Below are positions 1 to 64,000 of a DNA stretch of 64,000 nucleotides, piece by piece. The notes below the pieces were generated by a model. That model worked only from the letters and a program-made list of their open reading frames with translations, was not told the origin of the DNA and made no database searches. The stretch covers positions 186,001 to 250,000 of the forward strand of contig NZ_KB899545.1 of the NCBI RefSeq assembly GCF_000378345.1, written 5' to 3'. The position numbers were made by a program, and so were the translations under genes. Every line of letters begins with the position of its first letter. Within the stretch, counting starts at the first letter, position 1. This stretch comes from Hirschia maritima DSM 19733. GTDB lineage: Bacteria; Pseudomonadota; Alphaproteobacteria; Caulobacterales; Hyphomonadaceae.

Positions 1-782
1 TAAAGAGCTTTGGTGCCTGAGTGAGATAAGATAATTGGAGTCGCTGATAGTTCGACCATATCGTCAAAGGCAAGATCGTGAGCGTGAGAAGCATCGATGA
101 TCATTCCCAATCTGTTTGCTTCTTTGACCAATTCCTCACCCAGAGGAGATAGGCCGCCCCATTTGGGGCCTGAAATGTCTGTGCCGCTATCAGCAAATTG
201 ATTGTTGGCAAAATGAACTGGGCCAATCATGCGTACGCCGAAATTATAGAATGTACGCAGCAGAGAAATGTCTTCTCCTAGTGGGTATGAGTTTTCAATA
301 CTTTGATAGACTATCCGTTTGCCTGAATCTTTAATTCGCTGAGCATCTGAAGCTTTTGTGGCCATTTCAAAGTGCTCTGGATGCGCGGCAAGCATGCGTT
401 GGATTGCTATTGCGCGCTGAATCGCGTGGTCTCGCGCTGTCTGGTATCCGATATCCGTAAGCGAACGTTGTTGGGTGTATATCACCCAAAAACCTCCATC
501 AAGCCCGCCCTCTATCATGCGGGGAAGGTCCACTTGGGAGTAATCTAAAATGGGATCATGACGTTCAGTGATATCGAATCCCGGTTGAGCGAGGTTAGCT
601 GGCGTATCTAGGTGGGTATCCATGACGATGAACTGGTCATGTAGCTGACGGGCTGCCGATTTTTTGGTGTCGAATTCTAAATCTGCATCAAAACTTGCGC
701 ATGCTCCCAGAAGTGTAAGCGCGCACACTGATGTTATCAGTTTGGAAGAAAATTTCAGCTTGCAGTGTGTTTTGTGGCTCAC
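1..782 (-). CDS. Membrane dipeptidase, peptidase family M19, lipoprotein (3' end off window)
   Basis: Family M19 (renal dipeptidase-like) zinc enzymes cleave dipeptides. About 260 residues are visible and the C-terminus lies beyond the window edge. I chose the GTG at 780-782, which gives MSHKTHCKLKF followed by a hydrophobic stretch and the lipobox LLGAC, so the enzyme is predicted to be a lipoprotein anchored in the cell envelope. The upstream frame stays open and the ribosome site is weak, so the start is uncertain. The zinc motif appears as VMDTHLDTP, and further on IIDASHAHD and IILSHSG match the metal and substrate segments of M19 enzymes. No neighbour on the same strand suggests a specific peptide substrate. 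Confidence 0.85.
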   Translation of the reverse strand, partial: MSHKTHCKLKFSSKLITSVCALTLLGACASFDADLEFDTKKSAARQLHDQFIVMDTHLDTPANLAQPGFDITERHDPILDYSQVDLPRMIEGGLDGGFWVIYTQQRSLTDIGYQTARDHAIQRAIAIQRMLAAHPEHFEMATKASDAQRIKDSGKRIVYQSIENSYPLGEDISLLRTFYNFGVRMIGPVHFANNQFADSGTDISGPKWGGLSPLGEELVKEANRLGMIIDASHAHDLAFDDMVELSATPIILSHSGTKAL

Positions 783-1082
783 GTTACTAATCCCCGACGG
801 TGAATCTGTCTTTATCTTTCTCCAATTTGAGGTGCGAGTGAGTTTTTTTTCAAGAGCCAGAGAAGATAAAATATAGAAAATGTAAATTGTGCTCCGTTGA
901 AATGGCACAACTGCACGGATTGATGTCAGGAATTAAGGATAAATCTATATGGAGAAGCATCAGATCAATAACTAAATTGAATAGGGGAGGTTTTGTCTGT
1001 CAGTTGAAACGGAATCCGGAACCACTCTATTGAGTAGATGCCTTTTGAGATCGATACATTTTTTTGCGAGGAAAGGTCTCGA
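783..1082. other. Intergenic region between dipeptidase and tRNA-Asn
   Basis: This roughly 300-base stretch lies upstream of the dipeptidase and downstream of the minus-strand tRNA-Asn. Short open frames cross it but none has a ribosome site or protein-like composition. It should hold the dipeptidase promoter and the end of the tRNA-Asn transcript. I could not assign either confidently; there is no clean hairpin followed by a T-run. Confidence 0.4.
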
Positions 1083-1158
1083 TGGCTCCGCGAGCAGGAC
1101 TCGAACCTGCGACCAATCGATTAACAGTCGATTGCTCTACCAACTGAGCTATCGCGGA
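1083..1158 (-). tRNA. tRNA-Asn (anticodon GTT)
   Basis: Read on the minus strand this is a 76-base cloverleaf. The 7-bp acceptor stem TCCGCGA/TCGCGGA is perfect, the discriminator is G and CCA is encoded. The D-arm contains AGCTCAGTTGGTAGAGC, the anticodon loop reads CTGTTAA (anticodon GTT), and the T-arm has GGTTCGAGTCC. GTT decodes AAC and AAU as asparagine. Confidence 0.97.
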
Positions 1159-1266
1159 ACAACATCGGAGGACGCGGTATATCCAGCGTATCAAAATTGT
1201 GCAATCCCTAAATTGCCCGAAAATGCATTTCTTTTGAAAAAAAATGAGTTTTCCACAAAATCACGC

Positions 1267-1298
1267 AAAAAAAAGACGGGAGCTAGAGAAAGCTCCCG
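1267..1298 (-). terminator. Rho-independent terminator between the two tRNA genes
   Basis: An 8-bp stem CGGGAGCT/AGCTCCCG with a 6-base loop occupies 1277-1298. On the minus strand it is followed by TC and eight T residues (1267-1274). The orientation fits termination of a transcript coming from tRNA-Cys about 200 bases upstream, so tRNA-Asn probably has its own promoter. Confidence 0.75.
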
Positions 1299-1503
1299 CC
1301 AAGGCGTTGGGTGATGGTGGGTGTCTTCAGAGAAGACATAGGCAATATCGTCCACTTTGGTTAATGGGTGGTTAAAAAATGTAATTTTACTAAAATTTGG
1401 TTTTAATTTTATCATTTATTGGAATTTTTCGTTAACACATCGATTGTTGACGAAAATCGTCGAAAAGTTGCCAATAAAATTAAAGTTGTTGTGTGAGATT
1501 TCG
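1299..1503. other. AT-rich intergenic region between tRNA-Cys and its terminator
   Basis: No gene is supported here. The stretch is strongly AT-rich, with long T/A runs between 1380 and 1500, and carries a CtrA-like box at 1361-1375. A TTTTCCACA sequence that fits a relaxed DnaA box lies just outside at 1249-1257. I could not assign a function. Confidence 0.4.
1361..1375. promoter_or_regulatory. Candidate CtrA-binding box (TTAA-N7-TTAA)
   Basis: The sequence TTAA-TGGGTGG-TTAA exactly matches the CtrA consensus of Caulobacter relatives. It lies in an intergenic region with no adjacent protein gene, so the regulated target is unclear. A single short match can occur by chance in AT-rich DNA. 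Confidence 0.35.
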
Positions 1504-1577
1504 TGGAGGCCGCGTCCGGAATCGAACCGGAGTACACGGATTTGCAATCCGCTGCGTAACCACTCCGCCACGCGGCC
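1504..1577 (-). tRNA. tRNA-Cys (anticodon GCA)
   Basis: Read on the minus strand this is a 74-base cloverleaf. The acceptor stem GGCCGCG/CGCGGCC is perfect, the discriminator is T (U in RNA, the identity base for tRNA-Cys), and CCA is encoded. The anticodon loop reads TTGCAAA with anticodon GCA, and the T-arm contains GGTTCGATTCC. A terminator follows about 200 bases downstream. Confidence 0.97.
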
Positions 1578-1865
1578 TAACCGAAAACGTCTTGTTCTTT
1601 TGTGCAATGCATAACTGCTGGAACGAAGACTATGTTTATCCTGTACGCAAAACATAAAACAGGAAGGGCGACGTTCTAACATCTTATTCCAAATAGGGAA
1701 GAGCTAAAATTCAATAATTATGACAAAAACATAAATCGGAGCAAAACAAAGGAAATTTGCTGAAATTAAAATTGTGAACCTAAATAGTTGAGTGAATGAA
1801 GTTTGTATTATTAAAGTGGGAATGAATATCGAATCTTCGAGCTTCGTTTCGAATTGGAAACTCAT

Positions 1866-2516
1866 ATGAATAATGCTGTCACTCGCGAAACAATGATTGA
1901 TTCTCAGGTGCGTCCAAATGATGTCACGGATCGACGTATTCACGCAGCCCTGCAAAACACTCCGCGAGAGGTCTTTTTACCTAAGTCGCGACATTCACTT
2001 GCATATGCAGAGTATGAGCATGAGACCTCGGAAGGGCGTTTTATGTGGCGCGCGCGGGATTTTGCGAAATTAGTTGAAGAAGCAAAGATTCAACCCGAAG
2101 ACGAAGTTTTGGATATCGCGTCGGGTAGTGGATATTCTGCGGCAATATTGTCTCATCTGGCTGCTGCTGTTGTTGGAGTTGAGAATGATGAAGCCTTAGC
2201 CGAAGCAGCATCAGCGCGATTGGATAAACTCAACATTGATAACGCCGATGTTGTTGTTGGAGAGATTGCAGCTGGATTACCTTCTCAGGGACCATTCGAT
2301 GTTGTTTTTGTAAACGGAGCAGTCGAAGTTGTTCCTGATGCATGGAAAGATCAGTTGAAAGATGGTGGTCGACTTGCAGTCATTGTTCGTGATGGTAAGT
2401 CTAGCCACGCTTGCATTTACACGCGATCGGGAAGTGTGTTTGCAAGTCGTAATGTATTTGATGCAGCTCCTCCAATGCTCCCCGGATTTGAATTAAAGAA
2501 AGAATTTGTCTTTTAA
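1866..2516 (+). CDS. pcm: Protein-L-isoaspartate O-methyltransferase family protein
   Basis: A 216-residue SAM-dependent methyltransferase of the PCMT family, whose members repair isoaspartyl residues in damaged proteins. The N-terminal segment with MIDSQVRPNDVTD and REVFLP is typical of alphaproteobacterial members. The SAM-binding motif I is LDIASGSGYSAA near residue 85, followed by VVGVE (motif II) and FDVVFVNGA. The frame opens with a TTG at 1854, but the ATG at 1866 has GGAAA five bases upstream and gives MNNAVTRETM, so I use it. It lies 116 bases before tolC. True isoaspartyl repair activity is not certain, because this branch is divergent from E. coli Pcm. Confidence 0.85.
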   Translation: MNNAVTRETMIDSQVRPNDVTDRRIHAALQNTPREVFLPKSRHSLAYAEYEHETSEGRFMWRARDFAKLVEEAKIQPEDEVLDIASGSGYSAAILSHLAAAVVGVENDEALAEAASARLDKLNIDNADVVVGEIAAGLPSQGPFDVVFVNGAVEVVPDAWKDQLKDGGRLAVIVRDGKSSHACIYTRSGSVFASRNVFDAAPPMLPGFELKKEFVF

Positions 2517-2632
2517 TTTACAAATATTCCTTTGTAGGGGCGCGCCGTTTGCATATATGCGCTATGACACGTTTGAATTGATCTATTTCAGAACGCTATA
2601 AGCGTCTGTAGAAGCAATGAGAGTAGAGGGTT

Positions 2633-4009
2633 GTGGTGCGTAAGACATTAGTTTCGGTATTAGTTGCATCTTCAGTGATGAGTGGACTTACGTCCTTTGC
2701 GCAGGATGTAGAATCTACATTGGACACTGCAGAGCCAATTGTGCAGCAGCAAAGTGTTGCAGTCCTTGAAACTCTCTCTGATGCAATAAACTCCGCTTAT
2801 TTGAAAAACCCGTCAATTCTAGCTCAGCGTAAATCAAGAATGATTGCTGATGAACAATTGAAACAGGCACGTTCAGCAAACCGTCCGCAGGTTAGTCTTA
2901 GTACGTCCGCTGGATATTCATTGTCGCGATCTAATACAGGACCATTTGGTCAAGTTGGACCAACCAACACAACAGAAGCACCGCAGACTACCTTTGGTTT
3001 GGAAGTTCGCCAGAGCCTTTGGAATGGCGGCAGAACACAAGCTGCAATTGGTGAAGCAAAGGCTGGTGTAACAGCTGCTGAGAGCCGATTGTTTGCTGCC
3101 GAGCAAGATATGATCCTCAACGTGGTGACTAATTACATGGATGTGTTGGCAAGCGAATCCGAAGTGGATATTCGTAAAAACAATGTCAGTGTTCTTGCGC
3201 GTCAGGTAGAAGCAGCAACGGACCGCTTTCGAGTTGGTGAAGTAACAAAAACAGATGTTGCTCAAGCAGAGGCAAGATATGCTGGTGCACGTGCGCAATT
3301 ATCTTCGTCGCAAGCTGTGTTAGAAGCCAATCGAGCTGTCTTTCAGCAATTGATTGGTCACTGGCCAACACAATTGGAAACATCATCTTTTACACCTAAA
3401 TATCCTGCAGATTTGCAGGATGCTGTCGATGCAGCAATCGAGTACAATCCTGAAATTGCATTATCAAAAGCAGGCATTAAAGCTTCTGAATATCGCGTGC
3501 GCGCTGCGAAAGGCGAAAGACGTCCGGATATCTCTATAGTTGGGTCTGCGGGTTTAAGCCAAAGCTATGACGATAAAACATTTGAAAATGAAAATGCTTC
3601 TGTCGTAGCGCAATTGCGTTTACCGCTTTACCAAGGTGGACGTATTTCTTCGCAAATTAGAGCTGCTTCTTTGGAACGGGACCAATTGCGTTTGCAACAC
3701 CGTGCGACAGAACGTGATTTAATCGCACGAGTGACACGCGCATGGCATAGCTCGCTAGCTGCATCCCGCGCCATTGAGGCATCAGAGCAGCAAGTAGAAG
3801 CGGCACAGGTGGCTTTTGATGGTGCTGAGCAAGAGCTCGCTGTTGGGCTTCGCACAACATTAGATCTTCTTGATCAAGAACAAGAATTGCTTGATGCAAA
3901 GCTTTCTTTGATTCAAGCAAATAGAGACCACTATATAGCTGTCCACCAATTATTGGCCGCTATGGGGGCTTTAACACCGGAAACTCTGGGCGTTAATGTT
4001 TCTTTATAG
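2633..4009 (+). CDS. tolC: TolC family outer membrane efflux protein
   Basis: A 458-residue outer-membrane channel subunit that works with inner-membrane exporters (RND pumps, type I secretion) as a trimer. A signal peptide ends near residue 23 (SFAQ/DVE). Two outer-membrane-efflux-protein repeats follow, roughly residues 50-245 and 265-445, rich in long amphipathic helices. Characteristic stretches are SLSTSAGYS, LEVRQSLWNGGRT, FRVGEVTKTDVAQAEAR and, in the second repeat, LRLPLYQGGR and ELAVGLRTTLDLLDQEQ. The start is a GTG (a second GTG follows) with AGAGGG immediately upstream. No transporter or adaptor gene is adjacent, so it is probably a shared channel. Confidence 0.93.
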   Translation: MVRKTLVSVLVASSVMSGLTSFAQDVESTLDTAEPIVQQQSVAVLETLSDAINSAYLKNPSILAQRKSRMIADEQLKQARSANRPQVSLSTSAGYSLSRSNTGPFGQVGPTNTTEAPQTTFGLEVRQSLWNGGRTQAAIGEAKAGVTAAESRLFAAEQDMILNVVTNYMDVLASESEVDIRKNNVSVLARQVEAATDRFRVGEVTKTDVAQAEARYAGARAQLSSSQAVLEANRAVFQQLIGHWPTQLETSSFTPKYPADLQDAVDAAIEYNPEIALSKAGIKASEYRVRAAKGERRPDISIVGSAGLSQSYDDKTFENENASVVAQLRLPLYQGGRISSQIRAASLERDQLRLQHRATERDLIARVTRAWHSSLAASRAIEASEQQVEAAQVAFDGAEQELAVGLRTTLDLLDQEQELLDAKLSLIQANRDHYIAVHQLLAAMGALTPETLGVNVSL

Positions 4010-4144
4010 GTCTAAGCCTTAATAAAAACACTGCAATTACATCTTTCTTTGGAAAGACCTTGTTAACTAGATATCACCTAAAATTATGGGTGATTCCAGT
4101 GCTTTCATCATTTGGAAGTAATTTGTCAGTGTTAGAGGCGCATT

Positions 4145-4813
4145 ATGTCAGCTGAAGAAGCAGCATCAGAACCAACCATGGAAGAAATTCTTGCTTCCAT
4201 CCGCAAGATTATTTCTGAAGATGATGAGCCTGCACCAGAGGCTGCTGATACAGAAGGGGCCGATGTGCTCGATCTGTCTGAAGCCGAACAGATTGATGAT
4301 GAACCATTAGATTTGGACCTCACTGAACCTGAAGGTGGTGAGGAAGAAGAACTCGACATGGCCGCTGCCATGGAAGAGATGGCTGAAGAAATGTCCGAAG
4401 AGATTACGCCTGAAGACGATGTTGTTGTCGTTGATGCGGATGATTGGGGCATTGATGCTGTTGAAGAAGAACCAGAAGAGCCTGAGGAAGATCTATCTGC
4501 TTGGGGATTGGAAGAAGAGCCTGAGCCTGAGCCGGAACCTGTCGCAGTAGCCCCTGAGTCAACACATGCTCCAGCGCCGCAACCTGTACCTCAAGAAGAG
4601 GGTTTAGTTGCTGCTGCCACAGCTGATGCGACCGCCGGTCAATTAGGCAAGCTTATGGGTAGCATGATGCTATCACAAGGCACGACTATTGAAGATTTGG
4701 TCCGTGAAATGCTGAAACCGATGCTCAAAGAATGGTTGGATGGAAACCTTCCACAATTGGTTGAGCAAGAAGTCAAAAAAGAGCTTCAACGTATTTCACG
4801 CATGGCAAAATAG
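4145..4813 (+). CDS. popZ: PopZ-like polar organizing protein (DUF2497)
   Basis: A 222-residue protein with the PopZ/DUF2497 layout. The N-terminal helix MEEILASIRKIISED (about residues 11-25) binds client proteins in the family. Next comes a long, strongly acidic Pro/Glu-rich linker (about 26-150), then a helical C-terminus (about 160-222, with LGKLMGSMML, IEDLVREMLKPML and LVEQEVKKELQRISRM) that drives self-assembly. In Caulobacter, PopZ forms polar condensates that anchor ParB/parS and recruit cell-cycle regulators, and popZ lies next to valS as here. The start has AGAGG upstream. It is longer than Caulobacter PopZ (177 residues), mainly in the linker. Confidence 0.9.
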   Translation: MSAEEAASEPTMEEILASIRKIISEDDEPAPEAADTEGADVLDLSEAEQIDDEPLDLDLTEPEGGEEEELDMAAAMEEMAEEMSEEITPEDDVVVVDADDWGIDAVEEEPEEPEEDLSAWGLEEEPEPEPEPVAVAPESTHAPAPQPVPQEEGLVAAATADATAGQLGKLMGSMMLSQGTTIEDLVREMLKPMLKEWLDGNLPQLVEQEVKKELQRISRMAK

Positions 4814-4841
4814 CCGCTTAGTCAATTAAACTATTCTAATT

Positions 4842-4874
4842 AGCGCTTTCTGCTGAGCAGTGAGCGCTTTTTTC
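4842..4874 (+). terminator. Rho-independent terminator after popZ
   Basis: The outer stem AGCGCT/AGCGCT (4842-4847 and 4863-4868) encloses an inner stem CTGC-TGA-GCAG, and six T residues follow. It separates popZ from valS, so valS probably has its own promoter or depends on read-through. Confidence 0.75.
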
Positions 4875-4910
4875 ATTGCGGCGGCTGATAAATATTGTAT
4901 CTAAAGCCTC

Positions 4911-7900
4911 ATGCTAGACTCACATTTCGACCACAGTGTCTCCGAATCGAAAATTTATGATCGCTGGGAAAAATCCGGTGCCTTCAAACCTAAAATGGAT
5001 ACAGAAGGGGCTGCTGATGCCTATTCGATTGTTATCCCGCCACCAAACGTCACTGGTGTGCTGCACATGGGGCACGCGCTAAACAACACATTGCAGGACG
5101 TGTTGTGTCGATATCAGCGTATGAAGGGCAAGAATGTTCTTTGGCAACCGGGCACAGACCATGCAGGTATTGCCACGCAAATGGTTGTGGAACGTAAACT
5201 AGCAGCTCAACAGATTAAGCGCACCGATATGGGGCGTGATGCTTTCGTTGAAAAAGTTTGGGAATGGAAAGAAGAATCTGGTGGTCAGATCACTAACCAG
5301 CTCAAACGCTTGGGCGCAAGCTGTGATTGGTCACGCGAGCGTTTCACGCTTGACGAAGGTTTATCCAAAGCTGTTACGAAAGTCTTTGTGGATCTTTATA
5401 ATGAAGGCCTGATTTACCGTGATAAGCGTCTTGTAAATTGGGATCCCAAATTCCAATCAGCGATATCCGATCTTGAAGTGGAGAATGAAGAAGTTAATGG
5501 CCACATGTGGCACTTCAAATATCCACTCGCCGGCGGTGAAACCTACACCTACGTTGAAAAAGACGAAGATGGAAACATCACGCTAGAAGAAGAGCGTGAT
5601 TACATTTCCATCGCCACCACGCGTCCTGAAACGATGTTGGGTGACGGTGCAGTTGCGGTTTACACCAAAGATGAGCGCTATGCGCCAATCGTCGGTAAAT
5701 TGTGTGAAATTCCAGTTGGTCCGAAAGAACATCGCCGCCTGATCCCGATCATTACGGATGAATATCCAGATCCGGACTTTGGATCAGGTGCGGTGAAGAT
5801 CACTGGTGCGCATGACCCGAACGACTATATGGTCGCGCAACGCAATAATATTCCGCTTTATAATTTGATGACACCAACAGCTGCGATGCGTTCTGATGGT
5901 TTGCCATATGAGCAAGCGGCTGCGCGTGCCAAGGAAATTGCGGAAAGTGGTGAGTTTGATCCTAAAGAGATTGAGGAGATCAATCTCGTGCCGGATGAAT
6001 ATCGTGGCTTGGACCGTTATGATGCGCGTAAAGCTGTGGTGCAGGCCATCACAGACGAAGGTCTGGCTGTCATGACCACTGTTACAAAAACAGTGAAGGA
6101 TGAAGACGGGAATAAGACCGAGGTTGAGGAAACTGTTCCTTACGTTGAAAACAAAAAAATCATGCAACCATTTGGCGATCGTTCAGGTGTGGTGATTGAG
6201 CCCATGCTGACGGACCAATGGTATGTTGATGCGGCCAAGCTTGCTGGTCCTGCAGTTGATGCTGTGAAGGAAGGCCAAACACGCTTCATTCCTGAAAACT
6301 GGTCGAAAACATATTACAACTGGATGGATGACATTCAGCCTTGGTGTATTTCACGCCAACTTTGGTGGGGACACCGAATCCCGGCTTGGTTTGGGCCAGA
6401 AGGCGAAATTTTTGTCGGTGCAACTGAAGCTGAAGCCCGTTCGAAGGCCGAAGAACAGCTAGGTGCAGGTGTAGAACTAAAACAAGATGAAGATGTACTT
6501 GATACTTGGTTCTCATCAGCGTTGTGGCCATTTTCGACGATGGGCTGGCCTGATAAGACCCCTGAATTAGACAAATTCTACCCAACAGCCACATTGGTAA
6601 CCGGGTTTGACATTATCTTCTTCTGGGTTGCCCGCATGATGATGCAGGGCCTCAAATTCATGGATGATGTGCCGTTCAAGGATGTTTATATCCACGCACT
6701 TGTTCTGGATGAAGATGGTCGCAAAATGTCTAAATCCATTGGTAATGTGATTGACCCGATCGACATTATTGAAGGGTGTGGGCTGGACACACTGATTGAA
6801 AAACGTCACCGCGATATGAAACGTACTGGTGATGATAAGAAGGACGCCAAAGCCGAAAAAGCGATCACCAACACGACGAAAAAGCAATTCCCTGAAGGAA
6901 TTCCTGCGTGTGGTACGGATGCACTGCGCTTTACGTTAGCCTCTCAAGCGGCGCAGGGACGTGACATTCGCTTGTCTATGGACCGAATTGTTGGCTACAG
7001 AAACTTTGGAACCAAGCTCTGGAATGCCGCACGTTTCTGTCAGATGAATGAGTGTTTGCTGTGGGATCAGGATGAGTTTGATCCATTCTCAGTTGAGCAT
7101 ACTTTGAACAAATGGATCGTGTCTGAAACGGCTAAAGCAGCTGCAGAGGTTACCAAGAGCATTGATGCATTCCGCTTTAATGATGCAGCGTCTGCCATTT
7201 ATAAATTCACATGGAACGTGTTCTGTGATTGGTATCTGGAACTCATGAAACCATTGCTCAATGGCGATGATGAGACAGTCAAAGCTGAGACACGAAAAAC
7301 TGCTGCTTGGACATTGAATCAAATAATCCACATCCTGCATCCATTTATGCCTTTCATCACAGAAGCGCTGTGGGAAGACCAAGCTGAATTCCGCTTGGAT
7401 AAAGAGAGCATGTTGTGCGCTCAGTCTTGGCCTAATTTTGGTGATCAAGCAGCTTCACCAGAAGCGGAAGAAGAAATTGATTGGGTCATTAAAACCATCA
7501 CTGATATTCGTTCTGGTCGTGCTGATTTGAATGTTCCTGCCGGTGCAAAATTGCCTGTGACTGTGATCAATGCGAGTGAACAAACAAAAGAGCGCGTGAA
7601 GACTTATAAAGGCATAATTGAACGTCTTGCGCGTCTTGAAGATTTGAATGTGTCGAAAAGCACCCCAAGTGGCACCGTGTCCATTGTTGTTGAAGAAGCA
7701 ACATTTGCGCTGGAAGTTGCGGGAGTGATTGATCTTGCGTCAGAACAAGAACGCCTCAACAAGGAAATTGGTAAGCTAGAAAAAGAGATGGAAGTCATCG
7801 ATAAACAGCTTAACAATGAGAACTTTGTTTCCCGTGCGCCTGAGCATGTGGTTGCTGAGAAAAAAGAGACGAAGAAAGAGCTGACACTCGGGATAGAAAA

Positions 7901-7943
7901 ACTTCGCGAAGCGCAGTCTACTCTTGAGGCAATTTTTAAGTAG
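4911..7943 (+). CDS. valS: Valine--tRNA ligase
   Basis: A 1010-residue class I aminoacyl-tRNA synthetase that charges tRNA-Val in the cytoplasm. The HIGH-type signature is PNVTGVLHMGHAL near residue 45, and the KMSKS loop is GRKMSKSIGN near residue 605. The editing (CP1) domain is recognisable by ATTRPETMLGDGAVAV. The C-terminus has the anticodon-binding domain and a coiled-coil tail (about 935-1005, LASEQERLNKEIGKLEKEME), both typical of ValRS. A charged insertion after the KMSKS loop is also common in alphaproteobacterial ValRS. The ATG at 4911 gives the expected MLDSHFDHS opening, although the ribosome site is weak. Confidence 0.98.
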   Translation: MLDSHFDHSVSESKIYDRWEKSGAFKPKMDTEGAADAYSIVIPPPNVTGVLHMGHALNNTLQDVLCRYQRMKGKNVLWQPGTDHAGIATQMVVERKLAAQQIKRTDMGRDAFVEKVWEWKEESGGQITNQLKRLGASCDWSRERFTLDEGLSKAVTKVFVDLYNEGLIYRDKRLVNWDPKFQSAISDLEVENEEVNGHMWHFKYPLAGGETYTYVEKDEDGNITLEEERDYISIATTRPETMLGDGAVAVYTKDERYAPIVGKLCEIPVGPKEHRRLIPIITDEYPDPDFGSGAVKITGAHDPNDYMVAQRNNIPLYNLMTPTAAMRSDGLPYEQAAARAKEIAESGEFDPKEIEEINLVPDEYRGLDRYDARKAVVQAITDEGLAVMTTVTKTVKDEDGNKTEVEETVPYVENKKIMQPFGDRSGVVIEPMLTDQWYVDAAKLAGPAVDAVKEGQTRFIPENWSKTYYNWMDDIQPWCISRQLWWGHRIPAWFGPEGEIFVGATEAEARSKAEEQLGAGVELKQDEDVLDTWFSSALWPFSTMGWPDKTPELDKFYPTATLVTGFDIIFFWVARMMMQGLKFMDDVPFKDVYIHALVLDEDGRKMSKSIGNVIDPIDIIEGCGLDTLIEKRHRDMKRTGDDKKDAKAEKAITNTTKKQFPEGIPACGTDALRFTLASQAAQGRDIRLSMDRIVGYRNFGTKLWNAARFCQMNECLLWDQDEFDPFSVEHTLNKWIVSETAKAAAEVTKSIDAFRFNDAASAIYKFTWNVFCDWYLELMKPLLNGDDETVKAETRKTAAWTLNQIIHILHPFMPFITEALWEDQAEFRLDKESMLCAQSWPNFGDQAASPEAEEEIDWVIKTITDIRSGRADLNVPAGAKLPVTVINASEQTKERVKTYKGIIERLARLEDLNVSKSTPSGTVSIVVEEATFALEVAGVIDLASEQERLNKEIGKLEKEMEVIDKQLNNENFVSRAPEHVVAEKKETKKELTLGIEKLREAQSTLEAIFK

Positions 7944-7953
7944 GAAACTTTTC

Positions 7954-9006
7954 ATGTTGCAGCATTTTCAAAAAACATTGCTGGTTGGATGTGCATCTTT
8001 ATTAGCTGCCTGCGCTCAACCTTCATCTGCTCAAGGAAATGTTGAGGTTCAAAAGATTGAACCAACGACAACGATGGAAAGCAAAACTGCACAAGAATGG
8101 ACTTTAGTCATTCATGGTGGCGCTGGTGTGATCCAGCGCAGCCAAATGACAGCTGAAAAAGAAATAGCTTACCATAAAGGCTTGGAAGAGGCTCTTTTGG
8201 CGGGGCAAGCTATTCTTGCCAATGGCGGAGAAGCATTGGATGCGATTGAAGCTTCAGTTATTCTTCTTGAAAATAATCCGGCTTTTAATGCTGGGCGAGG
8301 GGCTGTGTTAACAGCTTCAGGTGAGCATGAATTAGATGCATCCATTATGGATGGTCGCGACACGAATGCTGGCGCGGTGGCAGGCGTTAAGACTGTGAAA
8401 AACCCTGTCGTGGCTGCAAGAGCGGTTATGGAAAAATCAAGACATGTCATGTTTGCTGGGGATGCTGCGGCTGAATTTGCGCATGGTCACGGTGCAGAGC
8501 GTGTTGAGAATTCGTATTTCACCACAGATCAACGCAAAGCAGCTTTGAAGCGTGTTTTGAAAACGCGCGCTGAAAAAGCAGATAAACGCGGAACCGTCGG
8601 CGCTGTAGCCATTGATGTGCGCGGCAATATTGCTGCCGCGACATCTACAGGCGGAATGACGGCGAAAATGCCAGGACGCGTGGGAGACAGCCCAATTGTT
8701 GGGGCAGGCGTGTATGCAGACAATAATGGATGCGGTGTGTCTGCGACTGGTCACGGGGAATACTTCATCCGTACAGGTGTGGCGAAAACCATCTGTACCC
8801 GTATAGAGCTTTTGAACGAGGCACCCGCTGCTGCTGCAAAAGTTGCGTTGGATAAAGTTGCTGAGCTAGGCGGCGATGGTGGAGTGATCGTCATTTCTAA
8901 GACGGGTGAATCAGCTTTTGCATTTAACACACCGGGAATGTTTAGAGGTGTTGCCGCAGCTGATGGCACATTAGAAACGCGAATATATGGTGAGCCAGCC
9001 AAGTAA
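7954..9006 (+). CDS. Isoaspartyl peptidase / L-asparaginase family lipoprotein
   Basis: A 350-residue N-terminal-nucleophile hydrolase of the plant-type asparaginase/isoaspartyl dipeptidase family. The family autocleaves before a catalytic Thr, visible here in GTVGAVAIDVRGN (about residue 210). Other family blocks are VIHGGAGVI, NPAFNAGRGAV, ELDASIMDG and TATGHGEYFIR-type segments (here SATGHGEYFIR). The N-terminus MLQHFQKTLLVGCASLLAACAQ has a lipobox (LAAC), so the enzyme is predicted to be a lipoprotein, whereas E. coli IaaA is cytoplasmic. I chose the ATG at 7954 with AGTAGGAAA upstream. The frame opens at a TTG at 7924 that overlaps the end of valS, which is unlikely to be used. Confidence 0.88.
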   Translation: MLQHFQKTLLVGCASLLAACAQPSSAQGNVEVQKIEPTTTMESKTAQEWTLVIHGGAGVIQRSQMTAEKEIAYHKGLEEALLAGQAILANGGEALDAIEASVILLENNPAFNAGRGAVLTASGEHELDASIMDGRDTNAGAVAGVKTVKNPVVAARAVMEKSRHVMFAGDAAAEFAHGHGAERVENSYFTTDQRKAALKRVLKTRAEKADKRGTVGAVAIDVRGNIAAATSTGGMTAKMPGRVGDSPIVGAGVYADNNGCGVSATGHGEYFIRTGVAKTICTRIELLNEAPAAAAKVALDKVAELGGDGGVIVISKTGESAFAFNTPGMFRGVAAADGTLETRIYGEPAK

Positions 9007-9068
9007 GTTTAATTCATTGTGTCTAAGAGTGAATTATGCAGAATGAAGCATGTTAGCGAGGGTGTTTC

Positions 9069-10100
9069 ATGACTGAAAATTCTGACGATTCAAATGTTGA
9101 AGCAGCGTTTCAAACGTTACCGCCGGAGTTTGATAAATTCAAACAAGTATATCGTGATGAAATCCTTCCCACCTTGCTCACAAAAGAAGATGACCGAATA
9201 GCAGCCGCCAACAGTGCAAAGAACTGGACAACAGCTGCAGTGGCAGTTGGTGGCGGTTTAGCGATATTCGGATTTCTTGTTTTTAAAACACCTTTTGCAC
9301 TGTTTATCGGCGGTATATTGGGATTTGGAATGCATACCTTCGGGCAGCGTGCCTTGAACGATATTCGACGTGAAGCGAAGCTTCTCATAGTCGAAACGGC
9401 AGCGAATGGTTTTGATCTACAATATGATCCCGAACCAGAATATCCGCTTGTTTTGAGCCGATTTAGAAACCTTGGTCTCATACCCAGCTGGGATAGAGAA
9501 AGTTTTGAAGATCAACTCATCGGAAAACGTGGCTCGACAGATTTCGAATTTTTTGAGGCTCATTTAGAAGATCGCCGTACAAGATCTGATGGGAAAGGGC
9601 GTACACGCACAGAATGGGTGACCGTCTTTAAAGGCCAATGTTTGGTTGTAAATTTTCACAAACCATTTCGGGGTGTTACTAAGGTTTTCCGTGATATGGG
9701 CGTGTTCAATGTTTTCACCAAGATTGGAAACAAGCTTTCTGGTAAAGATCTTGAGCGTGTTCGGTTGGAAGACCCAAAATTTGAAAAAGCTTTTGAAGTC
9801 TTTTCAAATGATCAGATTGAGTCTCGTTTTCTGCTGACACCAGACTTCATGGAAAGATTACTTGAATTAGAGCGCGTATTTCACGGGGGGAAATTACGCT
9901 GTGCATTCTCTGGTGGCGAGTTGTTTGTCTGCGTCGAAGGTGGCGATCTGTTTGAAGCAGGATCTATGTTCACACCGCTAGATAATCCAGACCGAATCCG
10001 TGAATTGATGATGGATTTTGTCGCCGTATTCAAACTTATCGATAGCGTGTCTGATAGAGCGGGGCGTACACCCGACGAATACTCCTCGCCTGAAAATTAA
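9069..10100 (+). CDS. DUF3137 domain membrane protein
   Basis: A 343-residue protein of unknown function matching the DUF3137 family, judged by its layout and conserved phrases. An N-terminal soluble segment (FDKFKQVYRDEILP) is followed by two close membrane helices (about residues 52-68 and 72-88, VAVGGGLAIFGFLVF and LFIGGILGFG). A large soluble C-terminal domain follows, with FEFFEAHLEDRRT and FKGQCLVVNFHKPFRG. It lies 62 bases after the asparaginase gene and may share its transcript. No catalytic motif is evident. Confidence 0.75.
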   Translation: MTENSDDSNVEAAFQTLPPEFDKFKQVYRDEILPTLLTKEDDRIAAANSAKNWTTAAVAVGGGLAIFGFLVFKTPFALFIGGILGFGMHTFGQRALNDIRREAKLLIVETAANGFDLQYDPEPEYPLVLSRFRNLGLIPSWDRESFEDQLIGKRGSTDFEFFEAHLEDRRTRSDGKGRTRTEWVTVFKGQCLVVNFHKPFRGVTKVFRDMGVFNVFTKIGNKLSGKDLERVRLEDPKFEKAFEVFSNDQIESRFLLTPDFMERLLELERVFHGGKLRCAFSGGELFVCVEGGDLFEAGSMFTPLDNPDRIRELMMDFVAVFKLIDSVSDRAGRTPDEYSSPEN

Positions 10101-10273
10101 GCCTGACTTCGACGAGAGACAAAAATGTCTTGAATTTAAAAGAATTTAATGTTCTGGGTTCAGCACGTTTTTGCCCAGAATTGGACACAAGCTCTCATTA
10201 GCTTCATTTCATATTCAGCTGATTAGCATTAGTCAGTTGAAACGTGATTTATTAGACAAGATTGGAGACATAT

Positions 10274-10681
10274 ATGACTTCTATTATGCGCAAAGCATCC
10301 AAATTTATCGTTGTTGGTGTCTCCGCGCTGGCGTTTGCTGGTGCTGCTCAAGCTGGATCATGTGTGAGCATGCAAAAAGAGCTTGGCGTTATGGGTAAAG
10401 AGTTAGTTGGCCTTCAAGCTGAACGTGATGAAACTGTTGCAACTTTTGAAGTGCACAATAATGAGCGTGCTGCCGCTCGCGCCGAACTTGCCAATTTGAA
10501 AACTGGCATCATCAAAATGACCAAAGAAGAAAAATCTGGCTATGAAACAAGTGTAGAAGAGCACAACACAGCCGCAGAAGCAGCCAAACTGAAATTGGAC
10601 GAGCTAAACACATCCCTCATGGAAAAAGCTGGCGTCTATAATGAAAAGACCGAAGCTTTCAACAAGAAGTGTTTAGGCTAG
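10274..10681 (+). CDS. Small secreted coiled-coil protein, function unknown
   Basis: A 135-residue protein I do not recognise. It starts with MTSIMRKASKF, a hydrophobic core VGVSALAFAGAAQA and a likely signal-peptidase site AQA/GS. The mature part is almost entirely predicted helix and charged coiled coil (about residues 35-125), with two Cys residues, one near each end (SCVSMQ and KKCLG). They could form a disulfide in the periplasm. The ATG at 10274 has TTGGAGA upstream; the longer frame begins at a TTG at 10262 inside that ribosome site. A strong terminator follows, so it may be monocistronic. Confidence 0.7.
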   Translation: MTSIMRKASKFIVVGVSALAFAGAAQAGSCVSMQKELGVMGKELVGLQAERDETVATFEVHNNERAAARAELANLKTGIIKMTKEEKSGYETSVEEHNTAAEAAKLKLDELNTSLMEKAGVYNEKTEAFNKKCLG

Positions 10682-10710
10682 AAACTAGGCCACTAATAAG
10701 AGTTTATATG

Positions 10711-10740
10711 CCCCACTGGAGTACTTTCCAGTGGGGTTTT
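10711..10740 (+). terminator. Rho-independent terminator after the coiled-coil gene
   Basis: A 10-bp stem CCCCACTGGA/TCCAGTGGGG with a 6-base loop is followed by TTTT. It ends the plus-strand transcript and separates it from the convergent protease gene beginning at 10748. Confidence 0.85.
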
Positions 10741-10747
10741 CTGCATT

Positions 10748-11596
10748 TTATTTTGGTTCGTCTCTATGTAGAGGAACTGAAAAAAGTTCTTTCTGATATT
10801 CATAATCTTTTTCACAAATCCTTAAGACAAAATTTGCGCAATCAAGATTTGCCTTGGTGATTACATATTTACTCAGTGGACTACAATTTCGTAGAGGTGA
10901 TTTTGCTACAGCGATCGCATGTAGAGCGGCTTTTCCTTCAGTAATTTTTTCTAAAATTGGTGTACCTGACATTCCCCCAATTAGATCAAGGTCAGTATAA
11001 CTTAGATTGTCCACTGGTCTATTTACTATGATAAAATTATCATGACTTGAGAGAAAATAATCATCTTTCTCTCTAATGATGCCTGCAGCTGAATATTCAC
11101 CTTGATGACCATGGCAATCCCTTTTTAGGGGAATCCCTTCTCTTTCTTGGAACTTTTTTTCGGGTAAGTTTAAGAAAAGAAAATCATGACTGCTATCAAA
11201 ACTTTCTAGTTTCTCTGGCAGGTGTTCGACTGAAATTCTATGTATATCTCCATCAAAAAAATTAACGTATATCTCGTCTGCTATTCGGTGAAGTGATTTA
11301 GATGAATATACCGAATGAAGAACCGTTAATAATTTAATCCCATTTTGCGTTTGGACTAAAGTGGCTGTTGCTTCATGTCCTTCCATGTTTTCATATTTGG
11401 GATCACTAAAGGGCACCCAAACCATCGAAACTCGATTTTTCGCGAAGGTTGGAATAGGTTTATCTTTGTTTTTTTTGAACTCATTTATTCCAACAATTCC
11501 TGATATTCCACTTGGTTGAATGGGCTCAACACTTTGGCAATTGGCATTGAAACAGATAACAATATACAATCCTAACAATAGAGAAATTGTTCTCAT
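10748..11596 (-). CDS. Secreted trypsin-like serine protease
   Basis: A 282-residue protein with a signal peptide (MRTISLLLGLYIVICFNANC) and a chymotrypsin-fold catalytic triad in the expected order: His in LLTVLHSVY, Asp in SSHDFLFLNL, and Ser in GGMSGTPI (GxSGxP). The HxxC disulfide after the catalytic His of classical trypsins is absent. The gene is noticeably richer in A/T codons than its neighbours and lies alone between a terminator and DUF983, which suggests recent acquisition. The start has AAGGAA upstream. The substrate is unknown; roles in envelope quality control or extracellular proteolysis are both possible. Confidence 0.75.
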   Translation of the reverse strand: MRTISLLLGLYIVICFNANCQSVEPIQPSGISGIVGINEFKKNKDKPIPTFAKNRVSMVWVPFSDPKYENMEGHEATATLVQTQNGIKLLTVLHSVYSSKSLHRIADEIYVNFFDGDIHRISVEHLPEKLESFDSSHDFLFLNLPEKKFQEREGIPLKRDCHGHQGEYSAAGIIREKDDYFLSSHDNFIIVNRPVDNLSYTDLDLIGGMSGTPILEKITEGKAALHAIAVAKSPLRNCSPLSKYVITKANLDCANFVLRICEKDYEYQKELFSVPLHRDEPK

Positions 11597-11706
11597 TTTA
11601 GCAGTGTTCCTTGGATTTCAGTTTGGTGGATCCTGAAAATTTCACTCTATTTTTGCAAATAGATTTCGGAAAGCTGAGTTTAGTCATTTTATAACTTCAC
11701 ACTCCA

Positions 11707-12096
11707 TCACTCAACCTCAGTCTTCTGCGTTTTCCAGATTGCGCCGATGAATATGGCTTTGGAAAATGGTAGGACGGCTAGGCAAGATAGCGCCGCGCTT
11801 ATCAATAGCGTGGGAAAGAGAAACCACATAGGGATGTCATAGCGGGTGACCAACACAAGCAATGGCGACCAGATATGTCCCACAATCAGAATGGTGAGCC
11901 ATGCAGGCCCGTCATCCGCGCGGACAGATTCAAGGTGCGCACCGCAATGCTCGCAATGATCGACTTGTTTAATATATCGCGCCCATAATTTGCCCTTGCC
12001 GCAATTGGGACATTTCCCTTTTATGCAGCGCTTTATTGATTGCCAGACCGTATTGGGGCTGTGGGCCGTATCAATGGGTTCGGGCAAGGCGGTCAA
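11707..12096 (-). CDS. DUF983 family zinc-ribbon membrane protein
   Basis: A 129-residue DUF983 protein. The N-terminal half has two CxxC pairs (GKCPNCGKG and DHCEHCGAH) that should form a zinc ribbon, and GPAWLTILIVGHI starts the first of two membrane helices (about residues 65-85 and 90-112). The function of the family is unknown. The only plausible start is a TTG that overlaps the xthA stop (TTGA), implying translational coupling to xthA. Confidence 0.85.
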   Translation of the reverse strand: MTALPEPIDTAHSPNTVWQSIKRCIKGKCPNCGKGKLWARYIKQVDHCEHCGAHLESVRADDGPAWLTILIVGHIWSPLLVLVTRYDIPMWFLFPTLLISAALSCLAVLPFSKAIFIGAIWKTQKTEVE

Positions 12097-12872
12097 AGAT
12101 CAAACTCACCTACGATCGGGACGTGGTCAGATGGTTTTGTCATGCCTCTTGCGTCGCGATAAATGGAGATGGTTTTTAGTTTGTCTGCGGCTTGTGGGCT
12201 GCAAAGAAGGTGGTCGATGCGGATACCATTATCTTTCTGCCAAGCACCCGCCTGATAGTCCCAGAAAGTATATTGGTGGCCGCGATTGTCACGTGCAGCA
12301 AAGCCTTCTGTATAGCCCATCCACTGAAGCTCACGGAACTTTGCGCGCGTTTCTGGTTGGGCGAGGGCGTCATCTACCCAAGCAGCAGGATCATAGCAAT
12401 CTTCATCACGTGGAATGCAATTATAGTCCCCGGCTAAAACAACTGCCTCTTCATAAGCAAGTAGTTCTTTTGCACGGGCGTTTAGACGTTCCATCCAAGC
12501 GATCTTGTAGTCAAACTTTGGGCCTGGGAAGGGGTTGCCATTGGGAAGATAGATCGACGCAACGCGCACGGGTGTTTCAGCCATGATGAGGGCTTCAAGA
12601 TAGCGCGCCTGTTCATCGCTCTCATCGCCGGGTAGGCCAACCAAAACATCATCAATAGGATGTTTGGATAGTATCGCCACGCCATTATAGCTTTTTTGGC
12701 CATGTGTGACGACGTTATAACCCATATCTTCGATTTCCAGACGCGGGAAATTATCGTCGATACATTTGATTTCCTGAAAGCAAACCACGTCCAACTCGAG
12801 GGTTTTCAATACCTCAAGCACAGTTGGCAGGCGTGCATTCACCGAATTTACATTCCAAGACGCTATTTTCAT
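12093..12872 (-). CDS. xthA: Exodeoxyribonuclease III
   Basis: A 259-residue AP endonuclease/3'-5' exonuclease of the EEP superfamily, acting in base-excision repair. Its motifs run in order: MKIASWNVNSVNARL (substrate Asn), VVCFQEIKC (metal-binding Glu), VLAGDYNCIP, YTFWDYQAGAW, GIRIDHLLCSP and the C-terminal SDHVPIVGEF with the catalytic Asp-His. The length is normal for the family. It is the first gene of a coupled pair with DUF983. Confidence 0.96.
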   Translation of the reverse strand: MKIASWNVNSVNARLPTVLEVLKTLELDVVCFQEIKCIDDNFPRLEIEDMGYNVVTHGQKSYNGVAILSKHPIDDVLVGLPGDESDEQARYLEALIMAETPVRVASIYLPNGNPFPGPKFDYKIAWMERLNARAKELLAYEEAVVLAGDYNCIPRDEDCYDPAAWVDDALAQPETRAKFRELQWMGYTEGFAARDNRGHQYTFWDYQAGAWQKDNGIRIDHLLCSPQAADKLKTISIYRDARGMTKPSDHVPIVGEFDL

Positions 12873-12922
12873 GAAGTAAGCAGTATCAGCCCTTTGTGAG
12901 TCGGTCGATCATGAATTTCAAT

Positions 12923-15283
12923 CTATTTGAATAGGTCGAGGATTTGCTTTTTGGCTTCATCCTCTAATTGCTCTTCAAGTGACTTTTCTTCTTCCTCAGG
13001 CGCTTCTTCATTACTGGTTTTGCTATCCTGTTCAGTCGTATCTGTAGAACTTTCCTCAGCTGCTTCCTCGGCTTTGTCTTTATTAATACCAAGAGCATCA
13101 CCTAAGACATTGCCTAGCACGTCGCGACGCGCTTTATCAGCATCCTCACCGCTGCCGAGAATATCACCAGATGAACCGCCCAATCCTAATTCTTTGGCGA
13201 TTAGATCCTGAGCTTCATCCTGCAATTGTTGAGTAAGTTTTTGTTGCAACCATTCTTGATCTAATCCAACTGATAATTGGTTCCATCCACCAGCAATTTT
13301 GATGGGAGGGGCAAAACCGTTTATTCCGACTGATTTATCATCAGATTCAGGGAACATGCTCAGGGATAGGGTGCGGTTACCAAGGTCTAGTTCACCACGC
13401 CCCGGGATTTTAAAGCCAGCTGCTTCAAAGTTGAAATCTTTAGTGGAAGCGACACCTTTTTGAATTGCGAAATTGGCTGCAAATTCCTTAAAGCTGGTTT
13501 CCTCATCGGCCGACATTGCTGAAGGAATGGTTCCAGTGTTCAGAAATTCGGTAGCCGATTTCATCAGTTTTTCGGTGTTGATCCCCTTAACCACACCGTC
13601 ATCGAATTTGAATTTACCACCACCTGACAGTGAGCTCATGATATTGCCCATTGTGGAACCAGATCCATTCAGTGAGATATTCAATCCGCCAACACCTTCG
13701 ACTTTATCAAAGCCGGCAACCGCACCAAGGAAGGGGGCAGCATTCAATGCGTTTAGATTGGCAAGCATTTCAATTTTTGGTGTGGAGCTTGATGCGTCTG
13801 CGACAATCTTAGCTGAACCTTTTCCGCCATAAAGGGATGTTTCCGTCAAATCAGCAACGAGCCTGCCATCGATAATTGTGGTGTTCAGACTCGTTTTTCC
13901 AATATCGATGCCCTGGAATTTTAATCCCTCAGCTTGAATTTGAAGATCTACATCTACCGCTTTTAGGGGGCTTAGATCGAGAGCTGTGTCCTCCCAAGAA
14001 CCGCCATTGTTTGATTTCGGTTTTTCATTTGCAGCACCAGAGGCTGCTGCATATTTGGTAACATTCAGAACGTTTGTTGAAAGGTTTCCTGTCAGTTTCG
14101 GTTTACTGCCAGCAAGACTAAGACGCATGTCTCCATCGCCTTTTATGTCATCAAAAACAAGTTTTGCGTTTGTAAGTGCGACACTTTCTAATGAACCATT
14201 GGTTGAGCCCGTCAGACTGAAGTGCTTGTAAACATCACCAGCCGGGAGAGCGACATCAGCACTTTGTGCCAAAGCACGAAGATTTGGGGCATCTAAATTG
14301 AGATCACCTTGAAACGCGATTTTATCTCCAACATTGGCGGCTCCATTAAAACCAATGTTCAATAGATCGCTGTCATGGCTAAATACAACGTCACTAAGTT
14401 TAAGAGCGCCAACTTGACCGCCGATTTGAGCACTCAATTTGGCTTTTCCAAGTGCTGCAGCACCGGGTAGTTCCACTTTCATAAAATTGGCCAAAGCTTG
14501 CAGATCAGAAACATCTGCATTTGCCTTCAATTCCAATCCAATGACATCTCCCATAACGACATTTCCATCTAAGCCCGTGCTAGCTAGGTCAGTCTTAAGG
14601 TCTGCTTTGATAGCAGTTGATAAGCCGCCCAACAGTTTTTGGAGGTTGGCTATGTCAGCGTTGAGATCAAATGCCAGATCATCAATAATGCCGTCACCGT
14701 CTATCTTGAGCGGGCCGTTAATTTTAGGAAGTTTTACGAGAATATCTAGATCAGATAAAACATGCTTCTGCTTCGCCTGACGATCGTCAAAAGAAACATA
14801 GCCATTGACCAAACGAACATCACCCAAACCTGCATCAACATTTGCTGGTTGATCAGGAGTATCAGGAGATTCTGTTTCAGGTTTTGGCTTGGAAGCAGGT
14901 GCAAATGTCCAGTTGTTTTGGCCATTTTCAAGCTTCACCAGAGAAAGTTTGGGATCAACCAGAATAAATTCGTCAATTTCAACTTTCTGGGAAAGGAGAG
15001 GGAGGATTTTGACAGCAGCTCTTAGCTCCGACATTGATGCAAAATCAGAATCTCCAAAGCCTTCTGGGTTAGCGATTATTGTTTGTCCTGCCGATGCCGC
15101 TATTTTTGGGAAAAGTCTGATTTTAACATCACCGTTAATGATGACGTCTCTTCCCAATGCGGTTTCGGCGGCAGTTTCAATTTTTTCTTTGTATACAGAT
15201 GAAGGGATGAAATGCACCGCGGCTATAACACCACCTATGAGTACCGCTATTATGGTAAGTAAAATCAGGATAAAGCGGATCAT
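12923..15283 (-). CDS. AsmA family protein
   Basis: A 786-residue inner-membrane-anchored protein. A single N-terminal helix (MIRFILILLTIIAVLIGG) is followed by the AsmA N-terminal domain (GRDVIINGDVKIRLFPKIAAS) and long repetitive beta-rich segments. The AsmA C-terminal domain comes last (GGGKFKFDDGVVKGINTEKLMKSATEF). AsmA-like proteins are thought to be bridge-like lipid carriers affecting outer-membrane composition. The final 70 residues are highly acidic and low-complexity. I chose the ATG at 15283 with GAGGG eight bases upstream; the frame opens five codons earlier at a TTG. Confidence 0.92.
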   Translation of the reverse strand: MIRFILILLTIIAVLIGGVIAAVHFIPSSVYKEKIETAAETALGRDVIINGDVKIRLFPKIAASAGQTIIANPEGFGDSDFASMSELRAAVKILPLLSQKVEIDEFILVDPKLSLVKLENGQNNWTFAPASKPKPETESPDTPDQPANVDAGLGDVRLVNGYVSFDDRQAKQKHVLSDLDILVKLPKINGPLKIDGDGIIDDLAFDLNADIANLQKLLGGLSTAIKADLKTDLASTGLDGNVVMGDVIGLELKANADVSDLQALANFMKVELPGAAALGKAKLSAQIGGQVGALKLSDVVFSHDSDLLNIGFNGAANVGDKIAFQGDLNLDAPNLRALAQSADVALPAGDVYKHFSLTGSTNGSLESVALTNAKLVFDDIKGDGDMRLSLAGSKPKLTGNLSTNVLNVTKYAAASGAANEKPKSNNGGSWEDTALDLSPLKAVDVDLQIQAEGLKFQGIDIGKTSLNTTIIDGRLVADLTETSLYGGKGSAKIVADASSSTPKIEMLANLNALNAAPFLGAVAGFDKVEGVGGLNISLNGSGSTMGNIMSSLSGGGKFKFDDGVVKGINTEKLMKSATEFLNTGTIPSAMSADEETSFKEFAANFAIQKGVASTKDFNFEAAGFKIPGRGELDLGNRTLSLSMFPESDDKSVGINGFAPPIKIAGGWNQLSVGLDQEWLQQKLTQQLQDEAQDLIAKELGLGGSSGDILGSGEDADKARRDVLGNVLGDALGINKDKAEEAAEESSTDTTEQDSKTSNEEAPEEEEKSLEEQLEDEAKKQILDLFK

Positions 15284-15727
15284 TAAATCAGCCCTCAAAT
15301 ATGAAAATGGTGAATCAGTTAACTATTAGAAGAAAACTATGGCATGTTGATGACTGTAACCAGAACAGAAGTTCTTGATAGCTATAAAAAATTAGAAAAA
15401 ATAGCTCTTGAAAGTTAATCAGGTTATCCAAGCCAATAGCCGAGACGTAACAATTTTCATCTTTTGTTTTTAATGAATATTGAACAGTTTGCGTTAGGTA
15501 GGGACCAAGTTATTTTCGGTGAGGCAATTGAATTGATCCGAAATGGTCATAATTATGCGTTGTTTTCGTGTAATTTGAATCTTGAGAAGCTGCGTATCCA
15601 AAGCTGCGATTTGATTTGTAAAGTGGTGTTGGTGCGTTTCTTGCCATTGTAAAAGTGAAAGTTTGCTCAGTGTTATACTTCGGGGCAAGTTTTACGGGCA
15701 CATTAGAGTTAAGTAAGACGGAAGTTG
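15284..15727. other. Intergenic region between divergent asmA-like and phosphatase genes
   Basis: About 440 bases separating divergent genes. Short open frames exist on both strands (for example a 24-codon frame opening near 15350 and a 62-codon frame from a TTG at 15464), but none has a ribosome site. I take the stretch as promoter and leader DNA for the two flanking genes, without a promoter I can name. Confidence 0.4.
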
Positions 15728-16612
15728 ATGTTTAATTTTGACGATTTGAACGACTGGTATTTAGAACGCCGACGAGATTTCGTTGCGCGTTTTTATCAGT
15801 TGTGGGGAAGAGTGTTTCCTGAGAAAAAAGTCGTTAAGCAAAACCCATCAGCTATGACCGCTGAAGAAGCGTTGCTTGTACCTCTTCGTGAATCAAGAGT
15901 TCCTGAAGGCACACGTGTTTATGCGATTGGTGATATCCATGGCCGCGCAGACCTTCTCAAAAAACTCATGGAAAAGATTCGTGAAGACGTCGCGAAAAGT
16001 AATGACCCAGAAACGCGAAACGCTGTAGTTTTTCTCGGTGATTACATAGACCGTGGTTTTCAGTCCCGACAGGTCATCGATTTGCTTGTTGGTGATGAAT
16101 ACAAAGAGTTCGATCTTCGCTTTCTTAAAGGTAATCACGAAGAGACTTTTCAAGAATTCTTGATGAATTCAGGAATAGGGCAAAGATGGTCTCAATACGG
16201 TGGAATTGAAACTCTTGTTTCTTACAACGTTCAGCCACCGCGTGGCCGCGATAACTTTGATGGTTGGGAACAAGCACGTCTGGACCTCGTTGAGAAAATT
16301 CCTCTGAGCCACCGAAGCTTTCTGGAGACTTTGGAAGTTTGTCTCGTGCTTGGCGACTACGTGTTCGTACATGCTGGACTGCGTCCTGGGCGTAGCTTGG
16401 AAGAGCAATCAGAAAAAGATCTTATGTGGATTAGGGATGATTTTCTCTATCACAAAGATGCATTTGAAAAAGTTGTCGTTCACGGGCACACACCAATCAA
16501 TGAACCTCACCGTGACTTTAGACGTATTAGCGTCGACACGGGGGCGTATATGTCAAGTAAACTGACAGCAGTGCGCCTATTTGAAGATCAGGTCGATTTC
16601 ATCACAACTTAA
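15728..16612 (+). CDS. PPP-family metallophosphoesterase (serine/threonine protein phosphatase-like)
   Basis: A 294-residue cytoplasmic dinuclear-metal phosphatase of the PPP superfamily. The signature blocks are YAIGDIHGRADLL (about residue 75), FLGDYIDRGF, LKGNHEETF, FVHAGLRPG and VVHGHTPI, which supply all the conserved metal and phosphate ligands (GDxHG, GDxxDRG, GNHE, H, H). Similar bacterial enzymes act on phosphoproteins or dinucleoside polyphosphates; sequence alone cannot decide between these. The ATG at 15728 has ACGGAAG upstream; the frame opens one codon earlier at a TTG. Confidence 0.88.
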   Translation: MFNFDDLNDWYLERRRDFVARFYQLWGRVFPEKKVVKQNPSAMTAEEALLVPLRESRVPEGTRVYAIGDIHGRADLLKKLMEKIREDVAKSNDPETRNAVVFLGDYIDRGFQSRQVIDLLVGDEYKEFDLRFLKGNHEETFQEFLMNSGIGQRWSQYGGIETLVSYNVQPPRGRDNFDGWEQARLDLVEKIPLSHRSFLETLEVCLVLGDYVFVHAGLRPGRSLEEQSEKDLMWIRDDFLYHKDAFEKVVVHGHTPINEPHRDFRRISVDTGAYMSSKLTAVRLFEDQVDFITT

Positions 16613-16738
16613 TCTACAGTGATGCAGAAAAATAGTCTTTCCTAGATATCATTTATATTGATAATGAAACTGAATTGATCCAAACTCACACGAATGGGGT
16701 CCGATTTGAATCGGAGAAATTTGGCGTGGGAGCGAACC

Positions 16739-17695
16739 ATGGATAAGAAGTTTGATCTGAACCTTCTCAATACATTCGATGCCTTGTGGCGGGAACGAAA
16801 TGTAACACGTGCAGCTCGTCGTTTGAATGTCACGCAGCCTGCGGTGTCCAATGCGCTTTCCAGATTGCGCGAAACATTCGGGGATGAATTGTTCATTCGC
16901 ACACCATCAGGCGTGGACCCAACTGAAAGATGTTCTGAAATCGCGATTGATGTGCGAGAAGCGCTGCGTCACGTTGAGCGAACGTTAGCATCTCATGACA
17001 GCTTTGATCCAAGAGTTTCGGAGCGGACATTTCGCATCGGTGCGATGGATTATTATGATCACGTCGTTTTGCCACCACTTATGGAAACTTTGCGTGAAAA
17101 AGCACCGCGTGTGGATTTACGCATTTCACCCGTGAAAATTGGTGAAACTTATGATTCCCTTGATTCAGGTGATCTTGATTTTCTATTTTTTAGTGGAGCA
17201 GAGCCACCAAAGCGCATCAATTTCTCGCCAATGTTGGAAGAAAAATTTGTTTTGATCATGCGTGAAGGGCATCCAAATATGTGTCAGGAAATGACATTGG
17301 AAGCCTATTCTGAATTAGATCATATTGTGTTTTCAACACGAGGAGACAGTCATACGCGGATTGATGATTTGCTGGCTGAAAATGGATTGCGTCGTCGCGT
17401 TGCGTTAACTTCATCACACCATACATCGATCGCTGAAACGGTGCGAGACACCGATATGGTGGCATTATCGCCGTCTCGTTTGGCTTATCGTCATGTTCAA
17501 CGTGGTGGTTTGGTGGCAGTGCAACCACCCGTGGAGTTCCCTCATTTTAACTTGCGTTTGTATTGGAGCCGCAGATTAAATTCAGATCCAGGAGCAATGT
17601 GGTTACGAAATGTCTTGAGTGACGTGTGTAAAAACAGTCCTGTATACGTTCCCCCCACCAAAGACGAAGTTTGCGCTATTCCATCAGCAAGATAG
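16739..17695 (+). CDS. LysR family transcriptional regulator
   Basis: A 318-residue LysR-type regulator. The N-terminal winged helix-turn-helix (FDLNLLNTFDALWRERN and RAARRLNVTQPAVSNALSRLR, about residues 5-60) resembles the NodD/SyrM-like branch. A periplasmic-binding-protein-like effector domain follows. The frame opens at an ATG at 16694, but the ATG at 16739 has GGGAG seven bases upstream and gives the expected MDKKFDLNLL opening. It is convergent with the sulfur operon, not divergent from it, so its target cannot be inferred from position. Confidence 0.92.
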   Translation: MDKKFDLNLLNTFDALWRERNVTRAARRLNVTQPAVSNALSRLRETFGDELFIRTPSGVDPTERCSEIAIDVREALRHVERTLASHDSFDPRVSERTFRIGAMDYYDHVVLPPLMETLREKAPRVDLRISPVKIGETYDSLDSGDLDFLFFSGAEPPKRINFSPMLEEKFVLIMREGHPNMCQEMTLEAYSELDHIVFSTRGDSHTRIDDLLAENGLRRRVALTSSHHTSIAETVRDTDMVALSPSRLAYRHVQRGGLVAVQPPVEFPHFNLRLYWSRRLNSDPGAMWLRNVLSDVCKNSPVYVPPTKDEVCAIPSAR

Positions 17696-17703
17696 AGCGC
17701 CAG

Positions 17704-17741
17704 TTTGCAACTCTATTGAGGTAGAGTTGCAAATGCTTTTT
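17704..17741 (+). terminator. Terminator of the LysR gene, overlapping the 3' end of metC
   Basis: A perfect 12-bp stem TTTGCAACTCTA/TAGAGTTGCAAA (17704-17715 and 17722-17733) with a 6-base loop is followed by TGC and five T residues. One arm contains the metC stop codon and the other encodes its last residues. There is no T-run in the minus direction. Confidence 0.8.
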
Positions 17742-18882
17742 CAAGATCTGCTTTTAAATCCTCTACATCTTCCAAACCTATGCTGAGGCGTATTAATGGG
17801 CCATCAAATTTGAGATTATTCTTGTCTCTATAAACAAGTTGAGGGTCGCAATTCATAACCAGACTCTCATACCCACCATATGAGAAACCAAGTCCAAATA
17901 ATTCAAATGAATTCAGAAAGTTCAAAACATCTTGTTTTGAGCTTGGTTTAAGTTCAAAAGTGAATAGTCCCGCTGACCCAGTAAAGTCACGCTTCCACAA
18001 TTTATGATACGGATTGTCAGGAAGGGCTGGATGAAGAACCTGTGATACTTCTGGACGTGTTTGCAGCCATTCTGCTATTTCTAAGCCAGCTTTTTCATGA
18101 ACCTTCAATCGCGTTGTCATTGTACGAAGTCCGCGCAACACAATGCTGGCATCTTCTGGTGAAGTGCATAATCCCAAGTCAGCGGATGCTTCAGCGAGTT
18201 TGTTTGCTAGATTGGCATCATTTAAGAGAAGGGCACCAGATAATGTGTCTGAGTGACCACCGGCGTATTTAGTCGTTGCCAGAATTGAAATATCGACACC
18301 TAGGTCTAAAGGCCTCAAATACACACCTGATCCCCAGCAATTATCGAGCGCAGTTGCGACACCACGCGCCTTGGCGGCAGCAACGATTGCGCGAATATCA
18401 GGAAGTTCGAATGTCAGAGAGCCGGGGCTTTCAATCATGATCAATCGGGTATTGTCTTGAATGAGATCAGCAATACCCTCACCAATAGTCGGATCGTAAT
18501 AGCTAACACTTCCACCAGCTCGTTTAAGCGAGCGGTCGCAATATCGACGTGTGGGGCTGTAAACATTGTCTGGCAACAATATGTGCTCACCTGCGCCAAC
18601 AAGGGCGAATATCGGCAATGTACAAGCGAGCAATCCAGATTCAGTTATGAGGCAATGGTTTGCATCTTCTAGTGCGCATAAAGCGTTTTTTAGTTCGTCA
18701 TGAACCTGCATTCCACCAATGCCGTATGTACGGACACCGTCTTTATACAAGTCTTCTGCACGGTTTAATACTATGGTTGACGCACGATGGATTGGAGGAT
18801 TGACCGCACCCAATTGATTGGAAGGGTTACGTCCAGAATGGATCATGCGAGTCGAGAGGCCAACGGTTTTATTGCTGCTCAT
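17713..18882 (-). CDS. metC: Cystathionine beta-lyase
   Basis: A 389-residue fold-type I PLP enzyme of the Cys/Met metabolism family. It is predicted to cleave cystathionine to homocysteine, pyruvate and ammonia in methionine synthesis. The PLP lysine lies in TTKYAGGHSDTLSG (about residue 205). Other family blocks are YGIGGMQVHDELKNALCALE, LDNCWGSGVYLRPLDLG and GFSYGGYESL. It is the last gene of the operon cysK-sseA-metC, seven bases after sseA. MetB/MetZ-type gamma activities are alternatives, but the context and the GFSYGGYESL block favour MetC. Confidence 0.9.
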   Translation of the reverse strand: MSSNKTVGLSTRMIHSGRNPSNQLGAVNPPIHRASTIVLNRAEDLYKDGVRTYGIGGMQVHDELKNALCALEDANHCLITESGLLACTLPIFALVGAGEHILLPDNVYSPTRRYCDRSLKRAGGSVSYYDPTIGEGIADLIQDNTRLIMIESPGSLTFELPDIRAIVAAAKARGVATALDNCWGSGVYLRPLDLGVDISILATTKYAGGHSDTLSGALLLNDANLANKLAEASADLGLCTSPEDASIVLRGLRTMTTRLKVHEKAGLEIAEWLQTRPEVSQVLHPALPDNPYHKLWKRDFTGSAGLFTFELKPSSKQDVLNFLNSFELFGLGFSYGGYESLVMNCDPQLVYRDKNNLKFDGPLIRLSIGLEDVEDLKADLEKAFATLPQ

Positions 18883-18888
18883 AGCTGC

Positions 18889-19767
18889 TTAGCTTTCCAG
18901 ATCATCTTTTGTGTGTACAGGACAGTTGTCAGCTCCGCCCCATTCAGACCAAGAGCCATCATATACAGCGACTTCTTCGCGGCCAATCACGGCCAACCCA
19001 AGCGCAAGAACTGATGCGGTTATACCTGACCCGCAGGTTGTGACGATAGGTTGATTTAGATCGACGCCAATTTCAGTGAGTGTATCTATGATAGTCTCTG
19101 AATCCTGAAAGTATCCATCTTCGCGAACGAACGCAGAGTGAGGAAGATTATAGGAGCCTGGCATGTGCCCGGATTTTAATCCCGCACGAGGCTCTGCAGC
19201 TTCACCCATGAAACGGGCGTTATTGCGCGCATCAATAATTTGCTTATCTTGCCCACTTACATACGCGCGCATGTTATCAACATTAGCGACTAGACTCGTA
19301 TCTAGTTCAGCTTTGAAAATTCCAGTGTTTGTTTTTTCGGCTGGGCCTTTTTCAAAACCACCATTGACATCTAGCCAAGCAGCGTATCCTCCGTTTAGCA
19401 CAGCGACGTTTGAATGGCCCATGGCACGTAGTGTCCACCAAACACGTGCGGATGCGATCCAGTTGTTTTGATCATACACGATGATGGCATCATCGTTAGA
19501 CACACCAAGAGCCGATAACTCTGCACTGAACTGAATTTCAGTTGGTAGCATGTGGGGGAGGTCATTGCTCAGATCTGCAATTTCATCCAAGGGAAAAAAC
19601 AAGGCTTCCGGAATGTGCTGCTCTTCGAAGATTTCTTGCCCTGATTTTTCTGGGTTTAGAAATGGCAGTGTGTAAGTGGCGTCAATAATCTTGAGGCCTT
19701 TGCGGCCCCAATTCTTTTTTAGCCATTGTGCAGACACAAGTGGAGAAGCAAATTCAATATCGCTCAT
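18889..19767 (-). CDS. sseA: 3-mercaptopyruvate sulfurtransferase
   Basis: A 292-residue tandem-rhodanese protein. The N-terminal inactive domain contains LVSAQWLKKNWG and IIVYDQNNWIASARVWW. The C-terminal domain carries the active-site loop TTCGSGITAS (catalytic Cys about residue 238), which has the CGSGxTA form of mercaptopyruvate sulfurtransferase and not the CRKGVT form of thiosulfate rhodanese. It transfers sulfane sulfur from 3-mercaptopyruvate. Its place between cysK and metC supports a role in cysteine turnover. Confidence 0.93.
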   Translation of the reverse strand: MSDIEFASPLVSAQWLKKNWGRKGLKIIDATYTLPFLNPEKSGQEIFEEQHIPEALFFPLDEIADLSNDLPHMLPTEIQFSAELSALGVSNDDAIIVYDQNNWIASARVWWTLRAMGHSNVAVLNGGYAAWLDVNGGFEKGPAEKTNTGIFKAELDTSLVANVDNMRAYVSGQDKQIIDARNNARFMGEAAEPRAGLKSGHMPGSYNLPHSAFVREDGYFQDSETIIDTLTEIGVDLNQPIVTTCGSGITASVLALGLAVIGREEVAVYDGSWSEWGGADNCPVHTKDDLES

Positions 19768-19791
19768 TTGGTATATCCTTTTGTGTCGTTT

Positions 19792-20790
19792 TTACATCCA
19801 AGGTGGTGTGGGTAAACCTTTTTCCTTTAGGAATTCTGGATTGTACATTTTGGATTGGTAGCGGTTTCCGTAATCACACAGCATTGTCACGATCGTTTTT
19901 CCGGGGCCTATACTTTTCGCTAACTCTATCGCGCCAGCTATGTTTATGCCTGCCGAGCCACCAAGGCACATGCCTTCGTTTACAGTAAGGTCAAAAAGAA
20001 TTTCCAATGCTGTGTCGTCAGTAATTCTGAATGCATCATCCAATTCCAAGCCTTCAAGGTTGGCAGTGATGCGTCCTTGACCGATTCCCTCTGTGATGGA
20101 TGTGCCTTCCGATTTTAGTTCGCCATTTTTGTAATATCCATACAGCGCGGCTCCGCCTGGATCAGCGAGCGCACATTGAATGTCTTTATTGCGTTCTTTA
20201 AGTGCAATCGTCACACCCGCAATAGTACCGCCTGAACCAGCAGCACAAATAAAGCCATCTACTTGGCCTCCTGTTTGTTGCCAGATTTCGGGACCAGTTG
20301 TGTCTATGTGCGCTTGACGGTTTGCAACATTATCAAACTGGTTGGCCCAGATCACGCCGTTAGGAGCGCTTTCGGCCATTTCTTCAGCTAGACGACGCGA
20401 ATAGTGAATATAGTTATTCGGGTTTTTGTATGGAACTGCATCCACCTCAACAAGCTCGGCACCCAGCAGACGAATAGCGTCTTTCTTCTCTTGGCTTTGT
20501 GTGCGCGGCATAACGATTTTTGTTTTATATCCCAATGCATTAGCGACAACTGTTAAACCGATACCTGTATTTCCTGCAGTGCCTTCAACGATTGTTCCAC
20601 CTGGTTGCAAAGATCCATCGGCTTCCGCAGCACGAATGATTGCTAAAGCTGCGCGATCTTTTACAGACTGACCCGGGTTTAGAAATTCAGCCTTACCAAG
20701 AATAGTACATCCAGTTAGCTCCGATGCTTTGCGAAGCTTGATGAGTGGTGTGTTACCAATGGCATCGACGGCATTTTCGTGGAATTGCAT
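19792..20790 (-). CDS. cysK: Cysteine synthase A
   Basis: A 332-residue fold-type II PLP enzyme that makes cysteine from O-acetylserine and sulfide. The PLP lysine lies in LNPGQSVKDRAAL (about residue 43), the phosphate-binding and Asn-loop segment is EGTAGNTGIG, and CAAGSGGTIAG is the glycine-rich PLP phosphate loop. It is the first gene of a three-gene minus-strand sulfur operon and is divergent from the MarR regulator at 21023, sharing an intergenic region of about 230 bases. Confidence 0.93.
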   Translation of the reverse strand: MQFHENAVDAIGNTPLIKLRKASELTGCTILGKAEFLNPGQSVKDRAALAIIRAAEADGSLQPGGTIVEGTAGNTGIGLTVVANALGYKTKIVMPRTQSQEKKDAIRLLGAELVEVDAVPYKNPNNYIHYSRRLAEEMAESAPNGVIWANQFDNVANRQAHIDTTGPEIWQQTGGQVDGFICAAGSGGTIAGVTIALKERNKDIQCALADPGGAALYGYYKNGELKSEGTSITEGIGQGRITANLEGLELDDAFRITDDTALEILFDLTVNEGMCLGGSAGINIAGAIELAKSIGPGKTIVTMLCDYGNRYQSKMYNPEFLKEKGLPTPPWM

Positions 20791-20966
20791 GGGAGAGCTT
20801 TCTGATTATCGGTTTGGCCCCAAGGGCTAAGTGAGTCTGTTGTCTGTAATTTAGGATGAGTAGTCCATCCAATCAATCGCTCTAATGATAGAGTTTGTGT
20901 GAACTGCAAATATAGCTGACCTAATCATCAACTTCGATTGGATTTGCAAGACAATTTGAATTTGGA

Positions 20967-20996
20967 TTGACATGCGCAATAAATTGCGCAATTATT
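20967..20996 (+). promoter_or_regulatory. Promoter and palindromic operator of the marR-CPBP operon
   Basis: A perfect -35 hexamer TTGACA (20967-20972) is followed at once by the perfect palindrome TGCGCAAT-AA-ATTGCGCA (20973-20990). An AT-rich -10 candidate (AATTAT or ATTATT, about 20990-20996) comes next. A palindrome filling the spacer between -35 and -10 is a typical autorepression layout for MarR regulators, whose gene starts at 21023. Confidence 0.6.
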
Positions 20997-21022
20997 TGCG
21001 AAAATAATTTCGGAGGTCGATA

Positions 21023-21490
21023 TTGGATTTTTTCTTACAAAATTGGGGGGCAGGGTTTGTTGCATATTATGCAACGAGGTTTGCTGATACTTTGGCCAAA
21101 CAGGGCGAAGAAATTATGCGAGAAAAAGGATGGAAGACACCGCCTCTATCTGTTTCTACCGTTCTATACTTACATGCGCAGAATGGGGCATCCGTAACGG
21201 ATATATCCAATGCTGTTGGCTCAAGCCATCAATTGACTGCTCAAAGAATTAAAGAGTTAGAAAAGTTGAATTTGGCGAAACGGGTTCCCAACAAGAACGA
21301 CAAGCGAAGTCGTCTAATTATGCTGACACCAATCGGCCAAGAAGAGGCTGAAGAGTTAGGCAAATTTATGCAGGAAGTTCAACAAATCTTCTCTCAACTT
21401 GAAACGGAAATTGGTTGCAATTTGAGCGAAAAGATAATTGAGGCCGAGCGATGCATGCAGAGAAACACGCTTAAAGACAGAATGCTGTAG
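21023..21490 (+). CDS. MarR family transcriptional regulator
   Basis: A 155-residue winged helix-turn-helix protein. The recognition region is SVTDISNAVGSSHQLTAQRIKELEKLNLAKRVP (about residues 53-85), and the wing has NDKRSRLIMLTPIGQEEA. The start is a TTG, supported by an unusually good CGGAGG six bases upstream; no ATG lies nearby in frame. It is followed after 31 bases by a CPBP membrane protein, probably in the same operon. A palindrome in its own promoter suggests autoregulation, and the divergent cysK operon could be a second target. Confidence 0.87.
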   Translation: MDFFLQNWGAGFVAYYATRFADTLAKQGEEIMREKGWKTPPLSVSTVLYLHAQNGASVTDISNAVGSSHQLTAQRIKELEKLNLAKRVPNKNDKRSRLIMLTPIGQEEAEELGKFMQEVQQIFSQLETEIGCNLSEKIIEAERCMQRNTLKDRML

Positions 21491-21521
21491 AACTAGAAGT
21501 CACCTAGACAGGATATAAAAA

Positions 21522-22244
21522 ATGCAGACCAATCCACAAAGTGGAGTGAGACCTCTCACTGCCATACGAGATCTGATTGCCGTTTTAGCGGTGCTCATCA
21601 CTGTCAAAGAGATCCTCTTAAGGCATGAAACTCTTTGGACCTATGCTGGGCCTATTTCACTAATTTTAGCTTTGATAGTCGGGGTAGCGTTGTTGAGAAG
21701 CAACGGAACTTCACTCCGCGATATAGGACTAAGGTGGGGAGATAAAAAATGGAAGTTTGTTCTCTACACAGTAATTGCGATCATAGTTAGTATTGTGGCT
21801 TCAACACTCATTTCGAGCATTTCTGCAAGCCTCGTTGATGTAAATAACTACACAGCTGAGAATGAAAAATATGCCGCGCGTTTTGATCATATTACAGGTA
21901 ACTTGCCTGCATTTATTCTTTGGTTGAGCATTGGGTGGATTATCGGCGGTTTCACAGAAGAAATCTTGTTTCGGGGCGTTTTGATCAATCGAATTGAAGC
22001 AATTATTCCTTTCAAATATGTAGGAGTGACTATTGCTGTTATCGCGCAAGCAGCCATTTTTGGGCAACAACACATGTATTATCAAGGGTGGCTTGGTTTT
22101 GCGGCGACAGGGATCTTAGGTCTGCTAATGGGCATTATGTATTTAATGTTTGGCCGGCGTTTATGGCCGTTGATAATTGCACATGGCATGACAAATACAC
22201 TGGGTATGACAATGCTATATTTGGGCACTATGCCGGCAGGGTAA
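21522..22244 (+). CDS. CPBP family intramembrane metalloprotease
   Basis: A 240-residue multi-pass protein with about seven hydrophobic segments. It carries all CPBP/Abi (CAAX protease and bacteriocin-processing) motifs: TEEILFRG (EExxxR, about residue 145), FGQQHMYY (FxxxH) and IIAHGMTNT (HxxxN). These proteins are glutamic-type intramembrane proteases; bacterial members often confer resistance to peptides or process small proteins. Co-transcription with the upstream MarR regulator suggests induction by a small molecule or stress. The substrate is unknown. Confidence 0.88.
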   Translation: MQTNPQSGVRPLTAIRDLIAVLAVLITVKEILLRHETLWTYAGPISLILALIVGVALLRSNGTSLRDIGLRWGDKKWKFVLYTVIAIIVSIVASTLISSISASLVDVNNYTAENEKYAARFDHITGNLPAFILWLSIGWIIGGFTEEILFRGVLINRIEAIIPFKYVGVTIAVIAQAAIFGQQHMYYQGWLGFAATGILGLLMGIMYLMFGRRLWPLIIAHGMTNTLGMTMLYLGTMPAG

Positions 22245-22265
22245 AATCCAATAACTCAAAAAATA

Positions 22266-22296
22266 GATCACGTTTTGTCTTCCCCAAAGCGTGATC
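22266..22296. repeat. Inverted repeat between the CPBP gene and recO
   Basis: The arms GATCACG and CGTGATC enclose a 17-base loop, and TTT/AAA inside can extend the pairing. It sits shortly after the CPBP stop and could act as a terminator, but no T-run follows. Confidence 0.35.
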
Positions 22297-22314
22297 GCGC
22301 GTTAACGCTATAGC

Positions 22315-23193
22315 ATGGCAGAATGGACCGACATTGCGATATCATTGGGTGCACGCACATTTGGTGAAACAGATGTGATCCTTGATATATTCACACCTAG
22401 CCGTGGGCATACACGGGCAATGGTCTATGGCGGAATCTCCCAGAAAAAACGCCCGCTGATCGAAGCAGGCAACACGATTGAAGTGCAATGGAAAGCCAAG
22501 TCTGAGGCAGCGCTAGGGCATTTCTCTGTAGCTGATGCCACCAATCAGCGTGCAGCCCGTTTCATGACAGACCCACTTGCACTAGCTGGATTATCAGCCG
22601 TCACCTCCATAATGCGCGATGGCTTGCCAGAGGGCGAGGCGAAGCAGGGCTTGTTTGAAGCAACCGAAACCCTGCTGGATGTAATGGGTGAACCAGATGT
22701 CTGGCCAGCGATTTTCATTAAATGGGAAATCGGGTTTCTCCAGCAAATGGGATATGGGCTGGACCTTGAAACCTGCGCGCTCTCAGGCGGTAATGATGGG
22801 CTTACTCATGTCAGCCCCAAAACAGGGCGCGCTGTGCGTGGATCAGAGGCCGAGCAATATCTCGATAAATTGCTGCCATTGCCTGCATTTCTCACTGACA
22901 GCAAAGCACCGCCTTCGCCATATGATATCGGTGCAGGGTTTCGTCTAACAGGGCATTTCCTTGTACATCGATTGTTTGCCGACCTAAACCGCGATGCGCC
23001 CGAAGCGCGTTATCTTATGCTTGAGCGTTTGGAAAAAGCCGAACGTTTGATCATGCCCAAAAGGCCCGACACTGGCACAGCGCCAATGCAGCAACATAGC
23101 GGTGAACGTCCAACCTATATGGGTGCAAAACCAGATGTGCCCGAGCACAAACGCGTCAGCCGAAAAGTGCGTCAGCCTATGAATCGGAAGTAG
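22315..23193 (+). CDS. recO: DNA repair protein RecO
   Basis: A 292-residue RecF-pathway mediator that helps load RecA on SSB-coated DNA. The N-terminal OB fold is recognisable by AISLGARTFGETDVILDIFTP and GHTRAMVYGG. A helical domain follows with the conserved alphaproteobacterial stretch WPAIFIKWEIGFLQQMGYGLDLETCA. The protein is longer than typical RecO (about 240 residues) because of a basic, low-complexity C-terminal tail of about 35 residues (HKRVSRKVRQPMNRK). It is probably transcribed alone. Confidence 0.93.
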   Translation: MAEWTDIAISLGARTFGETDVILDIFTPSRGHTRAMVYGGISQKKRPLIEAGNTIEVQWKAKSEAALGHFSVADATNQRAARFMTDPLALAGLSAVTSIMRDGLPEGEAKQGLFEATETLLDVMGEPDVWPAIFIKWEIGFLQQMGYGLDLETCALSGGNDGLTHVSPKTGRAVRGSEAEQYLDKLLPLPAFLTDSKAPPSPYDIGAGFRLTGHFLVHRLFADLNRDAPEARYLMLERLEKAERLIMPKRPDTGTAPMQQHSGERPTYMGAKPDVPEHKRVSRKVRQPMNRK

Positions 23194-23240
23194 GCAAAAG
23201 ATTTGTCAAAGATTGAGCTAGTTGAGAGTAGCACAAGCGC

Positions 23241-24491
23241 TCAGGGATAACCGCCAACCTCTGTTTGACTATCAATAATGGATCCGGTTCGAGATGATGC
23301 TTCTTTCAAAATACGGATGTCGATCAAGTCTCTATCCCAAGGGCGAGCACCCACGTTTTTTTGAAGTGATAAAAACAGGTCTTTGCTTTTTACAATTTTT
23401 AAGCCGTCCAATGGCTGGTGATTGGATTTGGAATACCTGAAATCTGCAATGGTTTTATCTTTGTATTTTGATAGGAGAGGTGGCGGAGCACTGGAAGTGT
23501 CGATTAAATTATCATTTTCATAGATCGACAAATCTCCTTCACCGCCTAAACTGAACAAAGACAGTTCTTGTCTCGTAGACGGTCCATATTTCATAACATT
23601 TCCGATCAGATCAATTTCGCCCATAATGTATTCATTGTCCGCCCACTCTTTGGCTTTGAGTGCGTAGTGAACACCCCAATATCCTGGATTATAAACAAAA
23701 TTGTTGATGACTGAGCCTTTTGTTCCACCCTTGAAAACAGGATTTCGTTTGTTGTTGGATGTAAACAAATTTCGGAAAATATAGACATCCCGAACATTGT
23801 CGTGAATGAGCATACCGCGGGAATGACTACCTTTAGAATGAGTTGAGTTTAACAGCCCTTCAGAAATAATATTATTTGAAAACATAATGTTATGAGATGT
23901 GTTTTCTTGCCATTCTTTTGGGGTTTCGCCAGAAAACCTTTTCCCAGATGCTGAAATGTTTTCATCAGTCCCCCAACTGAGTGAACAATGATCGATGACC
24001 AAGTTGTAGGCGGGGTATGTGGCGATAGCATCAATACTGCGACCGCTATTTGGTGCTTCACCTAGGTCTCCAGGCCGAATTTTTAGATGTTCAATTCGTA
24101 TGTCGTGACTTTGGAGACGTATACCACCACCTATTATAGTAATACCGGGTGAAGGAGAGCTAGCTCCATCGATAGTCACAAAGGGGTCGTTTATTTTTAG
24201 AGATTTACCTTGAAGGTCAATCACTCCACTAACGTCAAAAACAATTGTACGAGGAAAGCTCTGTTCAAGTGCTTCCTTCAGGCTTCCTTTTCCGGAAGGC
24301 TGAAGGTTGGTCACTTTGATTATCTTTCCACCTTTGCCACCGAGTGTAATTGAATCAGCTAAAGCAGGGGCGGTCTGAAATTTTAGGTCACCTATTACTT
24401 TATTGGGAGGGGTATCGGCGCTTGTTGTGCATCCACTTGTAAAAACTAGTGTTATTAGGATGACCGCTGACAATAGATAGTTGGGCTTCAT
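23241..24491 (-). CDS. Pectate-lyase-like (PL1-type) parallel beta-helix lipoprotein
   Basis: A 416-residue protein beginning with MKPNYLLSAVILITLVFTSGC, a lipoprotein signal with lipobox TSGC. The rest is a right-handed parallel beta-helix of the polysaccharide lyase family 1 type: GKGSLKEALEQSFPRTIVFDVSG, a coil with IRLQSHDIRIEHLKIRPGD, then YNLVIDHCSLSWGTDENI, which matches the metal-binding DHCSxSWxxDE block. Further rungs (HNIMFSNNIISEG) follow. It probably degrades pectin-like or algal polyuronides at the cell surface. No sugar transporter or other polysaccharide enzyme is nearby, so the exact substrate is open. Confidence 0.82.
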   Translation of the reverse strand: MKPNYLLSAVILITLVFTSGCTTSADTPPNKVIGDLKFQTAPALADSITLGGKGGKIIKVTNLQPSGKGSLKEALEQSFPRTIVFDVSGVIDLQGKSLKINDPFVTIDGASSPSPGITIIGGGIRLQSHDIRIEHLKIRPGDLGEAPNSGRSIDAIATYPAYNLVIDHCSLSWGTDENISASGKRFSGETPKEWQENTSHNIMFSNNIISEGLLNSTHSKGSHSRGMLIHDNVRDVYIFRNLFTSNNKRNPVFKGGTKGSVINNFVYNPGYWGVHYALKAKEWADNEYIMGEIDLIGNVMKYGPSTRQELSLFSLGGEGDLSIYENDNLIDTSSAPPPLLSKYKDKTIADFRYSKSNHQPLDGLKIVKSKDLFLSLQKNVGARPWDRDLIDIRILKEASSRTGSIIDSQTEVGGYP

Positions 24492-24633
24492 GAGACGTAC
24501 ACTTCTTCAAATCTTCATAGAGGCAATAAGTGATTTATGGTATGAGCAATTGGAAGAAACGAAAGAGGGAAACTATGGATAACATCAATTTATCGAATTT
24601 TCGTTCGTACTAGAAACTCACATCTTCTCTCAT

Positions 24634-24681
24634 TAACCACACTTGGCGTATAAAAGGTTTCGTCCTACACATTATGGTTAA
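24634..24681. promoter_or_regulatory. Pair of CtrA-like half sites upstream of parC
   Basis: TTAACCAC (24634-24641) and, inverted, ATGGTTAA (24674-24681) resemble the CtrA half site TTAACCAT. They lie 30-80 bases before the parC start and in the upstream region of the divergent lyase gene. They are short, so chance is a real possibility. Confidence 0.25.
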
Positions 24682-24713
24682 GAATCAAAAAGACCAGATG
24701 TGTAAAGAGTGAT

Positions 24714-26969
24714 ATGAGCGACGACGAATTCAAGACAGAAGATGAAAGAGCCGGCATTTTCGAAGAGCCGATGTCTGAAGCGCTATCCAAGCGTTATCTG
24801 GCTTATGCTTTGTCGACGATCACCTCGCGTGCGCTGCCTGATGTGCGCGATGGCCTCAAGCCGGTTCACCGCCGTTTGATGTACGCCATGCGCTTGCTGC
24901 GCTTAAACCCTGAACTGGCGTTTAAAAAGTCTGCCCGTGTAGTTGGGGATGTGATCGGTAAATATCACCCGCATGGTGACGGTGCGATTTATGACGCGCT
25001 TGTGCGTTTGGCGCAGGATTTCAACGTGCGCTTTCCGCTTGTTGATGGGCAGGGGAATTTCGGGAATGTCGATGGCGATACAGCAGCCGCCATGCGTTAC
25101 ACGGAATCGCGCCTGACACCTGCGGCTATGCTCTTGCTTGAAGGGCTAGACGAAAACGCGGTCGATTTTAAAGAGACATATGATGGCGGCGATGAAGAAC
25201 CAGTTGTGTTGGCGGCGGGTTTCCCAAATCTACTGGCCAATGGATCTTCCGGTATCGCTGTGGGGATGGCCACAAGCATTCCGCCACACAATGCGGCTGA
25301 ATGTATTGATGCGTGTATCCATCTGATCGAACACAAAAGCGCAACGACTGAAGATCTTTTGCAAATCATGCCAGGGCCGGATTTCCCAACGGGTGGTGAG
25401 ATTGTTGAAGACAAGGACAGCATCCTAAAAGCCTATGAAACAGGGCGCGGTGGTTTCCGCATGCGTTGTAAGTGGGAAAAGGAAGAAGTTGGCCGCGGTT
25501 CTTGGCAGATCGTCGTGACGGAAATTCCTTATCAGGTGCAAAAGTCCAAGTTGATTGAGCGTCTTGCCGAACTGATCGAAACGAAGAAAGCGCCATTGCT
25601 ATCAGATGTGATGGATGAAAGCGCAGAAGACATTCGTGTTGTTCTCGTGCCGCGCAACAAGCTGGTTGATCCGGAAGTCTTGATGGCGAGCCTTTATAAG
25701 CTTTCTGACCTTGAGAACCGCTTTTCTCTCAACATGAATGTGCTCGATCATAATGTGCCGCGCGTTATGGGGCTTAAGCAGGTATTGAAAGCATACCTTA
25801 ATCACCGTCAGGAAGTGATTGTCCGCCGTGCACAGCACCGCTTGGACAAGATTGAAGCGCGCTTGCACATCCTTGATGGTTTGCTCAAAGCCTATCTCAA
25901 CATTGATGAAGTGATCCGCATTATCCGGTTTGAGGATAATCCAAAAGCAGAGTTGATGAAGACGTTTGGTCTTTCTGAAATCCAGACGGACGCCATCCTG
26001 AATATGCGTTTGCGTGCATTGCGTAAGCTGGAAGAAATGGAAATTCAGGGCGAGCACGACAAACTGTCCGCTGAGCGCGATAAGCTAGTTCAACTTCTTG
26101 GGTCGGAAGCGCGCCAATGGACAGAGGTGAAGCGTCAGCTCAAAATCGCGCGTGAAGTGTTTGACCCTGAATCCGATCTTGGGCGTCGACGTAGTCTCTT
26201 CGGAACTGCAGTTGAAATTGATGCAGACGCAGCGCTGGAAGCATTGATCCCGAAAGAACCAATCACAGTTATTCTTTCCAAGATGGGGTGGATACGCGCG
26301 CTTAAGGGACACAATCAGTCTCTTGAAAAACTCAAATTTAAAGATGGCGATGAATTAGGGTATACATTGGAGTGTCAGACGACTGACAAAGTCGTGCTGC
26401 TGGCTTCGGGGGGCAAAGCTTTCACGTTCGCTGCGGACAAATTGCCTAGCGGACGTGGACACGGTGAGCCAATCCGTTTGTCAGCTGATTTGCCAGAGGA
26501 TGAAACCATCATCGCTATGATTACCCCGCAAAAAGGGCGTCAGCGCGTTGTCGCATCAACAGCGGGATATGGATTTGTTGTTGATGAGGAAGAACTCATC
26601 TCGCAAAAACGCGGCGGTAAAGTCGTGCAAAACCCGCCGTCCGGGGCAACGTTTGCATTCTGTCCACGCGTAGAAGGTGACATGGTGGCAGTCATTGGCG
26701 ACAACAAGAAAATCCTATTCTTCCCATTATCTGAATTGCCAGAAATGGCGCGTGGTAAAGGTGTGAAGCTACAGAATTACAAGCAAACCGGCGTTCAGAA
26801 TGAGCAATTGATGGATATCGCTACATTTGATTCTGAAGATGGTTTCTTCTGGCAGGATAGCGGCGGCCGTAATATCTCCATGAATGATTGGAAAGAGTGG
26901 GTTGGTAAGCGCGCTGCGGCGGGTAAATTGGCACCGAAAGGTTTTAACCGTACTGGAAAGTTCAGCTAG
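24714..26969 (+). CDS. parC: DNA topoisomerase IV subunit A
   Basis: A 751-residue type IIA topoisomerase subunit that decatenates daughter chromosomes with ParE. The N-terminal breakage-reunion domain has [42 protein letters not shown] and [14 protein letters not shown] with the catalytic Tyr. The C-terminal beta-pinwheel is short and ends near residue 740, which fits ParC better than GyrA. The position matching E. coli ParC Ser80 is Gly here and that matching Glu84 is Asp. The start has AAGAG upstream. Confidence 0.95.
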
Positions 26970-27045
26970 ACCTTTTGCAGAGAATGCAAATTGTGTTTAG
27001 TGTTTTCCTTAAAGGTATAAGTGTTTATTTCTGAGGGGAAACACG

Positions 27046-27609
27046 ATGACACCATTATATGTAGTTCTTGGCGTAATCGCGCTGATCATTGTCTATTTAA
27101 TTGCGCTATACAACGGTCTAGTGGCCAAGCGTCAGCAATGTAATGAATCCTTTTCAGGAATTGATGTTCAGCTAAAGCTTCGTCAAAATCTTGTGCCTAA
27201 TCTAGTTGATACCGTGAAGGGCTATGCCTCACACGAGCAAGAAACACTGGATCAAGTTATTTCAGCGCGTAATTCAGCAATGTCAGCAAATGGTCCTGCA
27301 GAAGCTGGGGCAGCAGAAGGCTTACTAACGGGTGCCCTTGGAAAATTGTTTGCCTTGTCTGAAGCGTATCCAGACTTAAAAGCCAACACGAATTTCTTGC
27401 AATTGCAGAATGAGCTTTCTCAAATTGAAGACAAGATTGCTGCAGCTCGCCGTTTCTATAACACAGCGGTTGGCGATTTTAACACTGCGATTGAGCAGTT
27501 TCCAGCGGTTATGTTAGCAGGCGGTTGGGGCTTTACTCAGCGCGAATTTTTCGACCTCGGAGAAGAGCAACGCGAAGATCTTTCAGTGGTTCCTGAGGTG
27601 AAGTTTTAG
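27046..27609 (+). CDS. lemA: LemA family protein
   Basis: A 187-residue LemA protein. One N-terminal membrane helix (VVLGVIALIIVYLIALYNG) is followed by the characteristic helical domain with CNESFSGIDVQLKLRQNLVPNLVDTV, ISARN, LQLQNELSQIEDKIAAARRFYN and FNTAIEQFP. The role of LemA is unclear; it may be a membrane scaffold. GAGGGGAAA gives a good ribosome site. It is followed after five bases by DUF423; no TPM-domain or htpX partner is present. Confidence 0.93.
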   Translation: MTPLYVVLGVIALIIVYLIALYNGLVAKRQQCNESFSGIDVQLKLRQNLVPNLVDTVKGYASHEQETLDQVISARNSAMSANGPAEAGAAEGLLTGALGKLFALSEAYPDLKANTNFLQLQNELSQIEDKIAAARRFYNTAVGDFNTAIEQFPAVMLAGGWGFTQREFFDLGEEQREDLSVVPEVKF

Positions 27610-27614
27610 GCTAC

Positions 27615-28016
27615 ATGAGCGAGCGTAACTGTTTCAAACTCGGTGCTCTCTTTGCGCTCCTTGCGATTATGCTTGGAGCGTTTGGTGCGCATGGATTGAA
27701 GGCTGTGCTAGACGAGGGGCAACTCGCGACATTTGAAACAGGCGTGCGTTACCAGTTTTATCATGCGGTCGCTTTGTTCATCACCGGATTTTTGATGATG
27801 CAGGTGCATGGGCAAATATGGCTCGAGCGTGCAGGTTATTTCTTTTTAGTGGGAATAATTCTTTTCAGCGGATCGCTTTATTTATTGGCATGTCGAGATA
27901 TCCTGCCTACCCCTAATTGGATTGGGCCAATTACACCTCTTGGTGGTTTGTGTTTTATGATTGGTTGGGCGTTGGTATTCGTTTCTCAATTAGGCAAACG
28001 AGAAGACGAAGATTAA
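27615..28016 (+). CDS. DUF423 family membrane protein
   Basis: A 133-residue protein with four predicted membrane helices, matching DUF423 (YgdD-like): LGAFGAHGLKAVLDEGQLATFETGVRYQFYHA is the family hallmark block, and GPITPLGGLCFMIGW is the last helix. The function is unknown. It is tightly linked to lemA and overlaps the end of the convergent DCC-family gene by four bases. Confidence 0.9.
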   Translation: MSERNCFKLGALFALLAIMLGAFGAHGLKAVLDEGQLATFETGVRYQFYHAVALFITGFLMMQVHGQIWLERAGYFFLVGIILFSGSLYLLACRDILPTPNWIGPITPLGGLCFMIGWALVFVSQLGKREDED

Positions 28017-28381
28017 CCGCCATAACCTCTCATGAAGTTATCAATCTTTGGACGCACTTTTAGAAAAGCGCGATAGAGGTCCTCAAGGATAGCCTCTAAA
28101 GCTCCGTTCTGTGCTGCTTTTCCGAAAGGGCGTAGCAACGGAATAGCGCGCCACATAGTCGCTATGGCGCGTGCACCAGACAGAGTTTCTGCATTTTCGG
28201 TCACATGAAAACGAGCTAGAATGATTTCCCTGTCCAAAGGTAGTGAAGCATCATCGTCAGACGCATCAACAAAGTTGATTGCATCTCGTTTATCCAAACG
28301 GCGCATTAGTGCGATCTCTTTGACGCATAAAGGGCTTTGCCCATCATACCAAACGGTGAGTGTGTGTGTATCTTCAGCCAT
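28013..28381 (-). CDS. DCC-family (DUF393) thioredoxin-like protein with altered motif
   Basis: A 122-residue protein of the DCC (thiol-disulfide oxidoreductase-like, DUF393) family. The N-terminal strand and motif read VWYDGQSPLCVKEI, where the family normally has YDGxCPLC; the first Cys of the CxxC pair is Ser. Later family features are ARFHVT and LSGARAIATMWRAIPLLRP. With a single Cys left, a classical dithiol redox cycle is unlikely, so it may act as a monothiol protein or in a structural role. The gene is convergent with DUF423. Confidence 0.78.
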   Translation of the reverse strand: MAEDTHTLTVWYDGQSPLCVKEIALMRRLDKRDAINFVDASDDDASLPLDREIILARFHVTENAETLSGARAIATMWRAIPLLRPFGKAAQNGALEAILEDLYRAFLKVRPKIDNFMRGYGG

Positions 28382-28434
28382 ACCCTTAGGTTAGCATAAT
28401 ATGCGTAAGAAACCATTTAAGTGGCCTGCGACAT

Positions 28435-30036
28435 TTAACTGATTAAAGTAGTTACCAGTTGAGGAATGAACATCACTGCGAGTAGGGCAATCATTTGCAA
28501 TCCGATGAAAGGAATTGCTCCATGCCAAATGTCAGGTGTTTCGATTTCGGGCGGTGCTGCACCTTTTAGGTAAAACAGTGCGAAGCCAAATGGTGGTGTC
28601 AGAAAACTTGTCTGCAGATTTATCGCCATCAAGATCGCCAGCCATATCGGGTCTGCTCCCAGCATGATTAGGGGAGGTGCAACAAGAGGTACAATGATGA
28701 ATGTGATTTCTAGGAAGTCGAGAAAGAACCCCATGAAGAACATGACGATCATGGTGACAATAAGTGCACCCCACATCCCGCCAGGAATATTGACGAGCAT
28801 GTGTTCGATAAATTCATCTCCGCCTAAACCTCTAAAGACGATAGAAAACAGGCCTGCACAGATGAGGATGAGAAATACCATTGAGGTAACTTCAGCAGCG
28901 CCGTTCAAAGATATTTGTAATTTCTTTTGATTGCTCAGCGTGAATAGGGAAGCAACTATTCCAGCCACGATGAGGCCGCAAATAGATGAAGCGTAAATCT
29001 TGCCAAATGCTGATTGAGTAAAGAAGTCACTAGGTGGAGCATCTTGTGGAAGATTGCCGACTATGCCCAGCTTGATCCCCCAAACGGTCAGAATGAGTAG
29101 GATGAGCGAACCCGCGCCTGCAAGGCTTATCTTCATCAACCAACCGGGATTACTCTCATCCATTCGCATACGGATACCGGCGAGAAGGATAGCTCCAATA
29201 GCTCCAACAGCAGCGGCTTCTGTCGGAGAGGTAAAGCCACCAAGAATTGACCCAAGTACAGCTATTATGAGTGTCATCGGGGCAATAAACGCAAAAGCAG
29301 TGCGCGCTGGGCTAGGTGTCTCTATTCCCAGATCTGCGTCTGCAGTTTTAGAACGTGCAGGCATAGAGTTTGGCTTGATGAAAGCCATTAAAGCTAAATA
29401 GGCGAGGTATAACCCGACAAGCAATAAGCCGGGTAATATTGCACCAGAGAAAAGGTCTCCAGCACTCACAGGTGATGGAGGTTGTCCCATTGTTTGGCGC
29501 GCCTGCGCATTTGCATTGGATATAGTGTCAGCCAATACAATCAAAACAATGGAAGGAGGGATGATTTGTCCAAGTGTGCCTGATGCAGCAATCGTTCCTG
29601 TTGCAATGCGTTTGTCATAACCTTGTTGGAGCATGCTTGGCAGGGCTATTAACGTCATGGTGACAACTGTTGCGCCTACAATACCTGTAGAAGCAGCGAG
29701 AAGAGCTCCCACAAGCACAACGGAATATCCCAACCCACCTTTGACGCCTGCAAGCATACGTCCTGTAGCATTGAGAAGGTCTTCCGCGACTCTAGATTTT
29801 TCAAGGACTACGCCCATGATTACAAAGAGTGGGACTGCAGCTAAAACCTGATTGCTCATATTGCCGAGAATTCGACTTGGCCAGAATATGAGGGCACGAG
29901 GTTCAAAAACATCGAAAGCTACACCAAGGGCCGCAAATACAAGTGCAATGCCGCCTAGAGTAAGAGCGACATGATAACCCGTGAGCAAGGCAGCAAATGC
30001 CGCAACGAACATAAAAATGTGGAGATAATCACCCAT
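28435..30036 (-). CDS. dctM: TRAP transporter large permease subunit (DctM-like)
   Basis: A 533-residue integral membrane protein with about 12-14 helices. It is the ion-coupled permease of a tripartite ATP-independent periplasmic transporter. Family blocks include AAVPLFVIMGVVLEKS, GALLAASTGIVGATVVTM and GTLGQIIPPSIVLIVLAD. I chose the ATG at 30036, which overlaps the dctQ stop by one base (TGATG), instead of the longer frame that opens inside dctQ. An internal extension (about residues 240-420) makes it longer than the usual 430 residues, as in 2-oxoacid/TakM-like subunits. Confidence 0.93.
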   Translation of the reverse strand: MGDYLHIFMFVAAFAALLTGYHVALTLGGIALVFAALGVAFDVFEPRALIFWPSRILGNMSNQVLAAVPLFVIMGVVLEKSRVAEDLLNATGRMLAGVKGGLGYSVVLVGALLAASTGIVGATVVTMTLIALPSMLQQGYDKRIATGTIAASGTLGQIIPPSIVLIVLADTISNANAQARQTMGQPPSPVSAGDLFSGAILPGLLLVGLYLAYLALMAFIKPNSMPARSKTADADLGIETPSPARTAFAFIAPMTLIIAVLGSILGGFTSPTEAAAVGAIGAILLAGIRMRMDESNPGWLMKISLAGAGSLILLILTVWGIKLGIVGNLPQDAPPSDFFTQSAFGKIYASSICGLIVAGIVASLFTLSNQKKLQISLNGAAEVTSMVFLILICAGLFSIVFRGLGGDEFIEHMLVNIPGGMWGALIVTMIVMFFMGFFLDFLEITFIIVPLVAPPLIMLGADPIWLAILMAINLQTSFLTPPFGFALFYLKGAAPPEIETPDIWHGAIPFIGLQMIALLAVMFIPQLVTTLIS

Positions 30037-30692
30037 CAGTTTTGATCTCCACTTTCTACCTTCAAATCGGGCAAGTTTTTTATGACGCCGACTGCTCTCA
30101 ACGCATTCGACCAACCTTGCAAAATCATGGTGACAGCAAAGACGGGAACCAATGTCTTAAAGAGGAAGAGCAGGGGCAATCCATCAGGTTCAGAGGAGAG
30201 CTCCATACGCCCTGATAAGGCACCCCATGCGCGTGCCAGTGTAGGTTCATAGGCATCGAGTATCAGTATCATGAGTGGGAATAGCATCAGATATGTACCG
30301 ATAAGATTGACTATTGCACGTTTCTGATCAGAGAAATTGGAATAAAAGATATCTACACGGACATGTCCGCCAGATTTGAGCGCTCCAGCCGATGCTAAAA
30401 GGAAGCATGTCGCGAAAGCGTATATCCAGATGTCTTTGAGCCATCCAAAGCTTTGACCAAATACATAGCGCATTAAAACAGCTGTAAGCATGCCTGCTGC
30501 CATGAGAAAGCCAGCCCAACCGGCAATATTTAAAAGCGCTTTACTCAAGCCATCTATTGCGTCCGCCATTGGTTTGAATTTGTTGCTAAACTTTGGAAAG
30601 AACAACAATAACAAAGGAATGAACAATAGAGGGGATAGAATAAGGCCTACATAATGCAGGCCTTTTCCGATGAGTAATGCGATATCAGACAA
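30036..30692 (-). CDS. dctQ: TRAP transporter small permease subunit (DctQ-like)
   Basis: A 218-residue membrane protein with four main helices plus an N-terminal hydrophobic segment. It matches the DctQ subunit: WAGFLMAAGMLTAVLMRYVFGQSFGWLKDIWIYAFATCFLLASAGALKSG-type spacing, followed by GHVRVDIFYSNFSDQKRA. DctQ partners the large permease and is needed for TRAP uptake. It lies 21 bases after dctP and overlaps dctM by one base. Confidence 0.92.
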   Translation of the reverse strand: MSDIALLIGKGLHYVGLILSPLLFIPLLLLFFPKFSNKFKPMADAIDGLSKALLNIAGWAGFLMAAGMLTAVLMRYVFGQSFGWLKDIWIYAFATCFLLASAGALKSGGHVRVDIFYSNFSDQKRAIVNLIGTYLMLFPLMILILDAYEPTLARAWGALSGRMELSSEPDGLPLLFLFKTLVPVFAVTMILQGWSNALRAVGVIKNLPDLKVESGDQN

Positions 30693-30713
30693 TTTGATTT
30701 ACCGAGCGATTGC

Positions 30714-31898
30714 TCAATTCCCTTTTGAACGTGAATTCAGGAATGGGCCGTCGGCGACACTTCCCCAAAGAGAGTTTGCCGCAAGCGCATTTTCAAAACT
30801 CTCATAGATCTTCTTTTCTAGGGCACCACCGCTTCCTGCCTGTGCGCGAACATTTTTAGAGATTTCGCTGATGCGTGAGAGAATTTCTGGCGAGAATGTG
30901 CGCAGCTTCACATTGTGCTCATCCACTAGCGTTCTTAAACTAATAGAGTTTTGATAGGTAAACTCACCTAATGATAAATGGTTTGCTTCGTTGCAAGCTG
31001 CACGGATGGCACGTTGCTGGCTTGGAGTTAAGCTATCCCAGACACCTCTATTCATGCCGCAGGCAAGTGAAGAACCAGGTTCGTGGAATCCTGGGCCATA
31101 ATAATACTCAGCCTGTTGATAGAAACCTAGCGCAAGGTCATTCCATGGGCCCACCCATTCAGTCGCATCTATCTGACCTGTTTGTAGCGCTTGATAAATT
31201 TCACCTCCGGCGATGGTTTCTGCCGCTCCACCCAGCTCGCGTACGATTTGACCACCAAGGCCAGGAATACGCATTTTGAGGCCTTTAAAATCGTCTAATG
31301 AGTTGACTTCTTTGCGAAACCAGCCGCCCATTTGTTGGCCTGTATTTGCGCCTTGGAATGCGATGACTCCGTATTGGCCGGATAATTCTTCCCATAATTC
31401 TTGGCCACCACCGAAATCGATCCAACCCATAATTTCACTGGCTGTCATTCCCATGGGTACAGCCGTAAAAAAGTTGAATGCTGGTGATTTGGATTGCCAA
31501 TAATATTCCGCACCGTGATACATATCAGCTGCGCCAGATGCCACATCGTCAAATGCTTGAAGTGCTGGGGAGAGTTCACCAGCTCCATAGACTTTGATTT
31601 CTATTTCGCCATCTGTCAGCTCTTTGACACGCGCCGCGATTCTCTCAGCAGCAGTGTAGAGGCCGGGCAGTCCTTTGGGCCAAGTTGTGACCATTGTGAG
31701 CTTACGCTTTTTACGGACCACTTTGGGAGATTGTTTATCATCAGCAGCAGTCGCATCATTGCCACCACCACATGCTGCGAGGGCGGTTGCGGCTAATCCA
31801 AAACCAACACCGCCTAATAAGCCGCGCCGTGTTGAATCCAAAGCTGTCTCTTTATTTATTCCGTTTTTCTTTTTCGGAGTGTTTGATGATTCTGTCAC
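30714..31898 (-). CDS. dctP: TRAP transporter substrate-binding protein (DctP/TakP-like)
   Basis: A 394-residue solute receptor of the DctP superfamily. The N-terminus has a twin-arginine motif (STRRGLLGGVGFG) followed by a lipobox (ALAAC), so it is probably exported folded and lipid-anchored. The mature part contains TMVTTWPKGLPGLY, YGAGELSPALQAFDDVASG, MRIPGLGGQIVRELGG (the substrate Arg region) and DATEWVGPWNDLALGF. This pattern resembles the 2-oxoacid/lactate-type receptors that pair with long DctM subunits. The ligand is inferred, not shown. Confidence 0.92.
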   Translation of the reverse strand: MTESSNTPKKKNGINKETALDSTRRGLLGGVGFGLAATALAACGGGNDATAADDKQSPKVVRKKRKLTMVTTWPKGLPGLYTAAERIAARVKELTDGEIEIKVYGAGELSPALQAFDDVASGAADMYHGAEYYWQSKSPAFNFFTAVPMGMTASEIMGWIDFGGGQELWEELSGQYGVIAFQGANTGQQMGGWFRKEVNSLDDFKGLKMRIPGLGGQIVRELGGAAETIAGGEIYQALQTGQIDATEWVGPWNDLALGFYQQAEYYYGPGFHEPGSSLACGMNRGVWDSLTPSQQRAIRAACNEANHLSLGEFTYQNSISLRTLVDEHNVKLRTFSPEILSRISEISKNVRAQAGSGGALEKKIYESFENALAANSLWGSVADGPFLNSRSKGN

Positions 31899-31944
31899 GC
31901 CGCTTCTCCCCGTATATTTTTATATGTCTTAACGTGAATACTGG

Positions 31945-32721
31945 TTAGGAATTGTCTTCGTCAAGAAGGGGACGCCAATCATCTCCTTCACAAACCTCTA
32001 GCGGTCTGAAATTCGCTTTATATCCCATCTTGTCTGAGCCTTTGACCCAATATCCAAGATAAACGTATGGAAGACCTAATTCTTCGGCCAGTCTAATGTG
32101 GTCTAGAACCATATAAGTGCCAAGACCGCGTGTTGTTTCATTGGGTGAAAAGAAGGAATAGACCATGGAAAGCCCATCTTTGAGCACATCAGTTAAGGCG
32201 GTTGATGTGAGTATTCCTTCATCGGATGAAAATTGTTTTGGCTGTCTATATTCAAATACGACAGAACGAACCGGGCTTGCATCGACCATATTTATATAGT
32301 CTCGCATCGTCATATCATTCATGCCGCCATTATCATGTCTGCTATCAAGATATTTTTTCAACAATCTGAATTGTTCATTGCTAGCAGTTTTGGGGCAGGG
32401 AGTTCTCGTTAAATCGCTATTCTTTTTAAGCACACGTCTCCACCGTTGAGTCCATTTGAAGTTTTTCACATCTATTCGGACTGATTTGCATTCCTGACAA
32501 GAAATACAAGCTGGTGAATATGCAATTGTCTGGGATCGTCTAAAACCAACTCTGGTTAGCACATCATTCAATTCAACCGCATTGTGAGTTGATAGATTTG
32601 CGAAGACTTTTCTTTCTTTCCGGTCGGGAAGATAGGGGCATGGTTGTGAGGTCGTTATATGAAACCTCACACTTCGCGCCACTTCAGGTGGAATTGAGAA
32701 TGTGTTTTTATTTTCTTTCAT
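31945..32721 (-). CDS. bpt: Aspartate/glutamate leucyltransferase (N-end rule)
   Basis: A 258-residue aminoacyl-tRNA-protein transferase of the ATE/Bpt family. It adds Leu to N-terminal Asp or Glu so that ClpS-ClpAP can degrade the protein. Conserved blocks are PCPYLPDRKERKVF, GFRRSQTIAYSPACISCQEC (with the Cys cluster), SDEGILTSTALTDVL, RGLGTYMVLDHI and YVYLGYWVKGSDKMGYKANFRP. The length is normal for bacterial Bpt. It lies ten bases after the SLC13 permease gene and 46 bases before dctP. Confidence 0.94.
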   Translation of the reverse strand: MKENKNTFSIPPEVARSVRFHITTSQPCPYLPDRKERKVFANLSTHNAVELNDVLTRVGFRRSQTIAYSPACISCQECKSVRIDVKNFKWTQRWRRVLKKNSDLTRTPCPKTASNEQFRLLKKYLDSRHDNGGMNDMTMRDYINMVDASPVRSVVFEYRQPKQFSSDEGILTSTALTDVLKDGLSMVYSFFSPNETTRGLGTYMVLDHIRLAEELGLPYVYLGYWVKGSDKMGYKANFRPLEVCEGDDWRPLLDEDNS

Positions 32722-32730
32722 TCAGCACTA

Positions 32731-34587
32731 TTATGCCGTGCCTAAGTCAAATTGCCAGCCCGCAATGAGTGTAAATATCACCCAAATTAGCAAAACTAAT
32801 GGCGTTCCGAACTTGACATAGTCTCCAAAACGATAATGTCCCGGTCCCATAACGAGCAAATTCGTCTGATAGGCGATTGGCGTCGCAAATGCACAATTGG
32901 ATGCGTAGATCACAGTTAACACAAATGGTGTTGGATCTATATTGAGTTGATGTGCTGTAGCAATGGCTATTGGGGTGAAAATAATCGCAGTTGCGGAATT
33001 AGATAACAGGTTGGTGACCAGTGCAACTGTGATGAATAGAATCGATATGATGGCAAGCGGACCATAAGGTGCAGCTATGTCGACCGCTTTCTGCGCAACA
33101 AAATCAGCAGCGCCTGTCGCTTCAAGAGAAGCTCCCATTGCAAGTGCGGCGGCGATTAATAAAAATATGCGTAAATCCAATGCGCGCGCCGCTTGACGAA
33201 TGTTAAGACAGCCAAATCCAATCATGGCGACCGCGCCCAACAAGGAAGCGTGCAGAATATTTAGAATTCCTGTGGCTGCCATGATGACAACTGATAGAGC
33301 AATTAGTCTGGCATAAATAGCTTTGGTGACATCAGGCAGATCTGTTCGTGACCAGTCCAATAAAAGAAGGTCGCGGTCTGTTCGCATCTCATCAAAGGCT
33401 TGCCGCGTTCCGCATAATAAGAGTGTATCACCCGATTCTAGTCGAATTTCACCCAAGCGTGCTCTGATCATTCTCGATCGGCGTTGCACTCCCATAACAA
33501 CAGCGTCATTGCGGCTGGCATATCCCATTTGGTCGATAGTGCGTGCAATTAACCTCGAACCGGGCGAAACCACTGCTTCCGAAAGGGAAAGTGGAGGAGG
33601 ATTGCCTGACGCTTCATCGTAATTTTCGAAGCCAGAGCGCCAAATTGAACGCAATAGTTTGGGGCGGCGAGACAGAACCTCTGTCAGTGATTTACGAGTA
33701 GCCGCAACGATGATGAGATCACCCGGGCGAAGAGTGAGATCTTCAAATGGCGGGAGGACAGTCTCATTTCCGCGTTGAACCATTCTTACTGTCATATTGG
33801 GAAGGTCTGGGAACATGCCAGCGACTGATTGTTTACCTTCCATAGGGTGATCTGGTGTCACCTCAATTTGCGCGATGAACTGCTTTCCTGTGCCTTTCGC
33901 TGCAGCTTCACCTTCGGCTTCTCTGTTGGGCAAAAGGATAGGCGCGAATATGGCGATGTAGGTAAGACCTACTGCTGCGAGCATGAGGCCAATTGGTGAT
34001 AATTCAAAAAAGCCTAATTCGCGACCTTCTATACGCAGTAGTGTTTCAGCAGCCAGAAGGTTAGTGGATGAACCTATAAGAGTAGTCATCCCTGCCAAAA
34101 CTGATACAAAACTAAGTGGAATCAATAGTTTAGATGGCGCTGCGCCAGTGCGTGTCGCAATTGCTGTCATGATAGGGAGAAACATCACTACAACTGGCGT
34201 ATTGTTGACGAAGGCAGAGGTTACGAAGACTGCAAAAAAAGCCGCAACGAGTGTCATTCGGGGAGCAACTTCATAGGATTTCAGCAATCTCTGCGAGGGG
34301 CCATCAAGCGCTCCGGTTTGGAACATGCCTTGTCCTATGACGAGCAGGGCCATGATTGTAACGAGAGCCGCATTACCAAATCCACTTAATATTGTTTCTG
34401 GAGGAATTGGTTCCCCATTTGCACCCACAGCAAATGGAAGAGCGAAAATCAATAGCAATCCGGTCACGATGCCAACTGAAACCAGCTCCATCGAAATGCG
34501 CTCATACATATACAGAATGATTGCTAGGACCACGACCCCTAGACTGATCCACATCGTTAGAGCAGATGTTATTTGAGTTAAGAGCAT
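32731..34587 (-). CDS. SLC13/DASS family permease with two RCK_C (TrkA-C) domains
   Basis: A 618-residue inner-membrane transporter. Membrane segments flank a central cytosolic region (about residues 225-415) containing two RCK_C domains, seen as LRPGDLIIVAATRKSLTEVL and LESGDTLLLCGTRQAFDEM. The membrane signatures are FVNNTPVVVMFLPIM and SSTNLLAAETLL in the first half and LLSNSATAIIFTPIAIA in the second. Relatives carry dicarboxylates, sulfate or other anions with Na+ or H+. The substrate cannot be assigned. It leads a minus-strand run that continues into bpt and the TRAP genes. Confidence 0.9.
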   Translation of the reverse strand: MLLTQITSALTMWISLGVVVLAIILYMYERISMELVSVGIVTGLLLIFALPFAVGANGEPIPPETILSGFGNAALVTIMALLVIGQGMFQTGALDGPSQRLLKSYEVAPRMTLVAAFFAVFVTSAFVNNTPVVVMFLPIMTAIATRTGAAPSKLLIPLSFVSVLAGMTTLIGSSTNLLAAETLLRIEGRELGFFELSPIGLMLAAVGLTYIAIFAPILLPNREAEGEAAAKGTGKQFIAQIEVTPDHPMEGKQSVAGMFPDLPNMTVRMVQRGNETVLPPFEDLTLRPGDLIIVAATRKSLTEVLSRRPKLLRSIWRSGFENYDEASGNPPPLSLSEAVVSPGSRLIARTIDQMGYASRNDAVVMGVQRRSRMIRARLGEIRLESGDTLLLCGTRQAFDEMRTDRDLLLLDWSRTDLPDVTKAIYARLIALSVVIMAATGILNILHASLLGAVAMIGFGCLNIRQAARALDLRIFLLIAAALAMGASLEATGAADFVAQKAVDIAAPYGPLAIISILFITVALVTNLLSNSATAIIFTPIAIATAHQLNIDPTPFVLTVIYASNCAFATPIAYQTNLLVMGPGHYRFGDYVKFGTPLVLLIWVIFTLIAGWQFDLGTA

Positions 34588-34676
34588 ATTTCGTCCAGTG
34601 GCTTTTGAGCAGGCTGTTTGCTTACAAAGACACTAAAACCCCCGTAAATTGAATGTCTAGTCAGATTTTCTAACGC

Positions 34677-35588
34677 TTATAATGAATGGTCACTAGGAAG
34701 CACAGGGGATTCTCTTAGAAGAACAATCGAAATTCGTCTGTTCCCCGGTAAATCTGGGTCATCAGGGTAAAGTGGTTCTGATCCCGCCTTACCTGACACT
34801 TGGAAAACCCGTTCTGCATCAAGTCCTGAATTTTGAAGGATTTGACGAGCGGCGTTTGCACGGTCAGACGATAACTCCCAGTTTGAATAATTCTCAATAC
34901 CTGTAGGCAGGTCACCAGTATGACCCGAAATCGAGATGCGGTTAGGAAGCTGCATTACAACTTTTGAAACTGCAGAGAGTATTTTTTCGGCACGCGGAAG
35001 AGGTTTATTTGATGCAGCCGCAAACATTGCGCGGCCTTCTTGATCGACTATTTGGATGCGCAAACCTTCAGGGGTTTGGTCAATAACCACGTGTTTAGAG
35101 AGAGCTGCAAGGTCTGGCATATCTTGCATGGCTTGTCTTAGAGATTGTTCAGCGCGTTCAAATTGGGCCTGTTCGCGCATTGCAATAGCTTTGCTCAGTG
35201 CGCTTTTGGAAACTTCTTTGCTTTTGGCTTTTTCGTCTTTTGTGCTTCCGGGGTTTTTCGTCGATGTCCTGCGTTTTGAAGCTGTCTGCTTGCTTTCAGG
35301 CATAGGGCGGTTTGTACCGCCGGAGCGAGCACCATCGTCTTGGAAGCTTGTACCGCCAAGCATTCCGTCAGAACCTTGTTTGGACTTGGAAACACTTGCA
35401 GGCGCAAAATAGTCTGCAATACCGCGCTTCTGATCCGGAGATGTTGTGTTGATCAACCACATTAGAAGGAAGAAAGCCATCATAGCGGTCACGAAGTCAG
35501 CGTAAGCAACTTTCCATGCTCCACCGTGGTGACCACCACCAACGACTTTTTTGACCTTTTTAATGACGACAGGTTGTTCATTCGACAT
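34677..35588 (-). CDS. motB: Flagellar motor protein MotB
   Basis: A 303-residue stator subunit. The N-terminal cytoplasmic tail is followed by the single membrane helix with AYADFVTAMMAFFLLMWLI, whose Asp is the proton-binding residue. A long charged linker comes next (about residues 75-160, rich in Ser/Lys), then an OmpA-like peptidoglycan-binding domain with SISGHTGD, SNWELSSDRANAARQIL and NRRISIVLL. No motA is adjacent, which is also the arrangement in Caulobacter. The gene implies a motile stage in the life cycle. Confidence 0.96.
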   Translation of the reverse strand: MSNEQPVVIKKVKKVVGGGHHGGAWKVAYADFVTAMMAFFLLMWLINTTSPDQKRGIADYFAPASVSKSKQGSDGMLGGTSFQDDGARSGGTNRPMPESKQTASKRRTSTKNPGSTKDEKAKSKEVSKSALSKAIAMREQAQFERAEQSLRQAMQDMPDLAALSKHVVIDQTPEGLRIQIVDQEGRAMFAAASNKPLPRAEKILSAVSKVVMQLPNRISISGHTGDLPTGIENYSNWELSSDRANAARQILQNSGLDAERVFQVSGKAGSEPLYPDDPDLPGNRRISIVLLRESPVLPSDHSL

Positions 35589-35643
35589 GCGTATACAATC
35601 TCAACTAGTCAAAATTCGAATATTTGAATGAAATTAGTTGCTG

Positions 35644-35651
35644 ATGGTTAA
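35644..35651 (-). promoter_or_regulatory. Candidate CtrA half site upstream of motB
   Basis: On the minus strand the sequence reads TTAACCAT, the CtrA half-site form seen at Caulobacter flagellar promoters, about 56 bases before the motB start. Eight bases alone give weak statistical support. Confidence 0.3.
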
Positions 35652-35789
35652 GGGGGAGTGCACGAATTAGCCAATCAAACAAAAAAATGGATAGTATTTC
35701 TATTGTGACGAAAGACTCTGGCTGTAGCAGAAAATACTGCTATTCATTTGCTGGATAGTTAGATTTACTTCGGTTGAGGAGATTTTGTG

Positions 35790-36668
35790 ATGGCTAATTG
35801 TGCATTTCTTGGTTTGGGAGTAATGGGCGGTCCTATGGCAGGTTGGCTGGCCACAAAAGGACATTCCGTAAAAGTTTGGAATAGAACACACGTAAAAGCT
35901 GAAGCATGGGCGAACAAATACAATGGCATTGCCTGCGGATCACCACTTGAAGCTATAGCAGATGCCGATTTCATAATGATGTGCTTAGGCGATGACCCTG
36001 ATGTGGATGCCGTTTTTGAACAAATAGAAGCTGGCCTGAAGCCTGGGATGATTGTTATCGATCACACCACAACATCAGCTGATCTCGCGAAACGAATTGC
36101 CAAGAAATGTTCGTCAAATGCAGCTCATTTTATTGATGGACCGGTTTCAGGAGGTGAAGCTGGTGCAGTGAATGGAAAATTGACCGTCATGGCTGGCGCG
36201 GATCAGGATGTGTTTGAAAAAGCAGTTCCGGTAATGGAGGCCTATGCAGCCACTATTACGCGCATTGGAGAAATTGGAACGGGGCAATTAGCGAAGTCTG
36301 TCAATCAGATTTGTATTGCTGGTGTCTTGCAAGGACTGTCCGAGGGGCTTCATTTTGCCATGAAGCATGATTTGGATACAGATCAGGTTCTCAAAGCCGT
36401 CTCTGGCGGATCTGCTCAATCATGGCAGATGGAAAACCGTGGTAAAACCATGGTGGAAGGCGAATATGAGTTTGGTTTTGCCGTTGATTGGCTCAGAAAA
36501 GACCTACGCATTGCGCTTGATGCCGCGCGCCAATCTGGGGCTAGTCTGCCTGTAACGGCCATGATTGATCAATTCTATGCAGATGTTCAGAAAAAGGGTG
36601 GTGGACGTTGGGACACCTCTAGTTTATTGACTCGCCTTAACACTGATAGCGATATCAAAAAGGGCTGA
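35790..36668 (+). CDS. NAD(P)-dependent beta-hydroxyacid dehydrogenase (3-hydroxyisobutyrate dehydrogenase-like)
   Basis: A 292-residue enzyme of the beta-hydroxyacid dehydrogenase family. The Rossmann motif is FLGLGVMGGPMAGWLATKGH at the N-terminus, the substrate loop DGPVSGGEAGAVNGKLTVMAGAD is at about residue 118, and the catalytic Lys lies in GTGQLAKSVNQICI (about residue 170). Substrates in this family include 3-hydroxyisobutyrate, tartronate semialdehyde and succinic semialdehyde; sequence does not decide. GAGGAG lies upstream of both a GTG (35787) and the ATG (35790); I use the ATG. It is followed two bases later by pgl. Confidence 0.87.
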   Translation: MANCAFLGLGVMGGPMAGWLATKGHSVKVWNRTHVKAEAWANKYNGIACGSPLEAIADADFIMMCLGDDPDVDAVFEQIEAGLKPGMIVIDHTTTSADLAKRIAKKCSSNAAHFIDGPVSGGEAGAVNGKLTVMAGADQDVFEKAVPVMEAYAATITRIGEIGTGQLAKSVNQICIAGVLQGLSEGLHFAMKHDLDTDQVLKAVSGGSAQSWQMENRGKTMVEGEYEFGFAVDWLRKDLRIALDAARQSGASLPVTAMIDQFYADVQKKGGGRWDTSSLLTRLNTDSDIKKG

Positions 36669-36670
36669 TT

Positions 36671-37360
36671 ATGAAGTTTGAACGTTTTGGGAACAAGGCT
36701 GATTTAGTTGAACGCGCATATGAGATCGTGTTTGAAGTGCTGGATGTTGGGCTTGCGCAAAATGGCGCTGCCAGCTTGATGTGTTCGGGTGGTTCGACGC
36801 CTGGACCACTTTATGAGCAGTTATCTGCGACTGACCTTGATTGGTCAAAAATTAAAGTTGGCTTAGTCGATGACCGTTGGGTATCTCCCGACCATGACCG
36901 TTCAAACCAAAAACTCCTCAACAATACTCTGTTGAAAAACAATGGCGCAGCAGCCAAGTTTTATCCGATGTTTGTTGAGGGCAAGTCTGCTGCTGAGGCA
37001 GTGGAGCAACGGGCCGCTGAGTTTGCTGAAATAAAATTGCCACTAGATGTTGTGATTTTGGGGATGGGGCCTGATGGACATTCTTTATCTTGGTTTCCAG
37101 AAGCTGACGGGCTGATAGAAGCGACTGATCCATCTAATGACAAACTAATTGCCGCGGTTATGGCGAACCGATCTGAGGTGACGGGTGATGAATTGGAACG
37201 TATGACTCTAACTTATAAAGCTGTGGCGAATGCTAAGAATGTAATCTTGATGATTACAGGTGAAGACAAGTTAAAAGTCTTCGAAGACAAGAGTACTGAT
37301 TATCCTGTTCGTCTTGTGGAAAAGGCTGCCGGTGATCGTCTCATCATTTTATATGCTTGA
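36671..37360 (+). CDS. pgl: 6-phosphogluconolactonase
   Basis: A 229-residue cytoplasmic enzyme of the DevB/Pgl family that hydrolyses 6-phosphogluconolactone in the pentose phosphate and Entner-Doudoroff routes. Family blocks are LMCSGGSTPGPLYEQL, WSKIKVGLVDDRWVSPDHDRSN and DVVILGMGPDGHSLSWFP, the last holding the phosphate-binding and catalytic residues. It lies two bases after the dehydrogenase gene, so the two are co-translated. zwf and edd, the usual partners, are not in the window. Confidence 0.93.
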   Translation: MKFERFGNKADLVERAYEIVFEVLDVGLAQNGAASLMCSGGSTPGPLYEQLSATDLDWSKIKVGLVDDRWVSPDHDRSNQKLLNNTLLKNNGAAAKFYPMFVEGKSAAEAVEQRAAEFAEIKLPLDVVILGMGPDGHSLSWFPEADGLIEATDPSNDKLIAAVMANRSEVTGDELERMTLTYKAVANAKNVILMITGEDKLKVFEDKSTDYPVRLVEKAAGDRLIILYA

Positions 37361-37385
37361 TTGACCTATAGCGATCAAAAGCTGT

Positions 37386-37415
37386 GCAAATGCGTGTCAT
37401 ATATCACGCATTTGC
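37386..37415. repeat. Perfect 11-bp inverted repeat between pgl and the prkA promoter
   Basis: The arms GCAAATGCGTG (37386-37396) and CACGCATTTGC (37405-37415) enclose TCATATAT. It starts 26 bases after the pgl stop and ends eight bases before the -24 element. There is no T-run on the plus strand, so it is either an imperfect pgl terminator or a regulator-binding site. Confidence 0.55.
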
Positions 37416-37422
37416 CGCAAAT

Positions 37423-37439
37423 TTGGCACTAAAACTGCA
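37423..37439 (+). promoter_or_regulatory. Candidate sigma-54 (-24/-12) promoter of the prkA operon
   Basis: The sequence TTGGCACTAAAACTGCA has GG and GC exactly ten bases apart and matches TTGGCAC-N5-TTGCA except for one T to C change in the -12 element. It points towards prkA. In E. coli the homologous yeaGH operon is known to be driven by a sigma-54 promoter under NtrC, which supports the assignment. Confidence 0.6.
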
Positions 37440-37670
37440 TTAAATTATTCCATAATTAAGAAAATGCTCTCATGCTGTTTGAGCGTTTGGTGGCAAGTTT
37501 TGCCTGAAAAACCGACTTCAAAGTCAGGGCGCTGTTTCTCGTCTAAATTGAATTCACAATCACTGAAATAATTATCACATCCTTGTAACATATGCATTTT
37601 TTCTCTTTGCGTATTTGGAAATGCAGGGCATGATTCACCTGTAACGAGTTTTGTCTGAACAGGAGGTGTC

Positions 37671-37814
37671 ATGCCTAGAATGCTTCAGGTTGGAACTTCT
37701 GGGCCTTTGTGCCTAGTCGAAACACTACCCGCCTTGGAGGGCGACGGTCTCGTTACAATTCAACCCAATTTCAAAATTAATTTCTCTAACTTTAGGACGG
37801 AGCGACTAGAATGA
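37671..37814 (+). CDS. Predicted small protein (47 aa) translationally coupled to prkA
   Basis: A 48-codon frame below usual gene-calling limits. It starts MPRMLQVGTSGPLC and ends FRTERLE. The evidence is positional: AGGAGGTG, close to an ideal Shine-Dalgarno, lies just upstream of the ATG (four-base spacer after AGGAGG), and the stop overlaps the prkA ATG (ATGA). I recognise no domain, signal peptide or membrane segment; there is one Cys. It could be a real small protein, a leader peptide that controls prkA translation by coupling, or chance. PrkA also has its own weaker site (AGGACGGAG), so coupling may not be essential. Confidence 0.5.
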   Translation: MPRMLQVGTSGPLCLVETLPALEGDGLVTIQPNFKINFSNFRTERLE

Positions 37815-39748
37815 GCGAACTCTTTGACTCTTATACACGCGCCTTTGAAGCCCGTCGCGAAACAGTGATGAGCCTTCAGGATTATCTGGAGGGCTGCAAA
37901 AGCGACTCACTAATGTATGCAGGACCACACGAAAGATTGCTGGCCGCCATTGGTGAACCGGAAATGGTGGATACTTCCAAAGACCCGCGTTTGGGTCGAA
38001 TCTTTATGAATAGAACAATCCGCGTTTATCCAGCCTTTAAAGAATTTTTCGGCATGGAAGAAACAATAGAACGTATCGTGGCGTTTTTTCGCCAAGGTGC
38101 GCAAGGTTTAGAAGAACGCAAACAAATACTTTATCTATTAGGCCCAGTAGGTGGCGGTAAGTCTTCCCTCGCAGAACGCGTGAAGTCACTCATGGAAGAG
38201 CAGCCGGTCTATGTACTCAAGGCAGGTGACGATTTATCACCGATTTTTGAAAGTCCATTGGGACTGTTTGATCCTGAAATTTATGGTGAGCAACTCTCCT
38301 CTGAGTTCAATATCCCAAAACGTCGTCTGACGGGGTTAATGAGCCCATGGGCACTTAAAAGACTAGATGAATTTGGTGGTGATATCACCAAGTTCAAAGT
38401 CGCCAAGTTAATGCCTTCTCGTTTGCGGCAGACAGCTATTGCTAAAACCGAGCCCGGCGATGAAAACAATCAGGATGTGTCCTCACTCGTTGGGAAGGTG
38501 GATATTCGCCAGCTTGAATTCCATTCTCAAGATGATCCGGATGCATATTCTTATTCTGGTGGTCTAAACCGCGCTAATCAAGGTGTACTTGAATTTGTGG
38601 AGATGTTTAAAGCTCCGATCAAGATGTTGCACCCATTGCTGACAGCGACACAAGAAGGAAACTATGTTGGCTCTGAGAATATCGGTGCAATTCCTTACAC
38701 GGGAATTATCATGGCCCACTCCAATGAAAGTGAGTGGAAATCCTTTAAGAACAACAAAACCAATGAAGCGTTTATCGACCGTATTTATGTGATCAAAGTT
38801 CCATATTGTTTGCGTGTTGAAGAGGAAGTGAAAATCTACGAAAAACTCGTTGGATCATCGGAGCTTTCAGAAGCGCCTTGTGCACCAGGCACATTGGAAA
38901 TGTTGGCGCAATGTTCAGTGCTTTCTCGTCTGAAAGAGCATGAAAACTCTACACCTTATGCGAAGATGCGCGTTTACGATGGTGACAGCCTAAAAGATGT
39001 CGACCCCAAAGCACGCACAATGCAAGAGTATAAGGACGTAGCAGGTGTCGATGAGGGGATGAATGGAATCTCCACACGTTTTGCTTTCAAAGCGCTCTCG
39101 GCAACGTTCAATCATGATACAGAGGAAGTTGCGGCTGACCCCGTGCATCTCATGTATGTGATGGAGCAAGCAATTAAGCGTGAGCAATTCCCTGAGGAGG
39201 TCGAAAACGCGTATCTCGGCTACATAAAAGGTGAATTGGCACCGCGTTATGCGGAGTTTATCGGCCATGAAATCCAGAAAGCATATTTGGAAAGTTACCA
39301 TGATTACGGGCAAAACCTGTTTGACCGATATGTTGATTATGCTGACGCTTGGATTGAAGATCAGGACTTTAAAGATCCAGATACTGGTCAGCTATTAAAC
39401 CGCGAGTCTTTGAACCAAGAGCTTTCGAAAATTGAAAAACCAGCTGGCATAGCAAACCCAAAAGACTTCAGAAACGAAGTGGTGAAATTCACTTTACGGA
39501 CACGTGCCAACAATAAGGGTGAGAACCCAAGTTGGACATCCTATGAGAAAATCCGAGAAGTAATTGAGCGCCGTATGTTTGCTCAAGTGGAAGAATTGCT
39601 GCCGGTTATCTCATTTGGTTCTAAAAAGGACTCCGACAGCGAGAAGAAGCACAATGAGTTTGTTCAGCGCATGGTAGAGCGTGGTTATACCGACAGGCAG
39701 GTAAGACGCCTCGTTGAGTGGTATATGCGCGTGAGACAAGCGGGGTGA
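37811..39748 (+). CDS. prkA: PrkA family serine protein kinase (YeaG-like)
   Basis: A 645-residue cytoplasmic protein. It has an N-terminal AAA-type domain with Walker A GPVGGGKSSLAERVK (about residue 115), preceded by FFGMEETIERIVAFF, and the C-terminal PrkA domain. Conserved blocks include NRANQGVLEFVEMFKAPIKMLHPLLTATQEGNY and AHSNESEWKSFKNNKTNEAFIDRI. PrkA/YeaG proteins are linked to starvation, sporulation and stationary-phase stress; both kinase and Lon-like protease activities have been proposed. It leads the prkA-yeaH-spoVR operon, has its own AGGACGGAG, and overlaps the small upstream frame. Confidence 0.95.
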   Translation: MSELFDSYTRAFEARRETVMSLQDYLEGCKSDSLMYAGPHERLLAAIGEPEMVDTSKDPRLGRIFMNRTIRVYPAFKEFFGMEETIERIVAFFRQGAQGLEERKQILYLLGPVGGGKSSLAERVKSLMEEQPVYVLKAGDDLSPIFESPLGLFDPEIYGEQLSSEFNIPKRRLTGLMSPWALKRLDEFGGDITKFKVAKLMPSRLRQTAIAKTEPGDENNQDVSSLVGKVDIRQLEFHSQDDPDAYSYSGGLNRANQGVLEFVEMFKAPIKMLHPLLTATQEGNYVGSENIGAIPYTGIIMAHSNESEWKSFKNNKTNEAFIDRIYVIKVPYCLRVEEEVKIYEKLVGSSELSEAPCAPGTLEMLAQCSVLSRLKEHENSTPYAKMRVYDGDSLKDVDPKARTMQEYKDVAGVDEGMNGISTRFAFKALSATFNHDTEEVAADPVHLMYVMEQAIKREQFPEEVENAYLGYIKGELAPRYAEFIGHEIQKAYLESYHDYGQNLFDRYVDYADAWIEDQDFKDPDTGQLLNRESLNQELSKIEKPAGIANPKDFRNEVVKFTLRTRANNKGENPSWTSYEKIREVIERRMFAQVEELLPVISFGSKKDSDSEKKHNEFVQRMVERGYTDRQVRRLVEWYMRVRQAG

Positions 39749-39754
39749 TGATAC

Positions 39755-41059
39755 ATGCATATTATCGACCGACGACGCGAAGGAGGTAAAAGCCTTACTA
39801 ACCGACAGCGATTTTTAAAGCGGTCTAAAAAACTGGTTAAAAAAGCGGTGAAAGAGGCAGCCTCCGGGCGTTCAATCAAAGACACGGGCAAGGGCGGGGA
39901 TGTTGTTATCCCCGCAGACGGTGTTCACGAACCGTCATTACGTAAAGGCCGTTTTGGTGGTCGCCGTGAACGTGTCCTTCCCGGTAACAAGGAGTATCTG
40001 GAAGGAGATCGCATTGAGCGCCCTGAGGATGGCGAAGGTGGTGGAAGTAAAGCTTCTGACGGTGGCGAGGGACAGGATGACTTTACATTTAACCTCTCCA
40101 GTGAAGAGTTTATGGAACTTTTCCTTGAAGACTTAGAGTTACCTGATCTTGCAAAACGTCAAGTCATGGGTGTTGAGGATGTTATTCCTGAACGTGCAGG
40201 CTTTCAATCGTCTGGACCGCCCACATCAATTGCTATCGGCCGAACTATGAGAAATTCCATGTCTCGGCGGATCGCGCTAAAACGCCCGCGTGAGGGTGAA
40301 ATTGAAATAGCTGAAAAAGCCCTCGCCAAGCTTAAAGTTGATGACGCACCTTCTGCCAAAATTAAAACAGCGCAGGATAAGATTGATACTCTGAAACGGC
40401 GAAAGAAGTTCATTCCGTTTATTGATCCAATTGATGTGAAGTATCGCCGTTTCGAAGGTGTGCCACAGCCTGTTGCGCGGGCAGTTATGTTTTGTCTGAT
40501 GGATGTTTCAGGGTCTATGGACAAACATATGAAAGATTTGGCAAAGCGATTTTATAGCTTGCTCTATTTGTTCCTTCAGACACGCTATTCACGCGTGGAG
40601 GTGGTGTTCATCCGGCATACGCATGAGGCTAAAGAAGTCGACGAGCAAACATTCTTCTATAGCCGTGAAAGCGGCGGAACGATTGTGTCGACCGCACTTG
40701 AGGAAATGTTGGAGGTTGTGAGAGATCGTTTTCCTGCCGACCAGTGGAATATATATGCTGCTCAAGCATCAGATGGAGATAATCTGCCGTCAGATAACCT
40801 TAAAACTGTGAGCATGCTTCAAGATGTGATCCTGCCGCTCTGTCAATATTACGCTTATCTTGAAGTTGGAAATGACGAGCAGCAACGATTCCGAATGTCC
40901 GGTGATGAAGAGACCGGGTTATGGCGTGCTTATCATCACCTTGTTGCATCCGGCGGTGATGTCGCCATGCGAAAAGTAAAACATCGCCGCGAGATTTTCC
41001 CTGTCTTTGCAGACTTGTTCAAAAAACGCGAAACCGCGAGCGAGGCTGCGTCTGCCTAA
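39755..41059 (+). CDS. yeaH: YeaH/YhbH family protein (DUF444, VWA-like)
   Basis: A 434-residue DUF444 protein. The N-terminus (MHIIDRRREGGKSLTNRQRFLKR) is basic, a Gly/Asp-rich stretch follows (about residues 85-110), and the C-terminal half holds a von Willebrand A-like domain with the metal-site motif FCLMDVSGSMDKHMKD (DxSxS). SGGTIVSTALEEM and YAAQASDGDN are later family blocks. It sits six bases after prkA and before spoVR; this three-gene order is widely conserved. The biochemical role is unknown; a partner of the PrkA kinase is the usual proposal. Confidence 0.94.
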   Translation: MHIIDRRREGGKSLTNRQRFLKRSKKLVKKAVKEAASGRSIKDTGKGGDVVIPADGVHEPSLRKGRFGGRRERVLPGNKEYLEGDRIERPEDGEGGGSKASDGGEGQDDFTFNLSSEEFMELFLEDLELPDLAKRQVMGVEDVIPERAGFQSSGPPTSIAIGRTMRNSMSRRIALKRPREGEIEIAEKALAKLKVDDAPSAKIKTAQDKIDTLKRRKKFIPFIDPIDVKYRRFEGVPQPVARAVMFCLMDVSGSMDKHMKDLAKRFYSLLYLFLQTRYSRVEVVFIRHTHEAKEVDEQTFFYSRESGGTIVSTALEEMLEVVRDRFPADQWNIYAAQASDGDNLPSDNLKTVSMLQDVILPLCQYYAYLEVGNDEQQRFRMSGDEETGLWRAYHHLVASGGDVAMRKVKHRREIFPVFADLFKKRETASEAASA

Positions 41060-41089
41060 TTAATTTATTTGAAGAAAGTGTGAGATCAC

Positions 41090-42655
41090 ATGACCGCACA
41101 GGAAAAAGTAAAAACCGACGAAACATCCCAAAACAATCTCTTGTTTGAAGAGGCCGACTGGGATGCCGCGTTGATTGATAAAGTCTACAATGCGATTGAT
41201 GAAATTGCGATTGGTGAGATGAAACTGGAACCGTACCCCAGTCAAATCGAAGTGATTACATCCGAGCAGATGCTTGATGCATATGCTTCGACCGGAATGC
41301 CGTTGTTTTACAATCACTGGAGCTTCGGAAAACAATTTGCCTACAATGAAGCCATGTATCGCAAAGGGTATCAGGGGCTAGCCTATGAGATTGTAATCAA
41401 TTCAGATCCATGTGTTTGTTACATAATGGAAGAAAACTCTGCAACTATGCAGACACTTGTGATTGCGCATGCCGCCTTTGGGCATTCGCATTTCTTCCGA
41501 AATAATTACGTCTTCAAGCAATGGACAGATGCCAGCGGGATTATCGATTATCTCGCTTTTGCGAAATCATTTATCGCGAAGTGTGAAGATAAATATGGGC
41601 CGGATGAAGTAGAGAAAGTACTCGACTCAGCCCATGCGCTTCAGTCTCATGGTATTCATCGCTATCCCAAGAAACGTCAGGCTAGTTTAGCCGAGGAGGC
41701 AGACAGAGAACGATTGCGCCGCGAGCATGGAGAAGCATTGTTCAATGATTTGTGGAGAACGGTTCCTGATAAAGAGAAAAAACAAGTTACTGAAGATGAG
41801 GCTATATTAGCGCGTCAACGCGAAATACTTGGATTGCCCGAGGAAAATATTCTCTATTTTTTGGAAAAAACAGCACCACGCCTTGAGCCTTGGAAGCGAG
41901 AAATATTGCGGATTGTGCGATTAATTGCACAGTATTTTTATCCGCAACGACAGACCAAAATGATGAATGAGGGATGTGCCACATACACGCATCACCGGAT
42001 CATGACGCGTTTGCATGAAAAAGGGCAAATTTCAGACGGAAGTTACTTGGAATTTCTTCATTCTCATTCCGGTGTCGTTATGCAGCCAGAGTTTGATGAT
42101 CAGCGCTTTAGCGGCATCAATCCTTATGCATTGGGTTTTGCAATGTGTGAGGATATAGAACGCATATGCAATGAACCAACTCATGAAGATTTAGAATGGT
42201 TTCCTGACATTGCGGGGCGCGGCAATCATATGGAAGTGCTAAAGGATATTTGGGCAAACTTTCGAGATGAGAGTTTTGTACTGCAGTATCTTTCACCGCA
42301 TTTGATCCGTAAGCTCGGCTTGTTCCATATCGTGGATGATAGCGAGGAAGATGAAATTGAAGTTGCTGCTATCCATGACGAACGAGGTTACCTAAAGGTA
42401 CGCCGTGCGCTTTCTCGAGATTATGATGTGTCACGAGCGGATCCAAATATTCAGGTATCGGATGTGGACCTCGCGGGAGACCGTTGCTTAAACCTCACGC
42501 ACTATATTTCTGAAGGCGTGTTGTTGGATGCAGACGACACGTGGCGGGTTATGCGCCATCTATGCAATTTATGGGGCTATCCCGTTGCTCTTCGGGAAGT
42601 GGATCCAAACGGCAAAGTTGTTGAAAAATACGTGTTGGATCCAGAAGATGCTTAG
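41090..42655 (+). CDS. spoVR: SpoVR family protein (YcgB-like)
   Basis: A 521-residue protein of the SpoVR/YcgB family. Its hallmark blocks are MPLFYNHWSFGKQFA, YEIVINSDPCVCYIMEENSA, VIAHAAFGHSHFFRNNY, TKMMNEGCATYTHHRIM and INPYALGFAMCEDIERI. The many conserved His and Glu residues (HAAFGHSHFF, NEGCATYTHH) suggest a metal site. In Bacillus, SpoVR affects the spore cortex; in Gram-negatives it accompanies PrkA and YeaH. It is the last gene of the operon and ends only eight bases from the convergent MerC gene. Confidence 0.95.
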   Translation: MTAQEKVKTDETSQNNLLFEEADWDAALIDKVYNAIDEIAIGEMKLEPYPSQIEVITSEQMLDAYASTGMPLFYNHWSFGKQFAYNEAMYRKGYQGLAYEIVINSDPCVCYIMEENSATMQTLVIAHAAFGHSHFFRNNYVFKQWTDASGIIDYLAFAKSFIAKCEDKYGPDEVEKVLDSAHALQSHGIHRYPKKRQASLAEEADRERLRREHGEALFNDLWRTVPDKEKKQVTEDEAILARQREILGLPEENILYFLEKTAPRLEPWKREILRIVRLIAQYFYPQRQTKMMNEGCATYTHHRIMTRLHEKGQISDGSYLEFLHSHSGVVMQPEFDDQRFSGINPYALGFAMCEDIERICNEPTHEDLEWFPDIAGRGNHMEVLKDIWANFRDESFVLQYLSPHLIRKLGLFHIVDDSEEDEIEVAAIHDERGYLKVRRALSRDYDVSRADPNIQVSDVDLAGDRCLNLTHYISEGVLLDADDTWRVMRHLCNLWGYPVALREVDPNGKVVEKYVLDPEDA

Positions 42656-42662
42656 ATAGAGG

Positions 42663-43061
42663 TTAAGCTTTGTGACGGGCTACCATACGACTAATGTGAG
42701 CTGCAGAAAGCAAGATTACACCACTAATCGTGAGGTTTGTTTCGTAGGCTTCAAACATTTCAACAAACGCTCCCAAAATAAGCAGGGTGCCACCGGTTAG
42801 TATGAGAGCGACAATAGCAGGCGTCAGTCGTTTTGCATTCTGAGATGTGAAGAATACAGATGCAGAGACTGGGATCGCAATGAGCACCAATAATTTGTGC
42901 ACCATCTCATTCTCTGAAAACGGTCCAAGAAGTGGAAGCGCAGACACTAGAAAGGGAAGAAGCAAACAGTGAGCTAGGCACAAAAATGACAAAGCAACAG
43001 CAGTGATGTCTGCCCAGCCTGAAGCGGGGGGAGTTGTCTGTACTTTCAATTTGCTCTCCAA
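42663..43061 (-). CDS. MerC domain-containing membrane protein
   Basis: A 132-residue protein with four predicted membrane helices. The first carries LSFLCLAHCLLLPFLVSALPLLG, which matches the MerC domain (Cys and His-Cys in helix one). MerC proteins carry mercury in some mer operons, but no mer genes are nearby and stand-alone chromosomal MerC proteins are common in marine alphaproteobacteria. A general membrane or metal role is therefore more likely than mercury resistance. Confidence 0.82.
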   Translation of the reverse strand: MESKLKVQTTPPASGWADITAVALSFLCLAHCLLLPFLVSALPLLGPFSENEMVHKLLVLIAIPVSASVFFTSQNAKRLTPAIVALILTGGTLLILGAFVEMFEAYETNLTISGVILLSAAHISRMVARHKA

Positions 43062-43195
43062 TAAGGGTCTTGAATTGTATGAGATTAGAGATCTGAGAAA
43101 GAGCTCAACATCAATCTTCCATATTGTAATAGTGTAACGAAGCGAAATATCAATAAGCTAGTTGCGTATTAATGCATCAAAGCAGGGGATAACGT

Positions 43196-43876
43196 TTAAG
43201 AATAATATATTTTGGCGAGATATTTCGGGGATACACCAATTGAATATGCAGTGAGAAATACAACATTCAGCAACTGCGTCTTTATGAGCCCCTTTGACAT
43301 AAATCTTTCTGCAGATGTCGTGATGCAGGTATTCGATTTTTGCACAATACCCAGCTTTTTCAGTTTTCGACGCAAATCAACATCTTCAAAAAGTGGCTCT
43401 TGAGAGCATCCGCCTATTTTCTGATAGTCGCGTTGTCTAAAGAAATATCCCTGATCACCAAATGTTGTGAGCTGACAATCAAACCGGCTAAAAAATTCAT
43501 ACAACTTCAAAATAGGGTGATCAGTAGAGAACTTTAGATGAAAGCAACCAAGGGAAACTTTCGGGTTTTTCATTGTGGTGATTATTTGCTGTTTTACATT
43601 TTCAGTAATTACGGAATCTGCATGAAGGATCCAGAAAATGTCTCCCGTGGCTATTGCGGTGCCTCCGCATATCTGAATGCCGCGGCCTCGAGGGCTATTT
43701 AGAAATTCTACTCTACTGTCAGTAAGGAGCGCCTCTATACCGCCGTCTGTGCTTCCCCCATCCGCGATAATTATTTGATGAAAATTCAGTTCTGAAAGTT
43801 GTTCAACCAAAGGCAAAACAGATTTGATGTTATTGAGGAGGGGGATAATGACACTAATTGTGGGGGGATGTGTCAT
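43196..43876 (-). CDS. Glycosyltransferase family 2 (TIGR04283-like)
   Basis: A 226-residue GT-A fold glycosyltransferase. The N-terminus has ISVIIPLLNN, then IIIADGGSTDGG (nucleotide-sugar binding), SPRGRGIQICGGTAIATGD and IFWILHADS with the DxD-like metal site. The acceptor region has FGDQGYFFRQRDYQKIGG and EPLFEDVDLRRKLKK. This pattern matches the TIGR04283 subfamily. The acceptor and sugar are unknown. It begins eight bases after the SRPBCC gene and is AT-rich in the third codon position. Confidence 0.85.
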   Translation of the reverse strand: MTHPPTISVIIPLLNNIKSVLPLVEQLSELNFHQIIIADGGSTDGGIEALLTDSRVEFLNSPRGRGIQICGGTAIATGDIFWILHADSVITENVKQQIITTMKNPKVSLGCFHLKFSTDHPILKLYEFFSRFDCQLTTFGDQGYFFRQRDYQKIGGCSQEPLFEDVDLRRKLKKLGIVQKSNTCITTSAERFMSKGLIKTQLLNVVFLTAYSIGVSPKYLAKIYYS

Positions 43877-43884
43877 GAATTCGC

Positions 43885-44526
43885 CTACTCGGTGAGACTA
43901 ATCGATTGAATAGCGGCCGCTTGCTCAGAGGCTTTTCTGACGTTTTTCAATATTTTGGGCGTGTCCTTAAACAAAGCGCGATTGATCATAAAGCGTGGGA
44001 CTGGAATGTTGGTGGCTAGTTTGGACTCATAAAAAAGGCGTGTCTTTCTACCTTCGTCTATTCCTATGAAAATCCAACGACCCTCCATGACTTTTAAATC
44101 TCCCCCAACGCGTTTGAATACAATACTTTGTGGGTAGATATAATCTGATGAAAATTCGTTTTTTGTTTTTGGCCAGAGGCGACTTAGGGAAAAAACGTGA
44201 AGTCGCGTATCGGAAATGACTTGGCCATTTTCGTTGGTTGAAGATTCCAACACTTCACATTTTTTGAGTTTGGGAACGATATTGGGCGCGTTGGCGCAAT
44301 CCACCATAATTTTCCAAACGACTTCAGGAGGGGCATTGATATCAATGGCTGCTTTCACGCTGCCAGAATTGATGCCGTCTTTGGATTTTTTGGATTGGCT
44401 CTCAACGAAGACATCGCCACTCTCCAGAGTAGCGATATCCTCGTCAGACAATACCGGTTCGGCTATTGTTTGAAAGGGGACTAATAGCCAAACTAATATT
44501 GTTATCGAGAATAGCCTTCTAAGCAC
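43885..44526 (-). CDS. Secreted SRPBCC/START-like protein
   Basis: A 213-residue protein with a signal peptide (MLRRLFSITILVWLLVPFQTIA, cleavage near residue 22). The following domain looks like the SRPBCC/polyketide-cyclase fold: VKAAIDINAPPEVVWKIMVDCANAPNIVPKLKKCEVL, a pattern typical of START-like lipid-binding proteins. An ARF-box-like end (FKDTPKILKNVRKASEQA) forms the long C-terminal helix. It lies between DUF547 and the glycosyltransferase on the same strand and may bind a hydrophobic ligand in the periplasm. Confidence 0.78.
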   Translation of the reverse strand: MLRRLFSITILVWLLVPFQTIAEPVLSDEDIATLESGDVFVESQSKKSKDGINSGSVKAAIDINAPPEVVWKIMVDCANAPNIVPKLKKCEVLESSTNENGQVISDTRLHVFSLSRLWPKTKNEFSSDYIYPQSIVFKRVGGDLKVMEGRWIFIGIDEGRKTRLFYESKLATNIPVPRFMINRALFKDTPKILKNVRKASEQAAAIQSISLTE

Positions 44527-44554
44527 TTTTTTTGCCTTCTTGTATCAATGTACA

Positions 44555-45376
44555 TCACTCGGAATTAGTGTTGGGCGAGTTTAACTTCCAACTGTATTTG
44601 TATTTATGGATAGTGGAAATGTTGGCCAATTTTTCTTTGAGAGCGGGTGATGCGTATTGTTGAATATGCGCAATGACATTTTCATCTGTAGTCCCAAAAT
44701 CTTCTTTAAACCATTTATAGATAGATGAAACTTGGAGCCTATTTTTGGCGAAGGTAACACCGCGAGGGTGGTTCACATAACTGATTGCTGCTTGCGTTAG
44801 CTTTTCGTCCAATCCTTCCACAATAAAGGGCGTGGTTGAAAGGTTTGGGCACCCGATTGATGCGCAATTTACGGCATAGTGAACACGTGGTTCGTTCCAG
44901 AATTTACGAAGAATGCCATGTTCTACATTGTCCAAAGAAAGCTTTGTGCCATTTACTGTAATAAGCTTTTTCTTCCATGGGCCGGGTAGGAGACCCGATC
45001 GTATTTTGAGAATTGAACTGACTGGATATTTGTTCAGGATTTCATCTACTGTAACGGCATTGTACATGTTTACCCAATAGACAAAGGCTTCTTCTTTGTT
45101 GAGTGTTGTGGGGTCAATCATTTCCAAAGATTTGATGTAAGACTTCAATAAAGCATGTGCTTCAGTGGTCACCGCTGCGTAATCAAATTGAACTTGATTG
45201 TCTTCTGTTACTGTTGTGAATTTTTCCAAAAAGTCTGCCCAAAGGGATTGGTCAATGATTTGAGAGCTGGCGTCATCATATGAATTGAAGTCGCTTAGCT
45301 TGCTTTGCGCATTTGCGGCAAAAGGGGCGGTCATCAGGGTGAGCAATAAAGTAAGTGTTGAGATGAGAGCCTTCAT
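44555..45376 (-). CDS. Secreted DUF547 domain protein
   Basis: A 273-residue protein beginning MKALISTLTLLLTLMTAPFAANAQ, a clear signal peptide. The DUF547 domain spans about residues 80-220 and includes NKEEAFVYWVNMYNAVTVDEIL, SLDNVEHGILR and RVHYAVNCASIGCPNLSTTPF. The last carries conserved Cys residues and resembles a papain/transglutaminase-like active-site region, though activity is unproven for the family. I chose the ATG at 45376 (AAAGG upstream); the open frame runs 40 codons further without a good start. Confidence 0.86.
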   Translation of the reverse strand: MKALISTLTLLLTLMTAPFAANAQSKLSDFNSYDDASSQIIDQSLWADFLEKFTTVTEDNQVQFDYAAVTTEAHALLKSYIKSLEMIDPTTLNKEEAFVYWVNMYNAVTVDEILNKYPVSSILKIRSGLLPGPWKKKLITVNGTKLSLDNVEHGILRKFWNEPRVHYAVNCASIGCPNLSTTPFIVEGLDEKLTQAAISYVNHPRGVTFAKNRLQVSSIYKWFKEDFGTTDENVIAHIQQYASPALKEKLANISTIHKYKYSWKLNSPNTNSE

Positions 45377-45480
45377 AGAAAACCTTTGGTACTTGAGAAT
45401 TTCGTTGTCATCAAAGGTGCAATAGAGCGGGTACACACACAATTCACAAATGGGTGAGCGAATAAAAGAGTAAAAAATAC

Positions 45481-45513
45481 AAAGGCCGCAACACATGACA
45501 TGTTGCGGCCTTT
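45481..45513. terminator. Strong terminator after the siderophore receptor gene
   Basis: A 13-bp perfect stem AAAGGCCGCAACA/TGTTGCGGCCTTT with a 7-base loop has T-rich sequence on both sides. It follows the receptor gene (minus strand, ending at 45547) and insulates it from the DUF547 cluster. Confidence 0.85.
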
Positions 45514-45546
45514 TTCTATTTGCGTTTCCTAAACCTAGTTTGGAGT

Positions 45547-47718
45547 TTAGAAGCGTCCACTAATTGTGAAGCGTGCATTTAGCGGTGCGCCAACAGTAGC
45601 TTGGTGCGTGCTGTGTGCGTTCGGGAAGTATGTTTCATCAGTCAGGTTTTCGATGTTTAACTGAAGACGGAACTGTTCTGAGATGTCGTAATAAGCCATT
45701 GCATCCACACGAGTGTACGCTGGCAAAGTTGGGTGACCAGAGGCGTCAGTTCCAATATCTAAGTCAGAGATAAAAGATTCATCCTGATATGTAGCACCTA
45801 GACCAAGACCGAATTTCTCGTTGATGTCGTAGGCACCCCAAACAGAGAATGTGTTTTCAGGTAATTCACGAGGAATTTCGCGTCCTTGGTCGGTTTCTCC
45901 TTCAAGATAGCTGTAGCCAGCTGTAATGAAGAATTGTTCTGTGATGTTCCCCTGAATTTGAAGTTCTACACCTTCAACTTCAAGACCTCTAATTTCAAGT
46001 TGTTCACTGTTAATGTCGTCTCTGTCTGCGCGCGTTTGTTCATTTTGGAAGTATGCAGCAGTAAAGCTAATGCCTTCAATGAAATCCCATTTAACACCAA
46101 TTTCGGCCTGTTCGAAGTAATCAGGATCAAGAGTTGCAGAAAGATCGCTAATGTTCGCAAATTGTCCACCTGAACGAGGTAAGAAGCTTTCGCTATAGCT
46201 GGCGTAAAGAGAGAGATTTTCGATTGGCTTTACAACAATACCTGCTCGAGGAGAGAATTCTTCATCTTTACGGCTTCTTGGCGTGGTTTCGACGGTGGTA
46301 CCATTTGTGTCGTTGTATAGACTTTTGTTAACTTCATCAGCTGAGAAGTCGAAACTGTCAAAACGTGCGCCCAGAACAACATCAATGTATTGATTGATCT
46401 CAATCTGGTCTTGGATGTAGAGGGAGAATACTTCAACATCAGCCTCAGTTTTGTCGTTCAGGTTTGTGAATGCCATAGAAGTTGCTTCATTGGAGGCATT
46501 CACGCCGACACCATTGCTGAAGTTTAAAGGGGCAGCGATGAAGAATGTTTCACGGTCATTTCCAGTGGTGTCGAAAACAGGGTTATATCTATCGTTGTTG
46601 TTTTCAGATTGAATGTATTCAACACCACCAATGATAGTGTGTCCGATGCTTCCTGTTGTAAATTCGCTTACAAGGTTACCTGCAACCACAAAATTTGTGC
46701 GTTGGGTAGTGTCTACGTAACCATCTAGATCAACTGTTTCTGCGCCACCAAAATCGTCATCACTTGCTGTGTAGTTGGCCGCATAGAAATTGCGGTAAAG
46801 CTTATCATAATCACCGTAGGAAACCGTGAAGTTACCTTTGAGATTATCAGAGAATGTGTGTTGTAGGCTGGTACGCAAAATGTAAGCGTCCAGTGTAGTT
46901 GTGTTTAGTTCAGGGTCACCGAAAACGATGTCTTTTAGGCGTTCAATCGGCTCACCATCAGCGCCTGTTGGAATACCACGGTCGATGAAACGTTCATGGT
47001 TTAGGTATTCCGCCGATAAGTCCCAAACCGTGCTGTCGCCAATATTAATGCGCGCCGTTGGGTTTATGCCGAAATTGTCACCATCAAAGAAGTCGCGGTC
47101 GTTTTTAAGGTGCTCATAATAAGCGTTTACGCGGAATGCTGCTTGATCATTGATAATGAAATTGCTGTCGATTGAGCCTTCATATCCACCAAATGAATCA
47201 ATGCCGGCTTTGTATCCTGTGAATTCTTCGCCAACTTTGGCTTTTTTAGTTACACGATTAAGGACACCACCTGTTCCGCCACGGCCAAATAGTAACGCGT
47301 TGGGACCACGCAGGATTTCAACTTGTTCTAGATTGTAAAGTGGGCGGTAGTACTGAACATCATCACGCACACCATCGAGATAGAAATCAGCCGTGGAGCG
47401 AACGCCGCGGAAAACAACAGCGTCACGGTGGCCTTCACCTTGAGATGAATTTACCCCAGGTGTGTAATTAATGATGTCTTCTACACTGTTGAAACCACGT
47501 AGGTTAATCTGTTCAGCATCAACGATTGATAGGCTTTGTGGCACGTCGATAATTGGGGTGGGGGCTTTTAGGGAGTTAACTTGGTCAGCATACAAGTATT
47601 GGCTCGTAACAACTGTAGTTTCTTGTTTCAGTGGAGCTACATCGTCTGCGTGGCTGACGCCAGTTGAGATTGCGCTGGCTGCTAGGGCTGCACTTGCGTA
47701 GAGGGCGGCTTTTTTCAT
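45547..47718 (-). CDS. TonB-dependent siderophore receptor
   Basis: A 723-residue outer-membrane receptor. A signal peptide (ALAASAISTGVSHA) precedes the plug domain (about residues 50-160) with PQSLSIVDAEQI, VEDIINYTPGVN, FRGVRSTADFYLDGVRDD and VEILRGPNALLFGRGG. The beta-barrel ends in a terminal Phe (FTISGRF). Plug and barrel resemble the FhuE/ferric-hydroxamate and catecholate receptor subfamily. No TonB-box is obvious; ETTVVTS near residue 34 is a candidate. The gene is preceded by Fur-like boxes and followed by a strong terminator, so it is a single-gene iron-controlled unit. Confidence 0.93.
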   Translation of the reverse strand: MKKAALYASAALAASAISTGVSHADDVAPLKQETTVVTSQYLYADQVNSLKAPTPIIDVPQSLSIVDAEQINLRGFNSVEDIINYTPGVNSSQGEGHRDAVVFRGVRSTADFYLDGVRDDVQYYRPLYNLEQVEILRGPNALLFGRGGTGGVLNRVTKKAKVGEEFTGYKAGIDSFGGYEGSIDSNFIINDQAAFRVNAYYEHLKNDRDFFDGDNFGINPTARINIGDSTVWDLSAEYLNHERFIDRGIPTGADGEPIERLKDIVFGDPELNTTTLDAYILRTSLQHTFSDNLKGNFTVSYGDYDKLYRNFYAANYTASDDDFGGAETVDLDGYVDTTQRTNFVVAGNLVSEFTTGSIGHTIIGGVEYIQSENNNDRYNPVFDTTGNDRETFFIAAPLNFSNGVGVNASNEATSMAFTNLNDKTEADVEVFSLYIQDQIEINQYIDVVLGARFDSFDFSADEVNKSLYNDTNGTTVETTPRSRKDEEFSPRAGIVVKPIENLSLYASYSESFLPRSGGQFANISDLSATLDPDYFEQAEIGVKWDFIEGISFTAAYFQNEQTRADRDDINSEQLEIRGLEVEGVELQIQGNITEQFFITAGYSYLEGETDQGREIPRELPENTFSVWGAYDINEKFGLGLGATYQDESFISDLDIGTDASGHPTLPAYTRVDAMAYYDISEQFRLQLNIENLTDETYFPNAHSTHQATVGAPLNARFTISGRF

Positions 47719-47767
47719 TATACTCTGACCTAATTGCGAATAATTATTAAGAACGCAATAGCTTCAG

Positions 47768-47830
47768 TTGAGAATGAAAATCAACTGTAAAAGTGACACA
47801 CTTTGCTTTGAATGAGAATTACTCTCAATT
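47768..47830 (-). promoter_or_regulatory. Two candidate Fur boxes upstream of the siderophore receptor
   Basis: TTGAGAATGAAAATCAA (47768-47784) and AATGAGAATTACTCTCAATT (47811-47830, core palindrome TGAGA-ATTAC-TCTCA) resemble the GATAATGATAATCATTATC-type Fur site. They lie 50-115 bases before the receptor start, where iron-Fur would block transcription. Confidence 0.55.
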
Positions 47831-47873
47831 ATGTTGTCATTTTATCACACTACCTAATGGCATGAAAACAAAA

Positions 47874-47898
47874 GGCCGTTGCAATTGATGCAACGGCC
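47874..47898 (-). terminator. Terminator after the dehydrogenase gene
   Basis: A 10-bp perfect stem GGCCGTTGCA/TGCAACGGCC with a 5-base loop. On the minus strand TTTTGTTTT follows. It ends the GST-dehydrogenase transcript and shields the receptor promoter from read-through. Confidence 0.85.
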
Positions 47899-47924
47899 CC
47901 AGTTAAAAGTATGTTGAGTCTCAA

Positions 47925-49064
47925 TTAGATCGGCATTTGAGGGCAAACTAAGAATTTCTCACCAGTTTTCTTGGCGTCATAACGACGAACAGTATCTGCA
48001 TCCAACATATCTGTTAGAGAGAGTTCTTCTGTGTAGTTGCTTGCAAAAGTCGTTGTTAGTTCTTTAGCGACACGTGTCCGCAATCTTACAGCGACTTCCA
48101 TGCCAGCTTTTGCAAGGAAGTTTGGCAATAGCCAGCCTCCAACACCCCAAGCCATACCATAGCCGCGTGATAGTGTCGTCGGAGCTGTGTCTAGGCCACC
48201 ATACAGATATACTTGTTTGTGTTTGACGGAACCGTAAATGCTGTAAGCGCCAGGTGTACGTGCGGCCGCTGCTTCCATTGCTGACAGGATATTAGATGCC
48301 AAGTGTCCGCCACCTGTTGCGTCAAAAGCTAGAGTAGCACCGGTTTCGTGGATCGCATTAATAAGATCCTTCATGAATGTTTCTTTGCTGCTGTTAACAA
48401 CATATTTTGCGCCCATATCACGCAGCACTTTCTCTTGCTCATCTTTACGAACGACATTGACGAGGTCCACACCATCAGCTTGACAAATTCGGTTTAGCAT
48501 TTGTCCTAAATTCGATGCAGCGGCTGTGTGCACAAGAGCTGTGTGGCCGTCCATGCGCATTGTTTCAATCATACAAAGCGCTGTAAGAGGGTTCACAAAA
48601 CTAGATGCACCTTCTTTGGCAGTATTGCCTTCAAGAAGCGGAAGACAATTCATTGCATCTACAACTTGGTATTGAGCGTACATTCCGCCGCCCATCGCAG
48701 CCACCGTCTTGCCAAGTAGGCTTTGAGCGTATTCGCCAGATCCGGCTGCCACAACAACACCCGCGCCTTCATTTCCGATTGGGAGAGCTTGGTCGTAGCG
48801 GGCTTTTAGAGCTGGCATGATTTGCGGTGCGATCGGAGCACTAAGGACTGCCTTTGACCCATCACCTGATGTTGTAGCTTGTGATGAGTCAGATAGACCA
48901 AGCATTACCGCTAGATCAGAAGGGTTGATTGGCGTTGCTTCAATGCGGACAACAACTTGATTTTCAGTTGGTGTTGGCATTTGTTTTTCAACCAATTCCA
49001 TACGAAGTTGACCTTCGGATGAAACTGTTGAGCGCATTTGAAGATAATTTGCAGGCAATGACAT
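47925..49064 (-). CDS. Zinc-binding/quinone oxidoreductase-type MDR dehydrogenase
   Basis: A 379-residue medium-chain dehydrogenase/reductase. The N-terminal GroES-like domain has VVVRIEATPINPSDLAVMLG and LPIGNEGAGVVVAAG. The nucleotide-binding domain has ALVHTAAASNLGQMLNRIC (variant of the usual AAxGxxG) and LAFDATGGGHLASNIL. The structural-zinc Cys cluster is absent, so it is likely a zinc-independent quinone or enoyl reductase-like member. It lies 20 bases after the glutathione transferase gene, which points to a joint role in handling electrophiles. Confidence 0.85.
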   Translation of the reverse strand: MSLPANYLQMRSTVSSEGQLRMELVEKQMPTPTENQVVVRIEATPINPSDLAVMLGLSDSSQATTSGDGSKAVLSAPIAPQIMPALKARYDQALPIGNEGAGVVVAAGSGEYAQSLLGKTVAAMGGGMYAQYQVVDAMNCLPLLEGNTAKEGASSFVNPLTALCMIETMRMDGHTALVHTAAASNLGQMLNRICQADGVDLVNVVRKDEQEKVLRDMGAKYVVNSSKETFMKDLINAIHETGATLAFDATGGGHLASNILSAMEAAAARTPGAYSIYGSVKHKQVYLYGGLDTAPTTLSRGYGMAWGVGGWLLPNFLAKAGMEVAVRLRTRVAKELTTTFASNYTEELSLTDMLDADTVRRYDAKKTGEKFLVCPQMPI

Positions 49065-49084
49065 GGTTGGCTCCCTAAAATAAG

Positions 49085-49768
49085 TTATTGTTCTTTTTCT
49101 TGTAGTTTGGCGTAGGCGTATTCACCGCCTTTTTTCAATGCAGCTTGATAAGCAGGGCGGGCGTGTATTTTCTTCACGAAGTCTTGGATGACAGGGGGAA
49201 TGGTGTCTGGAGATCGCATCGTGAGTGCTTCCAATGGAAAACTCATCATTATGTCGGCAGCTGTAAATTCTGATCCCGCAAACCATTCATTTTTGGAAAG
49301 TGCATCCGACCAATATTTTACGTGGCTGGCGATTTGTGGACCAATGAAAGTCTGGATTGCTTTATCACGGACTTTGCGAACGATCGGACGGATAAGGCCG
49401 CCGGCTTTTTCGGGAAGGCGATCAAAAACTAGTTTCATCAAAAGCGGGGGCATTGCAGAGCCTTCTGCATAATGAATCCAATGGTTCATGGCCAAACCTT
49501 CATTAGTGGAAAAGTCTGGGTTTAGAGGCCCGTTGCCATAGATGTTGAGAATGTAGTCAAAGATTGCCCCAGTTTCAGCGATAACTTTGCCTTCATGTTC
49601 GAGGACGGGTGATTTTCCCAATGGGTGAACATTTTTAAGCTCTTGTGGAGCTAACATTGTGACTGGGTCACGCTGGTAGGATTTGATTTGATAAGCAAAA
49701 CCTAATTCTTCTAACAACCACAATACACGTTGCGATCGCGAGTTGTTTAGGTGATGAATAGTAAACAC
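49085..49768 (-). CDS. Glutathione S-transferase family protein
   Basis: A 227-residue cytosolic GST. The thioredoxin-like N-terminal domain has HHLNNSRSQRVLWLLEELG (with the catalytic Ser/Arg region) and HPLGKSPVLEHEGKVIAETGAIFDYI (cis-Pro and glutathione-binding SxAI-type segment). The helical C-terminal domain includes GSEFTAADIMMSFPL. The start matches the usual short GST N-terminus. It is the first gene of a two-gene operon with the MDR dehydrogenase. Confidence 0.93.
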   Translation of the reverse strand: MFTIHHLNNSRSQRVLWLLEELGFAYQIKSYQRDPVTMLAPQELKNVHPLGKSPVLEHEGKVIAETGAIFDYILNIYGNGPLNPDFSTNEGLAMNHWIHYAEGSAMPPLLMKLVFDRLPEKAGGLIRPIVRKVRDKAIQTFIGPQIASHVKYWSDALSKNEWFAGSEFTAADIMMSFPLEALTMRSPDTIPPVIQDFVKKIHARPAYQAALKKGGEYAYAKLQEKEQ

Positions 49769-50055
49769 AGGCAGCCCTCATTATTTTGTTTGTTGATTCA
49801 AAATTATGCACGATGACGTGATGCTGCAAGCGTATTTTAGCGTTACCTTAGGTGAGTTTGGGCGCGTTTTAATACGCAAAATGAAGTGAAAATGATTATA
49901 AATACACCTCGTTTTTTTAGGAGTAACCTTTCTAAGCGACTGTAATTAAAAAGAATAATTACATTCTGTTTTCAGTGCTGTGCGATATCAAAAAATGGTT
50001 CAATTTTGCTACAAAAAATTTGAACAAACGTACAAAATAATTGTTTGGAACGGCA

Positions 50056-51039
50056 TTATCTGAGCAATTTTGCGAGCTTATCTGCGTTGTAAGTGACTAT
50101 TCCAGAGGCTCCAGCGCGTTTGAAAGCAGATGTGATTTCAACAATCGCGAGCTCTTCGTCTATCCATCCACGTTCAGCTGATGCTTGGATTGCAGCGTAT
50201 TCGCCAGAAACGTGAAAAACAAAAGTAGGGACTTTTAGCTCGTTAGAAATTCGTTGAACAATATCCAAATAAGGTAGGCCTGGTTTGACCATCACCATGT
50301 CGGCACCTTCTTCGATGTCTAGTGCAGTTTCTCGAATTGCTTCTTCTGAGTTTCCAAAATCCATTTGGTAAGTCTTTTTGTCACCTTTAAGAGCAGTAGC
50401 GGACCCAACTGCTTCGCGGTAGGGGCCATAAAAGGCAGATACATATTTCGCAGCATAAGAAAGGATAAGCGTATTCGTATATCCGGCGTGTTCTAGGCCA
50501 GAACGAATTGCGCCAATACGTCCATCCATCATATCGGAAGGTGCGACGACATCTGCTCCGGCTTGTGCTTGAACAAGAGCTTGCTTGACCAGCAACTCCG
50601 TCGTCTCATCATTGAGAACATATCCATCGTTATCGATAAGACCGTCATGGCCATGAGAGGTGAATGGATCTAACGCAACATCGCATATGATGCCAACTTC
50701 CGGAGCGGCTGCTTTCATAGCGCGAATGGCTTCAGGCACGAGACCGTTAGGGTTGAGAGCTTCGGTGCCCGTTTCGTCTTTTTTTGATGGATCTATGTTG
50801 GGGAACATCGCTATGGCGGGGATTCCAAGATCCAGCGCTGTTTTTGCTGTTTTAACAGCTTCCTCGATGTTCAACCGATCCACACCTGGCATCGCTTGGA
50901 CGGGGATGCGAGGTTGTTCTCCATCATGAACGATAATTGACCAGATTAGATCGTCAGCTGTAGGCCGTGTTTCACGTGTTAATCGGCGCACCCAGTCTGC
51001 TTGGCGAGTTCTGCGTGGACGGTTTGCAGGAAAGGCCAT
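50056..51039 (-). CDS. hemB: Delta-aminolevulinic acid dehydratase (porphobilinogen synthase)
   Basis: A 327-residue enzyme that condenses two 5-aminolevulinate molecules into porphobilinogen for heme. Catalytic lysines lie in LSYAAKYVSAFYGP and DMVMVKPGLPY. The metal-site region reads DVALDPFTSHGHDG, with Asp where zinc-type enzymes have Cys, marking it as the magnesium-dependent class common in alphaproteobacteria. SDMMDGRIGAIR is another conserved block. It follows a GNAT gene by 37 bases. hemA, for the preceding step, lies about 3 kb away. Confidence 0.96.
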   Translation of the reverse strand: MAFPANRPRRTRQADWVRRLTRETRPTADDLIWSIIVHDGEQPRIPVQAMPGVDRLNIEEAVKTAKTALDLGIPAIAMFPNIDPSKKDETGTEALNPNGLVPEAIRAMKAAAPEVGIICDVALDPFTSHGHDGLIDNDGYVLNDETTELLVKQALVQAQAGADVVAPSDMMDGRIGAIRSGLEHAGYTNTLILSYAAKYVSAFYGPYREAVGSATALKGDKKTYQMDFGNSEEAIRETALDIEEGADMVMVKPGLPYLDIVQRISNELKVPTFVFHVSGEYAAIQASAERGWIDEELAIVEITSAFKRAGASGIVTYNADKLAKLLR

Positions 51040-51076
51040 GATGATACTCTCTTTAATGTGGTCTTTGATACAAGAT

Positions 51077-51640
51077 TTAGAAAAACAGTCGTTTCACAGA
51101 CTTTTGCATGAAGCAACGTTTTGAAACGTCCATTGTGCTTTTTTGTAACTGTTCTAGTTCCAATTGCCATGCGGCAAGGCGTCTGCGTGGAATTTCTTTA
51201 AATCCCATGCTTCTATAAAATTTTCCATTCCAAGGCACATCGCGGAATGTTGAAAGTGTTATGTGTTTGTAATCATGGTCACGTGCCGCTGAAATCGCCT
51301 CGAATACAAGTTGGCGTCCTAAACCGCGCTGTCCATGTTCAGGTAGCACCGAGACTTGATCCAAATACAGGCATTCTTGCTTGTGAGAACACAAAGCGAA
51401 ACCGATAGGATTATCTCTCTCATCTGCAGAGATCCATAATAACCCATCGCCTAAACCCTGGCGCAGTTTCTCTTCGGGAATAGGTTGTAATTGAGCAGAA
51501 GTAGGCCCCAAATCAATCAGACCAGTATCGCGAAAAATTTCGCAAGATTTAATATCAATAAGTTGAAGCGTCTCAACTTCATCCGATCTGGCAGGGCGCA
51601 GTCGAAATATTGTCTCGTATTTATAGGCAAGATTACTCAT
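51077..51640 (-). CDS. GNAT family N-acetyltransferase
   Basis: A 187-residue GNAT protein. Motif B/A around the acetyl-CoA site reads LDQVSVLPEHGQRGLGRQLVFEAI (Q/RxxGxG/A form), preceded by WISADERDNPIGFALC and followed by ITLSTFRDVPWNGKFYRSMGF. The last 30 residues are unrelated to the fold and basic. The substrate is unknown. It is directly upstream of hemB on the same strand and probably in its operon. Confidence 0.88.
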   Translation of the reverse strand: MSNLAYKYETIFRLRPARSDEVETLQLIDIKSCEIFRDTGLIDLGPTSAQLQPIPEEKLRQGLGDGLLWISADERDNPIGFALCSHKQECLYLDQVSVLPEHGQRGLGRQLVFEAISAARDHDYKHITLSTFRDVPWNGKFYRSMGFKEIPRRRLAAWQLELEQLQKSTMDVSKRCFMQKSVKRLFF

Positions 51641-51921
51641 GAGAGAATGTAAGCTTTAAATTTCTTATCAAGATATAAATATGACTGCTTTTGGTCGTTT
51701 AGCTGGTTTATTTTACACACGTCGGTCTGGCGGCAAATTAAACAAGAGTTCAAATCTATAATTCGGGAATGAGTAGGAAATAAGGCTCGGTGCAGTGATG
51801 TTGTTTCGTTGGGGGCATCTGATCCTGCTGTCTTGTTTCTTTTGAAGGGGGAATATAGAACCCGTGAAAATATAAAACGGGACGATTAGGGTTAGCTCTA
51901 ATCAAAATACAGTGAGATAAA

Positions 51922-52956
51922 ATGAGCAATTCAGAAGTAGTGACACGTCAATCTGGCGTCGTTGGACATATTACACTTAACCGCCCCAAGGCACTTCATG
52001 CACTGAACACTGCCATGTGTGCTGAGATTTCTGCGACGCTGGCGGAATGGAAAGATAATTCTGACATCAAGCTCGTAGTTATCGATCATGCTGAGGGTAC
52101 GAGAGGGTTTTGTGCTGGGGGCGATATTAAACCAATGGCCGTATCAGGGCGGGGAGACGGTGTCGAAGTTAGGAAATTCTTCGAAACAGAATACCGTATG
52201 AATGTTCAGCTATTTGAATTCCCCAAACCAGTTGTGTCCTTTATCGACGGAATAACAATGGGCGGCGGTGTTGGCTTGAGCGCGCATGGCAGCCACACAA
52301 TTGCGACTGAAAATACTGTGTTTGCAATGCCAGAGACTGGAATTGGATTATTTCCAGATGTCGGCGGAGGATGGTTCCTACCACGTTTGGGGGCTGGACT
52401 TGGAGAATGGCTTGGATTGACGGGTGCTAGACTGAAAGGGGCTGACGTAGCTGCCGCTGGAATTGCGACTCATTATGTGGAAGAAAGTGTGCTGGCAGCC
52501 ATCAAAGAGTCTGTCATGGGTGGCGAACTAGATTTATTGGAAGCTATGGAGTGGGATGAGTATGGATCCTTTAAAAAGCATCTAAATACCATCAATAAGT
52601 GCTTCGATAAGACAAGCGTGGAGGAAATATTCTCAGCGCTGGAGGAAGACTGCAGCGAATGGGCACTAAAGCAATTGTCTATTATGAAGAGCAAATGCCC
52701 GTTTTCAATGAAAGTTACTCTGCGCCAATTGAATGAAGGCGGAAAGCTAGAGAGCTTCAGAGATGTTATGGCTATGGAGTTTCGATTAGCTAATCGCTCT
52801 GTGCGCCGCGCAGATTTTGCTGAAGGTGTTCGTGCTGTTGTCATTGATAAAGACAATAAACCCAAATGGTCTCCTGCATCATTGGAAGAAATAGATGAAG
52901 CTGATTTGGAGAAAATGTTTAGCCCACTAGAAGAGGGTGAGTTGAGCTTTGTTTAG
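51922..52956 (+). CDS. 3-hydroxyisobutyryl-CoA hydrolase-like enoyl-CoA hydratase family protein
   Basis: A 344-residue crotonase-fold enzyme. The oxyanion-hole segments are RGFCAGGDIKPMA and DGITMGGGVGLSAHG; the catalytic region MPETGIGLFPDVGGGWFLPRL is characteristic of 3-hydroxyisobutyryl-CoA hydrolases of valine breakdown. The length (about 345 residues against 260 for plain hydratases) and the C-terminal AMEFRLANRSVRRADFAEGVRAV block support this. The dehydrogenase at 35.8 kb could act on its product, but the genes are not linked. Confidence 0.87.
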   Translation: MSNSEVVTRQSGVVGHITLNRPKALHALNTAMCAEISATLAEWKDNSDIKLVVIDHAEGTRGFCAGGDIKPMAVSGRGDGVEVRKFFETEYRMNVQLFEFPKPVVSFIDGITMGGGVGLSAHGSHTIATENTVFAMPETGIGLFPDVGGGWFLPRLGAGLGEWLGLTGARLKGADVAAAGIATHYVEESVLAAIKESVMGGELDLLEAMEWDEYGSFKKHLNTINKCFDKTSVEEIFSALEEDCSEWALKQLSIMKSKCPFSMKVTLRQLNEGGKLESFRDVMAMEFRLANRSVRRADFAEGVRAVVIDKDNKPKWSPASLEEIDEADLEKMFSPLEEGELSFV

Positions 52957-52982
52957 GGGATAAACACATTATGGTTTCTAAG

Positions 52983-53016
52983 AAATCGCAGGTTTATATA
53001 AAATATTCTGCGATTT
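52983..53016 (+). terminator. Possible terminator after the hydrolase gene
   Basis: The 9-bp arms AAATCGCAG and CTGCGATTT enclose a 16-base AU-rich loop, followed by only a short T-rich tail. The long loop makes this a weak terminator candidate. A TTGACA hexamer at 53030 follows. Confidence 0.4.
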
Positions 53017-53138
53017 TCTCAGAAAAAAATTGACAAAAATTGCTAGAAAGTTGCGATTCGTTATTTAGCATTAGCATTTTGTTAGAATCATTTGGGTAGT
53101 TTCGTCATCAGCCAATAAAAACAAAATGTATAGTGGTG

Positions 53139-53645
53139 ATGGTGATGATGATTGAAGCTAACGCATCTAAAATGGATGTGGACGATACTATTGAATATTC
53201 TTTTCTAAGTTCTTTGTCTCTACTCGAGCAAGCGCACCGTCGTTTGCACGATGTTGTAAAAGACAATCTTGAACGTTCTGGTGAGCGTTACCTTACAGGT
53301 GTTCAAGCTCTTCTTCTTTATGAAATTGGTGAATCAGAAACACCTGCTAGCACTCTTCGTGCTCGTGGAGCGTTTGCTGGTACGTCAATGTCGTACAATG
53401 TGAAGAAGTTGCAAGAAGGTGGTTACCTTGTGCAAACACGTTCGGATGATGACCGTCGTACAGTCTTACTTAAGTTGACTGAGAGCGGTTTGGACGTGCG
53501 GAGCAAAGTTGCACAATTGTTTGACCGTCAAGCGCAGGCTCTAGAGCCAACAGCGTCTGTACGTAATGATGATTTGCAGCACATGAACAAGACAATTTCT
53601 CGTCTTGAGCGTTTCTGGTCTGACCAAATTCGCTACCGTCTCTAA
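53139..53645 (+). CDS. MarR-type winged-helix regulator (LdtR-like)
   Basis: A 168-residue winged helix-turn-helix protein with a long N-terminal helical part (SFLSSLSLLEQAHRRLHDVVKDNL). The DNA-binding region is TPASTLRARGAFAGTSMSYNVKKLQEGGYLVQTRSDDDRRTVLLKLT. It resembles the LdtR group of alphaproteobacterial MarR regulators. The start is ambiguous: GTG, GTG, ATG, GTG, ATG and ATG codons run in frame from 53133 to 53150 without a clear ribosome site. A strong bidirectional terminator follows. The target genes are not evident. Confidence 0.85.
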   Translation: MVMMIEANASKMDVDDTIEYSFLSSLSLLEQAHRRLHDVVKDNLERSGERYLTGVQALLLYEIGESETPASTLRARGAFAGTSMSYNVKKLQEGGYLVQTRSDDDRRTVLLKLTESGLDVRSKVAQLFDRQAQALEPTASVRNDDLQHMNKTISRLERFWSDQIRYRL

Positions 53646-53715
53646 TTTATAGAGGCATTCAAGTTTAAGCGGGCGTTTAATCAGTTTCCCCGAACTGATT
53701 TTGAGGGGCACCTGC

Positions 53716-53754
53716 AAAAAAGGCGCAATACTGTGAGGGTATTGCGCCTTTTTT
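53716..53754. terminator. Strong bidirectional terminator after the MarR-type gene
   Basis: A perfect 15-bp stem from AAAAAAGGCGCAATA and TATTGCGCCTTTTTT with a 9-base loop. The A and T flanks make it functional in either direction. Confidence 0.9.
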
Positions 53755-53987
53755 CTTGTTTCGAGTTTTATTGCGGAATTTTTGTCCTATATTCGAGTAC
53801 TGATTAGGCAAAATTGGGAGATCCGTGCTTGTCTAGTATGAACTTTAAAGACCTAGTGCGACGTTTATGCAGTTTTCTTTTTGGAAAAAAAGAATTAGTC
53901 ATAACATTAGAAACGCACCTGGTTTAGTCTTGAGTCGGATGAAAGTGCGTCCCGGGTATGCTGCACCAAACTAGGAGCGCAGAGAAT

Positions 53988-55208
53988 ATGAGACATCTAC
54001 ACGCGTTTGAGGAAGCTTTGAGTTCCATTAGATCAGAGGGACGTTATCGCGTTTTTATTGATCTAAAACGGCATCGCGGTGAGTTTCCACGCGCGTCGGC
54101 TCGCTATGAAGACGGCCGTGAACAAGATGTAATTGTCTGGTGTTCAAACGATTATTTGGGAATGGGGCAAGATTCAGATGTACTGGATGGTATGCATGAA
54201 GCGATTGATACGTTTGGTGCTGGGTCCGGTGGAACTAGAAACATTTCTGGAACAACACGCTATCACGTGGATCTAGAAAAAGAGTTAGCCGACCTTCACG
54301 GTAAAGAAGGAGCTCTCTTATTCACATCTGGTTATGTTTCAAACGAAGCAACGCTTTCAACAATCGCCAAAATTTTACCTGATGTAATTATATATTCTGA
54401 TGCGTTGAACCACGCCTCAATGATTGAAGGCATTCGTCGTTCAAATTGTGCTCGTCGTGTATTTAGGCACAATGATGTCGAGCACTTGCGGGCCCTTATG
54501 GAAAATGATCCTGAGGATGTGCCAAAGCTAATTGCCTTTGAGAGTGTTTATTCGATGGATGGTGATGTTGCGCCAATCGAAGAGATTTGCGATCTGGCAG
54601 ACGAATTTGAAGCGTTGACTTACATTGATGAAGTGCACGCTGTTGGGTTGTATGGTGAAGAGGGAGCCGGCGTCACGCAAAGAGATGGTCTGGCTGATCG
54701 TATTGATATTATTGAAGGTACATTGGCCAAAGGTTTTGGGGTCATGGGCGGCTATATCACTGGTCGTTCGGCTGTGATCGATGCAATCCGTTCAATGGCT
54801 CCTGGATTTATCTTTACAACGTCTACTTGTCCGGTTCTTGCTGCCGGTGCTCTAACTTCTATTCGCAAGCTTCGCTCGGACGAGGGACGTGAATTGCGTC
54901 GACGCCATCAAGAAGCTGCTGCAATGTTGAAACAGAAGTTCAGAGACGCAAAGTTGCCTCTGATGGAATCTGAAACTCACATCGTTCCATTGCTTGTTGC
55001 AGACCCAGAGCGTTGTAAGGCGTTGTCTGACACTCTACTTCATGATTTTGGAATTTATGTTCAGCCAATTAATTATCCTACGGTTCCAAAGGGAACGGAA
55101 CGCCTACGCTTCACACCTTCTCCAAACCACACGGAAGAAATGATGGATGAATTGGTGTCCGCGTTATTGGCAATTTGGGCGCAACTTGGACTCGAACGCG
55201 TCGCTTAG
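53988..55208 (+). CDS. hemA: 5-aminolevulinate synthase
   Basis: A 406-residue alpha-oxoamine synthase that makes 5-aminolevulinate from glycine and succinyl-CoA (Shemin route), the entry to heme. Key blocks are [56 protein letters not shown] and the PLP lysine in [16 protein letters not shown] (about residue 245). I chose the ATG at 53988 (AGGAG ten bases upstream), which gives [13 protein letters not shown] as in relatives; an ATG at 53958 adds ten residues and has a poor ribosome site. Confidence 0.96.
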
Positions 55209-55271
55209 TTGAAGAATTTACGTCTTCCTGTATCCTCAAAATAGATGAGTCTTCTATTTTGAGGTGGCTTT

Positions 55272-55682
55272 ATGGCTAAGAAAAGTGCGCGCGAAAAATT
55301 AGCTGTCAAGAAAGAGAAAAAGAAGGTCGTCATGGAAAAGGCTGTATGGGGAATGCAGCCGGGTGAAAGCCTAGTCGTTCTGACACCTCAAATTGTTGAT
55401 GATTACATCAAGAATATTCCATACGGACACACAAAATCTATCGATGATATGAAAGCTGAAATGGCTGTAAAAGAAGAGTGTGATGCGACTTGCCCACTTT
55501 CAACAGCTATATTTGTACGAATGGTGGCCGACGCAGCGATAGAAGGTCTCAAAGAGGGGATGTTAGCCTCCGAGGTCAGCCCATTTTGGCGATTGATCGA
55601 TGGGCAGCACAAAATTGCAAAGAAAATTGATATAGATTCAAAGTGGATTGACGAGCAGCGTGCGATGGAAGCAGCGGATTAG
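55272..55682 (+). CDS. Conserved protein, function unknown (possible distant MGMT-like fold)
   Basis: A 136-residue protein with a basic N-terminus (MAKKSAREKLAVKKEKKK). The central part reads IPYGHTKSIDDMKAEMAV, then ECDATCPLSTAIFVRMVADAA and SPFWRLIDGQHKIAKKI. The IPYG start, a following helix pair and a C-terminal PFWRLI faintly resemble the winged-helix half of O6-alkylguanine transferases, but the PCHRV active site is absent; this is a weak guess. Two Cys spaced Cx3C (CDATC) might bind metal. GAGGTGG precedes the ATG. It may be co-transcribed with the next small gene. Confidence 0.7.
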   Translation: MAKKSAREKLAVKKEKKKVVMEKAVWGMQPGESLVVLTPQIVDDYIKNIPYGHTKSIDDMKAEMAVKEECDATCPLSTAIFVRMVADAAIEGLKEGMLASEVSPFWRLIDGQHKIAKKIDIDSKWIDEQRAMEAAD

Positions 55683-55712
55683 GTTTTGTCTTAGATTAGG
55701 TGATTGTAGAGA

Positions 55713-55967
55713 ATGTCTGGTTCTTCACAAATGTATCTTGAGTTTAATCAAGTAGGAAAGGCGATGGAAGTGCGCGCTGTGGATGCGGGGGACGGATTGG
55801 AAGTATCGTTTATCGCACCTGTAAACACTCCCGAAGCAGAAATCACTTTGATTGCGCGCCGCAAGCTTGCCTATGTTCGGCGAAAATTAAGCGGTACAGC
55901 GTCAAGCAGTGATGAAAAGAATGCTGGTAAAAAAAGCCGAGATTCTCGACGAGGAATTGTTATCTAG
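55713..55967 (+). CDS. Small conserved protein (DUF6898-like)
   Basis: An 84-residue protein. The conserved part is MYLEFNQVGKAMEVRAVDAG, then GLEVSFIAPVNTPEAEITLIARRKLAYVRRKL, a pattern I associate with the alphaproteobacterial DUF6898 family. A charged low-complexity tail follows. The function is unknown. It lies 30 bases after the preceding unknown gene and is closed by a strong bidirectional terminator. Confidence 0.7.
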   Translation: MSGSSQMYLEFNQVGKAMEVRAVDAGDGLEVSFIAPVNTPEAEITLIARRKLAYVRRKLSGTASSSDEKNAGKKSRDSRRGIVI

Positions 55968-55976
55968 TTCGCATAC

Positions 55977-56006
55977 AAAAAAGCCAACCCGAAGGTTGGC
56001 TTTTTT
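55977..56006. terminator. Bidirectional terminator between convergent DUF6898-like and mucR genes
   Basis: A perfect 13-bp stem AAAAAAGCCAACC/GGTTGGCTTTTTT with a CGAA tetraloop. It sits between two convergent genes and has T-runs for both directions. Confidence 0.92.
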
Positions 56007-56018
56007 AATTGAAGAAAT

Positions 56019-56447
56019 TTAGCCTTTACGGCCACCTTTTCCCAGGCCTATTTTCTTTGCAAATTCCGATCTTCTTGCTGTGTAGCTAGGAGCAACCATA
56101 GGATAATCTGCAGAAAGCCCCCAACGTCTGCGGTAGTCGTCAGGTGACATATCGTAGCGTGAGCGTAAGTAACGCTTCAACATTTTTAGCTTTTTGCCAT
56201 CTTCAAGACAAATAATGTACTCTTCAGTTACAGACTTGCTTATTGGAACTGCAGGTTTTGGGCGCTCATCTGCTTTTGTCTCAACTGGACTGGCTAGATT
56301 TGAAACTGTCGCATGAACTGACTTGATTACATCAGGCAAGTTATCAGTAGGAACTGGATTGTTCGAAACGAATGAAGATACGATTGTTGACGTCATTCGC
56401 ATGATTTCGTTTTGAGATAGGACTTTATTTTCTATTTCGTCTGTCAT
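56019..56447 (-). CDS. mucR: MucR/Ros family transcriptional regulator lacking zinc-ligand histidines
   Basis: A 142-residue MucR/Ros-type protein. The N-terminal helical part mediates oligomerisation in the family. The C-terminal domain reads EEYIICLEDGKKLKMLKRYL, then SRYDMSPDDYRRRWGL and DYPMVAPSYTARRSEFAKKIGLG. Ros-type zinc fingers have Cys-x2-Cys-x9-His-x3/4-His. Here the second Cys position is Asp (as in many rhizobial MucR) and both His positions are occupied by Tyr and Arg/Tyr. MucR proteins are H-NS-like global repressors that bind AT-rich DNA and control surface, motility and cell-cycle genes. Confidence 0.9.
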   Translation of the reverse strand: MTDEIENKVLSQNEIMRMTSTIVSSFVSNNPVPTDNLPDVIKSVHATVSNLASPVETKADERPKPAVPISKSVTEEYIICLEDGKKLKMLKRYLRSRYDMSPDDYRRRWGLSADYPMVAPSYTARRSEFAKKIGLGKGGRKG

Positions 56448-56670
56448 TTATTCTACCAATATACGCGCTTTTATAAGCATTTTAAAAGTTCACTGCCAAA
56501 TAAGTTAATAAAATTCAAGTATTAGTTTAGAATATAACCCATTACTTCGAAGTAAATGAAATTTATTTTCTGTAATGAGCAATTCTGCATAGTTTTGCTT
56601 GAAATCTTGCCAATTTCAGTATGAAGCCTTACGTGGTCTGAAAAGAAATCATGCGAGTTTGGAGAATCAT

Positions 56671-57966
56671 ATGACATCGTCTGCAAAAGGCTTGTTCACA
56701 AAATCAATTAAAGAGTCTGATCCTGAAGTATTTGCATCCATTCAGGATGAATTTGGGCGTCAATCTCAACAGATTGAATTGATTGCTTCTGAGAACATCA
56801 CATCTCGCGCTGTTTTAGAAGCGCAGGGTACTGTTCTGACAAATAAATACGCAGAAGGGTATCCGGGCCGTCGTTATTACGGTGGTTGTGAATTTGTCGA
56901 CGTCACAGAAAATTTTGCACGTGACCGCGCCAAGAAATTGTTCAATTGTGAATTTGCAAACGTACAGCCATCATCAGGTTCGCAAGCAAACCAAGGTGTG
57001 TTTCAAGCTTTGATCAAGCCGGGTGACACGATTTTGGGGATGAGCCTTGCCGCAGGTGGTCACTTAACTCACGGCGCGAAACCAAACCAATCTGGAAAAT
57101 GGTTTAACGCGGTTCAATATGGTGTACGTGAAGACAACCACTTAATTGATTTTGAAGAAGTTGAAAAATTAGCTCTTGAGCACAAACCGCAATTGATTAT
57201 TGCTGGTGGATCTGCTTATCCGCGCCAAATTGATTTTGCTAAATTTCGTGAAATTGCAGATAAAGTTGGCGCCTTTTTCATGGTGGATATGGCGCACTTT
57301 GCTGGGCTTGTTGCTGCAGGTGAGCACCCAAACCCACTTGAATTTGCAGATGTAGCCACAACGACAACACACAAAACATTGCGTGGTCCTCGTGGTGGAA
57401 TGATCCTCACAAATAACGCTGACATAGCAAAGAAAGTTAACTCTGCTATCTTCCCAGGTATTCAGGGTGGTCCATTGATGCACGCAATCGCAGGTAAAGC
57501 TGTTGCATTCGGTGAAGCATTGTCTCCTGACTTTAAGGTGTATGCCAAGCAAGTCATCGATAACGCACAAGCGATGGCATCAGCATTAAAAGAAGGTGGG
57601 TTGGACATCGTCTCCGGGGGCACCGATACTCACGTGGTTCTTGTAGATCTTCGTCCCAAAGGCGTAACCGGAAAAGATACTGAGGAAGCGCTGGAGCGTG
57701 CTTTCATTACTTGTAACAAAAACGGTGTACCTTTTGATCCAGCGCCTCCAATGGTAACATCTGGAATACGTGTTGGGTCACCGGCTGCAACTTCACGCGG
57801 ATTCGGGGTTGAAGAGTTCACGCAGGTAGGTCGTTGGATTGTAGAAATTGTAGATGCTGTTGCATCTGGAGAAGACTCAAGCGCTATTGAGGAAAGAGTG
57901 AAAGGTGAAGTTATCGAAATGACGGCGCGTTTCCCAATTTATGACGGTCCAATCGCAGGTAAATAA
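56671..57966 (+). CDS. glyA: Serine hydroxymethyltransferase
   Basis: A 431-residue PLP enzyme that interconverts serine and glycine with tetrahydrofolate, supplying one-carbon units. Family blocks include [50 protein letters not shown] and the PLP lysine in [14 protein letters not shown] (about residue 232). I chose the ATG at 56671, with GGAG six bases upstream and a typical N-terminus; the frame opens 24 codons earlier at a TTG. It leads the plus-strand run into nrdR and the riboflavin genes and could supply glycine for HemA. Confidence 0.97.
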
Positions 57967-58040
57967 GCTTAAGACCGAAAATAGTAGTTTGGCCGTTTCA
58001 GTGGGATCATTGAAGCGGCATAAGAATAGGAGTTGCAGGC

Positions 58041-58514
58041 ATGCGTTGTCCTTTTTGTCAGTCGAGCGATACAGTTGTACGTGATAGTCGATCTGCTGAA
58101 GAGGATACGGCAGTTCGTCGTCGTCGCGCATGCCAGACTTGCGGTGGACGATTTACGACGTTTGAGCGCGTTCAATTGCGAGACTTAATGGTCTCCAAAA
58201 GAGATGGAAAAAAAGCTCTTTTTGATCGTGAAAAATTAGCTCGATCGATTAAGATTGCACTTCAAAAACGTCCGGTAGACGAAGAACAAATTGATCAGAT
58301 GATTTCTGGTATCGTTAGGCGTCTTGAAAGTTCAACCGAGGAAGAGGTGACTTCGGTTGAAGTTGGTGAGCTTGTGATGGAAGCTCTATCTGCTTTGGAT
58401 CCTGTTGGATATGTGCGTTACGCATCTGTTTATCGTGATTTTAAAAATCCATCAGATTTTGCCCGTTTCATTGAAAAGCACACTGCAAAACTTGGTGATG
58501 CGGATAAAGAATGA
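58041..58514 (+). CDS. nrdR: Transcriptional repressor NrdR
   Basis: A 157-residue regulator of ribonucleotide reductase genes. The N-terminal zinc ribbon has [17 protein letters not shown] and [17 protein letters not shown] (CxxC pairs). The ATP-cone follows, with [20 protein letters not shown] and [20 protein letters not shown] lies upstream of the ATG. It overlaps ribD by four bases (ATGA), as in many alphaproteobacteria where nrdR leads the rib operon. Confidence 0.97.
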
Positions 58515-59188
58515 GTGAAGTAGACTTTCCAAAAGTTACGCTAAAATTAGCAACTTCACTTGATGGACGTATTGCGACGTCTACAGGTGAGAGCCAATGG
58601 ATCACGGGAACTGAAGCACGCCAAATAGTGCATCAATTGCGTGCGGAGCATGATGTCGTGCTTGTCGGCTCAGGCACTGCATTAGCCGATGACCCCATGT
58701 TGACTGCCCGAATTGACCCTGAACCAAAGGTGCAGCCAACGCGTATGGTTGTTGATAGCAGTCTGCGAACGCCTCTGACTCATAAGATTGTCGAGACAGC
58801 AAAACAATATCGAACGATTTTAGTCTCAGGCCTTCATGTTGAAGAAGACGATGAGCTTCCTTTTGTTGCAAAAAGTGTCGATGTTTGGAGCCTGGCTATT
58901 GCGCCAGGTGGAGGTGTGTCTATTCGTGCTCTGCTGACGCGATGTGCTGAAGAGGGGATTTCTTCGATTTTTCTGGAAGGTGGAGGCAAGTTGGCTGCAT
59001 CATTCTTGAAGGGTGGACATGTCGACAAAGTTGAATGGTTTCGCGCACCCATGATTATTGGAGGTGATGGAATACCCTGTCTTGCATCTCTTGGAATAGA
59101 GCAATTGAATGAGGTCGCTGACTGGGAAAGAACCCGATTAGAGGTTTGCGGAAAAGATGTTTGGGAAAGCTTTTCTAAAAAACTTTAG
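58511..59188 (+). CDS. ribD: RibD reductase domain protein (deaminase domain absent)
   Basis: A 225-residue protein corresponding only to the C-terminal reductase half of RibD (5-amino-6-(5-phosphoribosylamino)uracil reductase). It starts [25 protein letters not shown], followed by [23 protein letters not shown] and [13 protein letters not shown], the NADPH and substrate regions. Typical RibD is about 360 residues with an N-terminal zinc deaminase (HAE and PCxxxGRTPPC), none of which is present. The start is fixed by the ATGA overlap with nrdR, so no missing N-terminus can be hidden upstream. The deaminase must be encoded elsewhere. Confidence 0.88.
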
Positions 59189-59236
59189 GCCTAGCAATTG
59201 GACAAACTATTGCACTGCACCTAAATGAATGTAGAA

Positions 59237-59258
59237 GCCTTTGTAAGGCATATTTTTT
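59237..59258 (+). terminator. Possible weak terminator or attenuator between ribD and ribE
   Basis: A 5-bp stem GCCTT/AAGGC with loop TGT is followed by ATATTTTTT. The stem is short, so it may reduce but not stop transcription into ribE. Confidence 0.35.
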
Positions 59259-59279
59259 AGTTTCAAAGAAAGCATCGGA

Positions 59280-59894
59280 ATGTTTACAGGGCTCGTCACT
59301 GATCTAGGCCGTATTGAAGATGTTAAAGATGAAAATGGCGTGCGTCGTTTTCGTGTTGAAAGCTCATATGATGTGAGTGACATTGAGATGGGTGCTTCCA
59401 TCATGCATTCAGGCGTATGCCTAACAGTCGTGGCATTTGATCAGAATGCAGATGGTTGTTGGTTTGATGTTGAAGCGGTGCAAGAAACATTAGACAAGAC
59501 TGTATTAGGCAGTTGGATCGGGGGCACGAAAGTTAACCTCGAGCAAAGCTTGGCTTTAGGCGATAAGCTTGGTGGACATTTTGTTTTTGGTCATGTTGAT
59601 GGCGTTGGTGAGGTTATCTCTGTCACCCCTGAAGGTGGCTCAAGACGCATCCGGTTCGCTTTACCAAAGACGTTGTCTAAATATGTTGCAGAAAAAGGTT
59701 CGATCGCAATTGATGGGGTTTCCCTAACGGTGGCTGCCGTCGGCGAAGAAAATGGTATAGACTGGTTCGAAGTTGCGGTTATCCCTCACACTTGGGAAGT
59801 TACTACAATTGGTGAGATGTCACCCGGTCGCAAAGTGAATCTGGAAGCAGATATGCTCGCACGGTACGTCGCGCGTATGCTTGGTAAGGAATAA
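59280..59894 (+). CDS. ribE: Riboflavin synthase (alpha subunit)
   Basis: A 204-residue enzyme built from two lumazine-binding repeats. The first begins MFTGLVTDLGRIEDV and contains GASIMHSGVCLTVV; the second contains LGGHFVFGHVDGVGEV and GSIAIDGVSLTVAAV. It dismutates 6,7-dimethyl-8-ribityllumazine to riboflavin. The canonical MFTGxV N-terminus fixes the start. It sits between ribD and ribBA and is called ribC in some species. Confidence 0.96.
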   Translation: MFTGLVTDLGRIEDVKDENGVRRFRVESSYDVSDIEMGASIMHSGVCLTVVAFDQNADGCWFDVEAVQETLDKTVLGSWIGGTKVNLEQSLALGDKLGGHFVFGHVDGVGEVISVTPEGGSRRIRFALPKTLSKYVAEKGSIAIDGVSLTVAAVGEENGIDWFEVAVIPHTWEVTTIGEMSPGRKVNLEADMLARYVARMLGKE

Positions 59895-59901
59895 GAATTA
59901 A

Positions 59902-61026
59902 ATGGCTGAAGATTTTTCAACAGCAATCTCCCCGATTGAAGAAATCATTGAAGATGCTCGTAATGGCAAAATGTATATTCTTGTGGATGCAGAAGACCGC
60001 GAGAATGAGGGGGATTTAATTATTCCTGCGCAGTTTGCGACACCGGATCAGGTGAATTTCATGGCCAAATATGGTCGTGGGTTGATTTGTTTGGCGATGA
60101 ACAGAGATCGTGCACGTGGTCTGGATCTAGATATGATGGCGCGTGAAAACCGTGAGAGCATGCAGACGGCCTTTACAGTTTCGATCGAAGCAAAAGAAGG
60201 TGTAACGACTGGTATTTCAGCGCACGATCGTTCTCACACTGTTGCAGTTGCGATTGATCCGACTAAAGGTCCGGATGATATTGTATCTCCAGGACACGTA
60301 TTTCCACTAGTTGCTAGAGATGGTGGTGTTCTTGTACGTGCAGGGCACACTGAAGCTGCGGTCGATATTTCGCGTTTGGCAGGACTTTATCCAGCTGGTG
60401 TGATTTGTGAAATTATGAATGATGATGGTTCGATGGCTCGATTGCCAGAACTTGTTTCCTTCGCTCAATTGCACGGCCTGAAGGTTGGTACTATCGCAGA
60501 TTTGATTGCGTATCGTCGCCGTGAAGACCGTTTCCTTGAACGCCGCATAGAATCTGATTTTAAATCCGCTCATGGCGGCGAATTTCGCTTGATCGTCTTT
60601 AAGAACACAATCGATGACACAGAACATGTTGCTCTTGTGAAAGGGCGTATTTCTGGAGATGAGCAGACGCTCGTACGTGTTCACCGCGTTGACTTCCTAA
60701 CCGATGTACTAGGACAAGCTGGTGGGCGTGAAGACGCCGTACAAAAAGCGATAAAAACTTTAAGTGAGTCTGACGAAAATGGTGTTGCTGTTTTTGTGCG
60801 CATGGGCTCCAAGGCCGACCTAGCGACGCAATTAGGCGGTGTCGATGATGGGAAACCTGACCCATCCGCTCCATTGCGTGAATATGGGATAGGGGCTCAG
60901 ATTCTAAAAGATCTCGGTGTTCGCCGTATGATCGTGATGAGCAACCATGAACCTTCTTCACTTCCTGGACTTGACGGATACGGTCTGTCGGTAGAGGGAT
61001 GGCGTGCGTTTTCTGGAGACGAATAG
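59902..61026 (+). CDS. ribBA: 3,4-dihydroxy-2-butanone-4-phosphate synthase with degenerate GTP cyclohydrolase II domain (RibBA)
   Basis: A 374-residue two-domain protein. The N-terminal RibB domain (1-205) has the full active site: LVDAEDRENEGDLI, RGLICLAMN, TGISAHDRSHT and VRAGHTEAAVDI. The C-terminal domain (about 210-370) is homologous to GTP cyclohydrolase II, but in place of the usual zinc-binding Cys cluster after VRVHSECLTGD it reads VRVHRVDFLTDVLGQAGG and has none of the three cysteines. It therefore should not make the pyrimidine precursor; a separate RibA is needed. The architecture is common in alphaproteobacteria. Confidence 0.93.
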   Translation: MAEDFSTAISPIEEIIEDARNGKMYILVDAEDRENEGDLIIPAQFATPDQVNFMAKYGRGLICLAMNRDRARGLDLDMMARENRESMQTAFTVSIEAKEGVTTGISAHDRSHTVAVAIDPTKGPDDIVSPGHVFPLVARDGGVLVRAGHTEAAVDISRLAGLYPAGVICEIMNDDGSMARLPELVSFAQLHGLKVGTIADLIAYRRREDRFLERRIESDFKSAHGGEFRLIVFKNTIDDTEHVALVKGRISGDEQTLVRVHRVDFLTDVLGQAGGREDAVQKAIKTLSESDENGVAVFVRMGSKADLATQLGGVDDGKPDPSAPLREYGIGAQILKDLGVRRMIVMSNHEPSSLPGLDGYGLSVEGWRAFSGDE

Positions 61027-61029
61027 ATT

Positions 61030-61473
61030 ATGAGCGATATTTCCCCACACATCTTGATCGTGACTTCACGTTATTACGAGAAAATTGTGCTTGAGTTGGA
61101 AGCCGGTGTTGAAGAAGCATTGGATCGTGCAGGTGCAACCTACGAAACGATTGAAGTGCCGGGAGCTTTCGAAATCCCGGCCGCCATTCGAATGGCAATG
61201 GAAGCGGCCGAATTTGATGGCTATGTCGGGCTAGGGTGTGTCGTGCGTGGCGAAACATCTCATTATGATTACGTATGTGGAGAAAGCGCGCGTGCAATGA
61301 TGGATATTTCGCTCCAAGGCACGCCAATTGGTTTTGGAATTCTGACTGTAGAGAACCAGGATCAAGCTTGGGTGCGGGCCGACCGAAAACAAAAAAATAA
61401 AGGTCAAGAGATTGTCGATGCAGTAACCGCAATGGTGAATTTATCGCGTCACTTCTCTGATGTGGATGTGTAG
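61030..61473 (+). CDS. ribH: 6,7-dimethyl-8-ribityllumazine synthase
   Basis: A 147-residue enzyme that condenses the butanone phosphate from RibB with the pyrimidine to form lumazine. Typical blocks are ILIVTSRYYEKIVLELEAG, VPGAFEIPAAIRMAM, GYVGLGCVVRGETSHYDYVC and GTPIGFGILTVEN. It starts four bases after ribBA, and its stop abuts the nusB ATG (TAGATG), indicating tight co-translation. Confidence 0.96.
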   Translation: MSDISPHILIVTSRYYEKIVLELEAGVEEALDRAGATYETIEVPGAFEIPAAIRMAMEAAEFDGYVGLGCVVRGETSHYDYVCGESARAMMDISLQGTPIGFGILTVENQDQAWVRADRKQKNKGQEIVDAVTAMVNLSRHFSDVDV

Positions 61474-61962
61474 ATGACGAGTAAACCAGCCTTGGATAAA
61501 GACGCTGCAAGAAAACTTCGTAAAGTTAGCCGTTCAGGGGCAAGACTAGCTGCTGTGCAGGCGTTGTATCAGATTGAACAAACAGGACGCTCTGGGCGCT
61601 CTGTGATTGATGATTATTGTGAAGACGGAATCGGTCTTGATGATGAAGGTCAGCCAATCGAAGCTGCCGATCCGGAAATCTTTCGCGATACCGTCGAGGG
61701 CGTTATTGGCGCGTTGGATGATATCAATACTGCAATCGTAAAACGTTTGGCTGATGGCTGGAAGATTGAACGTCTTGATGCAACATCGCGCGCTATATTG
61801 CGAGCTGGTGTTTTCGAATTGATGAAACGTGATGATTTGCCAGCTCAAATTATTCTGGATGAATATGTTGGGATTGCCCACGCATTTTTTGACGATGCTG
61901 AACCACGTTTTATTAATGGATTGCTGGAAAATGTACGTGAAGACGTGCGTGGAAGTGAGTAG
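61474..61962 (+). CDS. nusB: Transcription antitermination protein NusB
   Basis: A 162-residue all-helical protein that binds boxA RNA with NusE (S10) to keep RNA polymerase processive on rRNA operons. Features are SGARLAAVQALYQIEQTGRS, LADGWKIERLDATSRAILRAGVFEL and ILDEYVGIAHAFFDDAEPRFINGLLENV, the last typical of NusB. Its linkage to ribH is conserved in many bacteria. Confidence 0.95.
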   Translation: MTSKPALDKDAARKLRKVSRSGARLAAVQALYQIEQTGRSGRSVIDDYCEDGIGLDDEGQPIEAADPEIFRDTVEGVIGALDDINTAIVKRLADGWKIERLDATSRAILRAGVFELMKRDDLPAQIILDEYVGIAHAFFDDAEPRFINGLLENVREDVRGSE

Positions 61963-61992
61963 TTGAAATCCATTTGATCAGGAGGCGGTATT

Positions 61993-62964
61993 ATGAATGA
62001 GTTTGATGTTATCAAATCTTGTTTCGCACCGCTTGTGACGTCGCCAAATGCTTATGCGTTGAAAGATGATGTTGCGTCTGTAGAGCCTCCAGAAGGCCGA
62101 AAATTGATCATTACGACGGACACTCTTGTGGAGGGTGTCCATTTTTTACCGGATGACCCACTCGAATCTGTTGCTCAAAAATTGGTACGGGTAAACGTCT
62201 CTGATGTTCTGGCTAAAGGCGGAGTACCTTGGTCGGCCGTTTTAACACTTAGTTGGAACAAAGAACGAAAGACATCACAGGTTCAGCAGTTCGCGGATGG
62301 CTTGAAAGCTGATCTTAGACTTTGGGATATTTCGTTATTGGGCGGAGATACAACATCAACTCCGGGGCCGATGACTGTGGGATTGACCCTTTTAGGTCAT
62401 TGTTCTGAACGAGGTCCAATTCTTAGGTCGGGCGCTCAAATTGGTGATGAAATATGGGTGACGGGCACAATAGGCGATGGCGCGCTTGGGCTGAGGGCGG
62501 CTAAATCTTCTTTGGAAGATGTTTGCGAAGAAGATAAAGCGCTGTTGGCTTGGAAGTATCGGGTGCCTGAACTGCCTGATGGCGAGATTGCGAGAATTAT
62601 TTCTCTATATGCGATGGGCAGTGCAGATATATCTGATGGTTTGCTTGCTGACCTTGGCAATATTACAGAAACGTCCAACGTGTCTGCTGTAGTGAATGGC
62701 GATGATGTGCCACTTAGTGAAGCCGCGCAGGCGTGTTTGAAATTGGGAAAATTCAGCAAGCTTGACCTCTATACAGGCGGTGATGATTATCAATGTCTAT
62801 TCACTGCATCTCCTGAAAAAAGAATTGAGATATTGAATGCAGCGAAGGGGGCAGGAATAGCTCTTGCCTGTATCGGGCATATTGAAGCTGGGCAGGGTGT
62901 TTTTGTACAGATGAGTGATGGGCAGCGAGTGAAGCCCGCAAAAACCGGCTGGTCTCATCTGTGA
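61993..62964 (+). CDS. thiL: Thiamine-monophosphate kinase
   Basis: A 323-residue kinase that phosphorylates thiamine monophosphate to the active cofactor. It matches the AIR synthase-like fold: FDVIKSCFAPLV, LIITTDTLVEGVHFL (metal-binding Asp), KLVRVNVSDVLAKGGVP, GGDTTSTPGPMTVGLTLLG and ADISDGLLADLGNI. AGGAGG precedes the ATG at a good distance. It is the last gene of the glyA-to-thiL run. Confidence 0.95.
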   Translation: MNEFDVIKSCFAPLVTSPNAYALKDDVASVEPPEGRKLIITTDTLVEGVHFLPDDPLESVAQKLVRVNVSDVLAKGGVPWSAVLTLSWNKERKTSQVQQFADGLKADLRLWDISLLGGDTTSTPGPMTVGLTLLGHCSERGPILRSGAQIGDEIWVTGTIGDGALGLRAAKSSLEDVCEEDKALLAWKYRVPELPDGEIARIISLYAMGSADISDGLLADLGNITETSNVSAVVNGDDVPLSEAAQACLKLGKFSKLDLYTGGDDYQCLFTASPEKRIEILNAAKGAGIALACIGHIEAGQGVFVQMSDGQRVKPAKTGWSHL

Positions 62965-63070
62965 TTGATCATCAATAGTTGGAAATTAAACTGCCTTCAA
63001 AATAACTCATTCCAATAACGGAGTTTAAACTTCTCTTGTTTAGCCTATGGAGAGCTATCAGGAGACTTTA

Positions 63071-63505
63071 ATGCGCGGCTTTTCAAAATTTCTTGCAATT
63101 TGTGCCCTTGGGCTTGCCGTTTCAGCTAGCGGGCAATCTGCATATGCAGCTGGCGATGCAAACAAGAAAGAAGAAAAAGAGATCAATCGTTCTGTTGAAC
63201 TCAATGCGATGGTCTTCCCCGTGTTTGATAAAGATCGTGAAATTATCAACTATCTCTATGTAAATGCACGTATGTTGGTTGCCGATGGCAAAGGTGTTTG
63301 GGATTACCGTGAGAAGGCACACATTGTGCGCGATGTTGTTCTTCGGGCGGCACACCGGAAGAGTGTGCACTTAAAAGGCAATTACTCACGCATCGATGAA
63401 GAAAAAGCTGAAAAACTATTTGTTGATTCAGTGAACAAAGAATTGGGTGAAAAAGCTTTCACTTCAATCACATTTCTTCAAGTTGCTAGCCAAGAGCTTG
63501 GCTAG
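63071..63505 (+). CDS. Secreted protein, possibly FliL-like
   Basis: A 144-residue protein with a signal peptide (FLAICALGLAVSASGQSAYA/AG). The mature part LNAMVFPVFDKDREIINYLYVNARMLV, followed by YREKAHIVRDVVLRAAHR and FVDSVNKELGEKAFTSITFLQV, loosely resembles the periplasmic domain of FliL, but there is no membrane anchor, so this is a guess. I chose the ATG at 63071 (GGAG upstream). It follows thiL by about 100 bases and ends inside a 22-base inverted repeat. Confidence 0.72.
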   Translation: MRGFSKFLAICALGLAVSASGQSAYAAGDANKKEEKEINRSVELNAMVFPVFDKDREIINYLYVNARMLVADGKGVWDYREKAHIVRDVVLRAAHRKSVHLKGNYSRIDEEKAEKLFVDSVNKELGEKAFTSITFLQVASQELG

Positions 63506-63506
63506 C
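63485..63506. repeat. 22-base inverted repeat spanning the stop codon of the FliL-like gene
   Basis: The arms GCTAGCCAAG and CTTGGCTAGC are separated by AG. The TAG stop lies in the right arm. Without a following T-run it is not a standard terminator, but the hairpin could protect the mRNA 3' end. Confidence 0.5.
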
Positions 63507-63554
63507 ATTGTAGTCATTTATCAGATTATTTAGACTTTAATTTTGTACGTTCTC

Positions 63555-64000
63555 TTACGAACCTGGTCCGTTGCGTTCATCGTCACCTAGGCCAGATGGT
63601 AGACCTGCTCCTATTGTTCCAAACAATTGCTCAAGAATGCCCAGCTCGCGACCACGTGTAGGCGTTTCCCGAGATACATAGTTTATGACTTCACCCGCAT
63701 CCATATCGTATGTGAGTACATCGGTAACTTGATCTTCTTCATCAAATTGAATTGCCACAATATTGCGTCTGACGACCTTCGGACGGTGGTAAGTCAACTG
63801 CTCACGCGTGGCTGACATATAAACCCAAAGGCTATCATCAAAGACACTTGTTGTTGACGGCGACCCTAAACGCGCAATAACAGTTGAGCGCGTATCAACT
63901 GATGGTTCGATGTCTGCAGGTAAAACCTGATCAGGCAGATAGCCATGAAAATTGCGAGAAGCCTGACAGGCATTTAACGCAAGAATTGCTGCGCAGGCTG
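63555..64000 (-). CDS. bamE: Outer membrane protein assembly factor BamE (5' end off window)
   Basis: The gene enters from the window edge, so about 147 C-terminal codons are visible, and the internal ATG at 63818 is not its start. The visible N-terminal part has a lipobox (LALNAC/QASRNF), then HGYLPDQVLPADIEPS, VDTRSTVIARLGSPS and DDSLWVYMSATREQL, the SmpA/OmlA domain. BamE is a lipoprotein of the outer-membrane BAM complex that inserts beta-barrel proteins such as TolC and the siderophore receptor seen here. The tail after GILEQLFGTIGAGLPSG is typical of alphaproteobacterial BamE. Confidence 0.9.
   Translation of the reverse strand, partial: ACAAILALNACQASRNFHGYLPDQVLPADIEPSVDTRSTVIARLGSPSTTSVFDDSLWVYMSATREQLTYHRPKVVRRNIVAIQFDEEDQVTDVLTYDMDAGEVINYVSRETPTRGRELGILEQLFGTIGAGLPSGLGDDERNGPGS

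Follow-up and report, generated by a model that had tools for sequence, protein, structure and literature searches.

A putative translated leader ORF overlapping the prkA start codon in Hirschia

Results

Genomic setting of the small ORF

The window analyzed here is a 64,000-nucleotide stretch of DNA from a Hirschia genome of 3.34 Mb (G000), which was compared with two other genomes of the same genus, one H. baltica-like (G001, hereafter H. baltica) and a third (G002). Within this window, a small ORF lies immediately 5′ of prkA. The gene order downstream of the small ORF is that of the usual prkA-yeaH(DUF444)-spoVR operon, and the gene on its 5′ side, of the 6-phosphogluconolactonase type, ends at position 37360. 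The PrkA/YeaG-YeaH-YcgB operon is widespread, serves in starvation and stress, and is controlled in ways that are only partly known. The features of the locus are as follows.

37391–37410, no strand assigned: inverted repeat TGCGTGTCATATATCACGCA, 95% conserved with H. baltica, adjoining the promoter match
37423–37439, plus strand: predicted σ54-type (−24/−12) promoter, a sequence match, TTGGCACTAAAACTGCA
37581–37595, plus strand: conserved block CCTTGTAACATATGC, identical in H. baltica and similar in locus L011
37626–37676, plus strand: predicted hairpin pairing the Shine-Dalgarno (SD) sequence and ATG of the small ORF, −21.7 kcal/mol, z −4.1 (computed for 37625–37678)
37661–37668, plus strand: SD of the small ORF, assigned by sequence, AGGAGGTG, with AGGAGG kept in H. 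baltica
37671–37814, plus strand: small ORF of 47 codons (47 amino acids, MPRMLQVGTSGPLCLVETLPALEGDGLVTIQPNFKINFSNFRTERLE), its stop overlapping the prkA start
37795–37802, plus strand: SD region of prkA itself, GGACGGAG, with GGAG 8 bases 5′ of the ATG, kept in H. baltica
37811–39748, plus strand: prkA (yeaG family AAA+/kinase), PF08298 583 bits, PF06798 250 bits
39755–41059, plus strand: yeaH family (DUF444), PF04285
41090–42655, plus strand: spoVR/ycgB family, PF04293 and PF24755

The σ54-type match is the sole exact match to TTGGCACNNNNNYTGCW in the entire G000 genome, and the site is kept in H. baltica as TTGGCATCAAAACTGCA. A GG-N10-GC promoter and an rpoN gene, the two features expected of a σ54-dependent prkA operon, are both found in the genome sequence. 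If this promoter is used, transcription would start near position 37451, which would put the small ORF on the prkA mRNA. Because the best σ54-type match of the genome lies 232 bases upstream of it, the small ORF probably belongs to the prkA mRNA leader. A looser σ54 pattern yields barely more matches than its control, and therefore we regard the putative promoter as a strong lead rather than proof. In Rhizobium etli, prkA is strongly RpoN1-dependent (PMC3188799), and E. coli yeaGH is a member of the NtrC regulon (PMC4664914).

Other candidate cis elements are evident in this region. The inverted repeat and the σ54-type match reside together in a 95%-conserved block (37391–37455) 5′ of prkA, and the repeat could serve as an operator beside the promoter. 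In addition, L011, from a more distant Hyphomonadaceae genome, carries CCTTGCAACATATG 5′ of prkA, which resembles CCTTGTAACATATGC; this block may be a second cis element common to G000, H. baltica, and L011.

Translation signals of the small ORF

As claimed in a preliminary description of this DNA, 47 codons are open from the ATG at 37671, with the SD directly 5′ of the start codon (a 2-base gap, TC), and the TGA (37812–37814) overlaps the prkA ATG (37811) by two bases in the form ATGA. When examined as a coupled upstream ORF, for which we looked for a start codon with an SD and a stop lying between approximately −4 and +25 nt relative to the main start, the small ORF displays each of these features. 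The ATGA overlap by itself carries little weight, because prkA begins with ATGAGC and frames of that phase that reach prkA must stop there.

The genome holds 128 occurrences of AGGAGG-N3–9-ATG versus 66 for the reversed control pattern. Long frames start at about half of the sampled occurrences (17 of 30 and 8 of 20), and a spacer of 4, the short spacer used by the small ORF, also precedes frames of 83, 98, and 177 codons. The putative ribosome-binding site therefore beats chance but falls short of proof.

The simplest alternative is that an untranslated frame happens to be open in a slowly changing intergenic region. Shuffling at the local base composition leaves a 47-codon frame open 6% of the time, about half of the sampled AGGAGG-ATG sites start no long frame, and tests based on two species are weak. 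However, the SD, the ATG, the conserved block, and the codon bias described below all fall in one frame, and we give this explanation the least credence of any considered here. The small ORF is more than a chance occurrence, but as a feature it stays at the level of the genus, and its peptide is unstable.

Conservation and codon bias between two Hirschia species

Sequence identity between G000 and H. baltica is ~88% over positions 37640–37778 (through codon 36), drops to 45% over the 20 bases past codon 36, and is ~55% in the 120 bases 5′ of position 37580. For this one genome pair, which is the source of both the conservation and the codon-bias signals, codons 1–36 aligned through an indel exhibit 13 differences, of which nine are at third positions. 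Eight codons are changed synonymously and four nonsynonymously, and the third-position and synonymous counts alike give P ~0.01 versus random placement (dN 0.05, dS 0.43). Among the codons after the insertion in H. baltica, six of seven changes are synonymous (P 0.003). These values suggest that a 36-residue peptide was selected as a protein in the past, and the simplest reading would be an ancestral ORF of ~36 codons under peptide-level selection. The codon bias also gives indirect support to translation of the small ORF. A signal of purifying selection, which the preliminary description had put forward as a check, is seen between the two species, but the frame itself is broken by an indel in H. 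baltica.

Third positions diverge by 25% in the small ORF versus 42% in prkA, and therefore the bases are constrained for another reason too. This observation brings in the main rival explanation, wherein the conserved block represents a non-coding leader or a regulatory DNA or RNA element (a promoter-proximal element, a hairpin, or the target of an sRNA or protein) and the open frame is incidental. Also in its favor are positions 37640–37670, 5′ of the ATG, which are as strongly conserved as the ORF, the broken frame in H. baltica, and the 5′ UTR of E. coli yeaG, which is sRNA-regulated (PMC10954441). Against it stand the codon-position bias and the fact that the conserved block stops at a codon boundary beside a stop codon in H. 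baltica.

A frame switch in H. baltica

The SD and ATG of the small ORF are unchanged in H. baltica. However, a one-base insertion at codon 12/13 (CC-TTT versus CCTTTT) causes most of the 36-residue peptide to be lost, and a net 7-base deletion follows codon 36. Because the two indels (+1 and −7) sum to −6, the resulting ORF of 45 codons again ends with ATGA on prkA, although from the same ATG it is read differently from codon 13 onward and its C-terminal part is unrelated. A TAA is located directly after codon 36 in the shifted frame; if this was the ancestral stop, the ATGA overlap is secondary.

We know of no slippery site that resembles CCT TTT GGG, the sequence at which a programmed +1 frameshift would have to occur in H. 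baltica. Sequencing error is an unlikely cause of the indel, because the H. baltica genome is finished and Illumina-polished, with a stated error rate of <1 in 100,000 (PMC3368421). Either the peptide was lost in H. baltica and the ATGA ending is coincidental, or a translated leader that delivers ribosomes to prkA has been kept regardless of its peptide. The probability of coincidence is the chance of the right phase, roughly 1 in 3, multiplied by that of the frame staying open.

RNA structure and access to the prkA ribosome-binding site

H. baltica is predicted to form a different and weaker hairpin (z −1.9) that also pairs the SD of the small ORF. The two species use different base pairs, with no compensatory changes between them, and the SD hairpin predicted by folding is only suggestive because its pairings are not conserved. 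The whole leader folds no more stably than its shuffled versions, and the leader has no match in Rfam; neither compensatory changes nor a known family, either of which would indicate a structured cis-regulatory RNA, was found. Positions 37641–37648 (GTAACGAG) are complementary to positions 37749–37756 (CTCGTTAC), and both segments are kept in H. baltica. Such long-range pairing is possible and lies within chance expectation. For a non-coding element, the stability of the hairpin in G000 and the conserved complementary segments are favorable, but the drifting pairs, the ordinary fold of the leader, and the empty Rfam search are not. On balance we consider this explanation less likely than a translated leader, although it is the foremost competitor; a partner protein for PrkA is less likely still.

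The computed burial of the prkA ribosome-binding site is 9.7 kcal/mol versus 12.5 ± 2.7 kcal/mol in shuffles, and hence the site is not more buried than expected. Rendering the small ORF unstructured shifts this value by only 0.6–1.8 kcal/mol. Coupling by RNA unfolding is therefore not supported: the prkA ribosome-binding site is at least as open as in shuffles, and removing the structure of the small ORF barely alters it. Re-initiation at prkA is possible. The earlier proposal that the ORF acts as a leader that tunes PrkA synthesis stands: the SD, ATG, and ATGA ending occur in both species, but the structure calculations reveal little dependence of prkA on translation of the small ORF.

Distribution among relatives

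A protein search of 105 genomes of the family and 398 of the order returned genuine matches to the small ORF only in G000 and H. baltica. Hits in G244, G156, G383, G216, G052, G172, and others were rejected as chance matches; they sit within long frames and are scattered over unrelated sequences, and several resemble antisense or GC-driven frames. By DNA search, the small-ORF block is present in G000 and H. baltica and absent from G002, where a 35-codon frame of weaker SD occupies the ATGA phase before prkA without similarity to the small ORF. Among ~90 alphaproteobacterial prkA loci, a strong-SD ORF ending with ATGA on prkA was observed only at the two Hirschia loci. No second copy of the small ORF was found elsewhere in the genome, and the peptide has no match in Pfam or NCBIfam. 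A conserved small protein family would present an intact frame in several lineages, whereas this frame occurs in two genomes of one genus, one of which is frameshifted.

Overlapping ORFs at Acetobacteraceae prkA loci, whose frames end at +5 as counted from the query-aligned prkA start, were also rejected, as no peptide is common to that frame. Six Acetobacteraceae prkA loci (L044, L050, L054, L063, L075, and L077) carry similar DNA ~60–130 bases 5′ of prkA, which appears as similar words in different frames and is likely a conserved promoter element. Separately, the prkA gene of G011 (L014/L016, G011:C1:139621-141542) was matched as two overlapping pieces (query 3–528 and 524–644), which suggests that its sequence carries a frameshift.

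Co-oriented neighboring genes often encode partners, and the small ORF sits directly 5′ of prkA. The frame might encode a functional trans-acting small protein, such as a PrkA partner, that was recently lost in H. baltica by frameshift. The purifying pattern of codons 1–36 agrees with this proposal. However, the frame is missing from G002 and from all other prkA-bearing relatives examined, the peptide matches no Pfam or NCBIfam family, an indel disrupts the frame in H. baltica, whose finished genome has the accuracy noted above, and no confident fold was obtained (mean pLDDT 63, from a single-sequence structure model that is uninformative). We judge such a protein to be clearly unlikely. Protein, DNA, and locus searches revealed no conservation of the frame across Hyphomonadaceae or Caulobacterales, which makes a general PrkA partner unlikely; as a conserved protein, the partner envisaged by the preliminary description is not supported.

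Discussion

The small ORF is most likely a translated leader ORF that is weakly coupled to prkA and restricted to this lineage. More specifically, we propose a Hirschia-specific upstream ORF in the leader of the prkA-yeaH-spoVR mRNA that acts mainly in cis and modestly delivers ribosomes to prkA, and we assign this reading a probability of roughly 0.45. Transcription from the σ54-type promoter would place the small ORF in the 5′ leader, where ribosomes would load at its own strong SD and probably translate it, perhaps gated by the hairpin over that SD. These ribosomes would finish at the start of prkA or slightly ahead of it and could re-initiate there. The peptide of 36 residues may have been under purifying selection until recently, its sequence having since been dropped in H. 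baltica.

In favor of this cis-acting leader are the contrast in identity (88% versus 55%), the codon bias, the retained SD, ATG, and ATGA, and the upstream σ54-type match; moreover, NTGA overlap is the commonest coupled spacing (PMC12548453). Against it, only two genomes are informative, G002 has no homologous frame, and prkA has its own SD. A variant that we consider highly unlikely holds that a 36-residue, Hirschia-specific protein under σ54 control modulates PrkA in trans and that the indels in H. baltica have kept only the cis coupling. If so, the coding and coupling functions of one ORF would have come apart.

A translated leader ORF, if real, would give the prkA operon of one genus an additional level of translational control. 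Its reach is limited because relatives are without the small ORF. The frame switch with a kept ATGA nevertheless offers a small natural test of the act of leader translation versus its peptide.

Among known systems, bacterial regulatory and coupling upstream ORFs (reviewed in PMC12548453) share with the small ORF a short leader frame, a strong SD, and NTGA overlap, but here the coupling is putative, prkA has its own accessible SD, and two species only are involved. The 5′ UTR of E. coli yeaG, which is regulated by SdsR, belongs to the same gene family and likewise concerns a post-transcriptionally controlled leader in a σ54/NtrC-linked operon; unlike in Hirschia, the excerpt of that report (PMC10954441) mentions no upstream ORF. 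The excerpt on the R. etli prkA operon (PMC3188799) describes no such small ORF either, and the Hirschia promoter, unlike its R. etli counterpart, is a sequence prediction. In both organisms, prkA comes first in a prkA-vWA/DUF444-spoVR operon, which in R. etli is preceded by a σ54-dependent promoter.
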